Assembly: GCA_021904315.1 (NCBI GenBank)
Contig: CM038912.1
Span: 22,356,949 to 22,420,948, forward strand
Reading direction: 5' to 3'
Origin: Sphagnum magellanicum
Taxonomy: Eukaryota; Streptophyta; Sphagnopsida; Sphagnales; Sphagnaceae
Length of the DNA: 64,000 nt
Below, in pieces: positions 1 to 64,000 of the stretch (within the stretch, counting starts at the first letter, position 1; each line of letters begins with the position of its first letter). Made by a program: the position numbers and the translations under genes. The notes under the pieces were generated by a model that did not search any database, had not been told where the DNA came from, and saw only the letters and a program-made list of their open reading frames with translations.

Positions 1-1150
1 TACCATACCTATCACTGACTCACAATCGGTAAGTTCTATTGAAACATAGCATATCCATTTTGCATGGAACATGAAAGTTGTGTGGAATGAACCAAAAGAA
101 TTCATTTCAATGTTTTTGAAAGTGGGGTTTCTCTAAAACTGATTTGTTTTTTCATTTTGGTTTCTATTACGGACATCATCATAGCTTTTCTACAAGTTTG
201 TAGTACGTACTACATGGCATTTCACAAACACTTTTTTGATTAGGTTTGCAAGCCAATCACCCTACATTTAAGTAACACGAATACATCATAGTACCCAAAA
301 GCTTTGGCACAAATTATAATATTTTCAGAAATGCTGAAACTTTGGAAAAGTATTGATCAGATGTGTTGAAATTTCCAAAAACAAAAAGGCAAAAAGGAAA
401 CTCATGTAATGACCATAGACTACACTTGAAAAGTATGTTGAAATTTTGTTTACCCTAATTTGAAGGCACATTAGTATAAGATTTTAATTATATCTCACAA
501 CAGAGGCATAAACCAATTTCATACTTGTGAAATAGATTGCATTCTTCTTAGAATATTTTATATGTCAAATATTTCAGACTTCAGAATCCAACTGCTGAAC
601 CAAAAAAAAGTCATAAATAAAATAAATTATTCAACAATTAAATACCAAAACCATTTGGGTACCATGGTGGTACTTGGCCTTTGAATACCTTTATAAAAAG
701 TGTTTACCAAGCACAATTGATTGAAGCCCATGACGGAACCTAATGGCAAGAGAGAAAAAGGAAGGAAGGTGTCGCCTATAACATAGGGGTGTCAGGTTTT
801 AACCGGGACAGTATCCGTACAAGTACTAGGGACGACGCTTCTGGTCCGCACAGACGTCCGGGGTTAAAATCTGTGACGACGGATTATGTCATTATCTCAT
901 TTCTTGCCCACATTACCGATAATGCTGCGACAATCGCCCAAACGCGTCTTGAACATGAATGTTTTTAAAAATCATTGAATCGGTAGCGAGACTTCCATGA
1001 CAGAATGATGTGTAGAAGGCCAGTTCTCTTCTACGACAAGAGGGGAACTCCAATCTGGGAATCCTCAGTCCGTCCTTTTGAGGTATACATACCTATACAA
1101 CGATTCGTGCACCCTCTTGGAAAAACTGGTTCTGGTTTTTTATAGAGAGA
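1..1150 (+). repeat. Left copy of tandem duplication, upstream part
   Basis: The first base of the window lines up with position 6896, and near-identical sequence continues to 1150 (8066 in the other copy). A few substitutions and an indel of about 30 bases near 750 (7620-7660) separate the copies. In the right copy this stretch is the promoter and 5' leader of the kinase-lectin gene. In the left copy the similarity stops abruptly at the A before a Helitron terminus. Similarity resumes at about 4705 (11550 in the right copy), so the duplicated unit is about 6.9 kb. Confidence 0.95.
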
Positions 1151-1164
1151 CTAGTCTGTAAACC

Positions 1165-1182
1165 CATTTTGCAAGCAAAATG
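1165..1182 (-). repeat. Helitron 3' terminal hairpin
   Basis: CATTTTGC, two loop bases, then GCAAAATG: a perfect 8-bp stem. It lies 10 bases from the CTAG terminus at 1151-1154, which matches the known geometry of Helitron termination hairpins. Confidence 0.85.
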
Positions 1183-1344
1183 ATCAAATAAGCAAAAGAC
1201 TAAAGTGTTATGTATCAAAGTCCATTTTGTCCATTTTTACCCATCAATTATTTTTTAAATTCAAATGTGCCCAACACTGAATAAGGGGGGTGTTCTTTGC
1301 ATGGGGGCGGGCGGGGGGGGGGCGGTCGAGGAGGATTCATTTTC

Positions 1345-1755
1345 CTTTCAGCCAATAGGAGGGCCCAAGGTGCCTTGCTTTTATTCCTTTCAAATTACAG
1401 GGGGACAGGGAAGAATTTTTTTTCAGTTTTCCCTGTTTCCTAATGTGTTCTCATGATGTTCCCTTTAAGTTCTTAATGGGTTCTCACAATGTTCCCCAAG
1501 TTCACAATGTGTTCCCTAACATGTTCTCCATATAAGCACCTCACTTTTAGCCCGTATGCTTTCGCACTTTCACCTATATAGGTGGGCCCAAGGGGAGGAA
1601 CTATATAACCTTTTATTTTGAGGAGCCTCCATAGCTTCATTTTTTTGGTAGCAATGGGCCAATCAAATTGGTTTTGGCCCAGAATTTTGGCATAGTTTGT
1701 TGATGAGAGCAAACATTCCGGAGGATTCACCAATCCCAAATTATTGAATCAAGCA
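1345..1755 (+). repeat. Dispersed repeat, copy A
   Basis: This block matches 60365-60785 in the same orientation over its whole length, and part of it (1546-1680) matches 59675-59840. Shared landmarks include CAGCCAATAGGAGGGCC, CACCTATATAGGTGGGCC and several TGTTCCC-like words. It contains no convincing gene. It lies inside the Helitron, between the two hairpins, and could be a nested non-autonomous element. Confidence 0.8.
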
Positions 1756-1789
1756 CGTGCGAACACCATTTCTTTATAGTAGTTAAACC

Positions 1790-1807
1790 CGTTTTGCTTG
1801 CAAAATG
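1790..1807 (-). repeat. Second Helitron-type hairpin
   Basis: CGTTTTGCTTGCAAAATG, preceded on the plus strand by TTAAACC, repeats the layout of the terminal hairpin at 1165-1182 (TAAACCCATTTTGC...). No CTRR follows at the expected distance on the minus strand (CTAC instead). It is probably an older, decayed Helitron end, or the original end separated from the present one by the 0.5-kb repeat lying between them. Confidence 0.5.
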
Positions 1808-2051
1808 ATTAGGAGAAAAGATTGAAAGGACCTTGAGAACTGTTTAATTAATAGTTTTAAGTTGAGACAGTTTTCGTTCGATGGGATAGTAAGAATTTAG
1901 AAAGCATTCTATTTTCAACAGCCACACGTCATGAACATAGCTTGCGTTGCAATCATTTTTGCATCCAATGCAGGGAATTTCAACCCATGATTTGGATGTG
2001 GGAATTTCGACCCATCGAAACAGAAAAGTAGGCAATAGATAGAAAAAAAGA

Positions 2052-4350
2052 TCATTGCAACAATTCTATATAAACAACATTGGTCGTCGTCCTGCCATTC
2101 GGGCAAAAAACAAAGACGTCATTCACACACGTAGTTCGTGACAAAGCTACATATAATTGGCCATGGGTGAAGACAGGTTCAGGCAAGAAAATGCCAACGG
2201 TTTTCATGGTGTGACCCTGTGCCTTGTTAATTGTCATAGTGAATGCCAATTACAAGGGGAATTGGCGCTTTTGTAGGGTGAATGGCCACTTAAAACAATT
2301 CGTTGTTGTGGTGATGCGCGGTATGTTGACACCAATGATTTACGCAACGATCAATCTCCGTGCTAAGTGCGAAATGATTAGACGGGTCCCATTACAAAGT
2401 CCTGAGGTCACATCGAGATTTCTTAGTAACATAACAGGGACACCAACTTTGAGGGCCAGGTGATGTGGTGGCATACATGCCAGAGTAATGGTGTTGAAAA
2501 ATTCTGTGCCAATCGCCATAGCCCGGTCATCCCTTGTTTCCACCGAGTCTATTGACAAAAATATGTGCTTTTGCCCAAGCACAACCTCGACAATCTGAGT
2601 GTTGAGAAAGTTCACAACTGTATTTTTTGTTGTCAAAATAGCTCGACCGTCCATGTATCCTTGGTTTGCGTAATTGATTGCTAGGGCCGGGAAAATAGCA
2701 TGGATGAAGGTCTTTAAAGATGGCGCTTGATGGATTTCTGGGTATAAGGCAATCTCGACTCCAATTAAGGGCTTCGCGTCGGCTTCTGGTGGAAAATGAT
2801 CAATGATGGAAGACTCTTGGCCATTGCCGATTCTCTAAAGGTACTCAGCATACGGCTTGGAGAAGGGATTGGCGCGCAATTTCATGTTTTCCGTGAGAGT
2901 CAAGATGCGCATTTGACGCCACAAAACCGAATGCAAAAGGGTTGCAGAAACGAATGTTGCTCGAGAACATCTGGACACCACTGGTGTACATTGCACATTG
3001 TCGAAAATCACCCCCAAAGACAACCACTTTACCGCCAAAAGGCGAATCTGGGTGCCGCATGATGTCGCGCAAAGTCCGGTCTACCACCTCAGCATAGTGT
3101 CGATGTTGTGCTGGAGCTTCATCCTAAACGATCAACTTTGCTTCCCGGAGTAACTCAGCAGAATCGCTTTGCACAGGTATTGAACACATTGAATCCCTAC
3201 CAAAGGCAATTGGGATCTTGAAAATTGAATGTGCGGTTCGTCCACCTTCCAATAGGAGAGCTGCTATGCCAGAAGAGGCAACCCCAATGGTGACATGTCC
3301 GTCTCGTCGAACCAATGCCAATAACACTTTATATATAAAGGTTTTGCCTGACCCACTTGGATCATCTAGGAAAAATACTGCGCCTTCGCCTTGGGCTATT
3401 GTGTTGAACACTGTAGTGATAGTTATTTCCTAACAAATGTTGAGCCGCGGGAGATTTTGGTTGATGTAACCATGGAGTACGTTTCTATCGTAGTCAAGTT
3501 TTGCAGCCAATTGAGGATTAACATGCAACATTTTTACAGGCGGCAAGGTGAACGACATTTTTGGAAAGTCATGCAAGCCTTTGTTCGTCAACGCTAATTT
3601 GGCCTCGAGGAGTAGTAGGGTATTGTTGTAGGCATCGTCGGCAGTGCCTCCATTTGTGATGCGTCGATGCCGCATATCGTGCGACATATCGTCTCGATAT
3701 CTTTCCCATAACACTTTCGGATTCAAAGGAGAGCACAATAGTAAGAGAGTCACAAAGAGATTCCTTAGCCTCTTTGCGTCTTCATCGATACATGCTTCTC
3801 GCATGCACGTGTCCCATTCTGCATCATCCTGTAGTAATCCCAATGCTTTGCAAGCAGCTTGAAATGTCGGATGCTCTATGTTGTCAACAGTCCGGAGATG
3901 TTCGAAAGAGGTCGCGCCCGGTACGACAGTAAGTAGGAGGCAGAGGAAGAAGCGTTCACTAGTAGCGGGATGTACAAAATACATTCGCCCAACAACTTTT
4001 TCTCCTCGCTGTTGAGCTAATCAAACTTTTCCTTGAATTTTCCAAACATGATCAGCAGGGAAGTCCGCATACACCACATTTCGCCCATTTGCATTTTGAG
4101 CGTTATACACAAAGTAGGTGGTCAAGGTGGTTTTTTGGTGGGTAGCACACTCTGCCACAGCGACCAAATCTTCATTTTCATTAAAAATGACGTGCTATCC
4201 TGGCAAATGAACAACTAATTGAGTGACTGGCGGCCATTCCATATATTGGACCGATAATCACCGCTACAACACGATCAAGACCTTTGTAAATGTATTTAAA
4301 AAAGTATTTGACACTCCGAATATTGACGGACATACTTAGGGCCCAGTGTT
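2052..4350 (-). pseudogene. Helitron RepHel-type helicase, broken
   Basis: The protein would provide the PIF1-family helicase used in Helitron rolling-circle transposition. Read from 4350 down, conserved stretches appear in the right order: end of the helitron-like N domain (SVKYFFKYIYKG), WPPVTQLVVHLPG, VVYADFPADHVW, GRMYFVHPATSERFF, GATSFEHLRTVD, Walker A (PSGSGKTFIY at about 3360), Walker B region with [30 protein letters not shown], and motif VI (TINKAQGHTM ... HGQLYVALSR at 2245-2130). Breaks include an in-frame TGA near 4020 and stops near 3431 and 3122 (both TAG, the latter where WDEAP is expected), plus a frameshift near 3000. Not functional. The Rep nuclease part is absent. Confidence 0.92.
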
Positions 4351-4704
4351 TCTCTTGGCAATATTGATGTAGCCAAAGTGACCATCAACCATAGGAAGAT
4401 TTGGCCAAATATAGCAAGCAAAACATAGCAAAGTAAGAAAGTGGAGCATCTTTCCTTTGTTTGGTAGTTTACTAAAATCAAATATAAAAACTTTACAATT
4501 TCTTTTGAATATGAGAGATTGAAAACCAAAATAAATGACTTCATTTTCACAGTCTTAGTTTTTAGTTTAATTTTCTGGTGAGATTTGGCCAGTAAAGAAA
4601 ACCCTCTTAGGACCATGACACACCACCAGCAATAGCAGTGCAATGATAGGTAGAAAGATCCAGCTTGGTTAGCTAGGGAACTAGAACCCAACAGAAAACT
4701 GTTT

Positions 4705-5370
4705 CCTGTCCACTTATGCATATTGTATGTGGTTCTTGTTTCTAGGAGGAATAAAGTTTATTGTGTTCACTTACCCAAGGTCAGGAATTGCAAATTCTCT
4801 ATTGTTGGAAATAGGAGTGTTGTAAAGGAAACTCCTACATTAATCCTTATTCCCATTGCCAACTTAGGTTTTTGTGTATTCATGTCACATGTGACCATGA
4901 AAGACCACATAGGTTAATAAATTATGAGATTTGATGTTTTGTTCGTGTGTTGACTCAACCTCACCAATCCCCACCCCCACACCCCCACTCTTCCCAAATG
5001 TCATGTGGCCCAAATTGTGCACGAATCTTTTGTGGAAAATAAGTTTCGATTGGGAAGAATTTTGATTAACATGCAAGTATTTATGACATAACATTGCATT
5101 TGATCTCCCCAAATATCACATATTATTCTTGAATGAGTACCTAAACCTTTTAGTGACTCACGATGTTCCAATATGTTTCAGTTTTGGAGAAAGGTGAGAG
5201 CATGATAAAGTGAACATTAAATCTACATGTTTCATATTTATCTTGTGACATGCATATGAAAGCATGCAAGTAGTATCAAAATGAATGTAAGTACAATAAA
5301 AAAATCATCCATGCGGTATATTGAACTTATTTTTTAAAAATGAATTTAAAAGTACATCAAAAGTAGAATC
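4705..5370 (+). repeat. Left copy of tandem duplication, downstream part
   Basis: Matches about 11550-12255, starting near ATATTGTA and continuing through TTCTTGTTTCTAGGAGGAATAA to the shared AAAAGTAGA(T/T)CAAAAGTAGAATCTTT region. In the right copy this begins about 85 bases after the stop codon of the kinase-lectin gene. Between the two duplicated parts of the left copy (1150 to about 4705) no kinase or lectin sequence was found. Confidence 0.88.
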
Positions 5371-6895
5371 TTTTAATAAAATGAAATATTTGGGTTTAGG
5401 GTTTTTTTTTACACGAATCAAATATGTGTAATTAGGTTAGGATACAAAAATCATTATTTTTATTTTTATTTTTAAAAAATTACTTTCTATTTGTTAAAAC
5501 ATGTTTCCTCCTTACTTTACATGCATTTTATAATAGTTCACATGGCAAATTAAAATAAATTACAAATCTACTTGCATTACAAGTAAAGAAAGTAACTCAA
5601 AAGTGAATAATGGGTTCTGCAACTACCTAAATACACTAGATCTTGAGCAAAATTAGGCCACAACTGATTAATATACAACTTGTATGATTTTGATAAAAAA
5701 AAATTGATTGACTAGAAAAATTTTAATGATTTTTTATAAAAAAAAATTGGGTAATTACATGCTACATTAAATGAATTTTAATTAAAAAAATAAAACATGG
5801 ATATTATGAAGTTCCAAGTTAATATTACATAGATTAAAATGTCATGTCATTGTACAACACTTTTTTTTTTGAGTCATTAAGTCATGGATTATATTTTTCC
5901 ATAACATATTGTGAAAAACAAAACTTTTTTTTTAGGGGTTTTATCAACAAGAAGGAATTGTGAATTTTTAATTATCGAAATTCACTAAGTTTTGAATAAA
6001 ATTGGAATTTTTTTGACTAATATGCAAGTTGTATGGTTTTGGTCAAAACAAATTAATTAATTAAAATAATTTTTAGTGATTTAGAACAATCACATAATGC
6101 ATAAAATAATTTTTAAATTTAAAAATGTTGACATGTTGAAATCATTCTACCTTTGAATTAGTGGGTACCAAATTGATATTGGTGTTTAATGGTTGGTTTC
6201 GAAGATCAACAAATGTTGCAATTGGTTTAGGTGCACTGATTCTGAGTAAATAGTAACCTAGGGTTGCAGATCGGCATGGTTGTCATGCGAAGACAACTTC
6301 ATCAAATGGTTAACCAGGTCCATGAATTGAGAGCTATGATACACATGTTACATGCATGTAAATTGGCGTTGCACCTAATAGAACAAAGAATATAGTTCCA
6401 CCTCTCTCGCATTTTCGGAGAATTTGGCTTTCATCCTAGGGTCCAGCACTCAACTTTACTTCACAGTAAGTGCGGAGAGATTTTGCAATACGAATCCTGC
6501 GACGGACACAGAATCACAGCGAATTAATATCAAAGCGCTTGTTGAAGGAGGAGGAGATTGAGGCCAAGGGACCGACGGCGCCGATCATGCAGCGAAGTGG
6601 GGAATCATCCTCTTCCACATACAGGACAAGAAAAGTGTGTACTTTGTTGTTGGGCTTCGAACCTCCGACGCTCAGGTTGATAGAGCTTTTAAACGGAACC
6701 GGCTGACCATGCTCAGCTGACTCATTTGCTCAACTTTACTTGTCTTTGTTTACGAGTTTGAAGACTTTTGGGATTGTTATCTCACGTGAAGAACTTTATT
6801 TTTATTTTTTTCCGTTGGCTGACACTAGGCTTTGTAAGGTACCTTGCTTTCTTTCTTGCTTGCTTCTGGGTATTTTAAAACCTTTTAAGCTGGCA
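5371..6895. other. Spacer between the two duplicated units
   Basis: AT-rich DNA up to about 6230, then a more mixed stretch. I see no gene. A perfect Pol III B-box (GGTTCGAAGCC on the minus strand, 6663-6653) lies in a short region resembling the 3' half of a tRNA; no complete cloverleaf could be drawn, so it may be a tRNA-derived relic. Confidence 0.5.
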
Positions 6896-8066
6896 TACCA
6901 TACCTATCACTGACTCACAATCGGTAAGTTCTATTGAAACATAGCATATCCATTTTGCATGGAACATGAAAGTTGTGTGGAATGAACCAAAAGAATTCAT
7001 TTCAATGTTTTTGAAAATGGGGTTTCTCTAAAACTGATTTGTTTTTTCATTTTGGTTTCTATTATGGACATCATCATAGCTTTTCTACAAGTTTGTAGTA
7101 CGTACTACATGGCATTTCACAAACACTTTTCTGATTAGGTTTGCAAGCCAATCACCCTACGTTTAAGTAACCCGAATACATCATAGTACCCAAAAGCTTC
7201 GGCACAAATTATAATATTTTCAGAAATGCTGAAACTTTGGAAAAGTATTGATCAGATGTGTTGAAATTTCCAAAAACAAAAAGGCAAAAAGGAAACTCAT
7301 GTAATGACCATAGACTACACTTGAAAAGTATGTTGAAATTTTGTTTACCCTAATTTGAAGGCACATTAGTACAAGATTTTAATATCTCACAACAGAGGCA
7401 TAAGCCGATTGCATACTTGCGAAATAGATTGCATTCTTCTCAGAATATTTTATATGTCAAATATTTCAGAATTAAGAATCCAACTGCTGAACCAAAAAAA
7501 GTCATAAATAAAATAAATTATTCAACAATTAAATACCAAAACCATTTGGGTACCATGGTGGTACTTGGCCTTTGAATACCTTTATAAAAAGTGCTTAGCA
7601 AGCACAATGGATTGAAGCCGATTAGGGAACCTAGTGGGAAAGACAAATAGCACATCGAAGGGGCAAGAGAGAAGAAGGAAGGAAGGAAGGTGTCGCCTAT
7701 AACATAGGGGTGTCAGGTTTTAACCGGGATAGTATACGTACAAGTACTAGGGATGAGGCTTCTGGTCCGCACAGACGTCTGGGGTTAAAATCTGTGACGA
7801 CGGATTATGTCATTTTCTCATTTCTTGCCCACATTACCGATGATGCTGTTTCAGTGGCCCAAACGCGTCTTGCACATGAGTGATTTTTCAAATCATTGAA
7901 TCGGTAGCGAGACTTCCATGGCAGAAATTTTTAGAAGGCTAGATCTCTTCTACGACAAGAGGGGAAATCCAATCTGGGAATCCTCAGTCCGTCCTTTTGA
8001 AGTATACCCATACAACGATTCGTGCACCCTCTTGGAAAAACTGGTTCTGGTTTTTTTATAGAAAGA
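6896..8066 (+). promoter_or_regulatory. Upstream region of kinase-lectin gene, right duplicate
   Basis: Second copy of 1-1150. It directly precedes the kinase-lectin coding region and must hold its promoter and 5' leader. No certain TATA box or start site was assigned. A short stretch around 7690-7810 (GGTGTCAGGTTTTAACCGGGA and GGGGTTAAAATCTGTGACGACGG) is well conserved between the copies. Confidence 0.55.
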
Positions 8067-8087
8067 TTGAGAGCAGAAGTGCCGATC

Positions 8088-11000
8088 ATGGCCCCAAAAT
8101 TCCTGGTCTTGGCCAGAAAGGCGATAGTTGAGGCTTTGGACCTTACATCTGGAAAGAATGAGCAACTCTTGAAGCTCAACAAACGGCAGTGTCAATGTGT
8201 TGCGCAGAAGCTCTCAGAGATTGGAAATTTTTTGAAATATGTGGAGTGTGCAGCCGGTTCTGCTAATCTCCTTGAACGACGTGATGCAACGTTGGGAAAA
8301 GAGCTGTATCGAGTTGTGACGGATGCTTTGTCGCTTATCAAGGAATGTCGTGACGAGCAGTGGCTGAGAGCAGCCATTAGACAACGTAGCGAAAAGAGCT
8401 CGGAGGACTTTGTCGAGATTTGTTGTGAAGTGCAATGGTGCACTTCCGTACTCTGTATTTGTTTACAGAGTGCTATACGTAAGCAGGCTGCCGTTGTAGA
8501 GCCGGAAGCATGGGATGGTAGGCTGAGTGTTCTTGATCACTTCAAACTGGAGGCGGCCGCAAATCAAGATCGAGAGGATTTGAAATCATCTTTGAAGCTC
8601 CTAAGCCAAGGCCATGTTTGTGATGCTAGTTGTGCGAGGTCCAAAGCTGAAAAATGCCTTGCTGCGCAGTTTTTCAAGAGGCTGGATAGTAGGCCGACCG
8701 AATTGGCAGCTGATCGGGGTAGTAGGTCTGCAGAAATATTGCCTTCCTTATTGTGGAAGGTGCATTATCGAGATCTTCCTAGTGTGAGGAAGATAGGGAA
8801 AGGGTCCTTTGGCGAAGTTCAGGAAACCAAATGGCTAGAAGACAAATATGCCAAGAAGGTATTCCCTGGTGCTGACAACAAGAGTTTTAAGCAGGAGTCT
8901 GAGGTTCTGGCTCGCCTCTGTCATCCGAATGTGGTGAGAGTAGTTGGTTGGTCTGAAAGTAGGACAGGTGTGAATAAATCTATCGTCATGGAGCTCATGC
9001 AGGAGGACCTTTTTACGTTTTTGGAAAATCGTCTGGACAACAATGAATTCGAGGGTTCCGCCGATGTTCCGCTATCAATCCTTGCAGCAGTGGATCTTAT
9101 GCTTCAAGTGGCACGGGGATTGAAATACTTGCACAGTAGAACCGTAGCACATCGCGACCTCAAATCCATGAACGTTTTAGTGAAACGTCTTTCAGGCGCC
9201 CCTGAGCTTGAGTATAGCGAGGGATATCTAAATGCGAAGCTCGCCGATTTCGGGTTGTCCAAGACAAAAAACTTGAGCACCAGATACTCCAACCAGACAC
9301 GCGATGTTGGTACTCGGAAATGGATGGCTCCCGAGGTGTTCGAAATCACCAAGGATAAGATTGACAGTGACGCTGTGCAACTGCCTGAAATTGCACACCC
9401 CTTCAAAGCAGACGTGTACAGTTTCGCTCTTGTGTGCTACGAGATCCTGACTGGGGAAAAGCCTTTTGAAACTGAGAAGATGTGTGACTTGTACAAACGA
9501 GTAGTACTTGAGCATGTGCGGCCAAAGCTCCCCAAAACATGCCCGAGAAGGCTGGTGTCCTTGATACGACTGTGTTGGGACCACGATCCTCTTTCCAGGC
9601 CCGATTTCCCCGAAATCTGCAAAGAATTACGATACATCAAAGGTCTTCTTCTCACAGGTACGCTTATTGCTTTCTCCAAAAGCTACTCTGCTCAGTGCTA
9701 CTCATGACAGAGCGCTTCCAAACAAGTCATAAAATAGGGCGCTAACTGCGAACGTGGTAGGTGCTTCCATCTTCAAAGAATCACTTCTGGAGTTTACGTT
9801 GAGCAATATTTTATGTAGTATTTTGTTCTTGTTGGAAATGAAACTTGAAAACTATGCCACCATTCTGGGGCCTTGGAACTTCACTTGGAACTTCAAACCC
9901 AGTGGTGTGGAGGTGAAACTCCTGCCGGCCCTTTAATTTGCCAATGAGCTTGACTTTGAGCTGCCAACGGCTTGTCAGGTCGCGTCTGCTGTTGTTCTTC
10001 AAAAAACAAGAAAAAGAAAACCATGCCACCACCATTAAGACTCCAGAGTGCAGTATCTAGCATGGGGCAAGCAATCTTGTGCCTTGAGAGCCTTGACCAT
10101 ATCTCTCCAGTACATGTCTTTTACAGCCCCCCAAAACCCCGATCCTCCTTCCAGTCAAATCTTGGTGAATGATTTACATGAATCCTTGGTTATTTAAGCT
10201 TAGGTTGTTTGCTGACAATTGTTTACTTGGCTCAATAGGGGCAATCTAATCTGGTTCCCTGTCATTTACCTCACAGATGAAGAAACCCAGGCACTGAAAA
10301 CGGACATTCTTGCTTCGACACTGAAGCCAACTGAGGTACCAAATCTACCAATGTGGCACGCACTGATGCATTTCAAGTATGAGTTGGTTGTTGATCTTTT
10401 CTTGTATTGATACCTATATACATATTGTTCTCGTACAAATAAATAGCTATCATCGTCAATCGTAGCCAGAGTTCAAGTATTTCAGGTCATGCTCACAACA
10501 TGATCACAAGTATAGTGGCCTCAACCTTTTTGACAAGGTGGCATACACAGGATTGGAATGTGGAAGTCGAAGGTCCTTGGGGGGGGCTTGGTGGGGTTTC
10601 TTTTAATGATGGCCTAGCAACAGGCATCAAAGGACTCAAGATCAAGAGCAATACAAGAGTTTTTTTTTCTCTGAGTGTTGAATATGATAAATGTGGCAAA
10701 TCATTTCGCTCCCCTCACCATGGCAATCCTTCTTCTGACCGTGCAAAGGATCTCCAAGAACTTGAGGTGAGTCTCATATGCATCTTGTGATTTAGGCAAG
10801 TAGGTCAAAACATGATTGAAATTGGATTTGGAATTTTTTTTCAATATTTTATGAAAGTCATATCATGTGCATTGTGAATATATTCATAGACTCAATTGAA
10901 AAAAATTAGCATTTTTGGAAAATTAGCAAAATTGCATAATTATTTGTAGAAATAATCATTCTCTCCTCAACAAATGAATAATGATTTATATGTAGGTTCT

Positions 11001-11466
11001 AAGTTTTATATATGCCCATTGCCATTTGTGTAGATAAAATTCAACTACCCTAATGAGTATCTTCAACAAATTATGGGAGTTTTGGGTAAAACACATGGTT
11101 ACAAGGTAGGAAACCGTCTGGTGACATGTGTCACTTCCATCACGTTCAAGACCAACATCAAAACCTATGGCCCCTATGGCAACCCTAAAACTGGAGATCA
11201 AAACTTCAAAAGTATCAGTGGAAAGATCTTGGGTTTTTGGGGACGCTCAGGTCAGGTTCTTGATCGACTTGGAGTCTTCGTAAGTGACACAACTTGATCA
11301 CCATTATCTAACAACGTATAGTATGGGCAAGTATTTTTAGTTGAAATTATGGTATAAATCACTAACTTTTGAATGGAACTTCTCTCATCAGGGCCCTTCA
11401 GCAACAAAATACAATAATTATATCTTCATTTGGAAGATGGAAAAGTTAAAGATTAGCTCACCTTAA
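8088..11466 (+). CDS. Protein kinase with C-terminal jacalin-like lectin domain
   Basis: Five-exon model: 8088-9657, 10277-10335, 10470-10766, 11034-11279, 11392-11466, in phase throughout, 748 residues. The ATG at 8088 (MAPKFLVLARKAIVEAL) is preferred over an upstream in-frame GTG. Residues 1-220 are a helical region with no clear motif, in the position of the HeLo/RPW8-like bundle of plant MLKL-type kinases. The kinase domain follows: glycine loop GKGSFGEV (237), lysine near 256, HRDLKSMN (355), DFG (387), MAPE, all intact, so activity is expected. Exons 3-4 code for a jacalin-related lectin fold: GPWGGLGG, VEYD, FNYPNEYL, SITFKTN, TYGPYG, GFWGRSG, LDRLGVF. It may sense mannose-type or other glycans and signal by phosphorylation (inference). 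No signal peptide or membrane span is seen, so it is probably cytosolic. The exon 2-3 junction is the least certain; an alternative end at 11297 skips the last intron. Confidence 0.82.
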
Positions 11467-11549
11467 TATTATATTCCAAAGTATATCAATGAAGGATTTT
11501 TAGAAATGAATGCAATGTGAAAAGTGATGATTTCCCTAGTTTTTCAAGT

Positions 11550-12255
11550 TCCTTCTTTATGAATATTGTAACATGGTTCTTGTTTCTAGGAGGAATAAAA
11601 TTTATAGTCTTCACTTGCCAAAGGTCAGGAATTGCAAATCCTCATGCTTTTGCAATCCTCTCTTGTTGGAAATAGGAGTGTTGTAAAGGAAACTCCTACA
11701 TTAATCCTTATTCCCATTGCCAACTTAGGTCTTCATGTATTGATGTCACATGTGACCATGAAGGACCGCTTAGGTTAATAAATTATGAGATTTGATGTTT
11801 TGTTCGTGTGTTGACTCAACCCCAGCCATCCCCATCCCCACACCCCCACCCTTCCCAAATGCTATTTGGCCCCAATTGTGCATGAATCTTTTGTGGAAAA
11901 TATGTTTCAATTGGGAAGAATTTTGATTAACATGCAGGTATTTATGACACAACATTGCAATTGATTTCCCCAATAATCACATATTGTTCTTGAACAATTA
12001 CCTAAACCTTTTAGTGAATCATGATGTTCCAATATGTTTCAGTTTTGGAGAAAGGTGAGAGCATGATAAAGTGAACATTAAATCTACATGTTTCATATTT
12101 ACCTTGTGACATTGCATATCAAAGCATGCAAGTAGTATCAAAATGAATGTAAGTACAATAAAAAAGTTCATCCATGCTGTATATTGAACTTATGAGAAAT
12201 GTTTTATATATTTAATAAAAATGAATTTAAAAGTAGATCAAAAGTAGAATCTTTG
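11550..12255 (+). repeat. Right copy of tandem duplication, downstream part
   Basis: Partner of 4705-5370. It starts just beyond the kinase-lectin stop codon. Similarity ends near 12255, where this copy changes to CATCTCCCCC and the left copy to AATAAAATG. Confidence 0.88.
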
Positions 12256-13659
12256 CATCTCCCCCATTTCAAGTAAAAAAAATCCTAAAACATGGCATAA
12301 CTTCTTCTCCCTCCTACAAATTGCACGAAGAAACCAACAATAGACTGAACTTAGGGTTACAAGAATGTTACAAATTTCAATCTCTTATTGCATACAGTTG
12401 CATCTGCAGCCTCTTTCTCTGACTTCACAGGTGCCTTCTCTTGGGCTGCTTCAAATGCATCCTTGAATTTATGTGCACCTATGACAAAACAAAATCACAA
12501 CATATGTCACAAAGGGCCAGGTCCAAACCCACCCCACCAACAAACCTGGACAGACCAGCAATTCAGTTGCTGAAGAAATCAATAGCAAGCATTATGCTTC
12601 ATTTAAGATGGCAAGATCTCTGTTCCTTCAAATTATTTTGTACACGAGACACATAGTGAATGTGGAAAGAAAGATTGTTGCCACATAAGACACATAGCGA
12701 AAGAAAACTGTTGCCGTATGGCCCCCTTGTGCTCATAGAAACTTCACAACTTATTTACTCTGCCAACAACCAAATGAAAAAGATCCACAAAACATCTACA
12801 TGACACAAAGAAATAAAAACAGTCGTAGCACATCACGGCCCATGCTCTAGACAACAATGATCAAGCAAACACTTTAGATATCACTGGAACTGTAAAGTGA
12901 TCCATGTCCAAAGAACCTGCATAACTAGACCATTTTAGCACTCCATACACATATACAACAACTCTCAGTTGCTGTGAATGAGCTTGATTGGCAGACAAAA
13001 GCTTGTATGCAAGTGGAATTTTAGTGTAGGTACATTCTCAATCCTTAAACCTTAAATCTGTACAACATCTTATCTATTGGCAGGGCCAGTGTGTTCGTGA
13101 TGCCTTGTTTCACTTTACATCTTTCTCCTGCCCTTTTACTCTCAACTTCCAGATTTTCTAAAGATTGAGCAACCTCCTTCATCTCCATTTTGGCTTTGAT
13201 TGATACATTAGACATTAACAAGGGATAAAGGGAATTTTTGCCCAAGGGAAATTTCCTCAATCATTTAAAGCATTTACCAAATAAATAAGGATGGGTAGGT
13301 AAGTGACTAGATAAGTATTAGTGTCAGGTGGGTACTTGCTTTGGTGGATAAGAGTAGTTGATTTCGATTAATTAGTGTTGGGTTTAATTTTTGAAATCAA
13401 AACTAGAATTCAAACTAAACTTCTTTTTTTTTTTAAACCAGACTCAAAATTGGATTCTCAAGTTTATTTATGTGCAAAATTGAAACTAGAATCAAGATAC
13501 ATGTTTTAGGGGAAAAAAGAAAGTTCCCACCTTGCCGCATTAGTGGCGATGTCAACCAGCCCTGCACTACAGGTGGGAACCGGCCCCCTATATGAAGTGT
13601 AAGTTAGTACAAAGTGTTGAGGGGACAGGCAGCAGAACTGGCCTCACATTATAAGCCAT
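12256..13659. other. Intergenic DNA with a possible RanBP1-like exon relic
   Basis: Mostly without genes. On the minus strand, 12484-12364 reads AHKFKDAFEAAQEKAPVKSE after a plausible acceptor. This resembles the end of a Ran-binding (RanBP1) domain followed by an acidic/lysine-rich tail. No other exons were found, so it is probably a fragment. A 71-codon open stretch at 13260-13045 (minus) was not recognised. Confidence 0.35.
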
Positions 13660-13669
13660 AGCTGACACC
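13660..13669. repeat. Target site duplication of MULE, left
   Basis: AGCTGACACC, repeated exactly at 25661-25670. Ten bases lies within the usual 8-11 bp range for Mutator-like elements. Confidence 0.9.
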
Positions 13670-13770
13670 GGCCAGAGTGAATTAACAGCCACCAATGCAC
13701 CAGTTGGCCGTTCTGTCCACTGGATGGGTTGCGTTTTTTCATTTGGCGCCGGATGGGGTTCATGACAGTC
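13670..13770 (+). repeat. Left terminal inverted repeat of MULE
   Basis: Outer 45 bases are clearly similar to the reverse complement of 25660-25616. Similarity then fades but can be followed through a T-run (13800) into CACCACCTACC minisatellite, matching the GGTAGGTGGTAGG stretch at 25425-25520 on the other side. Confidence 0.85.
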
Positions 13771-13860
13771 CATTTCTTTTTGCTGCTGACCATTGTACTT
13801 TTTTTTTTTGGGTTCCTGCTCGTTTTTCCCTGGACCTGACCTCACACATAGCTACCCTGT

Positions 13861-14010
13861 TCACTTTTCTACCTAGCTACTGCACTCACCACCTACCCTA
13901 CTAACCTAGCTACTGTACTTACCACCTACCCTATTAACCTAGCTACTGTACTCATCACCTACCTTACTAACCTAGCTACTGTACTCACCACCTACCCTAC
14001 TAACCTAGCT
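13861..14010 (+). repeat. 33-bp minisatellite
   Basis: About four copies of a unit reading CTAGCTACTGTACTCACC followed by ACCTACCCTACTAAC. Related single units recur at 14240-14300 and 15470-15550. It lies just inside the left end of the MULE. Confidence 0.9.
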
Positions 14011-14028
14011 ACCCTATTAATTACATAT

Positions 14029-15850
14029 CCTACCCTAAAAACCTTACCCTAAATGTAATACCTGCATTTTGGGTCATTTCGAAAGTACGCATGTGGGGTT
14101 TAAGCTTTCTTTATACAAAGATCCTACCCTAAATGCAATACCTGCATTTTGGGCCATTTCGAAAATACGCATGTGAGGTTTAAACATCTTTATACGAAGA
14201 TCATACCCTAAATGCAATACTTGCATTTTGGGTCACACCGCTAACCAAGCTACTGTACTAATCACCTACCCTACTAACCTAGCTACTCTATTAATTACAT
14301 ACCCTACTAACTTAACCATTAGGTTTAGGGTTGAGACACATAAATTAATTGATAAGTTTTTCATAAATGTATAGTAATTAATTTAAAGTAAGCTAAATTT
14401 GGGGGGAAATTTTTAGGTTTAGGGTTGAGACACAAATTAATTAATAAGTTTTTCACAAATGTATAGTAATTAATCTAGAGTAAGCTAAATTTGGGGGGAA
14501 AATTTTAGGGTTTACACATATGTGAAGTAATACAATTGCATTTTATATCTTCTTCAAAAAAATGGAAAAATTAGGTTGGAAGGATCACACAAAGATAAAA
14601 CACATATCTTTTCTTTTGGTTTTATATGAAATTTATTTGATTATTTTTAAAGATTAACGTATTTTCTTTCACTTAATAAATATTTATAGTTTAAAACCTT
14701 TGAATTTTGGTTTTTAAATTTTTTCGTATGTTCTTTTAAATTAGTTTATTTTGCATTATATGATTTGTATAGCTTGTACAATTTTTTAGGTTTAGGGCAT
14801 ATATCACTAAGATTTTTTTTTGTTAGGGTTTGGTAAAGTAAGTACAAATGCAAATATTGAAATTATGCCCCAAAATTCCAATTGGTAAAAGTAAGTACGG
14901 GTGTAATTATTGCAACGAAACCCCAAAATTCTAATTGGTAAAGGTAAGTATAAGTTTGGGTATTTCAAGTTGAAATGAAAAAACAAACCTAAATGTAATA
15001 CCCACGTTTCAAAAAAACCCATCTAAATGGTTTGGATACCCTTAAGTGAAGACCTAGCCCTAAACACAATATGCATATGCAAAGTCACTTTGAAATAACC
15101 CAACCCTAAATGCAATACCTACACTTTGGGTCACTCCGAAAGGACGCATGTAGGGTTTAAGCTTTCTTTATATGAAAATCTTACCCTAAATGCAATACCT
15201 GCATTTTGGGTCACTCCGAAAGTACGCATGTGGGGTTTAGGGTTCTTTATATGAAAATCCCACCCTAAATGTAATACCTGCATTTGGGGTCACTTCGAAA
15301 GTACGCATGTGGGGTTTAGGGTTCTTTATATGAAAATCCCACCCTAAATGCAATACTTGCATTTGGGGTCACTCCGAATAGCTACCCTGCTCACTTTCCT
15401 ACCCTCATAAGTATTACACCAACCTTGGTACCTTATTTATTATCCCCTACTGACACAACTATCCTAATACCTAGTTATCCTACTGACCTAGCTATTGTAT
15501 TAACCACCTACCCTACTAACCTAGCTACTCTATTAATTACATACCCTACTAACTTAACCATTAAGTTTAAGGTTGAGACACATAAATTAATTAATAAGTC
15601 TTTCACAAATGTATAGTAATTATTCTAAAGTAGGCTAAATTTGGGGGGAAAATTTTAGGGTTTTACACATATGTGAAATAATACAATTGCATTATATATT
15701 TTCTTCAAAAAGAATGGAAAAATTTAAGTTGAAGAGATCACACAAAGGTAAAAGACATATCTTCTCTTTTGGTTTTGTATGAAATTTATTTGATTGTTTT
15801 CAAAGATTAACGTATTTTGCATTATATAATTTGTATAGTTTGTATATTTT
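14029..15850 (+). repeat. Left subterminal repeat arrays of MULE
   Basis: Two arrays (14029-14240 and 15090-15385) of a unit of about 79 bp. Each unit holds CCCTAAATGCAATACCTGCATTT, here split as CCCTAAATGCA / ATACC / TGCATTT, an inverted repeat; then GGGTCACTCCGAAAGTACGC and TGTGGGGTTTAGGGTTC. Between them are a segment with GTTGAGACACATAAATTAAT (14330-14520, repeated at 15565-15665) and a unit of about 60 bp with CCCCAAAATTCCAATTGGTA (14860-14960). No coding sequence is credible here. Confidence 0.88.
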
Positions 15851-16439
15851 TTGGGTTTAGGACATATATCACTAAGACTTTTTTTTGTTAGGGTTTGTAT
15901 AATTAGGGTTGTAATAAAACTTATGGCAAAATATCATTTGGATTTTTAAGGTTATGCTTTATTATTTAATGTATAAGAATTTGGTTCATATATTTTAGAA
16001 CTTAAGGTTTATACTCTAAATTTTGCTCATTGTATTGGTTTTTGATCTATTCACTTGTTTAAATCTATACCATAATTTGAATTTCCTTTGTTTCCATATG
16101 TTCCATAGTTCCTAAAGTTTAATATTTTCTAACCCATTTTTGTACGAATTATGATTTTTTAGGGTTGCATTTTCAATTGGGATTATAAGCTTTGGTGGAA
16201 CGTTGTCATCTTTTATTCTTAAAGGTATGCATTTGTCTCTTGTTACTTCTTTTGTTTTTTTGTTTATATTTTCACAATTCAACCTCTTTTCATTTCCTAG
16301 TTGTTGGATATAGAAAGGGCATCAAGTTTCATTAAATATACAAGCATAGATAAAGGTTTTATCATGGATATTTCATATTCAATATTTTTTTGTAGTTTAT
16401 GTTTTCATACCCATATGCGAATAATGCATTGACTACCCA

Positions 16440-16800
16440 CAACCAGTGTGGGTTTTTTGGCTTAATGTAAGTATTGCATTTTGTACCTCTCAAATAGTGT
16501 GCATTAATTTATCACTATGTGGGTATTGCTACATGGGGTTTTTAGACATCATGGGTTTAAGGTACAATATGGGTATTGCATATGAGAAAATTTTCAATGA
16601 TGGGAGGTTTAGTAGCTCAATGTGGGTATTGCCAAAATTTGTTTTAGTATATGGGTTCATAATGCAAGTATTGTACGTTATGTACATTGGAATAATAGGT
16701 TTTTTATATCATGATATGGGTGTTGTAATGGGAATTCCAAGTCACAACATTGATTTTAAAGGAGCCATGTATGTATTGCATTTTGGGTTTTTGTTCAATG
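16440..16800 (+). repeat. GGGTATTGC motif cluster upstream of transposase
   Basis: At least seven irregularly spaced copies of (A)TG(T/G)(G/A)GTATTGC-like words, for example TGTGGGTATTGCTACATGG, ATATGGGTATTGCATATG and CAATGTGGGTATTGCC. This is the reverse complement of the TGCAATACC core found in the 79-bp arrays. The cluster ends at the start of the transposase reading frame, so it lies where a promoter would be. Confidence 0.75.
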
Positions 16801-16828
16801 ATGAATGTTTAGAGAATTATAAATTCTC

Positions 16829-19557
16829 TTGATGCAGGAATTTGTCCTACTTCCTTCAATCATGGGAAGGGTTCCAAAGTCCCATTCCATTCATGTCCAA
16901 AACCCCACCAAGTCCCCTTTCTCAAACAAAGACTTGGTGTGGACATCTGGAATACGCCATGGAAGGCAAAATAAAGTGACCATTCAATTTGCTTATGTTC
17001 CATATGCTTGCGTCGCGGAATTCTTGGAAGGTGAACGAGGGGATACAAGCACCCCTATGGAATGGAGTGTTTACAAAAACTTTCCAAGCCAAACGGATGT
17101 CAAGCAACCAACTATCAAAAACCACCTCGGGCATACATGGTAAACATTTATGGCATTAACCTTTTTAATTTCTTTAATTCATATACCAAAGATGTAATCA
17201 TTTACATTTTGAAAGTTTTTTGGTTTAGGTATCAATGCGGATATGGACCAGAGGACTATCTAGAAAATTCAACCCACACTTGATCTATTAAACGAGGATG
17301 CCTAGCGTCATTCTCAATCAAACGTCTATACACACGACCTGATGTGGCTGAGATCACAATTTATCATAAGGCCCATACACGAATTGATGGGTCATTCGCA
17401 CATGGTGAGCATGACCCAGAGTCCATTTCTCGTATGTCTTGTTATGCTCCACGCATGTCACAAGCATTAAAAGACCACATATGGGCCCAACTAAGCTTAG
17501 GTTATACGCCCAAACAAATATATGACAAGCATAAAGCAATTTGGTGGGAACGTGTGAATGTGGGTCAAAGCATGACACGAGATGATTTCATTCGGCTTCA
17601 AGACATTGCATATTTGGATCAGAAACATAAGAAAGGGAGTTGGCATTTACACATTAACCCTGTAATTTCAATTCGGTCTTGGGCTCTCCAACATCCAGAA
17701 GATGTGTTCTTTTTCCAAAATGTTGGTGAAATGAACGGAACTCAAGTCCCATTCACCATAGGTATTCAAACACTAACTCAATGTGAGTCCATGCTATCAT
17801 ATGGTCACAATGGTGCCATTTCTATGGATGCAACATTTGGCACAAATGACATGAAATTCCATCTATTCACTTTGATGGGATTTGATGATCATCGCACGGG
17901 TGTCCCTTTAGCCTGGATCATTACAAGTAGGCAAACAGTGCAAGATTTGATCGAATGGTTGAAACTATTAAAAGAGAAGATGTTATCACACATGCCGCAT
18001 TGGAAACCATCATGTTTTCTCGTTGATGATGCACCTCAAGAATTGAAGGCATTATGGTTAGTTCTATATCTAGTATCGACTTTGTGTTTATTTCTTAAAT
18101 GTTTTTTAATATCTTTCATAAAATTCTTGATTACTTCAAATGCATTTTATGTTGTACTAACCCCATCCACTCATGGAGATTTTATTGCATATGTGTTCTT
18201 ATTAGGGTCGTATGGGGTATGGACAAGGTTCCCATCTACCTTTGTTGTTGGCATGTTCTCAAAGCATGGCGCCTACGTGGTATTGAAAAAATCAAAGATG
18301 TGGAAGTGCGGGGTGGAATCCTCCAAGACCTTCATGATGTGATGTACATGTCCATCAATCATGGAGAAACAATTGATGACTTCAAAGAGCGTGGGAGGGT
18401 TGCTGTGAGAGAAAGCCTTCATAAACATAGGCCTGGTGATGCGTGGACAAACTATTTCTGGACTTATTACCATCAATTTGGTAAGTGATAATATTTATTA
18501 TGGTTCAACATTCAAAATTTATTTTGTATAATGTTATTCATCCTTATGTATTGTGTTTATGTTTGTAGAATTATGGATGGTGGGTGTTCAAAGAGTGCCC
18601 CATTCGAACCAAGACACCTAAGCAAACATTGAATCATATCATGGTGCATTGAAACGTTGGCTTGCTCTTGACATAAAAGGCCTTAGAGGGCGTAGGATTG
18701 ACTGGTTGGTGTGGTGATTAACAACAACCGTTGCACGCCACTACATGCACACATTGGAAATGAAAAAAAGGGGTTTCATAAAAAACAAGGTTGTGGAGGC
18801 CATTATTACACGAAGTGTGGAAAAGGCAACCCTTATTCCACTCAGCCACATGTACCAACCAACCTTTGAGAGTGATGGAGCTTGGGCCGTACGGAGCCAA
18901 CGCCTTCCCAATGTTATTTACACGGTGAAATTCCCATTCACCAAAATGTTTTGTTGCACATGCAAATGGGTATTGCGAGGGAACATGTGTAAACACCAAA
19001 TTAAAGTCATTCTCACATGCACAGACATTTCTCAAGAGGATATCATTCATTACTGTGGAACATGGTATGGATCACATCGTGGAGGGTTGTGTCACATGTT
19101 TGCAGACCCGTAACATATTCCAGATGATATGGAGTCCAATGATGATGACAAAGATGATCATCTTGAAGGTGACGATGGGATCATGAAATTTGATGGGCTC
19201 ATGAACATGGAGCAAAATGATCTCCCTATGGGTGCCATTGTAGGGTCTAATGAGACAATAAATTCATCAACCCCAATGGAAAGGGCTCTTGCACAATTAG
19301 TCACTACAATGCAAGAGATCACAAATGAATGTAAAGAAGGCGATGTGACACTTTGTGAACATGCCACCTCACACATGAGAGTATTGGCATGTAATATTCG
19401 TAACATACGCCTCACAAAAGCAAATGCGATTTCACACCCAGGATTGGTGTTACGTCGTGTAGAAGATGGATTGTGAAATAGTGTCAAACGCCTCAAAGAT
19501 TGGCATGAAACAATGCTCAATCACACAAATATACGTACTAAACGATGTCATGAATAA
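16829..19557 (+). pseudogene. MULE transposase, five nonsense codons
   Basis: Exons 16829-17139, 17229-18056, 18206-18480 and about 18569-19557, all joined in phase, coding for a DDE transposase of the MULE superfamily. Visible parts: N-terminal region with ARHG-like HGRQNKVTIQFAYVPY and a Cys/His stretch; MSQALKDHIWAQLSLGYT; the catalytic core SMDATFGTNDMKFH and CFLVDDAPQELKALW; a WHVLKAW segment; a SWIM zinc finger CTCKWVLRGNMCKH (about 18957); an acidic C-terminus. In-frame stops: 17281 TGA, 18619 TAA, 18715 TGA, 19111 TAA, 19474 TGA. Each is one C-to-T step from CGA or CAA, and the sequence resumes in frame each time. The gene looks recently silenced by deamination rather than old. Confidence 0.9.
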
Positions 19558-19774
19558 ATGTTTCAATTACTAATCAAGATTGTTGCCATTAGCACTAAGA
19601 ATTTTCTCTTAGAATCAATTTTGTATGGAGGAAATCATACCCCAAATTCTTTGAACATCATGTATTCAACACACACATGAAATCTAATATGGCACAAAGG
19701 TTATTATTGTTTCCAAGTAATAAGCACAAAAAGTGTGAAATGCAAAAACACAAACATAATGATGATATTAGTGT

Positions 19775-20360
19775 TAGATGCAGGTATTGTAACTAGGCCC
19801 CAAAATCCCAGTTGGTAAAAGTAAGTACAAATGCAAGTATTGTAATCATGCCCCAAAATTCCAGTTTGTAAAGGTAAGTACGGATGTAGGTATTGCAATG
19901 AAAGCCCAACATTCCAGTTAGTAAAGGTAAGTATAAGTTCGGGTATTGCAAGTTTAAATGAAAAACAAGCCTAAATGCAATACCCACACGTTAAAAAAAA
20001 AACCCATCTAAATGGTTTGGATACCCTTAAGTGAAGACCTAGCCCTAAACACAATATGCAAACGCAAAGTCACTTTGAAAAAACCCTACCCTAAATGCAA
20101 TACCTGCATTTGGGGTCACTCAAAAAGTACGCATGTGGGGTTTAGGGTTCTTTATATGAAGATCCCACCCTAAATGCAATACCTGCATTTAGGGTCACTC
20201 CGAAAATACGCATGTGGGGTTTAGGGTTCTTTATATGAAGATCCCACCCTAAATGCAATACCTCCATTTAGGGTCACTCCGAAAGTACGCATGTGGGTTT
20301 AGGGTTCTTTATATGAAGATCCTACCCTAAATGCAATACTTGCATTTTGGGTCACTCTAA
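19775..20360 (+). repeat. Right subterminal repeat arrays of MULE
   Basis: At 19775-19965 lie three units of about 60 bp with CCCCAAAAT(T/C)CCAGTT and GTAAAGGTAAGTA, matching 14830-14960. After a shared bridge (CTAAATGGTTTGGATACCC) come four 79-bp units at 20083-20360, in the same orientation as those on the left. One unit carries ACCCTAAATGCA and TGCATTTAGGGT around ATACC, a perfect 12-bp inverted repeat. The block is a direct, not inverted, copy of 14830-15385. Confidence 0.88.
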
Positions 20361-21140
20361 AATAATTAGTTAATTTCAAAATCATATGTTAACAAAAGTG
20401 TGTATGGAGGTTGGGGTTGTTGATTAGGAATCCATGATTCTTATTTTTTTTCATGAATTTTAAAAGAGGTTCTATTGTTTGTGGAACAAATAATACAATG
20501 ACAATTGTGATCAAGCTTATTTTGGTGTAAAAAATTTTCATGAAAAAGCTGAACTTGCAATCTATAACATGGAATAATTATCTTAAATAGTGATTTCAAA
20601 AACTTATTAAAACAAAAATATATTAAAGTTAATCAATCAAATATCAAATTAATTAATCTGATTAAATCCAACTTTTTATTTTCAAGTAAATAAATTTAAG
20701 CCAAATGATTAGTTAATTATTTTAAATAAATAAATGATTATTTTATTCTTGATAATTAATCATTTAAATTATCTGAAATAATGGTCTATTAATTATTTAA
20801 TTATATGACAAATTTTGTTGATAATTCATTAATTATCATAAATATTTTATATTAAATTAGGGGGAAAATTTTAGGGTTTAGACATATGTGAAACAATCCA
20901 ATTTCATTCTATATCTTCCTCAAAGAGATTGCGAAAATTAGGTTGGAGTTATCACACAAAGGTGAGAAGCAAACCTTATGTGAAAACCTAACCCTAAACC
21001 CTAAACCATGAATGCAAAACTCGTATGTAATGTCATTTCAAAATAACAAATAAGTGCTATGGATACCCAAAATATGTCTTTTTATATACCTAAATTAATT
21101 ATTATTCTAAATTAATTTTATGACAAAATGTAAGTTTTAC
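20361..21140. other. AT-rich spacer inside MULE
   Basis: Very AT-rich, with TTAATTAATTA-type words and a third copy of the GGGGGAAAATTTTAGGGTTTA segment near 20860 that also occurs at 14500 and 15640. No gene seen. Confidence 0.6.
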
Positions 21141-21149
21141 AAAGAATGA

Positions 21150-21640
21150 AAAAAACTAGCAACTATTATGGGACCTATATGCGGGTATTGCAAGAGACAC
21201 AAAAAAAAACCAATGGCTATTATGGAAACTATATGCGGGTATTGCAAGAAATGTTAAAAAACCCAACGAAAACCATGGACCCATATGTGGGTATTGCAAC
21301 AAATGACGAATGTGAACAACTATGGGTGGCCCATATGCGGGTATTGCAAGAGATGCCAAGAATACCAATGGCTATTATGGGACTTAGATGCGGGTATTGC
21401 AAGGGATGCCAAAAATTGCAACGGCTATTATGGGACTTAGATGCGGGTATTGCACCGAATGTAATATGCCTGTGACTATTTTAGGACGTATATGTGGGTA
21501 TTGCATATTTGAAAATCTCCTTATGGGATTTATAATAGAAAATGATGTAGGTATTTTATATGTTTAAAATGTGTATATTGTTTTGAAACTCTTCAAGTGA
21601 TGTGAGTGCTATTATATTAGATGTAAGTATTGCACAATGT
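21150..21640 (+). repeat. ATGCGGGTATTGCA motif array
   Basis: Seven close copies of TATGCGGGTATTGCAAG or variants at about 40-60 base spacing (21178, 21232, 21283, 21332, 21388, 21440, 21491), then two decayed ones. Units also share GGCTATTATGGGAC. It is the inverted form of the core in the 79-bp arrays. Confidence 0.88.
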
Positions 21641-22225
21641 TCATTTTGATCTTTGGTTTGATTCTTACATCTCGGGTACTAAAAAAATTATGACAAAAAA
21701 AACATATGCTTAACCATATACCATAAAACAAGTGTGAATAAAAGATACTATTATATTGGTAAAAGATGTACAAAAATGGGTGTATGAAAAATTAATAAAT
21801 AACCCAATGAAAAAAAAACGTTGGTTCTCTATAACATATCAAAGGATCAAAATTCAAAATTAGGTAGTCCAAAAAGTAAAAGGGCTATAAAACCTAACTA
21901 ATTGTATAACCCTAAACCCTAACCCATATTAGTGTTTAGTAATCTACAATCCCGTGTTTAGCTCAGTACGCAACATCTGCATTTGCAGCCTTTGTTGCAT
22001 GATGAGCAGTGTATAAATGCCGACGTTGCATTTCCACTTGAACTACAGTTGCCACAAACTCTTCCTGTGTTTGGCCCTGAACCCTATAAACACCCAAAAA
22101 CCACCAAGTTAAACCCTAACACACCTTGGATAAAATGCAATAAAAAAACAATAAACATTGCTTATGATTGTTTCTTACCTTCCATGAATCATTCTAGATT
22201 CATGAAAATCCAAAACAGCTGCTAA

Positions 22226-23526
22226 CTATTTTCTTCGACTTGTTTTATTGGACTCTCGATCCCAATATTTGGCATCCCATGCCGTCTTGAGTTGCCGTGC
22301 ATATGCGCAACGGGTGGATCGAATAATCCCTTGTAAGTCTTCATCTTTCTCCATTTGCAATGTTGCATCTCGAGGCACACTGCCCACACCCCAAGCAGTA
22401 AGCCCCAACACTTTCAAAAGTTGCTTTGAAGTTAATTTCACCAAACTTGGTTTTGGGAATGGTGGACACTGTTTTGTAACAGCTACCAGGTTTTCCCATT
22501 CGTGTTGTGCTTTGGCACGAGCGCGACTAGCCACCTTTTGATCGTTCCGCCTCTGCACAGCCATCGCATTTCCCAAGATGCGAGCATTCATCTTGGCATG
22601 GTCCTGATGTTGAGGACCTCCTGCAGCAGTTAAAAGCCTCCCAGGTTTGGACTTTTCAGCCACCAAGCCATGCACCTCCTTCAAGTGTTTGGTCAACAAC
22701 CATTTTGCACAATATGCAACAGTGCAATTGCCAACTTTGCACTTCCATTTGGACCCAACATGCGTCCATTCCTTGTCCTTCCGAGCCAAATTAGGTGGAC
22801 AAAGAAGTGCAAGTGGCTGAGCTGCCTGATTAGATTCAACTTCCGGACCTAAGCCAAAAAAAGAAAGATCAAAAAACAGAATGTAGATATTACAAATCAT
22901 AAAATCACACAATCACATACTACTCGTATAAACATGAATTGTTTTCAGGTATTGCATAAAAAAAATTTGACAAAAAAAATCCCGCACCTTCCAACAAATG
23001 ATGAAAGGTGCGGATATAATTAAACTTCAAGAAACTTGTATAATTTTCTTAATCTATATTTAATCTGATGTCCACAAATTCTAAAACAATCTATACCAAT
23101 GCTATCTTTATGTTTCAATTGTGATAGAGCACCATTTTGCTCACCAATTTCCTCATCTGATGCAACATCTTGTTCACTAATTGCTTCATCTGATGCAACA
23201 TTTTGCTGAAAAATTGTCGCATCTGATGCAACAATATTTTTCTTCACAATTGTTGCATTTAATGTAGCAACATGTGACTCAACAACTCCCTCATCTCCTC
23301 CAGCAACATATGGCAAAAGAATCATCACATCTGCCACAGCAACACTTGGAAGAATCGCCTCATTTGATGCAACATCTTGCATATTGACCTCCAGCTCAGC
23401 AACACTTGGAAGAATCGCCTCATCTGATGCAACATCTAGCATATTGACCTCCAACTCACCACCACCGCTTTTCCTGAGTCTTCTTCTTTTACCCATTCCA
23501 ACCTCCAACCCTAAACAAAAGACCAC
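22226..23526 (-). CDS. C2H2 zinc-finger protein of MULE, probable accessory factor
   Basis: Not recognised as a named family. The C-terminal exon (22848-22226) follows an acceptor TTTGGCTTAG and codes for about 207 residues. It has a single C2H2 finger: CKVGNC, twelve residues, then HLKEVH. A basic stretch (QRRNDQKVASRARAK) follows, and the end is RESNKTSRRK. The 5' exon (from 23526 or the Met at 23496) starts MGKRRRLRKSGGG, a likely nuclear signal, followed by degenerate repeats of DVASDEAI-like words. The splice donor between the two exons was not settled. The gene runs toward the transposase gene, as mudrB runs toward mudrA in MuDR. A role in binding the element's own arrays is a guess. 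Confidence 0.6.
22982..23015. repeat. Hairpin in accessory gene region
   Basis: CCGCACCTT and AAGGTGCGG flank 13-16 bases: a perfect 9-bp stem, just beyond the first stop of the 5' exon of the zinc-finger gene. Confidence 0.7.
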
Positions 23527-23629
23527 TAGTTATTATTAAATGTTAATTCTAATCAGCTAAACCAAAGCAAAATAAAAAATATTGAGGATGGGGCAAAAGG
23601 TTCAGGGTTCTTCTTTTTCTTCTATTGCA

Positions 23630-25170
23630 AGAGACGCTCCGGAGCTTGTTGTGTTGCAGGGTTTAGTTGCAGCAAGCTCCGGAGCTGGACAAGCTCCGAA
23701 GTTTGTTGTGTTGCAACATCAAGCTCTCACGCTCCGGAGCTTGTTGCTGCAACGCAGCAAGCCAGAGCTAGAGAAGCTCCAGAGCTTGCTACGTTGCAGC
23801 AGCAAGCAAGTTTTGGAGCTTGCTATGTTGCAGCAGCAAGCTCCGGAGCCGGAGATCCTCCGGAGCTTGTTGCGTTGCAACAACAAATAAGCTCCGGAGC
23901 TTCTGAAGAAGCTCCGGAGAAGCTCCGGAGCTTGTTGCGTTGCAGCAGCAAGCAAATTAGCTCCGGAGTCGGAGATCCTCCGGAGCTTGTTGCGTTGCAG
24001 CAGCAAGCAAACTAGCTCCAGAGCCGGAGATCCTCCGGAGCTTGCTGCGTTGTAGCAGCAAGCAAGCTCCGAGCTTCCGAAGCTTGTTGCGTTCCAGCAA
24101 CAAGCAAGCTCTGGAGCTCGCGTTGCAACGCAAGCTCCGAAGCTATCCGGAGCTCGGAGCTTGCTGGCCGAGCAATAGGCTCCGGAGGTCTCCGGAGCTC
24201 GAAGCTTTCTAAGGATGTTTAGATGAGTAGAAAGGTTTCAAACTAATTGTGCAGAACACTCTTGTAATGAAATTTAGATATGTTCAAAAGAATTGAGGAC
24301 ATTATACTTACAAATCAAGTCAACCTGAAAGAAATGAGAACTTCGGAGGAAATGCAAGCTCCGAGCAGCAAGCTTCGGAGCTCGGAGCTTGGTTGCTGCA
24401 AGCTCAGAGCTTGGAGCTTGCTTGCTGCGAACTCGGAGCTTGCTGCGAGCTCAGAGTTTGTTACAACAAGCTCCGAGCAGCAAGCTCCGGAGCTCGGAGC
24501 TTGCTTGCTGCGAGCTCGAAGCTTGCTACAGCAAGCTCCGGAGCTCGAAGCTTGCTTGTTACAAGCTCGGAGCTCGAAGCTTGCTTACTCTGAGCTCGAA
24601 GCTTACTTGCTGCGAGCTCGGAGCTTGCTTGCTACAAGCTCGGAGCTCGAAGCTTGCTTGCTGCAAGCTCGGAGCTCGGAGCTTGCTGCAACAAGCTCCA
24701 AGCAGCAAGCTTCGGACCTATCCGGAGCTCGGCAAGCTCCGGAGCTCGGAATTTGCTTGCTGCAACAAGCTCCAAGCAGCAAGCTCCGGACCTATCCGGA
24801 GCTCGGCAAGCTCCGGAGCTCGGAATTTGCTTGCTGCAAGCTCCGGACCTATCCGGAGCTCGGCAAGCTCCGGAGCTCGGAACTTGCTTGCTGCAAGCTC
24901 CGGACCTATCCGGAGCTCGGCAAGCTCCGGAGCTCGGAACTTGCTTGCTGCAAGCTCCGGACCTATCCGGAGCTCGGCAAGCTCTAGAGCTCTCCGGGGC
25001 TCGGAGCTTGCTGCATGAAAGAAATGCAAGCTCCGAAGAAGCTCCAAAGCTCCGGAGCTTGCGTTGTAGCAAGCTCCGGAGCTCTCGGGAGCTCTGAGCT
25101 TGTGTTGCAGCAAGCTCCGGAGCTCTCCGGAGCTCGGAGCTTGCTGCAACAAGCTTTGAGTAGCAAGCTC
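23630..25170. repeat. AGCTCCGGAGCT palindrome array
   Basis: About 1.5 kb built almost only from AGCTCCGGAGCT, GAGCTCGGAGCTTG, and TTGCTGCAAC/GCAGCAAG words. It is GC-rich inside an AT-rich element. From 24779 a 57-bp unit repeats head to tail (starts at 24779, 24836, 24893, 24950). Because unit lengths tend to be multiples of three and words are self-complementary, long open frames appear on both strands; these are not genes. The whole stretch could fold into many hairpins, in DNA or RNA. Confidence 0.95.
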
Positions 25171-25179
25171 CACGGCACA

Positions 25180-25222
25180 AAGAAGAAGAAGAAGGCGATG
25201 CTATCGCCTTCTTCTTCTTCTT
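25180..25222. repeat. Perfect 20-bp hairpin
   Basis: AAGAAGAAG-type left arm ending GGCGAT (25180-25199), three loop bases GCT, and the exact reverse complement starting ATCGCC (25203-25222). It closes the palindrome array on its right side. Confidence 0.95.
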
Positions 25223-25424
25223 CTTTTCTTGCAACACAAAGAAGAAGCAACACAAAGATAAATGCTTACCTAGGTCCTGCGTGGGTCCAGCTGCAGTCGC
25301 TCCAAGCTCCAAGCTCGTTCAAGCTCGCTCCCGCTCCAAGCCGGCTCCAAGCTCCAAGCTCGCTCCTGCTCAACATCTCTGGAACCAGGAGCTCTAGCGA
25401 TGGAGGGAGGGGGAGGGGTTAGTA

Positions 25425-25520
25425 GGTGGTAGGTAGGAGGGGGGAGGTAGGTGGTAGGTAGGACGGGGGGAGGTAGGTGGTAGGTAGGACAGGGGGAGGT
25501 AGGTGGTAGGTAAGACGGGG
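25425..25520 (-). repeat. GGTAGGTGGTAGG minisatellite
   Basis: Imperfect tandem units of about 30 bp reading GGTAGGTGGTAGGTAGGAC with G-runs. Its reverse complement resembles the CACCACCTACC minisatellite at the left end, which places it in the inner part of the right inverted repeat. Confidence 0.85.
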
Positions 25521-25559
25521 GAAAATTTTGGGGTAAAAAAGAGGTGGAAAAAAAAAAAA

Positions 25560-25660
25560 AAAAATCGGGCAGGGAGGATGGGATTTTCATCCATCCAGAA
25601 AACGGCCTCAACGGGTTCATCCGCAACTAGTGCATTGGTGGGTGCTAATTCACTCCAGCC
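25560..25660 (-). repeat. Right terminal inverted repeat of MULE
   Basis: On the minus strand it begins GGCTGGAGTGAATTAGC and continues CACCCACCAATGCACTAGTTG, the partner of 13670-13710. Confidence 0.85.
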
Positions 25661-25670
25661 AGCTGACACC
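25661..25670. repeat. Target site duplication of MULE, right
   Basis: AGCTGACACC, identical to 13660-13669. Confidence 0.9.
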
Positions 25671-27465
25671 CACATGACACGCACCTAACACCAATTGGGA
25701 TTATTTGACCGAGTACCCGCCAACGCCCATCCTTTGGAAACCCCTTTATGATGGCGTTGTGGATGAACTACAACTGAGTTACCATGGTTCCAACTCCGTA
25801 ACCTATCCCATGAATCCACTTCCTCCCCCCTTCCCCACCTAGGTAGCTGCCTATGAAGTGGGCAAGTACCTCGGCAAGTAGGTAGGCAATGTAAGTGCAA
25901 ATTATGCAAATGAGAAAGTAAGGTACTTGGTGGCAACTAGGTGGGTGAATGGTTAGTGCATAACTAACGACTGTGATTATCTACGGGACAGGAACACAAT
26001 GAAAATTTGTTTCTAATCTACACACCATCCATTCTACATGGTGCGTTAGCGGCCGTTAGTTGAGTCTGGCCAAGTTGTGCAAAGTGTAGACTGAGGGCAA
26101 TATGGGCCTGGTTGATAGTAATAAGTATCAAGTACCATCAGCGCTAAACAAGGAAGAGGCCATGTGAACTAATTAAAGTAGGAACCAGAAAACGACACTG
26201 GCCAGAATCTCTTTTACGGATTTTTGAATTGCAAGATTGTACTAAAAGTCTTCCTTTCACTCTTGGACTATGGACCTCTTTTACCGATTTTTTTCATTTG
26301 CAAGATTGTATTTAAAGTCTTCCTTTCACCCATACGTTCCTTTATTTCTTCTTCAATTATACATGGTACCACTTGAACTACTGTAAAAATCCAGTTGCAA
26401 AAGAGCACGACCTGCCATGCCAATAACAAAACTCTATCCTCAATTATGAGAACGAAATAGACTTGTGTCCAAGATAGAGAGATGAATGAATGGTTGAGGG
26501 GGCACGGAATCCATAAAACGCATTCCTGCCATCAGTGGCAACACAACCCTCCTAGAAAGTTCTAGGGGAGTCGAAAAGAAATAAGAAAGATCTGTGAGAA
26601 GAAGAGTTTATGAAGAAATGGGAGGAAAGGAGTAAGAGAAGAGTGGAAATTTCAGGGAGATCGTGAAGAGGAAAGGCATCAATATGTCCAGAGAGCTATA
26701 GGAAAGATCAGGTTCTGTGAATTGGTGTTCTGATGGAGACACTTTAAAACATGTATGCTTTTGAGAGGGTAAAGGACTTCTAGCAAGTTTTAGGAGAGCA
26801 AAAAGGGAAGAGAAAACATATACGAGAGGAGTTAATGAATGGAATTTGAGTAGTGGGAGGTATGGGAAATTCATCCTCTTGTTGTAAAAGAAAAGATGTT
26901 TGATGTTTCACAAGGGCCACCAAAAAAAATAGAAGGAGATGTTATGCGGATCCATGGTGTGATCAACACACCTCCGGTCCTAGGTGAAAATGCTCCTTTA
27001 AGCTCTAGACAAGGCACCCATGTGGTGCATCCTCTTGATTTTATTATCGAACTTGTTTTGCACAACTCTTTTTCTTGGGTTTTCTAAAGCTACATGTTGA
27101 AATTTGATATTAATTTATGAGCTTCCTTGTCAAATACCAATAATTTTGTTTGTTTTTTTTGTTGCATCATTTAAATCAACCGATATCAAAACAAACTCTT
27201 ACATTTGGGATTCATTTTGCTACGAGTAAAATTGGTGAGAGGAAAATTTGTCAATTGGCATTGATTATGTTTATACATAGAAATTGTAAGGATTGCAACT
27301 TTCAACGTAGATTGTGGGTAACTCCAAAGTGGTTTAAATCCAACAACATAATTATTTTAAAAGTTTCTTAAACATTATTCTTGTAATTATGTCCCAATTC
27401 CTTAGGAATTGCAACCCTTGGTGGCTAGAATTTGTGGAAACAAGGAAATGAAAATGAACTAGATT
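25671..27465. other. Intergenic DNA
   Basis: No gene, RNA or element boundary could be supported. Short open stretches at 26896-27087 and 27150-27371 have no recognisable content. Confidence 0.5.
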
Positions 27466-28747
27466 GATTATGTCGCAACCCTAGCCTTGGCTCAAGGCCA
27501 AAGCAAAGGGGTTGTAAGGTGCGGGCCTAATAATAGACCCGGGAGTCACATCGCATGCTCTCGAGAGTGCAACTGCGAGAGAGAAAAACTCTAAGTGTCA
27601 ATGAGGACATTGACCTCTTCTTCTAGTGGGGGAGAGTGTCGCAACCCTAGCCTTTGGCTTGCGACCAAAGCAAAGGGGTTGCAAGGTTGCGAGCCTAGTA
27701 GTAGACCCGGGAGGTACATCACATGCTCCCGGGAGTGCAAAGAGTGCAAAGAGTACAAAGAGTCCAGAGAGTGTGAGGGAGTGAACCCTCACACTCCCAA
27801 GTGAACTCCCACATTGGGAGTTGGTGAGAGTTGGAGTCCCGGAGGAACTCCCAAAACTTCAGAGCGCGTTTTGAAGGGTCAAAACTCCATGGCTTGTTGC
27901 GCTTTTTATATCAATGGAAAGCTTTCAAAGTGTAGATGTCCAAAATGGGCTCGCATTGCTCATTTGGACATCTGAAACACAAGTTATGACCAAAAGAAGG
28001 GGCAGGAGTCGAATTCCCGGGAGTCTCCCAGTGTTGACTCCCGACCACTAAAAGTCGGGAATCGACCCGAAATACTTGGGTGCAGAAAACGTGCGACATA
28101 CCGTTGGAAAGGTCTTGACAAGATCTACAACTTTGCTTCAGACGGCAAGTCGATTAGAGGTCTGCTCCGAAAGTTATGAAGCTTCAAAGTTGCGGAAGTC
28201 CCAAAGTTGCGCGATTTCGGGACTCCCACGCGGGAGTCCGGGTAGTCCCGAGACAAAAGGGCCATTTGAATGCCACCCCCGCGGCGAATCACAAAGTATA
28301 TTATAAAGGGGAAGTGGTTGGCTTCCCCAAGGGGGAAGTGCTAGCTTCCCCACCCAAGGGAGTGAGGTGGTGGCTTCCCCCGAGTCCGGGCCGTGGTGAG
28401 TCTTGTGAGTCCGAGTTCACCTGTGGCTTATCCCAACACCAAAAGGTTCCATGATGAGTTCTAAAGGGGAAGGTGATGGTTTCCCCAAAGTCCGGGCCGT
28501 GGCTCTTCCTAGCACCAAAGGTGCTCCAACTTTGGGCTAACCACTTGGAGTGGTTCATGGAGGGTCCGTGAAAGTGAGTCAAGCTTGTCCATTCTTCCTA
28601 GCCTTTCCCGGGACTTCTAGCACGCCCCTCTCACCCCTTTCTAGTGCTAGAAGTCGGGATCGTGCCCCAAGTTCTAACCGTTTCCGCATTACCGCATACT
28701 TGGACCCTCGAGTGGGTCCACAAGGAACTTGGGGGCGCGACAGATTA
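27466..28747 (+). mobile_element. LTR retrotransposon remnant with 5-bp TSD
   Basis: Flanked by GATTA (27466-27470 and 28743-28747). A full LTR runs 27637-28742, 1106 bp, beginning TGTCGCAACCC and ending GCGACA (inverted TG...CA ends). It is preceded by a polypurine tract (GTGGGGGAGAG, 27627-27636). Before that, 27471-27565 is the first 95 or so bases of the 5' LTR. The 5' LTR is thus joined to the last 70 bases of the internal region; the rest, including all coding sequence, has been deleted. Superfamily cannot be told from what remains. Confidence 0.88.
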
Positions 28748-29191
28748 CGTGGTTCTAATTGAAGAACCCAAAAATTGAAGATTTCGATTTTTGGCATCAC
28801 TCCTTAAATGTATTGGCTAATATTCCATCATACCATTATGTGATGATAGTTAATTATTGAATTATATTTTGAAACTTACTTTGCATGTAAAAGATCTTTT
28901 GTGACTCACTTGACTTTTTGAAAGAAAATTAACAAGCCTCAAAAAATTGCAAATATGGGAATGGAATCAAAATTTAAATTTAAATGATGTTGCAAGATGA
29001 ATATGGTATTGTTTAATTCATAGATTATTGTCTTGTTCTACTTTACATTTTCACTTAACTATATGTATTTTGTCAAATATTGTGATCGTACACTTCAAAA
29101 ATCTTGCATTTCTTTGATTTTATGTAAAATCAAATTATTTTGAAAACTTATTCGATGAATCTTGTTGACATTTCTTTTTTTTCTTTTGCAG

Positions 29192-30411
29192 ATATATCCA
29201 GTGCATGATTTAAATCCTAATTGCACTTCAAAGAACACCAATTTGACCATTATTTTTTTTCCATGGGATTGTTAAAGGGATTGATGAGGATTAGAAACAA
29301 ACATGGACAACACGCCCCATTGATGGTAATGAAGAATGCATATGTTGGCCACAAATGTGGATCCCAAAGGACTTGAATGATAATGTCAAAATTTTGTCAC
29401 TGTCATATGATTGTAATGTTGTGGCAAATGTCCACAATGATGTGACTAAAATTGGCTGAAACCTCATTCAAAGCTTGGTTACAAATTCAAGGTGTGACAA
29501 TTTCCATATTTATGGTCATCTTAATTTTCATTGTGTGTTTCAATTAAAGATAATTGATTGCATTTTGACATCTTTAAATAAATTGTTCATGTGCATTATC
29601 GTGGTACACACTAAATCTTGAACACTTTGGAACTTTCAAATCCATTGAAGAGAACATGAAATGGGGCTTTGGTGTTCATTCTCATGTTGAAATTAATTAT
29701 TAACAAAGCTTTTGTTCACATTATCAAGTTGTGGGAATCCAATTTGGTTGTAGTGACAATTTATGACAGGAGCTTTTTGATGTTTCATCTTTGGCACTCG
29801 AATTAAATTCAATTACCTATATAATTTATTGAATTTCAATCCACTTTGTACCTATATTTAATTTCAAAACAAATATATCTTCCTTCCAATTTCCTACATT
29901 CTACTATTTGAATAAATTGTCAATGTAACACATAAAAACTTATCTTTACATTAACACTTGGAATTAAATGCCTATATGCTTATGCATAATAACTTATTTA
30001 CCCACATGAGATTCGAACAGTTTATACATAACCTCTCAAAAGAAAATGAAAAATGAGAAAAAACTTGCAAACAAATATGTTATGAACTTATGGCTTAGGT
30101 TATTGTGTTAATTGATAAATTGCACCAAATACAATATATGATGTTGTGACTATTTGTAGATGTACATTACCATTAAAAATGTTGTTGATGCATTTTGAAA
30201 TATTTTGTAGGTATGAAACTCTTTGGGACAAACCGGTGGCAATGGTTGCTTATAGTTTCGGAGGTCTTGTCCTCAAGAGCTTCGTGGTTGAAATGCACAA
30301 ACATGTGTATCAAAAGCAAACGAATAATTTGGATGATAAAATATAAAATTGTTGTGAGAAATTTTTGAAAAATCTTAAAGGTGTGGTGTTTTATAGTGTA
30401 CATCCTCACTA
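29192..30411 (+). pseudogene. Alpha/beta-hydrolase (NB-ARC-associated type), broken
   Basis: Two decayed exons. The first, 29192-29491, reads IYPVHDLNPNC, then after a one-base T-run frameshift HGIVKGIDED, TWTTRPIDGNEECICWPQ, ILSLSYDCNVVANVHNDV, with stops near 29294 and 29458. The second, 30211-30411, reads RYETLWDKPVAMVAYSFGG LVLKSFVVEMHKHV and FLKNLKGVVFYSV, with a stop at about 30344. The nucleophile elbow (SFGG, usually GHSFGG) marks an alpha/beta-hydrolase. Related hydrolase domains head NB-ARC resistance-type proteins in liverworts and other seed-free plants; no NB-ARC sequence is seen downstream here. Not functional. Confidence 0.75.
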
Positions 30412-30414
30412 GGT

Positions 30415-31800
30415 TTTGTTCACTATGACCAATGAAATCACTTGGTGTATAGGGACACCTTTTATTATAATGAAATGAGTGCAACATTTGAAAAAAAATT
30501 AAAAAAAATTAAGCATAACGAAAAAAATAATAATTTAAAAATAAGTTGATAATGAAAGGCTTGAAGTTCCCCACATGCAAAAAACAAGGTGCACTTTTTT
30601 ACACAAATCCACAAATTTATAAACTACATGGGTTTGAATGTAAACACAAGTTGGGCTTAAAAAAAAGCAAAAGAAAACAAAATCAAACCAAAACAAATAA
30701 AAAGTTCAAAATTTGAATGTGAGTTTTATATATGGTGGAATCCCACTATGTGCTTATGGTTGGGATGTTAATTAATTTTCAATCACACAAGTTGACATGG
30801 TTCCAATTAATCTTCAACTTTAATCGATGCAATTCAAATTTTAATTTTCTTGTGAACACATTAACACCATTGTTATATGTCATATGATTCATGCATCCAT
30901 ATTATATGACGCATTATCCATTTATTTGTTTATCCATATAATGTGCCACATCATTTGTTTGTTTGTCTCCCAAGGCACCTCCTAAACAAGACACCTCCTA
31001 AACAACATATTGGAACTGGGGTTAACTGATAGTTAACTGCAGGTTTTGATAGGGGTTGGTAAATACCGATGTTGGGTGGTTCAATGAAGGACCCCTGGTT
31101 TCAGTTCTTTAAAAAAAATTTAGAACGATTCCAGTTTTGGTTTCGGTTCCACAAAAATTGAAACCCTAGGTTTGGTTCTAGTTTGGTTCTTCAAAATAAA
31201 CTAATTCGAGTTACGGTTCTGGAAATCAAACATGCTTCCAATGTAGTTTCGGGTAACCTGCTTTGGAATGGACAATTAATTGCTGGTTAACCTCTGATTA
31301 GCCCTGAACATGTCCGATTCTCAAAACTGGAACTCTGATTTATTGTTTTGAAGAACATAACTCAGAACCGGATACTCGATTCCATTGATGTGTGGAAAGT
31401 TTCAGGGATTTATTTTTTCTATTTTGTGATGCAAGCTGAAGTGGCTATCATCCATAAGATGATTTTGCCAGATTTGGCTACAGTTTAAATATGAAAATGG
31501 AAAAAAAAAACAGGTCCCTTCTGTATACTTGCCTACATACTGGAACTTATCATACAAACGTGGCGATCTGGAAACTTTTTTTTTCGAAATCTGGCGAATC
31601 TGAGCCATTTTTCCCATGGAAAATCCTTTGTATAGGTTGAAATCATATTTTTCAGGTTCAAATTTGGCGAAATTTCGCCAAAACCAAAAAACACTTTGTG
31701 GGAACTACAACCGAAACAGTTCTAATTTAGTCTTTAGAACCGGAACCGGGGGTTCTTGATACAGGTAAAGAACCGGCCAGCCCTGGTAGTAGGTACCTAG
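30415..31800. other. Intergenic DNA with degenerate GGTTC-rich stretch
   Basis: 30415-31000 is AT-rich with no gene. 31020-31780 has repeated words of the GGTTCCGG/GGTTTTGGTTC/AGAACCGG kind and looks like an old non-coding transposon, but no borders were found. Confidence 0.4.
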
Positions 31801-31901
31801 TTAGTAGACCCCCCCTAGTCTAAGGCGGAGAGCCTAGAGGATAATGTAGGGAGAAGGGGAGTGCTTGCAGCAGCGGTCTGTTGTCTGGTCCTCTGTTACG
31901 C

Positions 31902-31940
31902 TTTTCTCTCTCTCTCTGTCTCTCTGTCTCTCTCTCTCAA
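31902..31940 (+). repeat. CT microsatellite upstream of the DEG2-type gene
   Basis: TCTCTCTCTCTCTGTCTCTCTGTCTC-type run about 440 bases before the assigned ATG. CT runs are common in plant 5' leaders, so it may lie in the transcript leader or core promoter. Confidence 0.7.
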
Positions 31941-32374
31941 GAACCGCCTGTTTTGTTGAGAGATTCATAATCCTCACGAAAGATTCAAGCTTTGGGAGGC
32001 TTGTGCAATCTTGTTTTGAAGTACCCACAAGGAAAGGAGGTGAAAGATTTGCAGACTTTCACCTCCAATTTTGTCGCTGGTTTGTTTGTTGTGTCTTTTG
32101 ACGATTGAGGAAAAAAAGGTGCCATTCTGAGCTTTGCAGCAGCCAGCTTGTTGAGTCAGAGCACCACACAAACAAGCAACCAACCAAGCAACCAAGCAAA
32201 AGGGTGGGAAGAATTTGAGCTTAAGCAGCACCTAAGACAAAAAAAGGTGTGTAGTAGAATTTGGAGCTTTGTTGTTGCCCAAGCTTGTGGGGATTGCTGC
32301 AGGCGTGCTCTGGACACTAGAAGAGGAGGAGGGAGGAGAGGGGAGAGGGGGAGCAACGAGGTGGAGTCCCCAGT

Positions 32375-35300
32375 ATGAGCAATGGCATGTGGTCAGTGGC
32401 ACTAGGTGCAGCTGCACCTGCTGCTGAGCGAACTTGCAGTGCATTGTCCTCTTCACGCAGTTCCTTCAATAACTTGGTAAACCAGACTTGTCCTGCTCAC
32501 ATTTTGTTGTTGTTGTTGTTGTTGGGTGCTTCTTTTCTTCTTCTGAGAGCCTGATGTCAAACCCAGTTGTCTCTGACATTCCTGGAGGAGCATTTTCAGT
32601 TTTGAAGTTCTGAATGTGCCGGAAATTTCTCTGCCGTATGTGGACTGTTTTGTGTGTCTCTTGCTGGTGCCTTCTCTTGACAATTCCGGTGTAGTATACT
32701 ACTTCTTGCAATTCTTAGTGAAGAAGAAAAGAGAGCAACGGTCGGGGCCAGAGTTTGTGAGCTTTTCTTTCTTCTGCAGTGTTTCTTCTTCAAAGTGTGT
32801 TTTGAGAAGTTACTGTTTCTGGCTTGCACCTCTGCATTAGGGTTTCTGGATTTTGGAGATTAGGGTTCTGAAAAACCAGTTTTGGAGATTGGTTTTCTGC
32901 AGTTTACCAAACACCACGAAAAAGCAATTTGATGATGATTGTTGGCAGCAAGTTTTGTGTTAAGAATTGCCAGGACTGAGTAATTTGTTGTGATTATGGA
33001 ATTTCTGGGTTGTGAAAAGCCACAGTGCAAACCGAGGCAGTTTGCTCTTTTGCACACTTTGGATAGGAACTCTAGGGTTAGGAGTTTGAGGCAGCATGAA
33101 CACCAAAAACCAAGAAGCATTGAAGCTGGCAAGCGAGAGCGAGACAAGCATCAAGATCGATCTGCTGCTGCAAAGGCTCCCTCTTTTGGAGGTTATGAAG
33201 TCATCAAGGATGATACCAAGAATGGGTCATTCCGAGAGCTTGATTATGGTGACACTGATTGGATTTACAAGGTAATGTCTACCTGTGACCAGCTTAACAG
33301 CAAGCAAGATAGACACTCAAAGTTTCAGGAAACCAAAACCCTAGAATCTCCCTGAAGTTCCACTTTGGATTTATATGAAAGAGGAGGATTGTTGATTCAC
33401 AGTTGGAAAAACCCTCAGATCATGTGGGTTTAATATGGCTTGGAAGTTAAAAAAGGATTTTTCATCTTCTGAGCTCCAAGAAATATTTGGAAATGTTTGG
33501 ATTCAAAATTTCCCCTTTGGATCCACAGGTTGATGAGGTTGACAATCTGCCAGATGCTCCATTCCTAGATGCTGTGGTGAAGGTGTGTGTTTCAATCTGA
33601 CTCTCTCTCTCAAATTGTTGTTGGTTATACAAGCATGACAACCTTGGAGAAAAATCCCAGTGTAGTTGAAGGGCAGGTTTTTTCAGTAATGAGGCTTTTT
33701 AGGGTTGGTGTGTGAGAGCCCTAGGGTGGGGGGGTCTTCCATGGAAGATCCCTGGAAGGAGGGATTTTTTTTGTAATCTGCACTTTTCAAACAGGGCATC
33801 TCCGGTTGTTATTCCAGTAAGGCACCTCAGGGGATTAGGCTTTGAACCTCAGGCTCCACCCTTGGGTCCTACAGCATAATCACCTGACAGGGGTGGCTTA
33901 CCCTACACTTATTATGCAAAAGACAGGTGTGGTTTTCAACAAGGACTCTGGTGAAGCTCTTGATGTAGATTTGGATTTTGCAGGTGTATTGCACACACAC
34001 AGATCCAAACTTCTCTCTTCCGTGGCAAAAACGACGACAATACTCCTCAACAGGCAGGCAAGGGCGACTTCTTTCTCACACAATTTTTTGTTGTGGACTG
34101 CTGTTTTTCATGAACTATCGGTCTGGGGAGTTGTCCCTACTTGTTGGTGGACACAAGCAGAAATTGAATTTGCTGGTAGATTTGAGATGCGTTCAGGATT
34201 TGGAGTGCTAAAAGAAGGCTGAGAACACAGAGCATACCTACTTGCTTAATTTTCTTTTGTTCTGTTTTATTTTCTCTGGCAGTGGGTTTATGATCTCTGG
34301 TCGAAGGGTGCTCACAAATGCACACTGTGTGGAGCATCACACTCAGGTGGAGTTTTGGGTTGGTGATGAAATCATAGGACATATGGGATTCTCTTTTAGA
34401 TTGAATTTTAATGTGCAATCTTGCAGCTAGCAGTGAATTTTTTTGTGATCTTCATTCTTTCTTTTACTTTTTTTTGTGTACATGAGTCTGATCTCTTCTT
34501 GCCACATCTTTTTAGTAGCAGTGCTTGCACAAAATAATCTTGTAATCACTTTCTTTTTGATCCCGTCAACTCATATTTGTGTTGTCATCAAATAGGTGAA
34601 GGTGAAGAGGAGAGGGGATGACACCAAATTTGTTGCCACTGTATGTTCTCCTATCTCTTCAGTTCCACATTTTTACTGCTTTCTTTATTATGTGTTGGGT
34701 TGTATTGACTTATGCACAAGAATAATAGAAAAGATTTTAAACCACTCAAGATAAGCCCAGTACTGTTCTTGTTCTGATTCCTTTCAATACCTGCAGGTTC
34801 TTGCAATTGGGCCAGAGTGTGATATTGCCCTGCTTTCAGTTGAGGATGAGCAATTCTGGAAAGGAGTGGAGCCCTTGTGCTTTGGAAGCCTTCCTCGTCT
34901 TCAGGTAATTAGTTGTCACAAGAGGACTCACCTCCAATCAGTTTTGTGGGAATAGATCAACAAGTGACATTGCTGGGTTCTGTTGTAACTTTGCTTCTAA
35001 GAAAAGTCTGTCAGTCACCTGCACTGTGACTGAATGAGAATTTGGATCAAGTTTATCATGTCAATCTTGACTGAAATGTAGGTTAGTGCTAGGTGATATC
35101 ACTATGCAAAAACCTAGCATCCATATATAGGGTCAGTGACATGGCTGGGATATGGCAAGAAGAATTATATTACATTTTTCACACTTAACCTCATACTATG
35201 TGGCATTATGGAGCAGGTGCATCTGTTGAGCTTGCTTCCGTACTGACATTTGAGCAGCTGAGTTTCAGGATCCAGTTACAGTTGTGGGTTACCCCATAGG

Positions 35301-38300
35301 AGGAGATACAATCTCAGTCACCAGTGGTGTTGTCTCTCGGATTGAGGTAAAACGTTTTTTCTTTTCCAACACTACACTCTTCTCACATTTGGTGTGTTCC
35401 ATAGAAGGATAACAAATTCCTTTTTGAGTTCATGTAGAGGTAAAAGTTAATGTGACAACCTTTTAAGATTAGAGTCTAGTAGAAGGATTTAGGTTTAGAA
35501 GAATGTAGCCCTTTTTGTCAAGGTGTAAGTATATTTTCTTTTGTTTCTGATCAGAGTGGGTAGTGGTCTTGCACAGGTAACATCATATGTTCATGGAGCA
35601 TCAGAGCTACTGGGTGTACAGATTGATGCAGCTATCAATGCAGGTATTACTCTTGCTCATCTGATTCAAACTTCACCAAGTCACCATCTATAATAGCTAT
35701 GAATGGTGCCACAAAGTCTTCTCTCACTCATTGAATCATATTAGAATGTTCCACAATTGAGAGTGAGAACTGTTTCCTCTAGAGGGAAAACTCCTCAACA
35801 AACCACCAATCATTTTTTTCCAGTACAGGACCAATCCTCTACCAACAAAGTGATACTACAGTTGACATTACAGTTAATACTACTTTTGAGGAGTTTCTAT
35901 AATTATGGTGTCTGCTACTAATTAACTGCTATTTCCTACAATGGCTGTATAATGAATGTTACTTGACTGCACTGACTAACTATGTCTGTTTTGACTAACC
36001 AAAAAAGTAGCTATGTCTGATATGACTAAGTTCAATTTCCATTCTAGTCATATTGGACACTGCCTGATTCCATTTGGTATCCTTTATGCATAGGGAACAG
36101 TGGAGGTCCTGCATTTAACGACAAGGGTGAGTGTGTGGGTATTGCTTTCCAGGTATCTTCTATCCTTCCATTCTGCTTGTTCCTTTGATGGCCTGTGAAC
36201 AACATTCTTCTTCTTTCTTATTTGTCGTGATGTGGTAAAGCTACACCGCTGTCTTTCATCACATCAATTTTCTATGGCATCAAATCCCTCTTCATTCTGA
36301 TTGAGATTTGACGAATGCTTTTGTGGGAATGCAGTCTCTAAAGGGAGCGGATGCAGAAAACATAGGCTACATTATACCCACTAATGTAATCTACCACTTC
36401 TTGAGTGACTATGAGCGGAATGGAAAATACACAGGTCAGTTCTGCCCTTGCAGGCTCATTATCTATTTCTGTTTTTCTCTGTGAGAGATTGTCACGAGTC
36501 TGGTGAATGATCTGTGGCTTTTAGTGACACATTCTGGATGGACTATGGCTGGAATTCCAGGCTTTCCAGCAATGGGTATACTATGGCAGAAACTTGAGAA
36601 CCCAGCATTGAGAGCTTCATTGCGAATGAAACCAGACCAAAAGGTGCTCCTTTTTGTTATATTACTTCCTGTCGTTGTAGCAAAAAAACCTGTAGTCAGA
36701 GTTTTGAGGTGAATTATGGTTGACAAACAAGTGAAAAATATTTCAGGGGAGCTTACCAAATACAGGTTGACCTTCCATGGTCTGCAATCATGGGTGACTA
36801 CAACAGTCCATGAGAGAGTGTTGCTATGTTAGCAAACATGGGTATTGCACTCAGGATGGTTGACATGTTTTCGCCAAGTGTCATGTATGGTGGGTGGGAA
36901 AAAAACTGGCAGGGTGTTTTGGTGCGCAAGGTCGAGCCAACATCACCAGCATTAAATCTCATACAAGCAGTAAGTGCATTCAGCTTATGTGTTTTATACT
37001 GGGTGCACTGTTGGTTGGTGGTTGCAATGTTCTAACTTTGATTGCAGAAAGTTGGTATCTGGGAAATGAAACATGCTTACTGATATCCATATGTTTGGCT
37101 GGTTATGGAACCAATTTTTTTGTTTAGTTTTGAGGTGGAGCTTATGGTGAGTTGCTGTTCTTTGTGCTTAGGGGGATGTGCTTTTGAGGTTTGATAACAT
37201 CCCGGTGGCCAATGAAGGCACTGTACCATTCCGAGCAGGCGAGCGTATCTCATTTGGGTTTCTAGTCAGTCAAAAGTACTGTCTATCTACCCTTGCTTCT
37301 ATATTGCTTGTATAATGTTGTTTCTCTAACTGGGTTCGTTCCACCGCCCTTAGTCAGTTAGTGGTGAGGGGAGTGTTGCAAACCATTTGATTTGATTAAG
37401 AAAATAGTGTCACCACAAGTTTTGTGTGAATTTGCTGAGGTGAAAGAATATACCCAAAAATGCCATAGTGATCACACCTTGACTGTGCCTACAGTGGAGA
37501 GTGAGGGAAATAGACTATTAACCTGAGGAAAATTTGGCAACAGGTTTTCAGGAGAGACAGCAGAGATTGAACTGTTGCGTGATGGCAATATTGTTAAGGT
37601 TCAAACAACACTCAAGACACCTGTTCGCCTGGTCTGCTACAATTCCCTGAACTTACTTTTGCACAGAACTTGGGTCAATTCTCAAAATTGGTGCAATTGA
37701 ATGTGCCACCATCCACTATTTCAGATCCAAAATACTGTGATTTACACACTAGGTGAAATTCTACAATTTGTGCTCCAGGCACAAAGAATTATTGTGTACT
37801 AATGAGAGAGAGAACTTCTATGCTGTTTTGCAGGTGCCAGTGCACATTGAAGGGAAACTGCCATCATACCTGATTGTGGCAGGGCTTGTTTTTACATCTG
37901 TTTGTCATCCTTATCTGGAGTATGTAAATTGACCATATCTGTCCACCTATGCTTCTAAAACTCCAGCTTTCAAAGGTGTTGCATTTTTGCAAATTCTAAA
38001 TCTTTCTCAACTTCGCTTCTCATGCAGGTCAGAGTATGGCTCTGAATTCGAGTATGACGCCCCAGTGAGTTTTGCATTTAACTTCCCTGTTGGTAAAATT
38101 TGCTCCTAGTACTAGAAGAAGAGAAACTAGTGCCACAATATTGAGCATTAGAACTGTTGTTTCAGTGATTTGTTAGTGGTGGTTAATTTGATGTGAATCA
38201 TTTAGAAATGTGGGTCTATATTTCCATACGTTTTGTGTTGACAGTTGTGTTGACAGTTATATGATTTGTTTCCAAACCTGATCATTTACAGGCGAAGATT

Positions 38301-39626
38301 TTGGAGAAGGCAAGGCATGGGTTGGCTGAGTTTGATGACCAACAACTTATTGTGGTGTCTCAGGTACAGAAACTGCTCTCTATATGGCCTTCCAAGTAAC
38401 CTCTTTGGTCAGTGTATTTGTTTTCCATAGATTGATGCATATCATGTGCTTCTCCTCAATGTAGAGCCTGTGCACATGACTGCAAATCTCTCTGATTGTC
38501 TGGTCTTCTCTGAGTTCTGTTCTGGGACTTAAATTTCAAGTATGGAGAGCTTCTCAATATCTACTTGCGAAAATATTATTCATTGACTCAAGGGTTATAC
38601 ATCTGTTTGGGTGTTGTGTTAATTAGTTGTGAGGGTGCGTCCAACATGATTTTTTTTCTTTTTGGGGTGATGGGTGTCTTTGATTGGTCCATCACCAAAA
38701 CAAACACTCACCCTATTGACAATCCCAAAGAGAAGATAAGGGCCCTCCTGGGTGCATGTTGAGCTGTCTCATTGGCCGCATGAAATTTTTCTTCCTAAAA
38801 CTGTCTGTCACCATTTTTGGCCTGGGTTAATACCCCTTCCTAAGAGTGTGGGCACCTATCAGGCAAAGATTTATGAATCTAGAGATCTCAAATTTGTGGT
38901 GGTCTTTACTTGTCATCAGGTTCTGGCAAATGACATCAACATAGGATATGAGGAGATCACTAATATTCTAGTAAAACTCTTCATTCCTCAACCTCTCCTT
39001 TTCTGGTTCTTTTTCCTTCTCCGTTCTTTTGGTCTATCTTGTGATCAGGTAGTGAAATGATTATTCATTTGCAATGTTATCAGGTGCAAGAATTCAACGG
39101 GGTCAAGATTCGCAATTTGAGACACCTTGCACAACTTGTTGACTGTAAGTACCCTTCCCCAGGTTCTCAGATTTCCCAAAAAATTAAAAAAACTAGATGG
39201 GTACTCTCATTTTCCTTCACTCACCACCCCACCCTTTTCACCTATTTTAAATGCACAATCTTCAAAGTATGGAAAATCATCATTGAATTTTTTTCTACAT
39301 GCCTGGTCATATCCGAATATGCATTATCATTTTAATGATGGATATACAGATGCCATATCAATGACATGATCTGGGCATGAGATGATTTTAATGTAATTTT
39401 TGCATCATGCTGGTGGGGAACAGCATGTACAGATGCATTCATGCAATTTGAACTGGACTACAGTTCTTTGGTGGTTCTAGAAACAAAAGCAGCAAAAGCA
39501 GTGACACCACATATTCTAGAGGACAATTGCATTCCATCTGACAGGTCTCAGGATCTTTTGCAAATAGCTAGTCCAGAGACAACTGCACAAGAGAATGGGC
39601 CTGTTTTGCTTGGGACGGAGTCATAA
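32375..39626 (+). CDS. DEG2: DEG2-type ATP-independent serine protease, chloroplast
   Basis: Exons: 32375-32476, 33026-33271, 33529-33582, 33984-34057, 34283-34346, 34596-34640, 34797-34904, 35269-35346, 35577-35643, 36094-36152, 36335-36434, 36561-36643, 36913-36969, 37172-37275, 37544-37631, 37834-37919, 38028-38064, 38292-38363, 38920-38970, 39084-39144, 39424-39626. All phases fit and give 612 residues, close to the roughly 600 of plant DEG2. The Ser/Ala/Arg-rich start [20 protein letters not shown] suggests a plastid transit peptide. Catalytic triad: H in TNAHCVEH, D in ECDIALL, S in [12 protein letters not shown]-type regions follow ([26 protein letters not shown]). The family degrades damaged thylakoid proteins on the stromal side. 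Intron 4 uses a GC donor. The first exon junction is the weakest; the ATG at 32996 is the alternative start. Confidence 0.93.
32502..32525 (+). repeat. TTG microsatellite in intron 1 of the DEG2-type gene
   Basis: About seven TTG units. Confidence 0.85.
33634..33930 (+). repeat. Dispersed repeat in intron 3 of the DEG2-type gene
   Basis: Matches the reverse complement of 45447-45178 in intron 2 of the GDSL gene: ATGACAACCTTGGAG, AATCCCAGTGTAGTTGAAGG, GGTGTGTGAGAGCC, TCCATGGAAGATC, then TACAGCATAA and CAGGGGTGGCTTACC. In both hosts it lies in sense orientation relative to the gene. It has no coding content and no clear Pol III boxes. It is probably a small non-autonomous element. Confidence 0.88.
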
Positions 39627-40039
39627 AAAAATGGCTTTTTGCTACCACGCTCTCTGCTTGACTAATCCAACTTCTGATTCTTCCATTTTATTTCTAAAAC
39701 TGTAAGTCATCATTTTTGGCCGGGGCTAATATCCATTCATAAGAGTGTGGGTGCCTATTCTGTAGAGTTTTCCCACAATTGTCCAGCTATCATGCATCAT
39801 CCCAACAGTAATTTTGCACTTGGCATGCAAGATCATTTTATTTTCTCTTTAGGATTATTCTGGTAGTTACCTGCTAGGTCAGCATTTATGGTTTTTGGAA
39901 GTGGAATGTTGGGGGCATATCATTATTAGATCAATCTACTATTTTTGGATTGCCATAGTTTTTGCATAACTGAGTGGGAGACTAAGGATCAATTTGATCC
40001 TCCCAAAGGACATTGGATATTCAAGGTGAGCTGGGAAGG
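39627..40039. other. 3' flank of the DEG2-type gene
   Basis: Presumed 3' untranslated region and downstream DNA; no certain polyadenylation signal was assigned. No further gene seen. Confidence 0.4.
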
Positions 40040-41810
40040 TCATTTGGGCAATTCCAAACTTGAATCTATTGAACCCATTTCCATGTAAAGAGGTATGGGA
40101 ATGCATCTTTTTGGCTCTGTCTTTTTAGAAGTTTTTCTTTTTTATATCACCATATTCATGAGTAGATTTTCAATACCTTCCTCAATATGCATACCATTTC
40201 TTTGCAATTGAATGTAAATTCAATTCAATTGAATGTAAGTTTAAGTGAATCTTAACTCAATTGTTGAATTTAATTGAATTTCAATTTGATTCAAGTTGTG
40301 AACAATGTTTGAATGGAACTTGATTTTTACAAAATCAATTCATTGTTTTTATCAATTGATTGGTTGATCATCATTGGTGGTGGGTAGCAATGCAAAGCCC
40401 AAGTTGATTGTTGCCATTTGTGCATCACTTAACAGAAATTAATACAACAAAACATGGTTTTAACATATGAGCATTGGAATTTGAGTTCAATGGACATGAA
40501 CAAATATAAGTGAAAAATGACAATTGTATGTCAGAAGAGATTGAAAGGCACACTCAATAACAAAGTGCTAAAGAAATGTGCAAGAACCCTGTTTATAAAT
40601 AGTTATTACATATTGAACTATTAATTCACTCAAGATAACTAAGAAAACACATTCAAATCACCAAATCCAACAATCTCACTAACTTTCAAAATAAAACTTT
40701 AGGCCTACAAACAATCATATTTTGCTTCACATTGAAAATAATATCCCTTTCTCTCATTTCCAATGGTCTTTCAAAATTTCAACAAACCTACCAAACCTTA
40801 TTATACATTTAATTGTTTGTTCACTGAAGATAACTAAGAAAAGAAATGTCAAATTATAGAATCCAACAATTTTGCTAGCCATAATATCTTTTCTTCAGAC
40901 CTACACACAAGCCTATTCAATAGTGCCCTCTATATATTAGTACACCTGGGCTTCACATTGTTTTGTAGTATCAATGATGATCAATTGACATATAATGCCC
41001 CCAATGTCCCTAATGTACTTTTGGCATTTTGATCTTTTTGTTATTTTCTTATCATTTCTTCTCAACCATGGTGTAGATCATCTTCAAACCAAAATGTGGC
41101 ACTAATTTGAAAATATCTTTAATAAAAATTCAAGACATTTGATGAGTTGACATCTTATCTTGGGATCTGTTTTTGGAATATTGGCCTAGCAATTGTACTT
41201 TTGAACAACCACAATGGTTTAAAGGCTCAAGAATTTTTAGAATTGTTAAACTTTGGTTTGAAAATAAAATTTCCAATGAAAATTAAGTTCCATTTTTTTA
41301 ATTGTGAATTTATTATTCAATTTAATCTTATATATAAATATACAAAACTTAATGACCAAAAACCCAACCTTCTTCACATGCGTGGTACAAACTACATACA
41401 AATGTGAATACATGCAATCGCTTTGGTAATTTCAATGATGTGGAAGAATTGGTTTGGTAATTCACAAATTACTAGCCAAAAGATAGTAATCATATGATGC
41501 AATGTGTATTAAATCATTAATTCAACTCATTTAAATCTGAATTGAATCAACTTGAATTTAAATTGAATTAATTTCAATTCAACTAAATTCAGTTTTAATT
41601 CAATTCAACAATTGGTTCAAAACTCAATTAAAGTGAAATGGGATGCAAATTGGTGCAAAAGATATCGAAAATTTGCTTCTGAACATGGTGTTGGGAAAGA
41701 AATGTTAAAAAGACATAGTTTTGAAAAAACACAATTCCATGCCTAATCTTTACTTGGGAATGGACTAAATAGATTCTAATTTGAAATTGTTTAAATGACC
41801 ACAACAACCT
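40040..41810. mobile_element. Fold-back element with long imperfect inverted arms
   Basis: The left arm (about 40040-40330) matches the reverse complement of the right arm (about 41810-41560): GGTCATTT, GAATCTATT, CCAT(T/T)(T/C)CCA, a TGTCTTTTT landmark, then runs of AATTCAATTGAATT-type words. The inner 1.2 kb has no gene. Outer limits are uncertain and no target duplication was found. A related left arm lies at 47960-48300, so this is a family of elements. Confidence 0.65.
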
Positions 41811-42942
41811 ACAACTTATGAAATCTAAAATAGTCCTACCTATACCAACTCCAATGAATCATCATCACTAGAATTAATATTATAACAAGTTATCAATATA
41901 CATACAAGGTTAAAATCTAACAACACACATAAATGTTAGTTGAAAAATTAATGTTCCTACAATTCTTATCCTCTAAACATTGTCATTAAATATTAATATT
42001 TAAAATCATATTTGATTTAAAGTTTTTAACTATGATTAATTATGAGTTGTCTCCTACAAACTAGTCATTATTATATTGACATAAACCACCTTGTAATTGT
42101 GTGATACATCTAGCACATGTAAATAATAAACTGCACAAATAATGGGCTAGCTAGGTCACTGTCTCTTAAAACAAGTTTGAAATTGTCAGAAATGTTAGGG
42201 TTTGTGAACCCCTTAGGAAAATTAGAGAAGCATGTGTTGAAAAGCTCTCCAAATTTTTTGTTAAAAGCTCCTTGCAATTTGCATGTCTTTTTGGACAGGT
42301 TGCATCAAACTTGGGCCAGCATGCTCAAAAGACAAGCAGTTCATAAAAGTACTACTAGTTAATTAACGCAACTCTTTTGAAAAAAAATCAAGACACCAAT
42401 CTGAACTGTAATCTCATTGACCACAATTTTATTTTCTTTCAACACCTAGGCATTATGCCTTATAAGGCTTCCCAACATTATTTAAGTGCTAGTATATAAG
42501 TACTGAAGAGAACTCCTCCAAACAATTCAATCCTCTCAATCAAACAAAGTTCCTCATGAAGGGCCCAATATCCTGGGCACAAGCCTCTTCTTTTAAGTAC
42601 TAGCACAAATTCTAGAAATACTTTTAGAAATGCTGAAAATTTCATAGAGTTAGTTTTCTCAATGAAATCTTCAAAATCGATTTCATTATTCGGACAAACA
42701 ACATGTGCTGAAGCTGCCCCTGTACTACTACTCTAGTAATACCTGTATATAAATTGTGTATATGTTTCATACTAAGATTATAATAACCCTTGTCTGTATA
42801 GAGACACGGTTAATTATCATTTATTATAAACCCTAAACAAAGCAAACAAACTACCTTCCTTCATAGATAGATGATCAGCAATCAAAGTCTTTGAAGTTGT
42901 ACTTAGTCGTGGAGTATTGGAACCTTCACATTAGCAGCTTAA
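41811..42942. other. Intergenic DNA
   Basis: AT-rich; contains the presumed 3' end region of the GDSL gene. No feature supported. Confidence 0.45.
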
Positions 42943-45900
42943 TCACTGACAGAGCTGTGGGAGCAAGAAACATTCGAGTGACCTACCACCGGTGTAGGTG
43001 GACGAAGTCAAGAGGAGATTGTAGATTTTAGACCAGCCTGCTTGAGTTGGATGAAAGCTATCCCAAAAGAAACTTTGCGAAGGGTTGTTACACAGAGTAT
43101 AGAGAGGTTGGTTGTTGCTATCCACATACGCGCATCCCGAAGTAGTCGTAGTAGGAGCACAACATGGCCTCAGAATTGGAGAAGAAAACCCTGCATTGAG
43201 AAACTTTTTTAGAATTCCCTGTGGGACCATTGATCAAGAAGAGCTTGAATTTCCCCTATGCAAACATGAAATGGTTTGTTTTTTTTGACAATAAGGGAAT
43301 ACAACGATCCCTCTCTTTTCACAATGAAAAAAAAAAGAATAAAAGCATTGGAAATATTGGTCCCCCAATAATTCCCTTGGAAAGCTTTCCCTATGTTTTG
43401 TTAATTCAACTTTGAGTCGTCACAGGTTTCTCCTCTTTTCCTTACAGGTAATGCCAAAAACATTTCTTGTGAAATAAATACCGCAGAGAATAGAGAAATC
43501 TAGTATCATGATCAGAGCGAATTTGCTGCCAGAATTTTGATTTGTGACAAATAAATGGCATCGCATAAATATAATAAAGCATATTTCAAATTCACGCTCT
43601 ATGGTATACACAATTGTTGAGTTCATGAGTCCTAACATCAGCAGCGTGCACATGCATCATGATCAGTCTTCGGATCTTAGTTTTAGTTTTTTTCTTTTGG
43701 GGTTACTTGATAATAAGAAAACATTTGGTGTAGATATGATGTTTGGGGTCTTACCAGTAGTTCCGGGTCTTGCATCAAAAATGGAGTTGAAGGCGTTGTA
43801 AAAATCAGGAAATATAATATTTGCGTGGGGCAGAGTGTTGGAAAGGTTCGATACTAGAAGACTGTTGTGGAATGGGACCAAGAGATTTCCAAGAGTATTG
43901 CATGCCGTGTAATTATCGGATATTGTGGTATCAGGCTCACATCCCAAAGGCGCCAGCTGCGTGACAGCAATGTTTGTGAACCCCAAAGCGAAGAGTCGCA
44001 CAACATCGGCCACTATTTGAGCCACCACTTGAGGCACGAATTCGATAAGTCCCTGCCACACATGCATGCATGAGGATGCATTTTGATAAAATGAACCTTG
44101 AACACGGAAATCACTGCTGCACTATTTTCTTTCACTAGGAATCTAGGTGTAGACTGAAGCCCCAGGATGAAGATGGGGGCGTTTCCCGAAAGAAGGGGCC
44201 TAGAAGAAGGCGGGTAGTTCAGTCCCACCCTGCATTTTGGGAAATTCTCCCACTAGTGGGGTTTACCAATAATATAGCACAAGGCAAACATTATCATGAA
44301 GGCCGTTCAAGTACACGACTAGCAAATTTCTCCTAGTGCTTTAGCACAGAGAAAATCCTCCATGAAGGTAGAAATTATCCCGCCCAAAATGTTCGACTAG
44401 TCACCACCAGCAGAGTTGATCTTAATTTTGGTGATATTACATGCAGATATTGTGGATGAGGGAAATGAGGATCTGTGCATAAGAATCTAGCTACAATATA
44501 AAGATGTCAAGTTTGTTCATTTCATGTTATCTAGAGGATCCCCTGTTGAGAGGTTCAACACACGACGCGGTGGTATAAGTAGATCAGCTACAATAGCTGG
44601 ATGGAGGAAGGTTGGTCCGTTTTCAAGCTGGAGTGCAGTATGTACCAAAAAATCATCATCGCCATTCTCGAGAATATACGCGCCATAGTCGTTGCCGTTC
44701 ACTGAGTAGAGGACTATCGACTGCGATAAGTTGTAATTGTTTGTTGCTAAGACCCCTTGCAGCTCCGTTATCTGAGCTCCAGTTGTGGTGAAGCCGAAAG
44801 AGGTGAACACACCGGCGCTTGCTGTTGCAAAATTGACACCGCCTGCAGGCGAATTTTGTGATGGATTGGCCGCGTATTCTCGATATGGCACGGGGTTCAA
44901 TCCCAAAGACGCAGCTGTTATAGTCACAAGAAACTTTTTTAGGATTCCGTGCGGGACCATCAAGAAGAACTTGAATTTCGCCTAAGCAGACATGAAATGG
45001 TTTGTTTGACAAATAGGAAATACATTAATTTCTCTATTTCACAATGAGAAAAACTTAGAATAGAAGATTGAAATATTGATTCTACGATTCCCTTGGAGAG
45101 CTTTCTCTGTAGGTTTTGTTAATTCAACTTTAATTCGTCAGAGGTTTCTACTCTTTTGCCAAAGCCCAAAAACTTTCTTGTGAATTATGTATATGGTAAG
45201 GCACCCGTGTCGGGGGTTTATGCTATGCGACCAGAGGGCGGAGCCCGAGATCCACAGCATAATTCCTAATAGAGGTGCATTACCCGGCTTTGTAGATTAC
45301 CCAAAAAAATCCCTGCCTCGAGAGATCTTCCATGGAGGACCAGCCCGCCTTATAAGCTAGGCTCTCACACACCAGTTCTAAAGACCTTCGTTACTAAGAA
45401 TAACCCGCCCTTCAACTACACTGGGATTTTCCTCCAAGGTTGTTATGGGAATAAAGAAGTATGATCGTCCCGACATTCTCCTTACCTATAAAATCAAAGA
45501 ATAAAAGGCCGTCACTATATCGTCCAACGGGAGCACCCAAGGTGATTCCGTAAGGATACGTCCAGTCTTGGTTCACTAAGGTACTCGGTAATAGAGTGTT
45601 GTTTTTCGGGTCGCGGTTGCCAGTATCAAGAAATGAGTCCCCAATGCCGAACAACTGTTTGAAAGGGCCTCCCGCTGCCCCTGGTACATACCAAATTTAT
45701 GGGCAATGTTACCAACATGTAAACATAGACCTAGAATCTGCAGATCGAAACTAGCTGTACTAGCCTGATGATTCTAATGACGGTATTGAAGAAGAATCTC
45801 TTGATGCTGCAACATTCAAGTCAAGAGGTAATAATTCAATAGGAATCATCGCAGAGCTTTGATCGGCAACTTCACAAGTATTGAGACCAACTGCAGATCT

Positions 45901-46241
45901 ATCTCCATTATAAGTTACCAAATTGAATCCTCACATGCACCAGTCGCATGTCAAACCAGGAAATTGATGCAAACGACGTTTACTCAACGTTCTGCTGGTT
46001 ACTTTTCTTCTTCAGAGTATATTGATCATCTAGTAAGACTAGTGGAGCTCAATCTCACTTCCTTCTATTTCATTGGAATGTATGGAGGGTTATCTGTATA
46101 TATAACTAGTATATTCTGTATCTTAAAGATGGGGGTAAAAGGGCCCAGCTAACTAGACGCGGGAGTCGAACCTGCAGCAACGCCACACAACATTAATAAT
46201 ACCACTGTAAATGTGAGGTTTGCAGTCCAATAGTACTCCAT
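42943..46241 (-). CDS. GDSL esterase/lipase, probably secreted
   Basis: Exons (minus): 46241-46172, 45680-45486, 44914-44646, 44052-43755, 43190-42943; phases fit, 359 residues, the usual family size, with the standard five-exon plan. Start MEYYWTANLTFTVVLLMLCG is a good signal peptide; an upstream in-frame Met at 46379 would hide it. Block I FGIGDSFLDTGN carries the catalytic Ser, block II is GGVNFATASAG, block III is SVNGNDYGAY, and block V is FFWDSFHPTQAGW with the catalytic Asp and His. SGNH-fold enzymes of this type cleave ester bonds in lipids, cutin-type polyesters or acetylated sugars in the apoplast; the substrate cannot be told here. Introns 2 and 4 share sequence next to their 3' ends, and intron 2 also carries a dispersed repeat. 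Confidence 0.93.
43203..43468 (-). repeat. Repeat next to acceptor of GDSL intron 4
   Basis: About 265 bases matching 44926-45180 in intron 2, same orientation, starting 12-13 bases inside the acceptor (GAAACTTTTTTAG, GGGACCAT, AAGAAGAGCTTGAATTTC, ATGAAATGGTTTGTT, TTGTTAATTCAACTTTGA). The 5' halves of the two introns do not match. Confidence 0.88.
44926..45180 (-). repeat. Repeat next to acceptor of GDSL intron 2
   Basis: Partner of 43203-43468. Confidence 0.88.
45178..45447 (-). repeat. Dispersed repeat in intron 2 of GDSL gene
   Basis: Partner of 33634-33930 (see there); minus strand, hence sense to the GDSL gene. Confidence 0.88.
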
Positions 46242-47955
46242 TGGAAACTTTTGTTGGAATCTTTCCCGCCGCTCTATGAGCACCAACCGGGGCGCCATAA
46301 TCAGTGTCGAGTTCTTTTGATCAAAGCTGCAGAAGCTGCAACTGCCAATTTGCTTAGAAGCAAGGCAATATACAGCCAATAACTGTCAACAACGTCCGAG
46401 ACCCAAGTTCCAGTAGTTGCACGAACCCAGAAACTCGGACGAAAGGCGTATCGTTGATGTACTAGTACCCGTGACTTGCACAGATCAGAGGAAAGACTCC
46501 GAGCTTTTCTCTCAGACTTTATATGACTCAGATGGGTAACTTGTCGAGCTTAAAAGCACTTAATAATAAGTCTCTTCCAGCTGCTGATTAGCCTGCGATA
46601 GTAATGTATATTTATAGTATTGTCTCTTATAACTGCAACAAGCCTGCAAATCTCCTTCGAATTTTATGTCATATCCGCTACCAGCCATCCCGCTAGACCT
46701 TAAATAATATGCTCTAGTTCTGAGCCCTAAAGTGAGAGACTATGTTAATGCACGATCGATCGTCCGCTGATGACGCTGATGCGATGATCCACAGCCTAGG
46801 TGATAATTCTACGTGCGTCCGGCAGTCTAGTCGTGCTGCGTCGGCCACTTGGCGATCGATTCCGAAGCTTCAAGCCAATGATTCTAGAAGACTGCAACTT
46901 GTACCAATCATGCAGCGTCTTGTGGAATCGTATATCTATTCCAAATATTTTCTGAAAGTGTAAGCACAATCCGCCCTTCGACGTCGCATGATGGCTCTGT
47001 CTTAAATGCCCAAAACATACAAAATTCCCACTTGATCAGTAATTAATCATGTGTGAAATGTTTCTATAATGGACTCCACATGACCTTAGAATGTACACGA
47101 ATACCAAGTTACTTTTGGCCGCTTTTTGGGTGCCATCACAATGTGTCAACCCTGAAGGGCAGAGCCAATAAAGTAGACAAAAAAAAATTGCCAGGCTTCC
47201 ACCAGGGAGTTGCAAGGAATTCAAGGATGGCGGATCATCGATCTAGTCGATTGCGGTCCTCATAGCGACATCCCCTCGACGGCGTTCGATCTTGAGGTTC
47301 TACATTTTTAGATTAATGTAGATTAGACTAACTGGTTAATGAATTATATACTTATATTAAAGATCTTTAATTGATACCAAGTTTCAAAAGCTAGATCTAG
47401 TGGAAGCTTTTACATTGTAAGGCCTATTATTCCAGATTTTTTCTTAAATATAAAATCTTATTGATTATGGAAACATGAATGATGGTAGTCAATAAACAAA
47501 TATCTTCAAGTGAAATTCATTCATGAATAAGGTGATGATGGATGAATCACACTTGTTTTATATAATATGTATTAGATTAAAAAATGAAAAGAATTGTGAA
47601 TTATAACTTCATTCACAACAAGCTACACCACACATGCAGTATTTTTTAATAAATAATTGCAAAAGGTCATAATATTTATATTCCATGATATATATGTTGT
47701 GGTCATGATTCAATTGTATAACATCATTCATGACATAATCAAATGCATTTCTATAGTTTGTGTTTTTTTTTATTTTGTTCTAGTGCCAATCCCCTTTTTT
47801 TTTTTTTCATTATTTTCATTTTTAACAAGATTATATCATTCATCCCTTGTGCATTTTTTAAAATTCCTGAATTTTCTCAACAACAACGATTCATCAAAGC
47901 TTGTTTATTAGGACTACTTTAGATTCCACAAGTTGTAAGTTGTCATTTGCATATT
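46242..47955. other. GDSL promoter side and intergenic DNA
   Basis: Presumed 5' leader and promoter of the GDSL gene near 46250-46600; beyond that nothing recognised. Confidence 0.4.
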
Positions 47956-47959
47956 GCCA

Positions 47960-48300
47960 AGTAAAAAGGCATGGAAAGGTAAATTTTCAAAATCTATGGC
48001 CTTTTAAAAAACAAATTCCCAACATCATATTCATGAATAAATTTTCAAATTTATCTTCTTCACCAATTTGCATCTCATTTTTTTTCAATTTGAATCTTAA
48101 TCCAATTCTTGAATTGAAATTGATTGAATTATAATTCAATTAAATTCTAGTTGCATAAAATGTCATTCATGATTTTCACTCGAATGTAACTTAATTTTCA
48201 CAAAAGTAATTCATTTTTTTCATCAATTGATCATTGCTAGTAATGTGTAACAATGTGAAGTAAGATTAAATAAATTTGACAACAAGGTGCATCAATGTTC
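47960..48300 (+). repeat. Copy of fold-back element arm
   Basis: Resembles 40140-40400 in the same orientation: CATATTCATGA(G/A)TA(G/A)ATTTTC, then AATTGAATT runs, then CATCAATTGAT and GTAACAATG. No matching inverted arm was found nearby. Confidence 0.65.
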
Positions 48301-51300
48301 ATTGAACAATAATGATGTGACACAACTTTAACACCTATATGTATTTAACCTTTTTTTAAATGTTAAACCAATCTAGGAAATTTATGAATTATAAAGTTCA
48401 CATGCCTACATTGGTTCACTCACCCTCCCACTTGTGATTGTCATTGCTAAAGTCATGCAAATCACATTTGTTTCCCTAAAAGGAGTTCAATGAAAAATTA
48501 ATCAACATTAATGCATGCAACTTAGGATATTTAGCCATTACAAAGGAATGCAATTTTTTTCACACAAAAGTCCACAACTCATGATACATGTGTGCTTGGT
48601 AAACTTTGTGGTTTATCTGAAGTTTACCTCACACATGTGTTGTGAGCCTTGACATTTGTGTGAGAAAACCCACAATGTTTTCTTGTAGTAAATCTAAAGA
48701 TATTAAGTCACACCTTTTGCATCATTTAGATAATCTGAAATGACATGAATCAATTTTCAATAAATAAAATAACTATATATATAGTCACCCAAACTCACAT
48801 TTTTTCATTCATGAAAATTTCCATTTAAGGCCCATTTTATACTAAAAGCTGAGGCTGAAATTGTTTTTTAAAGATTTAATTTAACACTTTATGACCCTAA
48901 TTTAGCCCCAAGGCCAAAAATATATACCTATCAATTTGGGAGGCCAATTTGCAACTTTGGGGCCCATTTGCAATAAAATGTTATTGTTTTGATGGAATCC
49001 ACATTGTAAAATCAAAGTGAACCTTAACCCAAACCTTATATGGGTGCAACAAAGATATTTTGTATCTATTTGTTACTTTGATTTCTACTTGTAAAATAAA
49101 AATAAAACCAAAACTTCTAATCTTCTTTTATCATTCAAATCAAATGGAACCTCTAGTTTTTTTTCATTGTGCTTTCTAGCATCCATTTAACTTTTCAAAA
49201 AACTTTGTACCATATAATTTGAACTTGAAAAAGTACCCCAAAAATATTCTCAAAAATTATGTTAGTATTTAGAAAATTGGGGATAAATTCAATTATGAAA
49301 ATAAACTCCATTGACCAAAAAAAAATTAGAATGTTCACTGCATCAATATTAAAGTTTAGTACAAAAAGACAACTATATATAAAAAAAACATTCATGTATT
49401 TTCACATACTTGAATTTTACTTGTCAATTGTCCATTAAAAAAAAAGGTTGCCTTGCAAGGATTTTCAAAAAACATAAAGATACCAATTCAACTTTGGAAA
49501 TGAATGCCAACATTAATTAAGAAAAATTGTACCAAAAAAATTGATATTATTTTCAAAAATTCATCTTTTTTTGTATGTTTTTTTTGGAAACTCTAATTTT
49601 TTATAAAGGAACTATTTTTTGTACTATTTTATCATGCTTTCAGAGATATCTTCTATTTTTTCTTCATTTCATTTATCTTCATTTTCTTTTCTTCTTGTCT
49701 ATTTGTGTTTGTTTGTGAATGATGGAGGAAGTTTCTATTTTTTCTACTTGGGATATGGTCATGAAAAACACAAAAGTTACAAGTATCTTGTGTCTATGCT
49801 CATCTATTGTGGCTTGACTTTTAGGGTTTAATTTGAGAAAGGAAGCAAAGTTTAGAAGAATAATGATACCAAGAAAATGAATGAAAGCATATGAGGGGTT
49901 GAAATCTTGGTCATCGGTCCCTACTTTTTGACCTTAATGACTTTAGACATGAACTCATTGACTCTCAAATAAACAATATTTTATTAGTAACTTGAGACCA
50001 TACAATGAGCCAAGAAGTGCTCAAAGTTCCCATATTGGCCCCAAGGTTTTTTTGGTTGTGATTCCTAGTCTAAAACAAGCCTAAATGTTCAAATGTGCAT
50101 TGACTAGCTAAAATGATCAATTGAACTAAGTAACTAGGCAAGACACAAGGCCAAGGTGGGCATATTAGAAAAGTTCTATGTGAGCAAACACTTCCAATGA
50201 CCATGTAGGATTGACAAATCTTTTAAATTAAACTATAATAACCTAATCATGAATGAACTTCAAATGATAGAACTTATAGCAACCACCTCATTTTAATTTC
50301 CAAATTGATTCTTTCCTTAAAAAATAGTCTCATCAACATCCAAAGGCTAAAATGTGCCTAATTATCTCAAGATTGTACAATTCTCCCATGAATTTCCTAA
50401 ATTCCATAAGAGATACTTCTAGAATAGAATAGAGTCCTTTTGTGGGGGAAAAAAAAAATCCCAAAACAAAGTGGTTGATATTTTGCTCTAAAAACACAAT
50501 TTACACTAAAAAAATGCATTCTTCTAAGTTTTTTTAATAAAAACATACATTTGATAAACAAACTTGCAACCAAATACAGAGTTAGTTCAACTCTTACAAA
50601 TCATGAAAAACAACTAACCAACACAATAACTATTTATCACAAAGCACTTGAAAGGTTTTTTTCTTTGTATTTGAAACCACCTCTCGGCATAAAAGATAGG
50701 AACACAAGAGAGATGATGATAGGAGAGAAGTTTATGGGTGGTGCATCAAGCATGCCATCATTATTACATTCCTACAACAATCAGGCCCACCATTGTTGAA
50801 CAATAGGAAAGTTTTTTTAAAGTTTTTTTTTTTTTTTCGAGGGGGGGTGCACTTGCTCAGGCTTTTGCATCCTTGTGTTTTGGGTGTAACCCTTTTTTGT
50901 ATGGCTCCCTTTTTGCATCCTCCATTGATTTAAGATGCCCTTTGTCCCCATTGCTTTAACCTTTACATTTCAAGCAGCTTCTCGAGGCATGAAAAGAATG
51001 TTCATTTTCATACCAGTTTCATCTCTCAGCTTAGCTAAGTTTTTTTGTTTTTGCAAATGTATTCCCTTCCTATGCTACACCCTAGTTTTATCACTCTTGT
51101 TTTTTGGGGTTGGCTTTGAGTTTACTCTAGCTTCATTTTGGGGTTATTTGAAGCTCATTTCATGTGCCCTTGTTTGTTTCATAGAACCCCTTGAACCAGC
51201 TAGGATGAGGTCAAGCAGGTTTTTTATTTACCCCTTAAATGAATTGCTTGAGATTTAATGGACAAGTCAACATGGTTCTTTCTTCTCCTATCACTACATT

Positions 51301-51399
51301 GCTATTTGTGTTATATTCAAAAAGGTTGTTTAGATCAACAAAAGGTTTTTGTTTGCCTTAAGAAATTTATGGCGAATGACTAGTCTTTTCTTCAAAAGA
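48301..51399. other. Intergenic DNA
   Basis: AT-rich with homopolymer runs. The open stretch at 50935-51258 (107 codons, hydrophobic) is not recognised and lies just before a decayed retroelement. No feature supported. Confidence 0.4.
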
Positions 51400-52640
51400 A
51401 ATCCTCTTATGCCTCACGTGTTCCCTATCCCCATCATTCATTAGATGATTCTTCGACCATTCGTCTTTGTCAGTGTCTGACTTTAGATAAAATTAAAAAG
51501 TACAATCACATTGCTAAAGCTCTTTAGCCCATGACATCAACTATTCCTTCAAAAGACACCGTTGTAGCTCTACGTCAATACACCCCCTTCCATCAAACCA
51601 TGTCCCTTGTCTTATTTTTGAATATTAACTTAAACACACCTTTGTTTTGAATAGGACTTTATTTACACAAGTCTTAACCATTACTTTCCATTTGTCTTTG
51701 GGTGTCTAGGATGGTTTATGAACATCTCTTGGGATTTTCATACTCGAAAACCCATCCTTAGAGCTTTTGGAATTATTCCAAGCTATTATTGTTGTCGCCC
51801 GTGGTGATATCCCTAGGTTGGTGGCTTTAATGTTGGGGGTACTAGATTGTTGGCAATGGCAAAGGACATTGGAAGTTTTTGTCCTATTGTCATAGGCAAG
51901 GCATTTCTTCGACTTATTAGTCATTACATTGTCCTACAACTTCAAAGTTCGTTTTAAGAACACCTATCCCCCCATCAAGCCTCCTTGACCTACACCCTAA
52001 ATGGGTTATGATGCAAGTCAACATTAAAAACATTTTTAATATCATTTTTTGAATTGTTATTTTTAGAGAACTACGAGATGCTAGGGGACCTTTGGCGAAC
52101 ATTATCCCCTTTACCAAACTATTTTATGGTGTTCATTTTTTTTTCCCCTACTAACATGGATAACATGAGGAGAAGGTCACCATTATTAAATCATTTTCAA
52201 ACACAAAATAAAGTGACCCTTTAAAAGGTTCTTTATTTGCCTTAGCCCATTATTAAACACTCCTAAAAACCATTACACAAGCCCCTAGTTGTGTTTTTCC
52301 ATCTCTAGCAAATGATACCCACATTGTGGGCCTTTTGAGTGAAATTATCCTTACCTTTGATCACCTTTCAACCCAATTAACCTTAGTTGGGCTTAGGATC
52401 AAGGTGTTAAAATGCAAGGTTTGGAATCCGTCAAATATTTCTTCAAGCATAGAGATTCCTCAAAGCTACACTTTGGTCACAAATGGCTTACGCATTTTGG
52501 GTCTAACACCAAAAATGGGTTTTCAAGACTTTGTCACCCATTTTTGGATGAAGTTTTATCTCAAGACATGATGCATATTAATAATATTCTTATCTTGGGA
52601 GACAAATAGGTTACAATGGGCATTTCCAAAAGAGTCATTG
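51400..52640 (+). pseudogene. Reverse transcriptase of a non-LTR-type retroelement, decayed
   Basis: With many stops and frameshifts, the plus strand still reads a reverse-transcriptase core in order: RAFGIIPSYY, RLLAMAKDIGSFCPIVIGKA, FLRLISHYIVLQL, EHLSPHQAS, DPLKGSLFALAHY, CVFPSLANDTHIVGLLSE, AFDHLSTQL-like FDHLSTQLTLVGLRIKV, KCKVWNPSNISSSIEIPQ, TLVTNGLRILG, QDFVTHF. The polymerase motif (usually LADD) has become LAND, losing one metal-binding Asp. No ends, poly-A tail or target duplication were found. The element type is inferred from general likeness only. Confidence 0.75.
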
Positions 52641-52899
52641 CCAAAGGAATCTCCAAGAATTTGATGCAAATCAGATATCACAAGTCCATGATTCAAGAAG
52701 TCTGGGAAATATTTATTGCAAGGGGCAGTGACTGCAAACTTGTGAGTATAGTCTAAAGTAGTCTCAAGTTTCTGTTCACTCTTGGGCTGATTTTCTTCTC
52801 CAAATGTTCTCTCTTAGCCCAGTGGTCCTGACCTTGATGCTTCCTTTTCTTCCCTTCTTCCTCACTTCCTAATTAAAGCCCGTTCCATATTACTACTGG

Positions 52900-53700
52900 T
52901 TGTCAGATTCTTAAGCTCCCCGATTCATCGTGGAGAGGATGAGGACTTAGTCTACTACTCCTACTACTCCTGTAACTCTTGCTCATAGAGAGCTTGGCTA
53001 TAACCTTGTTCCCACCTCTTCTGAAATTAGCATTTGCAGTAGGAAGTGAGTCATCCCTTGGTGTGGAATCAGACCTCCTCCGAGATCTTCTTCCAGCAAA
53101 AAAATCCCTTCTGATACAACTCAACGCCACAAATACTTGAAAACCATTTTGTTTTTTTCAACTTACAACAACTTGCGGGCTAAGGGAAAAAACAATCATC
53201 CTGCATCAACTGCAGTCTTTCAGCAACTTTACACCTGAATGAAAAATCCAATCAACACCTGCAACTGCTCCACCAGCAGTGACAATATCATCTAGGTCAT
53301 GCAAGCTCCAATCTGTTGCATGCTTCTCTTCAACTCATCAACATCACAGTTCATCAATTGCTTTTCTGGATCGAAACCTGCAGCTCAGAATCTGACGGGT
53401 ACAACTTCTGTCTGGACTCAGGAAGGTCTAGAGAGTGCAAACACTAATGAAAGCAATTTCACCTCCAAGCTTTACAGTCAATTCCTTTAGAGCTGACTGG
53501 TCAGAAAAGCAAGGTCTGAATGACATTGACATTGAGGATGCAACCTCCCACCCATCATTGGTGCCGATTGTAAACTTGTCTGCCAACCCATTGCAATCGA
53601 TAACAGAACAAATGAAGGTGGATTTTTGATTCTGTGATGGTACTTACCTGTGAGCTCAATAGGTATTCTCAGGAATGAGCCAAGATCATCAGGCATTTCA
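52900..53700 (-). other. Possible exons of an unidentified gene
   Basis: Minus-strand stretches look coding and are split by splice-like sites: 53696-53655 (MPDDLGSFLRIPIELTG before GTAAG), about 53605-53445 (LADKFTIGTNDGWEVASSMS ... LTVKLGGEIAF), about 53300-53235 (LDDIVTAGGAVAGVDWIFHS) and 53130-52903 (an Arg/Ser-rich C-terminus, GRRSRRRSDSTPRDDS ... HDESGSLRI, then stop). I do not recognise the family. It could be the 3' end of a gene whose 5' part was displaced by the transposon to the right. Confidence 0.35.
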
Positions 53701-54699
53701 TACAGTTAGGAAGCATGTATTAAGCTAAGGTACCAACAGGTGCCAACATGAGGTACTACCTGCCATGAGGGATCAGGTACTCCAATAGGTGCAGGAAACA
53801 AGCTCCCTCTCTTGGATTCTACACCTAAATGAATCTGATGAGCCTTTCTCCTGGAGTGCTAATAGTCCCTTGAACTGATTTCTGACAGATTTGTCATCTG
53901 CAGACATCCAACAAGAAGATTAACCTGTGATCAGATGCCAGTGATTATCAATCTACCCAAGATTGCAGGCACACTATTCTACAAGGCCTGCAAATGAATC
54001 AAATGAAAAGAAAAGAAAAAAACCCCAAAATTACATAAGCTACACATGATGATCCCAGCGACCCAAATTCTTCTTCTTATGCCTTTGAACCCCGTTTGCT
54101 TAAAATCACAAATAGAATTTGCCATGAATCAAAGATGCACACAGAAATATAAAACACAATACAAAAGTCCATGAAAAAGTTTAAGAAGTGGATGATGGAA
54201 CAATCCCAACTTGTGAGTTGTCTGGTAAAACCAGCAGTGCACAAGAGCACCAAGTTGACCTACACATTACAAATGAGACATTAAGAGGAGTGCATCAACT
54301 TGTGCAATCTTTTCAGAGTCACCTGCTTCTAAGTTGGCTAGTGCACAGGAAGAGGTGTTCAGCAGACCAGCCATTTCAGAAGAGTTAAGAGTAGGGGGAT
54401 GACTCCCATCATGTTCAATATATCACTTGCTTTGGACATTGGACCAACAGGTCTGCCATGAACCAGCTGCTGTATTAGTGCTCCACAAACTACCCACAGT
54501 TGATCTCTAGTCCAAAGTCCACCTCTAAAACAAGCTGTTCCAGTTCTGCACAAGTATTCTACTTATCAAGCAGCCACTACATAGTATTACAGTAATCATG
54601 TAAATAGAAACTATCAATCTACAACAACAATTTTAGGCCTAGTTTTTTTCATTAGCTTCTAACTTTTGAAGAAGGTAGAAATGGTTCTCACCTTCAGAG

Positions 54700-57600
54700 C
54701 TAACCATGAGCATTCCTTATGTCTTGCCATATCCATTCAGTAGGTTCCCCATTGTGATGATGAGTAACTTGGGCATCATCCAAAATTCTTTCAATAGAAT
54801 GCCAAGACCTGGTGCTCGTAATCCCAGAGGCCTTGTACCTCTTGAAGGTTCCACGCACCCGCCCATAAACTTCCAACATGCCCAAGCACACCATACCCAC
54901 AAAGTAATCTTGTTGCATGAGTGGCCCTACTGCAATGGCTTTCCTCTTGCTTTCTTCTTCTACCTGAGAATCAGTTGTAAATGTTGGTGTAGACACACTC
55001 CTCACTACTGCCATGGAGAAGGACCTGTCACTGCTGTTCCTAACTATCACCACATCCCCAACTTCTGGATAAGGAGGGCAGCGGCCAGGCATCCCTAGCT
55101 GAAACAAATGGTCACGCGGGGAAACATCCTCTAACTCATAAGTTAAAAGAATCCCATTATTCCGCCCTACCAAAGGCATCAGAATGAATTTGTGCATCAA
55201 AAGGTGAGCTGGTTTGATGTCATTCCTAGGCCACTGTTGTGGATGTGGTTGTAAAACAACCATGCCAGTACAGCTGTGTTGGAGAGCCACAGAAGATGAT
55301 GATGCTGATGTTGCCGTATTGTAGTACTTGCCTTGGAAAAAAACTCTCCTGTCACCATAGAATTCATGGATGAAAAATTGGGTGATTTTGGCCTTCCATG
55401 TCCACATGTGCCCTTCGTATGGCTCATCAGGCTCAACAACCACTGAATCACCAACACAAAATTCCTTTCCATGCCTCATCCAAAATGAGAATCCTTGAAC
55501 TGAAGTCTGAAAAAGTTGAGAATTTTCAGTGGTCATGATCCCGATGGTGCTCCAAAAACATTGCAAGTACGAGATTGTGTCTTCTAAGATTGCTGCTTTG
55601 ATGCCGATCTTCCTACCCACAATTATGCCCTTCTGTAGTAAAATTTGCTTACATGAGCATGTTGGTAACCACTGCACCAATTTGGAAATTGCTTGAGCTA
55701 TTTCCTGAGAAGGCACAACCACCACACATTCTTCATGCCACTGCTCACAAACTGTCAAATCTTGGTCCATTACACGACGGACATCTGTAGGCAATTGAAG
55801 ATATTTGTGAACCTCTTTCAAAGCTCTTCCACCCAGGAATAGACCGTCATTGTCTAGTTGCATAGCTCTATGGATCTTTGTGAAAATTTGCCTAGCATAG
55901 TAGCTGGTGTAAGTGACTTCACTTGTCTTTTGATTGGATGAAATGTTCACAACTCTGGAAATTTCCCTTTCAAAAGGGTAACACCAAAAAATATCGTGGA
56001 AACCATGCCTCTCCACATCATCTACAAGTTCTCCACTCCCTGTGTGCCCGGACACAAAGTTCCATGGATTATATTCCTGCAATATGCTTTTGCAGTGACA
56101 GAGCTCATAATAAAAACACACTCTATGGACTAGTTTCACAAAATGAAATATCAATGGTCTTACCAAGGCTTTAATTTTCAATTTTGTAATGTAGCTAAGC
56201 TATCAATTAGCCATAAGATGACTAAATCGAATCTAGCTGCTACATGTGAGAAATAAAGTTTTTTTTTTTTTTTCAATTTTTTTTTTTTGGTTATTTTCTA
56301 CCTAATTGAAACTTAGTACAAAAATTTTGCAATCTTTCAAAAAGACTTATATGAGATTTGGCAACTAGAAAACTTGCAAAACATCTTGCCATCATTTTCA
56401 AAAGAAATGTTGTCACCTTAACTCTAGATAGCCCAAAAAAAATAGCCCTAGAATGAATACTTGCAACATGCTCCAACGGAGATGAGTTGGGCCCAACACT
56501 TTCCTCCAAACGCACACGCCATGCTGCCAACAATTCCTGAGCATTCTGCCTGCTTTGAAAAGTCCAGCCATAGTTTCGGCTCTGGGTGTAAAATAGCCTT
56601 CCTACCTCAGTGAGCACTACACCTATCCCACCCAAAATGGAGTCCAAGCCCAAATCTAAATGATCTAGGACATGTGGTAAGCACCACATAACAAAGATTT
56701 GGTACTCTTCGGCCTTATAAAATCCTAGAGATTCTATACTCCTAGGCCACCTTGCTCCAAGTGTGGCCGGACTCAATTTTTTCACAGTTTGTAACACACC
56801 ATCCAAATCTTTTATCTTCCCATTTCCTGTAGCATATTTGACCAACATGTGGACATATTTCTTAAAGACACACAATGCTAAAGTGTGCATCACATCATAT
56901 GTGAGGTCATGAGAAATGTCAAAACCATACAAGTTATACAACCTCCAAAGACATGATTGGCCGGAAATGCCCGCTTCACGACCAACCTCATCCCTTTCCT
57001 TGCCAATTGGAAGTTACTACCACTACTTCAATGCAAATGCCATGTCTTCTACACATCGCATGGCAAATGGATGCCTCCTATGTTTTCTATTGTCATGGTA
57101 TTCCACCAAACCCTTATTGTCGGATCGAGCACGCCATCTTGATGTAACATAGTGACGTCGACACCCAAAATACCCCCCACTTTTCACTACCCCCACTTTA
57201 CATTGGGTAGGATGATCACCAGTCCATACCATCACTATGGCCCGCAAAGTAGCCAAACCGGAAGGCAAATCATCAAACATGCATTCACTAATTGATTCTA
57301 TAGGATATGCATACCGGACCGGGAATCCATCTACAAACACCTTTTCTAAGTCTATCATGAGAGGTTTTAAAAATGCTATCAAAACGTGGGGGTCGGCTTG
57401 TTTGATTATTTTTTCTGAACTTGATGGAATGAACATAATAGGAATAGGATCTAATGTGTTTTCTCTCCCACAATTTAGTATGCTCAAATCCACTGTCTAA
57501 TAATTCTTCAAACTTGTCTTTGCAGAAGAAAATCCATCCCAATGAAACATCAACCCAAAATTCCGCGGATCACCCTACAAATGCACACAAAGTATATTAA

Positions 57601-59076
57601 TGCATGACAAGAAACACTAAGTTTGATGGTTTTTGTTTACTTTCTATTGGACCCTATCAAATCTCTGACAATTGGTTATTAGCTAGTTTATTAACTTTGG
57701 TTCCAGATAGGTTTATGGATCTAGATAGGTTTATTTTGTTACTAACTAAAGCCTAAATATTTGGACATCTATTGCAAGTTTACTTTTACTCAAGGAAAAA
57801 TATGAGGTTGCCAATTATCTAATTATCTAATTATATATACAATTGAAAGCCACTGAACAAGACTATTTTTTTCAAAACCTAAGAAAATAATTTGTCAACA
57901 AAAATGTGTTAAACTTACTTTCAACATGCGCCTTTGAACATTGATAAGAGTCGAACATTCTAAGCATGGAAACCTATAAAAATCTGTATCTGAATCCCAA
58001 TGCTGAAGCAATTTTTCACATTTTTGAGTTGGAGGAAATGCTCGAAAAGAATGGGAACATTTGTTGTTGGGACAAATTACAGGGGCTTCTCACTCCCCTT
58101 TAGGAGTCCAAAATGCTTGATACTCACAAAACTTGCTACCATCAAAATGCTCTTTAATAACTTTTGGTAAAACCTTAGGATCTTTTCCCAACCACCTATC
58201 TTTAGCTTTCCATGTCATCAACATCTTTTCACAAATGCTCTTACTTCAACACAAGCTTGCTAACAAGGGTCCGATAGGCATGTAATCATAGGCTAATATG
58301 TGTTTCCTCATTTGTAAGCAAATCAGGCACCTATGAGAACAACCTAGACAATCTCTTTTAAATTTTTGTCCTGAATTAGGCCCACACTCACAACGCACAA
58401 CCTCAAAGCCTTCATACAAGTCTTCTACACTAGGGGACATCAGATGGGGAACATGTGGTGCTTGTGTAGACCTAATGCACAATTGCCACCTCTCTATTGC
58501 TACAAGCCCCAACTCCCTATACAAATTATGAAGTTGTTTCCACGAAGTTGGCAATGAAAACCCTCTAATTAGTTCAGGCTCTAAACCAACTAGTGTCAAC
58601 AATCTGCCAATTGGCAAGGCACCATAATCAAGTCTCCCATCCTCAAAAACATTGGGTTCCTTTTGTAATGACCCAAATAATTGATGTAACATGTAATCTT
58701 GAAGGTTGATGGGCACTTGGTTTACATCCCATTTTTCCTAAAGCTCCACAATTTTGTTGGTTAAGGCTTGTTTGAAGGTCACAACCCTAACTGGGCCTAT
58801 TGGATGTTGGTCACTGCACTGACTTGGCTCCCTGGATGCTGATGAAGGTGGATTAAACTCAAAAATATTTGTTGATGTATCCTGACTTGGTCCATCCAAA
58901 ATAGCAACCTCTTCTACCAAAGGATTTCCAAGCCTTGCAACTAAATCAACCAATTCTTGCATGTGCCAATACATTGTCCTCTTGGACACCCTACGAGTCC
59001 CTTGGCATGTCAAGCAAGGACATAAAACTCTTATTGTAGAGTTCAATGTAGGTTCATCCTCATCATTTCCCTCCAT
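54700..59076 (-). pseudogene. CACTA-type Tnp2 transposase, broken
   Basis: A multi-exon transposase read leftward. 59076-58738: start MEGNDEDEPTLNS and a transposase-associated zinc motif (LCPCLTCQGTRR ... MYWHMQEL). 58716-58246: Cys-rich CECG ... CLGCSHRCLICLQMRKH. 58240-57910: MLMTWKAKDRWLGKDPKVLP with a TGA after WTPKGE. 57576-57023: NFGLMFHWDGFSSAKTSLKN, a TAG where Trp is expected, then SILNCGRENTLDPIPIMF and VMVWTGDHPTQCKVG ... GGYFGCRRHYV, the Tnp2 signature. 56941-56291: DLTYDVMHTLALCVFKKYVH. 56181-54700: DIFWCYPFEREI and a C-terminal region with two BAH-like segments (GDSVVVEPDEPYEGHMWTWK; PEVGDVVIVRN). Several stops make it inactive. Typical CACTA ends were not identified. Confidence 0.8.
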
Positions 59077-59262
59077 CTAAAGTAACCTCCTCCCCAGTGC
59101 AAGTTCAAAAATCACCAAACATCTGATGTCACTAAAGTTTTATCTCTCCTTATGACTATATTAAACAAACCATAATAAACCAATCAAAACATATGTTACA
59201 CTATCTCCATTTCTTTTCATCATCTTGGTGAAATAGATGTTTCCACACAAATGGACATACAA

Positions 59263-59350
59263 AAGAACTTTCAATCAATAGCAGAGAACCACTGGGGTGG
59301 AGAAGAAAGAACTTTCAATTAGTAGCAGAGAACCACTGGGGTGGAGAGGA
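59263..59350 (+). repeat. 43-bp direct repeat, two copies
   Basis: GAACTTTCAAT(C/T)A(A/G)TAGCAG followed by AGAACCACTGGGGTGGAGA, twice in tandem, beyond the 5' end of the Tnp2 gene. It may be part of a subterminal region. Confidence 0.9.
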
Positions 59351-59674
59351 ATGGAGGTTGGGAAAGGAGGTTATAAATAGAAGAAGACAACATTGTTGAA
59401 CTATGATGAATAAATCAACAAATAGGTATTTCATAGTCACATAGGTGTGATCATAAAATTGGAAAGCATTCACATCATTTGTTCCTTTTTTTTCACATGT
59501 GTTACTCTTGTGTTGTAAACCCTAAACCCTAAACCCACAACTACCAAATAGACAAACTCTAGGTCTAATGTCAGTATGTATGCATCATGTTCTCCTGTCT
59601 TTTGTTCCCAATGAAACAAAGGTGTGTGTCATTTTTTTTCATTTTTCCTTTATTCCCAACAATTCCCATACCTC

Positions 59675-59840
59675 CTCACTTTTATCCCATATGCCTTGGA
59701 AAATGGTGTCCTCCTTTCACCTATAGGTGGGCCAAAGGGGAGGAACTGTACAATTCAAAATAGAGCCTTCTGTTTTGGGGAGTCTCCAATATTGTTTTTT
59801 TTTTTGGGAGTGATGGGCTAATCAAATTGGCACGTAGCCC
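59675..59840 (+). repeat. Dispersed repeat, copy C (partial)
   Basis: Matches 60572-60735 and 1546-1680: TATGC(C/T)TTGG, CACCTATAGGTGGGCC, AGGGGAGGAAC, GGGAGT(G/A)ATGGGC, ATCAAATTGG. Confidence 0.8.
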
Positions 59841-60276
59841 AAAAAAAAAAAAGTAAAGAACTTGGGAGGCACCTCATCTAATTAATAGGAGAGGTGACTA
59901 TTTCCCCAAATTTATTTCCCTACCATTAGCCTAGGCAAAAAAGGTAACTAACAGTTTTGAAAATAGAAATTGCATGCAGCCAATGGGAAGGTGCAGCATC
60001 CACTCGAGCGCCCCAGTTTTTTAATTTGGGTTTTGGGGGCAAGGGGGAGGGGGGAGGTTTTTTTTTTCATGAGTTGCTGATGTGTTCCTACCATGTTCCC
60101 AAGTTGTTCCTTTCAACACTTTTGAGGAGAGAAATTTCATCTAGCCAATGGGAAGTGTAATCATGCTCTCGGGTGCCTTGGTTTTTTTCCTTTTAAGTTT
60201 TGGGTTTAGGGTTGGGAGGTTGGAGGTTGGAGGGGAGGTTTTTTTTTCAAGCTATATTTGGTGTTGAGAGTGGATT

Positions 60277-60302
60277 GTCCAATGTCCACTTGGACACTGG
60301 AC
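60277..60302. repeat. 12-bp hairpin beside repeat copy B
   Basis: GTCCAATGTCCA, two bases, then TGGACACTGGAC; one mismatch in the stem. It lies about 60 bases before copy B of the dispersed repeat. Confidence 0.8.
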
Positions 60303-60364
60303 ATTTGACTTTCCATGCAAGTTTTATTGGGGGTGGCCAAGGGGGTGAGAAGGGAGGATTTATT

Positions 60365-60785
60365 TTCCTTTCAGCCAATAGGAGGGCCTAAGGTGCCTTA
60401 CTTTTATTCCTTTTAAGTTAGAGAGGGGGGAGAGGGAAGATTTTTATTCTTCAGTTTTCCTTGTTTCCTAATGTGTTCCCACGGTGTTCCCTCTAAGTTC
60501 CTAATGGGTTCCTAAAATGTTCCCCAAGTTCACAATGTGTTCCCCAACATGTTCTCCATATAAGCACTTCACTTTTAGCCCATATGCTTTGGCACTTTCA
60601 CCTATATAGGTGGGCCTAAGGGGAGGAACCATATACATCAAAACAGAACCTTCTATTTTGAGGAGCCTCCATAGTTTCATTTTTTTGGGAGTAATGGGCG
60701 GATCAAATTGGTTTTGGCCCAGAATTTTGGCATAGTTTGAGAGCGAACATTTCGGAGGCTTCACCAATCCCGAATTACTGCATCA
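60365..60785 (+). repeat. Dispersed repeat, copy B
   Basis: Partner of 1345-1755, about 85-90% alike by eye, same orientation. Confidence 0.85.
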
Positions 60786-60789
60786 AACA

Positions 60790-63700
60790 TTTTTTATATA
60801 AGTAAGAAAGTCAGAGGATGAGTCACTCTCAAGGCTAAGGATGAGTCACTCCAAGGCTAAGGACGAGGTGACTTTAAAAACAATTGGTAACTACATTGAA
60901 GATGGGAATTTAGGGTTTTCCTTGGGTTTAGGGTTCCATTCCAAACCAAGGCTACTACACCAAATCCTAGTAGAACCTTGAAAATGGGGGGGAAACAAGC
61001 ACCTCGGTTCCACCATTTTCTCACTCACGGTCAAAAGGGACTAGCTAATGGACAAACAAGGCGGGTTGGTCAAAACCAACACTTGTCTCTTCCATATGAG
61101 CAGAGATGTACCTACAACCCCATGCCAGTATGTAGTATGAATTTAGGTATTGAAAAGAACCTGTAAATTTTTGTCTTGTGTATGTGGAATGTGGAGGCCG
61201 ACTTACCCTCAATAAAATTCTGGACTCAACAAAGGGACTGCGGCTTAGGCATACGATGTCTCTTCTATTCTCAAATGGATTCACAGCCCTGCAAAATTAT
61301 ATGGGTTCTTTATGGAAGTAAGAATTTCGAACATGACTATTGTGAGAATTTGGGTATCACATTTGCTCTTACATTGTGCATGGACCCCTCATTCCCAAAA
61401 GAGCCCAATTCTTAGTCCTCACCTTACCCAGGGTCATCACCAAACAAATTTTGGGGCTAGTCCCTTTCATTTCATTTTTCTTCTCTTATTGTCTTCAGAG
61501 GAACACTACTTGAGAAGACACAAAGCAGGCACACCACCTTGTTGAACTTGTGCATTGAAAGTGTATGGTAAAGCCCTAGGTAAGGCATTCCCAAAATAAG
61601 GACCCAAAGATAGCTATGTTTGGCTCTGCATTTTGGGAACGATCCCCCCAATTTACCTCCTCATAAAGTGCACGACCAACATTATCTTAAACCTAAACAT
61701 ATGTAGATTAGGAGGGGTTCTTATGCCCACTCTAAAGAGTAACAGGGATTAGTTATAAGATCACTCTCCTTTTCTAATAGGGATATTTGTGAATATCAGG
61801 TGAAAATTTTCCAATTGTGTTCGTAAAGGTCAAATGCTTATATTGATATGACCTCAAAACAATCCATAAGCAATATTATTGAGACCTTTTTTTAACAACA
61901 AGGGCGCCTAACCAACCATGATTTCCACAACACATTAATTGTGATTCTGTAAGTACTTTCAGTTACATGTGTGGTGACGAACCAATTTACTCTAGTATTA
62001 TAAATGAGTTTACCATTTTACCATTTTAACATCCATGCTCGGAAGGGAGACGGAGAAACCTACAAAAGATTTAAGAAACATCACTTGACAAAACAATTCC
62101 AAAGTTTCCTTAGACACAGTGGACTCCTACATGTATTATTAAGTCCAAGGCTAATTTTTGCCTGGTTTAAATCTGGTATTGGTATAAGGTTGATATTGCC
62201 TCAAGTCATACCCAGCTAATATGTTGTTCAATAAGGGTATCATATACCCAGGTTGCACCCTATATACCAGTACAACACTGGTATGTTCCCATAGTTCACA
62301 TACCAAAGTTCCCAAAGTTTCACAAGATGTACAAACATGATTACAATGTTGTTGATTTTTATAAGGGCCCAAGTGGCTTGTGTTTGGAGGGAGGTAGGGC
62401 CATTCCAAGCAGGTCCCAACCCAAGTAGGTCCCAACATTGATTTCTTGGGATGTGAGTTTAACCTAGTCTGTGAACCTTTCAAGAAAAACAAGTTTTTAA
62501 AGTGTGAAATGTGTTTTTCTCAACAAAAGGAAATTGATAATTTTGCAAAATCAAAAAATCAAGGACCCAAAAATAAAAGCATTGGGTCCAAATAATAAGA
62601 AAGCCATTGTTGGTCTGGTTTGGAGATATTGATAGAAAACTGGTACCAAGGGTATTCCTCAAGTCCCTCTAGGGCTTATATTGGTACAAGGTTGGCATTG
62701 CTTCAGATCTTTTTAGCCTAGTAAGATCCTTGCTGCGAGTGTTGATACTTTGCACCAAGAGTTGGCCTACATATTGTAATGCCTCGGCTACTTTGGCACT
62801 AATTATATATATTTTAGTGTTGTTGAAAATTTCCCCCTAAAAATTCAAAGATTTTTTTATAAAGAGAACTATTGAATCTTCAGGAATATTTTACTTTTCA
62901 ATATTCTACTTTTATAATTAACTAATTATTCGATTAAAGGGCAAGTGGTTAGTTTCCGCTTACCTAATAGGGCATCGACCTGGTAATTGGGAATGGAAAT
63001 TTTACAAAACGAAATAATTGGGACCCAGACTAGTTTTTCAAGCAATTTTGGTGGTTAACTAAGTTTCATCCTATCTTTCCTTTTTCCTGAGCGCCTCCAG
63101 TGCTGCTACACATATTTTCGCTCCTCCTACCTATACAACTACTATAATCACTCTCAAACATTGTGCATTAAATGCTGAGTTCTAGCACTTCATACTGAGA
63201 TTTAATAAAATTTCCTTACTTTGCTGATATCACTCAAAGTGGGGATAGGGGGTGAAAGCATGCCCAAAGACAAGGTGACTTTATAGATAACTCTAATAAG
63301 GAGAAAAAAAATCATCCACTTGTTGATTTTTGCCCAAGATAGTAGTTTTTGCACGTACTTCAAACTAAGTGTGTTTGTTCAACATACTACATCAATTACA
63401 GTAGTCAACAAATCTACACAAAATCAAGGATCCCCCCATATCACATCAAATTGGCTGCAGTCATATATTCCACTTGGCTACAACAAAGTGGCTGGTCTAG
63501 CTGGGATGGTCTGAAAAGCACACGTCATAGTTTCCAATTTTATGATCACACATCACAATTGTTTAAAAACTTGGAATTTGTATCACTTGCACTAACTCCA
63601 CCTTTGAATAGGTTGCCGGTTCAATCTATTTAGGACATAAACCCAACTCCACAACAAGGATTCTCAACATCAGATCCCAATCTACCATAGGAGAATTGTG

Positions 63701-64000
63701 TGCAACAAGGTGAAAGGTAGGTTCACTTACAAGATTCTCCTACTTTGCTCTAACAAAAAACAATTCCTTAAAAGTTTCCAACTACAATATTGAGGAGGTG
63801 GGGGAAAAGAATCAACAAATAGATTTTTTTTGAGCATGGAATTTTTAGCATGTTCTTCGTAGTGATATTGTTCCAACAAATCATCAAAACTAATGATGAT
63901 GAAACCTTTACAAACTTATGCTAAATGAGACAATTCTTTTTTTATGGAGTTCTTTTGGCAAGTTGGAAATTCTTTGTCTATGGAGATAAAATTGTTTTGA
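60790..64000. other. Intergenic DNA
   Basis: No gene recognised. A short diverged duplicate (GGTA(T/C)AAGGTTG(A/G)(T/C)ATTGC) occurs at 62176 and 62684. Confidence 0.45.

Follow-up and report, generated by a model that had tools for sequence, protein, structure and literature searches.

The gene at positions 8088–11466 (plus strand) of the 64,000-nucleotide stretch of Sphagnum magellanicum DNA analyzed here (the window) very probably encodes a kinase and a jacalin lectin in a single chain, and it belongs to a family that has expanded across the genome and includes decayed copies. We tentatively propose that this gene (the target) specifies an immune sensor kinase outside the NLR class, combining an MLKL/RPW8-like bundle, an intact kinase and a jacalin domain, and we see in it a possible example of an immune sensor type that has been little described. 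An immune sensor role appears to be the likeliest function, albeit an unproven one.

A sequence-only reading of this DNA had proposed five exons (8088–9657, 10277–10335, 10470–10766, 11034–11279 and 11392–11466), and the model is sound in that all introns are GT-AG and the 748-residue product contains no internal stop. The start of exon 3, however, is likelier to be at 10551 than at 10470. Between 10470 and 10551, the target differs from its two nearest copies at 2 of 82 and 0 of 80 aligned bases, and in the 14 bases just after this stretch, 7 differ in both copies. Further, the counterpart of 10470–10550 in distant copies contains stops and is followed by an AG acceptor abutting the lectin core. 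Because of this intron-like divergence from the near copies and the stops in the distant ones, we read 10470–10550 as probably the end of intron 2. Exon 3 most likely begins at 10551, with an in-phase acceptor (CAG/GAT at 10550/10551), and the protein then has 721 residues, not 748. The Pfam jacalin match rises from 100.4 bits for the 748-residue model to 104.2 bits for the tail of the 721-residue model (PF01419 cut-off, 22 bits). In the model as now predicted, exon 1 (8088–9657) holds the start codon, the N-terminal helical region (residues 1–230, 8088–8777) and the whole kinase domain (residues ∼231–517, 8778–9638), ending in a phase 1 donor (CACAG/GTACGC); exon 2 (10277–10335) is a 59-base linker; exon 3 (10551–10766) and exon 4 (11034–11279) encode the first and second halves of the jacalin domain, respectively; and exon 5 (11392–11466) encodes the final 24 residues and the stop. 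Where the exon borders are readable in the copies, their phase is conserved.

As previously claimed, the kinase is intact: GKGSFGEV, lysine 257, glutamate 270, HRDLKSMN (HRD at residue 355), DFG (387) and APE (414) are all in the target. An HMM search of the 748-residue protein, proposed earlier as a check, returned a Pfam kinase domain at residues 233–514 (E 9.2e-47) together with a jacalin domain at residues 578–723 (E 1.4e-28). Among PDB sequences, the only set compared, the two best matches of the target kinase were 6lba and 6ka4, followed by roco4, MAP3K9 and B-Raf. The PDB titles of the first two are "Protein kinase family protein" and "F22L4.1 protein"; we take them to be the plant MLKLs AtMLKL2 and AtMLKL3. 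Similarly, a 22-row profile of the bundle plus kinase matched 6lba (1e-80) and 6ka4 (1e-73) best, with the alignment running from about residue 25, in the N-terminal region, through the end of the kinase. Like the target, these two proteins have an N-terminal region followed by a kinase, and the family profile spans both parts, whereas neither is among the 38 PDB sequences that matched the target's lectin tail. Because K257, E270, HRD, DFG and APE are present, we regard the target as a relative of MLKL rather than an MLKL in the strict sense; its kinase keeps the catalytic residues, unlike the Arabidopsis MLKLs, which are described as pseudokinases in the portion of the source available (PMC10951266).

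For the state of the kinase across the family, 34 of 39 loci (numbered L) were aligned, after the removal of five whose first exon runs over more than one frame (L014, L018, L019, L022 and L038). Counted by eye, HRD is kept in 31 of the 34 copies (HGD in L012 and L053; HLD in L051) and DFG in 30 (the exceptions being L012, L031, L032 and L053, of which the frame of L032 stops earlier). The glycine loop is changed in L013, L015, L031, L033, L036, L046 and L053, and L021 has a gap at the position of the catalytic lysine.

The region ahead of the kinase had been likened to the HeLo/RPW8-like part of plant MLKLs. The likeness stands as a weak, convergent similarity of the family; it fails for the target's own sequence, which matches none of DUF1221, RPW8 and MLKL_N. 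With a 29-row profile of the N-terminal region (the 34-row set minus five near-copies), the best PDB match was again 6lba, at the top of 177,635 sequences (E 0.0064; best single stretch, E 0.041), and the runner-up had an E value of 1.2. At E values up to 1, DUF1221 was matched by 10 of 29 members, DUF7792 by 8, RPW8 by 3 and MLKL_N by 2, all N-terminal matches shown for the members being under the Pfam cut-offs. The best of those to DUF1221, a name also given to the HeLo bundle found in Arabidopsis MLKLs according to the part of the source available (PMC10951266), reached E 5.5e-5 and 23.2 bits compared with a cut-off of 25. At E values up to 0.1, six of a ten-member set matched DUF1221, RPW8 or MLKL_N; of nine of these members also searched with their sequences reversed, six matched these three families forward and none in reverse. 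The sole Pfam match of the target N terminus is to DUF7792 (E 0.0022, under the cut-off). Single matches near this value, including that of the target, weigh little because the reversed controls score alike (one sequence hit an unrelated domain at 0.0022 and another at 0.01). Single-sequence structure predictions were poor, with a pLDDT of 39.6 for exon 1 (523 residues) and 39.8 for residues 1–205. As a guide to a possible signal peptide or membrane span, we computed hydropathy, which peaks within this region at residues 108–126 (19-residue mean of 1.66). On this evidence, residues ∼1–230 probably form a HeLo-like bundle, a fold that is supported, not proven.

The claim of a complete lectin domain was largely borne out, as the Pfam jacalin match is near-complete (profile positions 2–135 of 136). 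The target lectin has both a GPWGG loop, encoded by exon 3, and a GxxxD loop (GQVLD), encoded by exon 4. We take GxxxD to be the sugar loop of jacalin-related lectins; it is present in six of nine sampled exon 4 sequences, including the target, and absent from three. The tail may thus far be called a putative sugar binder. Exon 4 is doubled in L044 and L055 on contig 10, where a partial exon precedes the full one. Separately, contig 15 carries alike stretches (L001–L005, also L007 and L008) with at least two jacalin repeats each. Four of these jacalin-repeat places lie inside 0.6 Mb and a fifth 3.3 Mb further on, none behind a listed N-terminal match, and the top match at each place crosses one TAG.

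The lectin is also entered by a 96-residue frame that starts at an in-frame ATG at 10500, as might be expected if the locus held two adjoining genes, namely a kinase gene transcribed no further than exon 1 and, downstream of it, an independent jacalin gene. The genome-wide pattern, drawn from 438,994,042 bases in 31 contigs with the window's own contig included, speaks against this arrangement. Residues 1–233 gave 120 listed matches, two of which continue others, leaving at least 118. At least 40 of these are followed on the same strand by a jacalin match no more than 8 kb away, and among the matches listed, none is preceded by one on that strand within 8 kb and none has one on the opposite strand. 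The layout is no isolated case, as N-terminal and lectin parts adjoin at these at least 40 places in constant order and strand. At 25 of the 40 places, target included, we read the intervening kinase exon (some more are in split frames), and we read the lectin exons of twelve copies besides those of the target. Moreover, a possible GT splice donor is found at the kinase end in all 28 of the 34 aligned copies in which that end is readable in one frame (GGTA or GGTG in 25 by script, two of them one codon further on; GGTT in 3 by eye), the small in-phase linker exon has counterparts in L040 and L042 that end in a phase 0 GT donor, and more distant copies have lectin-frame stops around the counterpart of the ATG at 10500. 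Two adjoining genes are therefore very unlikely. Because copies without a jacalin match share the kinase-end donor, they too may run on into further exons.

Among the matches listed, a jacalin match lies behind 24 of the 26 closest copies (identity of at least 47%). The N-terminal matches are often clustered, for example on contigs 3, 10 and 18, and several family copies are broken: L039 and L041, two of the three copies nearest to the target, have a broken lectin, and so has an upstream copy just beyond the window, whose start is 13.5 kb from that of the target. On contig 17 (17852574–17854991, minus strand), two N-terminal matches fall in one 1199-codon open frame, perhaps a single tandem bundle-kinase protein.

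We next considered the copies that have no tail. In the 34-sequence kinase-exon tree, which has several long branches and no outgroup, jacalin-bearing rows form two groups, one of which has as its sister the tailless rows of contigs 5, 9 and 17. The tree needs three changes between tail and no tail, which may stand for one gain with two losses or for more than one gain, so a single origin of the tail is possible but not required. A profile search of the downstream DNA of eight tailless copies (L047–L054) found no jacalin exon, and the same profile does find jacalin in L001–L008 and L046; L014 and L033, searched in part, also gave no jacalin exon. Behind the tailless kinases, L053 has a 498-codon open frame (2908–4401, plus strand) that runs to the end of the sequence examined, and L054 has one of 463 codons (minus strand). 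Neither long frame matched a Pfam family above cut-off, and they could be other tails or separate genes. We also considered whether the family runs into NLRs and found no support for this: a Pfam scan found no NB-ARC in the target protein, and among the matches listed, no NB-ARC match comes closer than 54.9 kb to a member. That comparison took in 109 of the 118 N-terminal and 111 of the 125 NB-ARC matches (125 of 380 candidates having been scored), the others being on contigs without a partner.

If the bundle-kinase alone does the work, the lectin tail could be a decaying passenger under little selection, and the divergence between copies bears on this. Between the target and L011+L040, introns differ by 3.5%, the kinase exon by 6.6% and the jacalin exons by 12.3% (Fisher test, jacalin above intron, 5e-10; kinase above intron, 4e-4), with dN/dS values, given here as point estimates with no significance figure, of 1.99 over 149 lectin codons and 1.15 over the kinase exon. 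Compared with L010+L039, in which the lectin is broken and poorly aligned, introns differ by 5.0%, the kinase exon by 6.0% (p 0.33; dN/dS 1.47, no significance figure) and the jacalin exons by 23.9%. In four further pairs, for which the intron and exon limits are approximate (and the first intron stretch of the contig 10 pairs includes the linker exon), jacalin shows no excess over intron in three (p 0.91, 0.46 and 0.58) and lies above intron in the fourth (p 0.0095), where divergence is patchy; in the contig 3 pair, the kinase exon is less divergent than the introns (3.1% versus 5.7%). Diversifying selection as the driver of all lectin tails is therefore not borne out, as jacalin exceeds introns in only three of the six pairs, of which one is broken and one patchy. 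The lectin dS of 0.076 is above the intron divergence, which suggests exchange between copies, and such exchange would be a good alternative to selection. Judged from these comparisons, fast recent change is seen around the target and is no rule of the family.

The intron-like jacalin divergence in three of six pairs, the broken lectins of L039 and L041 and the ten copies searched that have no lectin exon in the DNA examined are all as a passenger tail would have it. Against this, the target lectin is near-complete with both loops, the tail recurs behind nearly all of the closest copies, and exon 4 gave dN/dS values of 0.41–0.55 between the target and four more distant copies (2.09 against the broken L041). 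We consequently judge a passenger tail to be quite improbable. The kinase exon gave values of 0.42–0.65 between the target and five more distant copies.

In the immune sensor reading that we favor, the target would be a three-part protein, probably cytosolic, whose lectin tail would detect a glycan from a microbe or a damaged wall or, alternatively, would act as bait for a microbial protein. Binding of a ligand to the tail would release or cluster the kinase, the activity of which is predicted from its retained residues, and the kinase would then phosphorylate itself, the brace region or partners. Phosphorylation, in turn, could free the bundle to form oligomers at membranes, with defense or cell death as the presumed output. 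The immune-type reading is based on the clusters, the decayed copies and the MLKL/RPW8-like N terminus of the family, together with the raised jacalin divergence from L011+L040 and the precedents of wheat Pm13 and of published jacalin fusions. Jacalin lectins and plant kinases have many diverse roles, and the evidence for a bundle is weak for the target's own sequence, so that the protein might instead be a lectin-tailed kinase that signals in development, symbiosis or wall sensing and plays no part in cell death. Clustering, decay and the family's N terminus look immune-type, however, and we hold this signaling role to be somewhat unlikely. Extended to the family, the immune sensor reading would make it a large peat moss class of stand-alone immune sensor kinases, each with a detector tail (jacalin or others), an active-kinase switch and a HeLo-like killer bundle in one chain without NB-ARC or LRR. 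Such a class would do in a single protein what sensor and helper NLRs do as a pair, and branches of the family would have gained, lost or swapped tails; we offer this wider proposal as a speculative one that is rather unlikely to hold in full.

To place the target among known systems, we compared it with published proteins. Its kinase had been set apart from MLKL-type pseudokinases, a contrast that holds against the Arabidopsis MLKLs but not against wheat Pm13, a powdery mildew resistance protein that joins an MLKL_NTD to a kinase complete in its key residues, according to the portion of the report available (PMC10951266). Pm13 is like the target in its key-residue-complete kinase and perhaps in its MLKL-type bundle, a likeness that is weak in the target (MLKL_N was matched by 2 of 29 family members, the target not among them). 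Its authors assign the Pm13 kinase to RLK/Pelle DLSV, whereas the target is closest in the PDB to plant MLKL, and the available part of their text does not mention jacalin (PMC10951266). Among plant disease-resistance proteins, kinase fusions are a class recognized recently, and the cloned ones listed in the same part of that source come from wheat, barley and relatives (PMC10951266).

The three-part layout had also been called unusual. This does not apply to the fusion of kinase and jacalin as such, because kinase domains are reported in 6.9% of Liliopsida jacalin proteins, and the monocot PKc-JRL proteins, like the target, carry kinase and jacalin in one protein (PMC5536079). They are proteins of grasses, not moss, however, and the accessible part of that source describes no N-terminal MLKL-type bundle in them (PMC5536079). 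What stands is the combination: in the literature searched, which covered few subscription journals, we found neither bundle, kinase and jacalin together nor a moss family of this kind. MLKL-type proteins in moss are probably not new as such, because the available part of a review describes MLKL-like proteins as conserved across seed plants (PMC9950082), and a survey of non-flowering plants with Sphagnum fallax in its material tallied NLR-associated proteins, the MLKL class included, in all species surveyed (PMC11218826, seen in part). The part of the survey text available names Sphagnum for NLRs with integrated domains and leaves jacalin unmentioned (PMC11218826). A lectin survey that includes Sphagnum fallax may list kinase-jacalin proteins in its supplement, judging from the part of the article available (PMC6362431). 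In wheat, NLRs with an integrated jacalin are discussed, in the accessible portion of the source, as carrying a possible sensor or bait domain (PMC7422411); the target differs from these in lacking NB-ARC and from lectin receptor-like kinases in having the lectin after the kinase, not ahead of it. A moss family at ∼40 places would suggest that tailed bundle-kinase sensors are much older or of repeated origin, and the intact and broken copies form a ready-made series in which the sensing, switching and killing parts could be told apart.

Elsewhere in the window, inspection by eye revealed frames resembling transposable-element remains at 17344–18342 and 54700–56941, and a short repeated unit at 24280–25312 that makes overlapping open frames on both strands.
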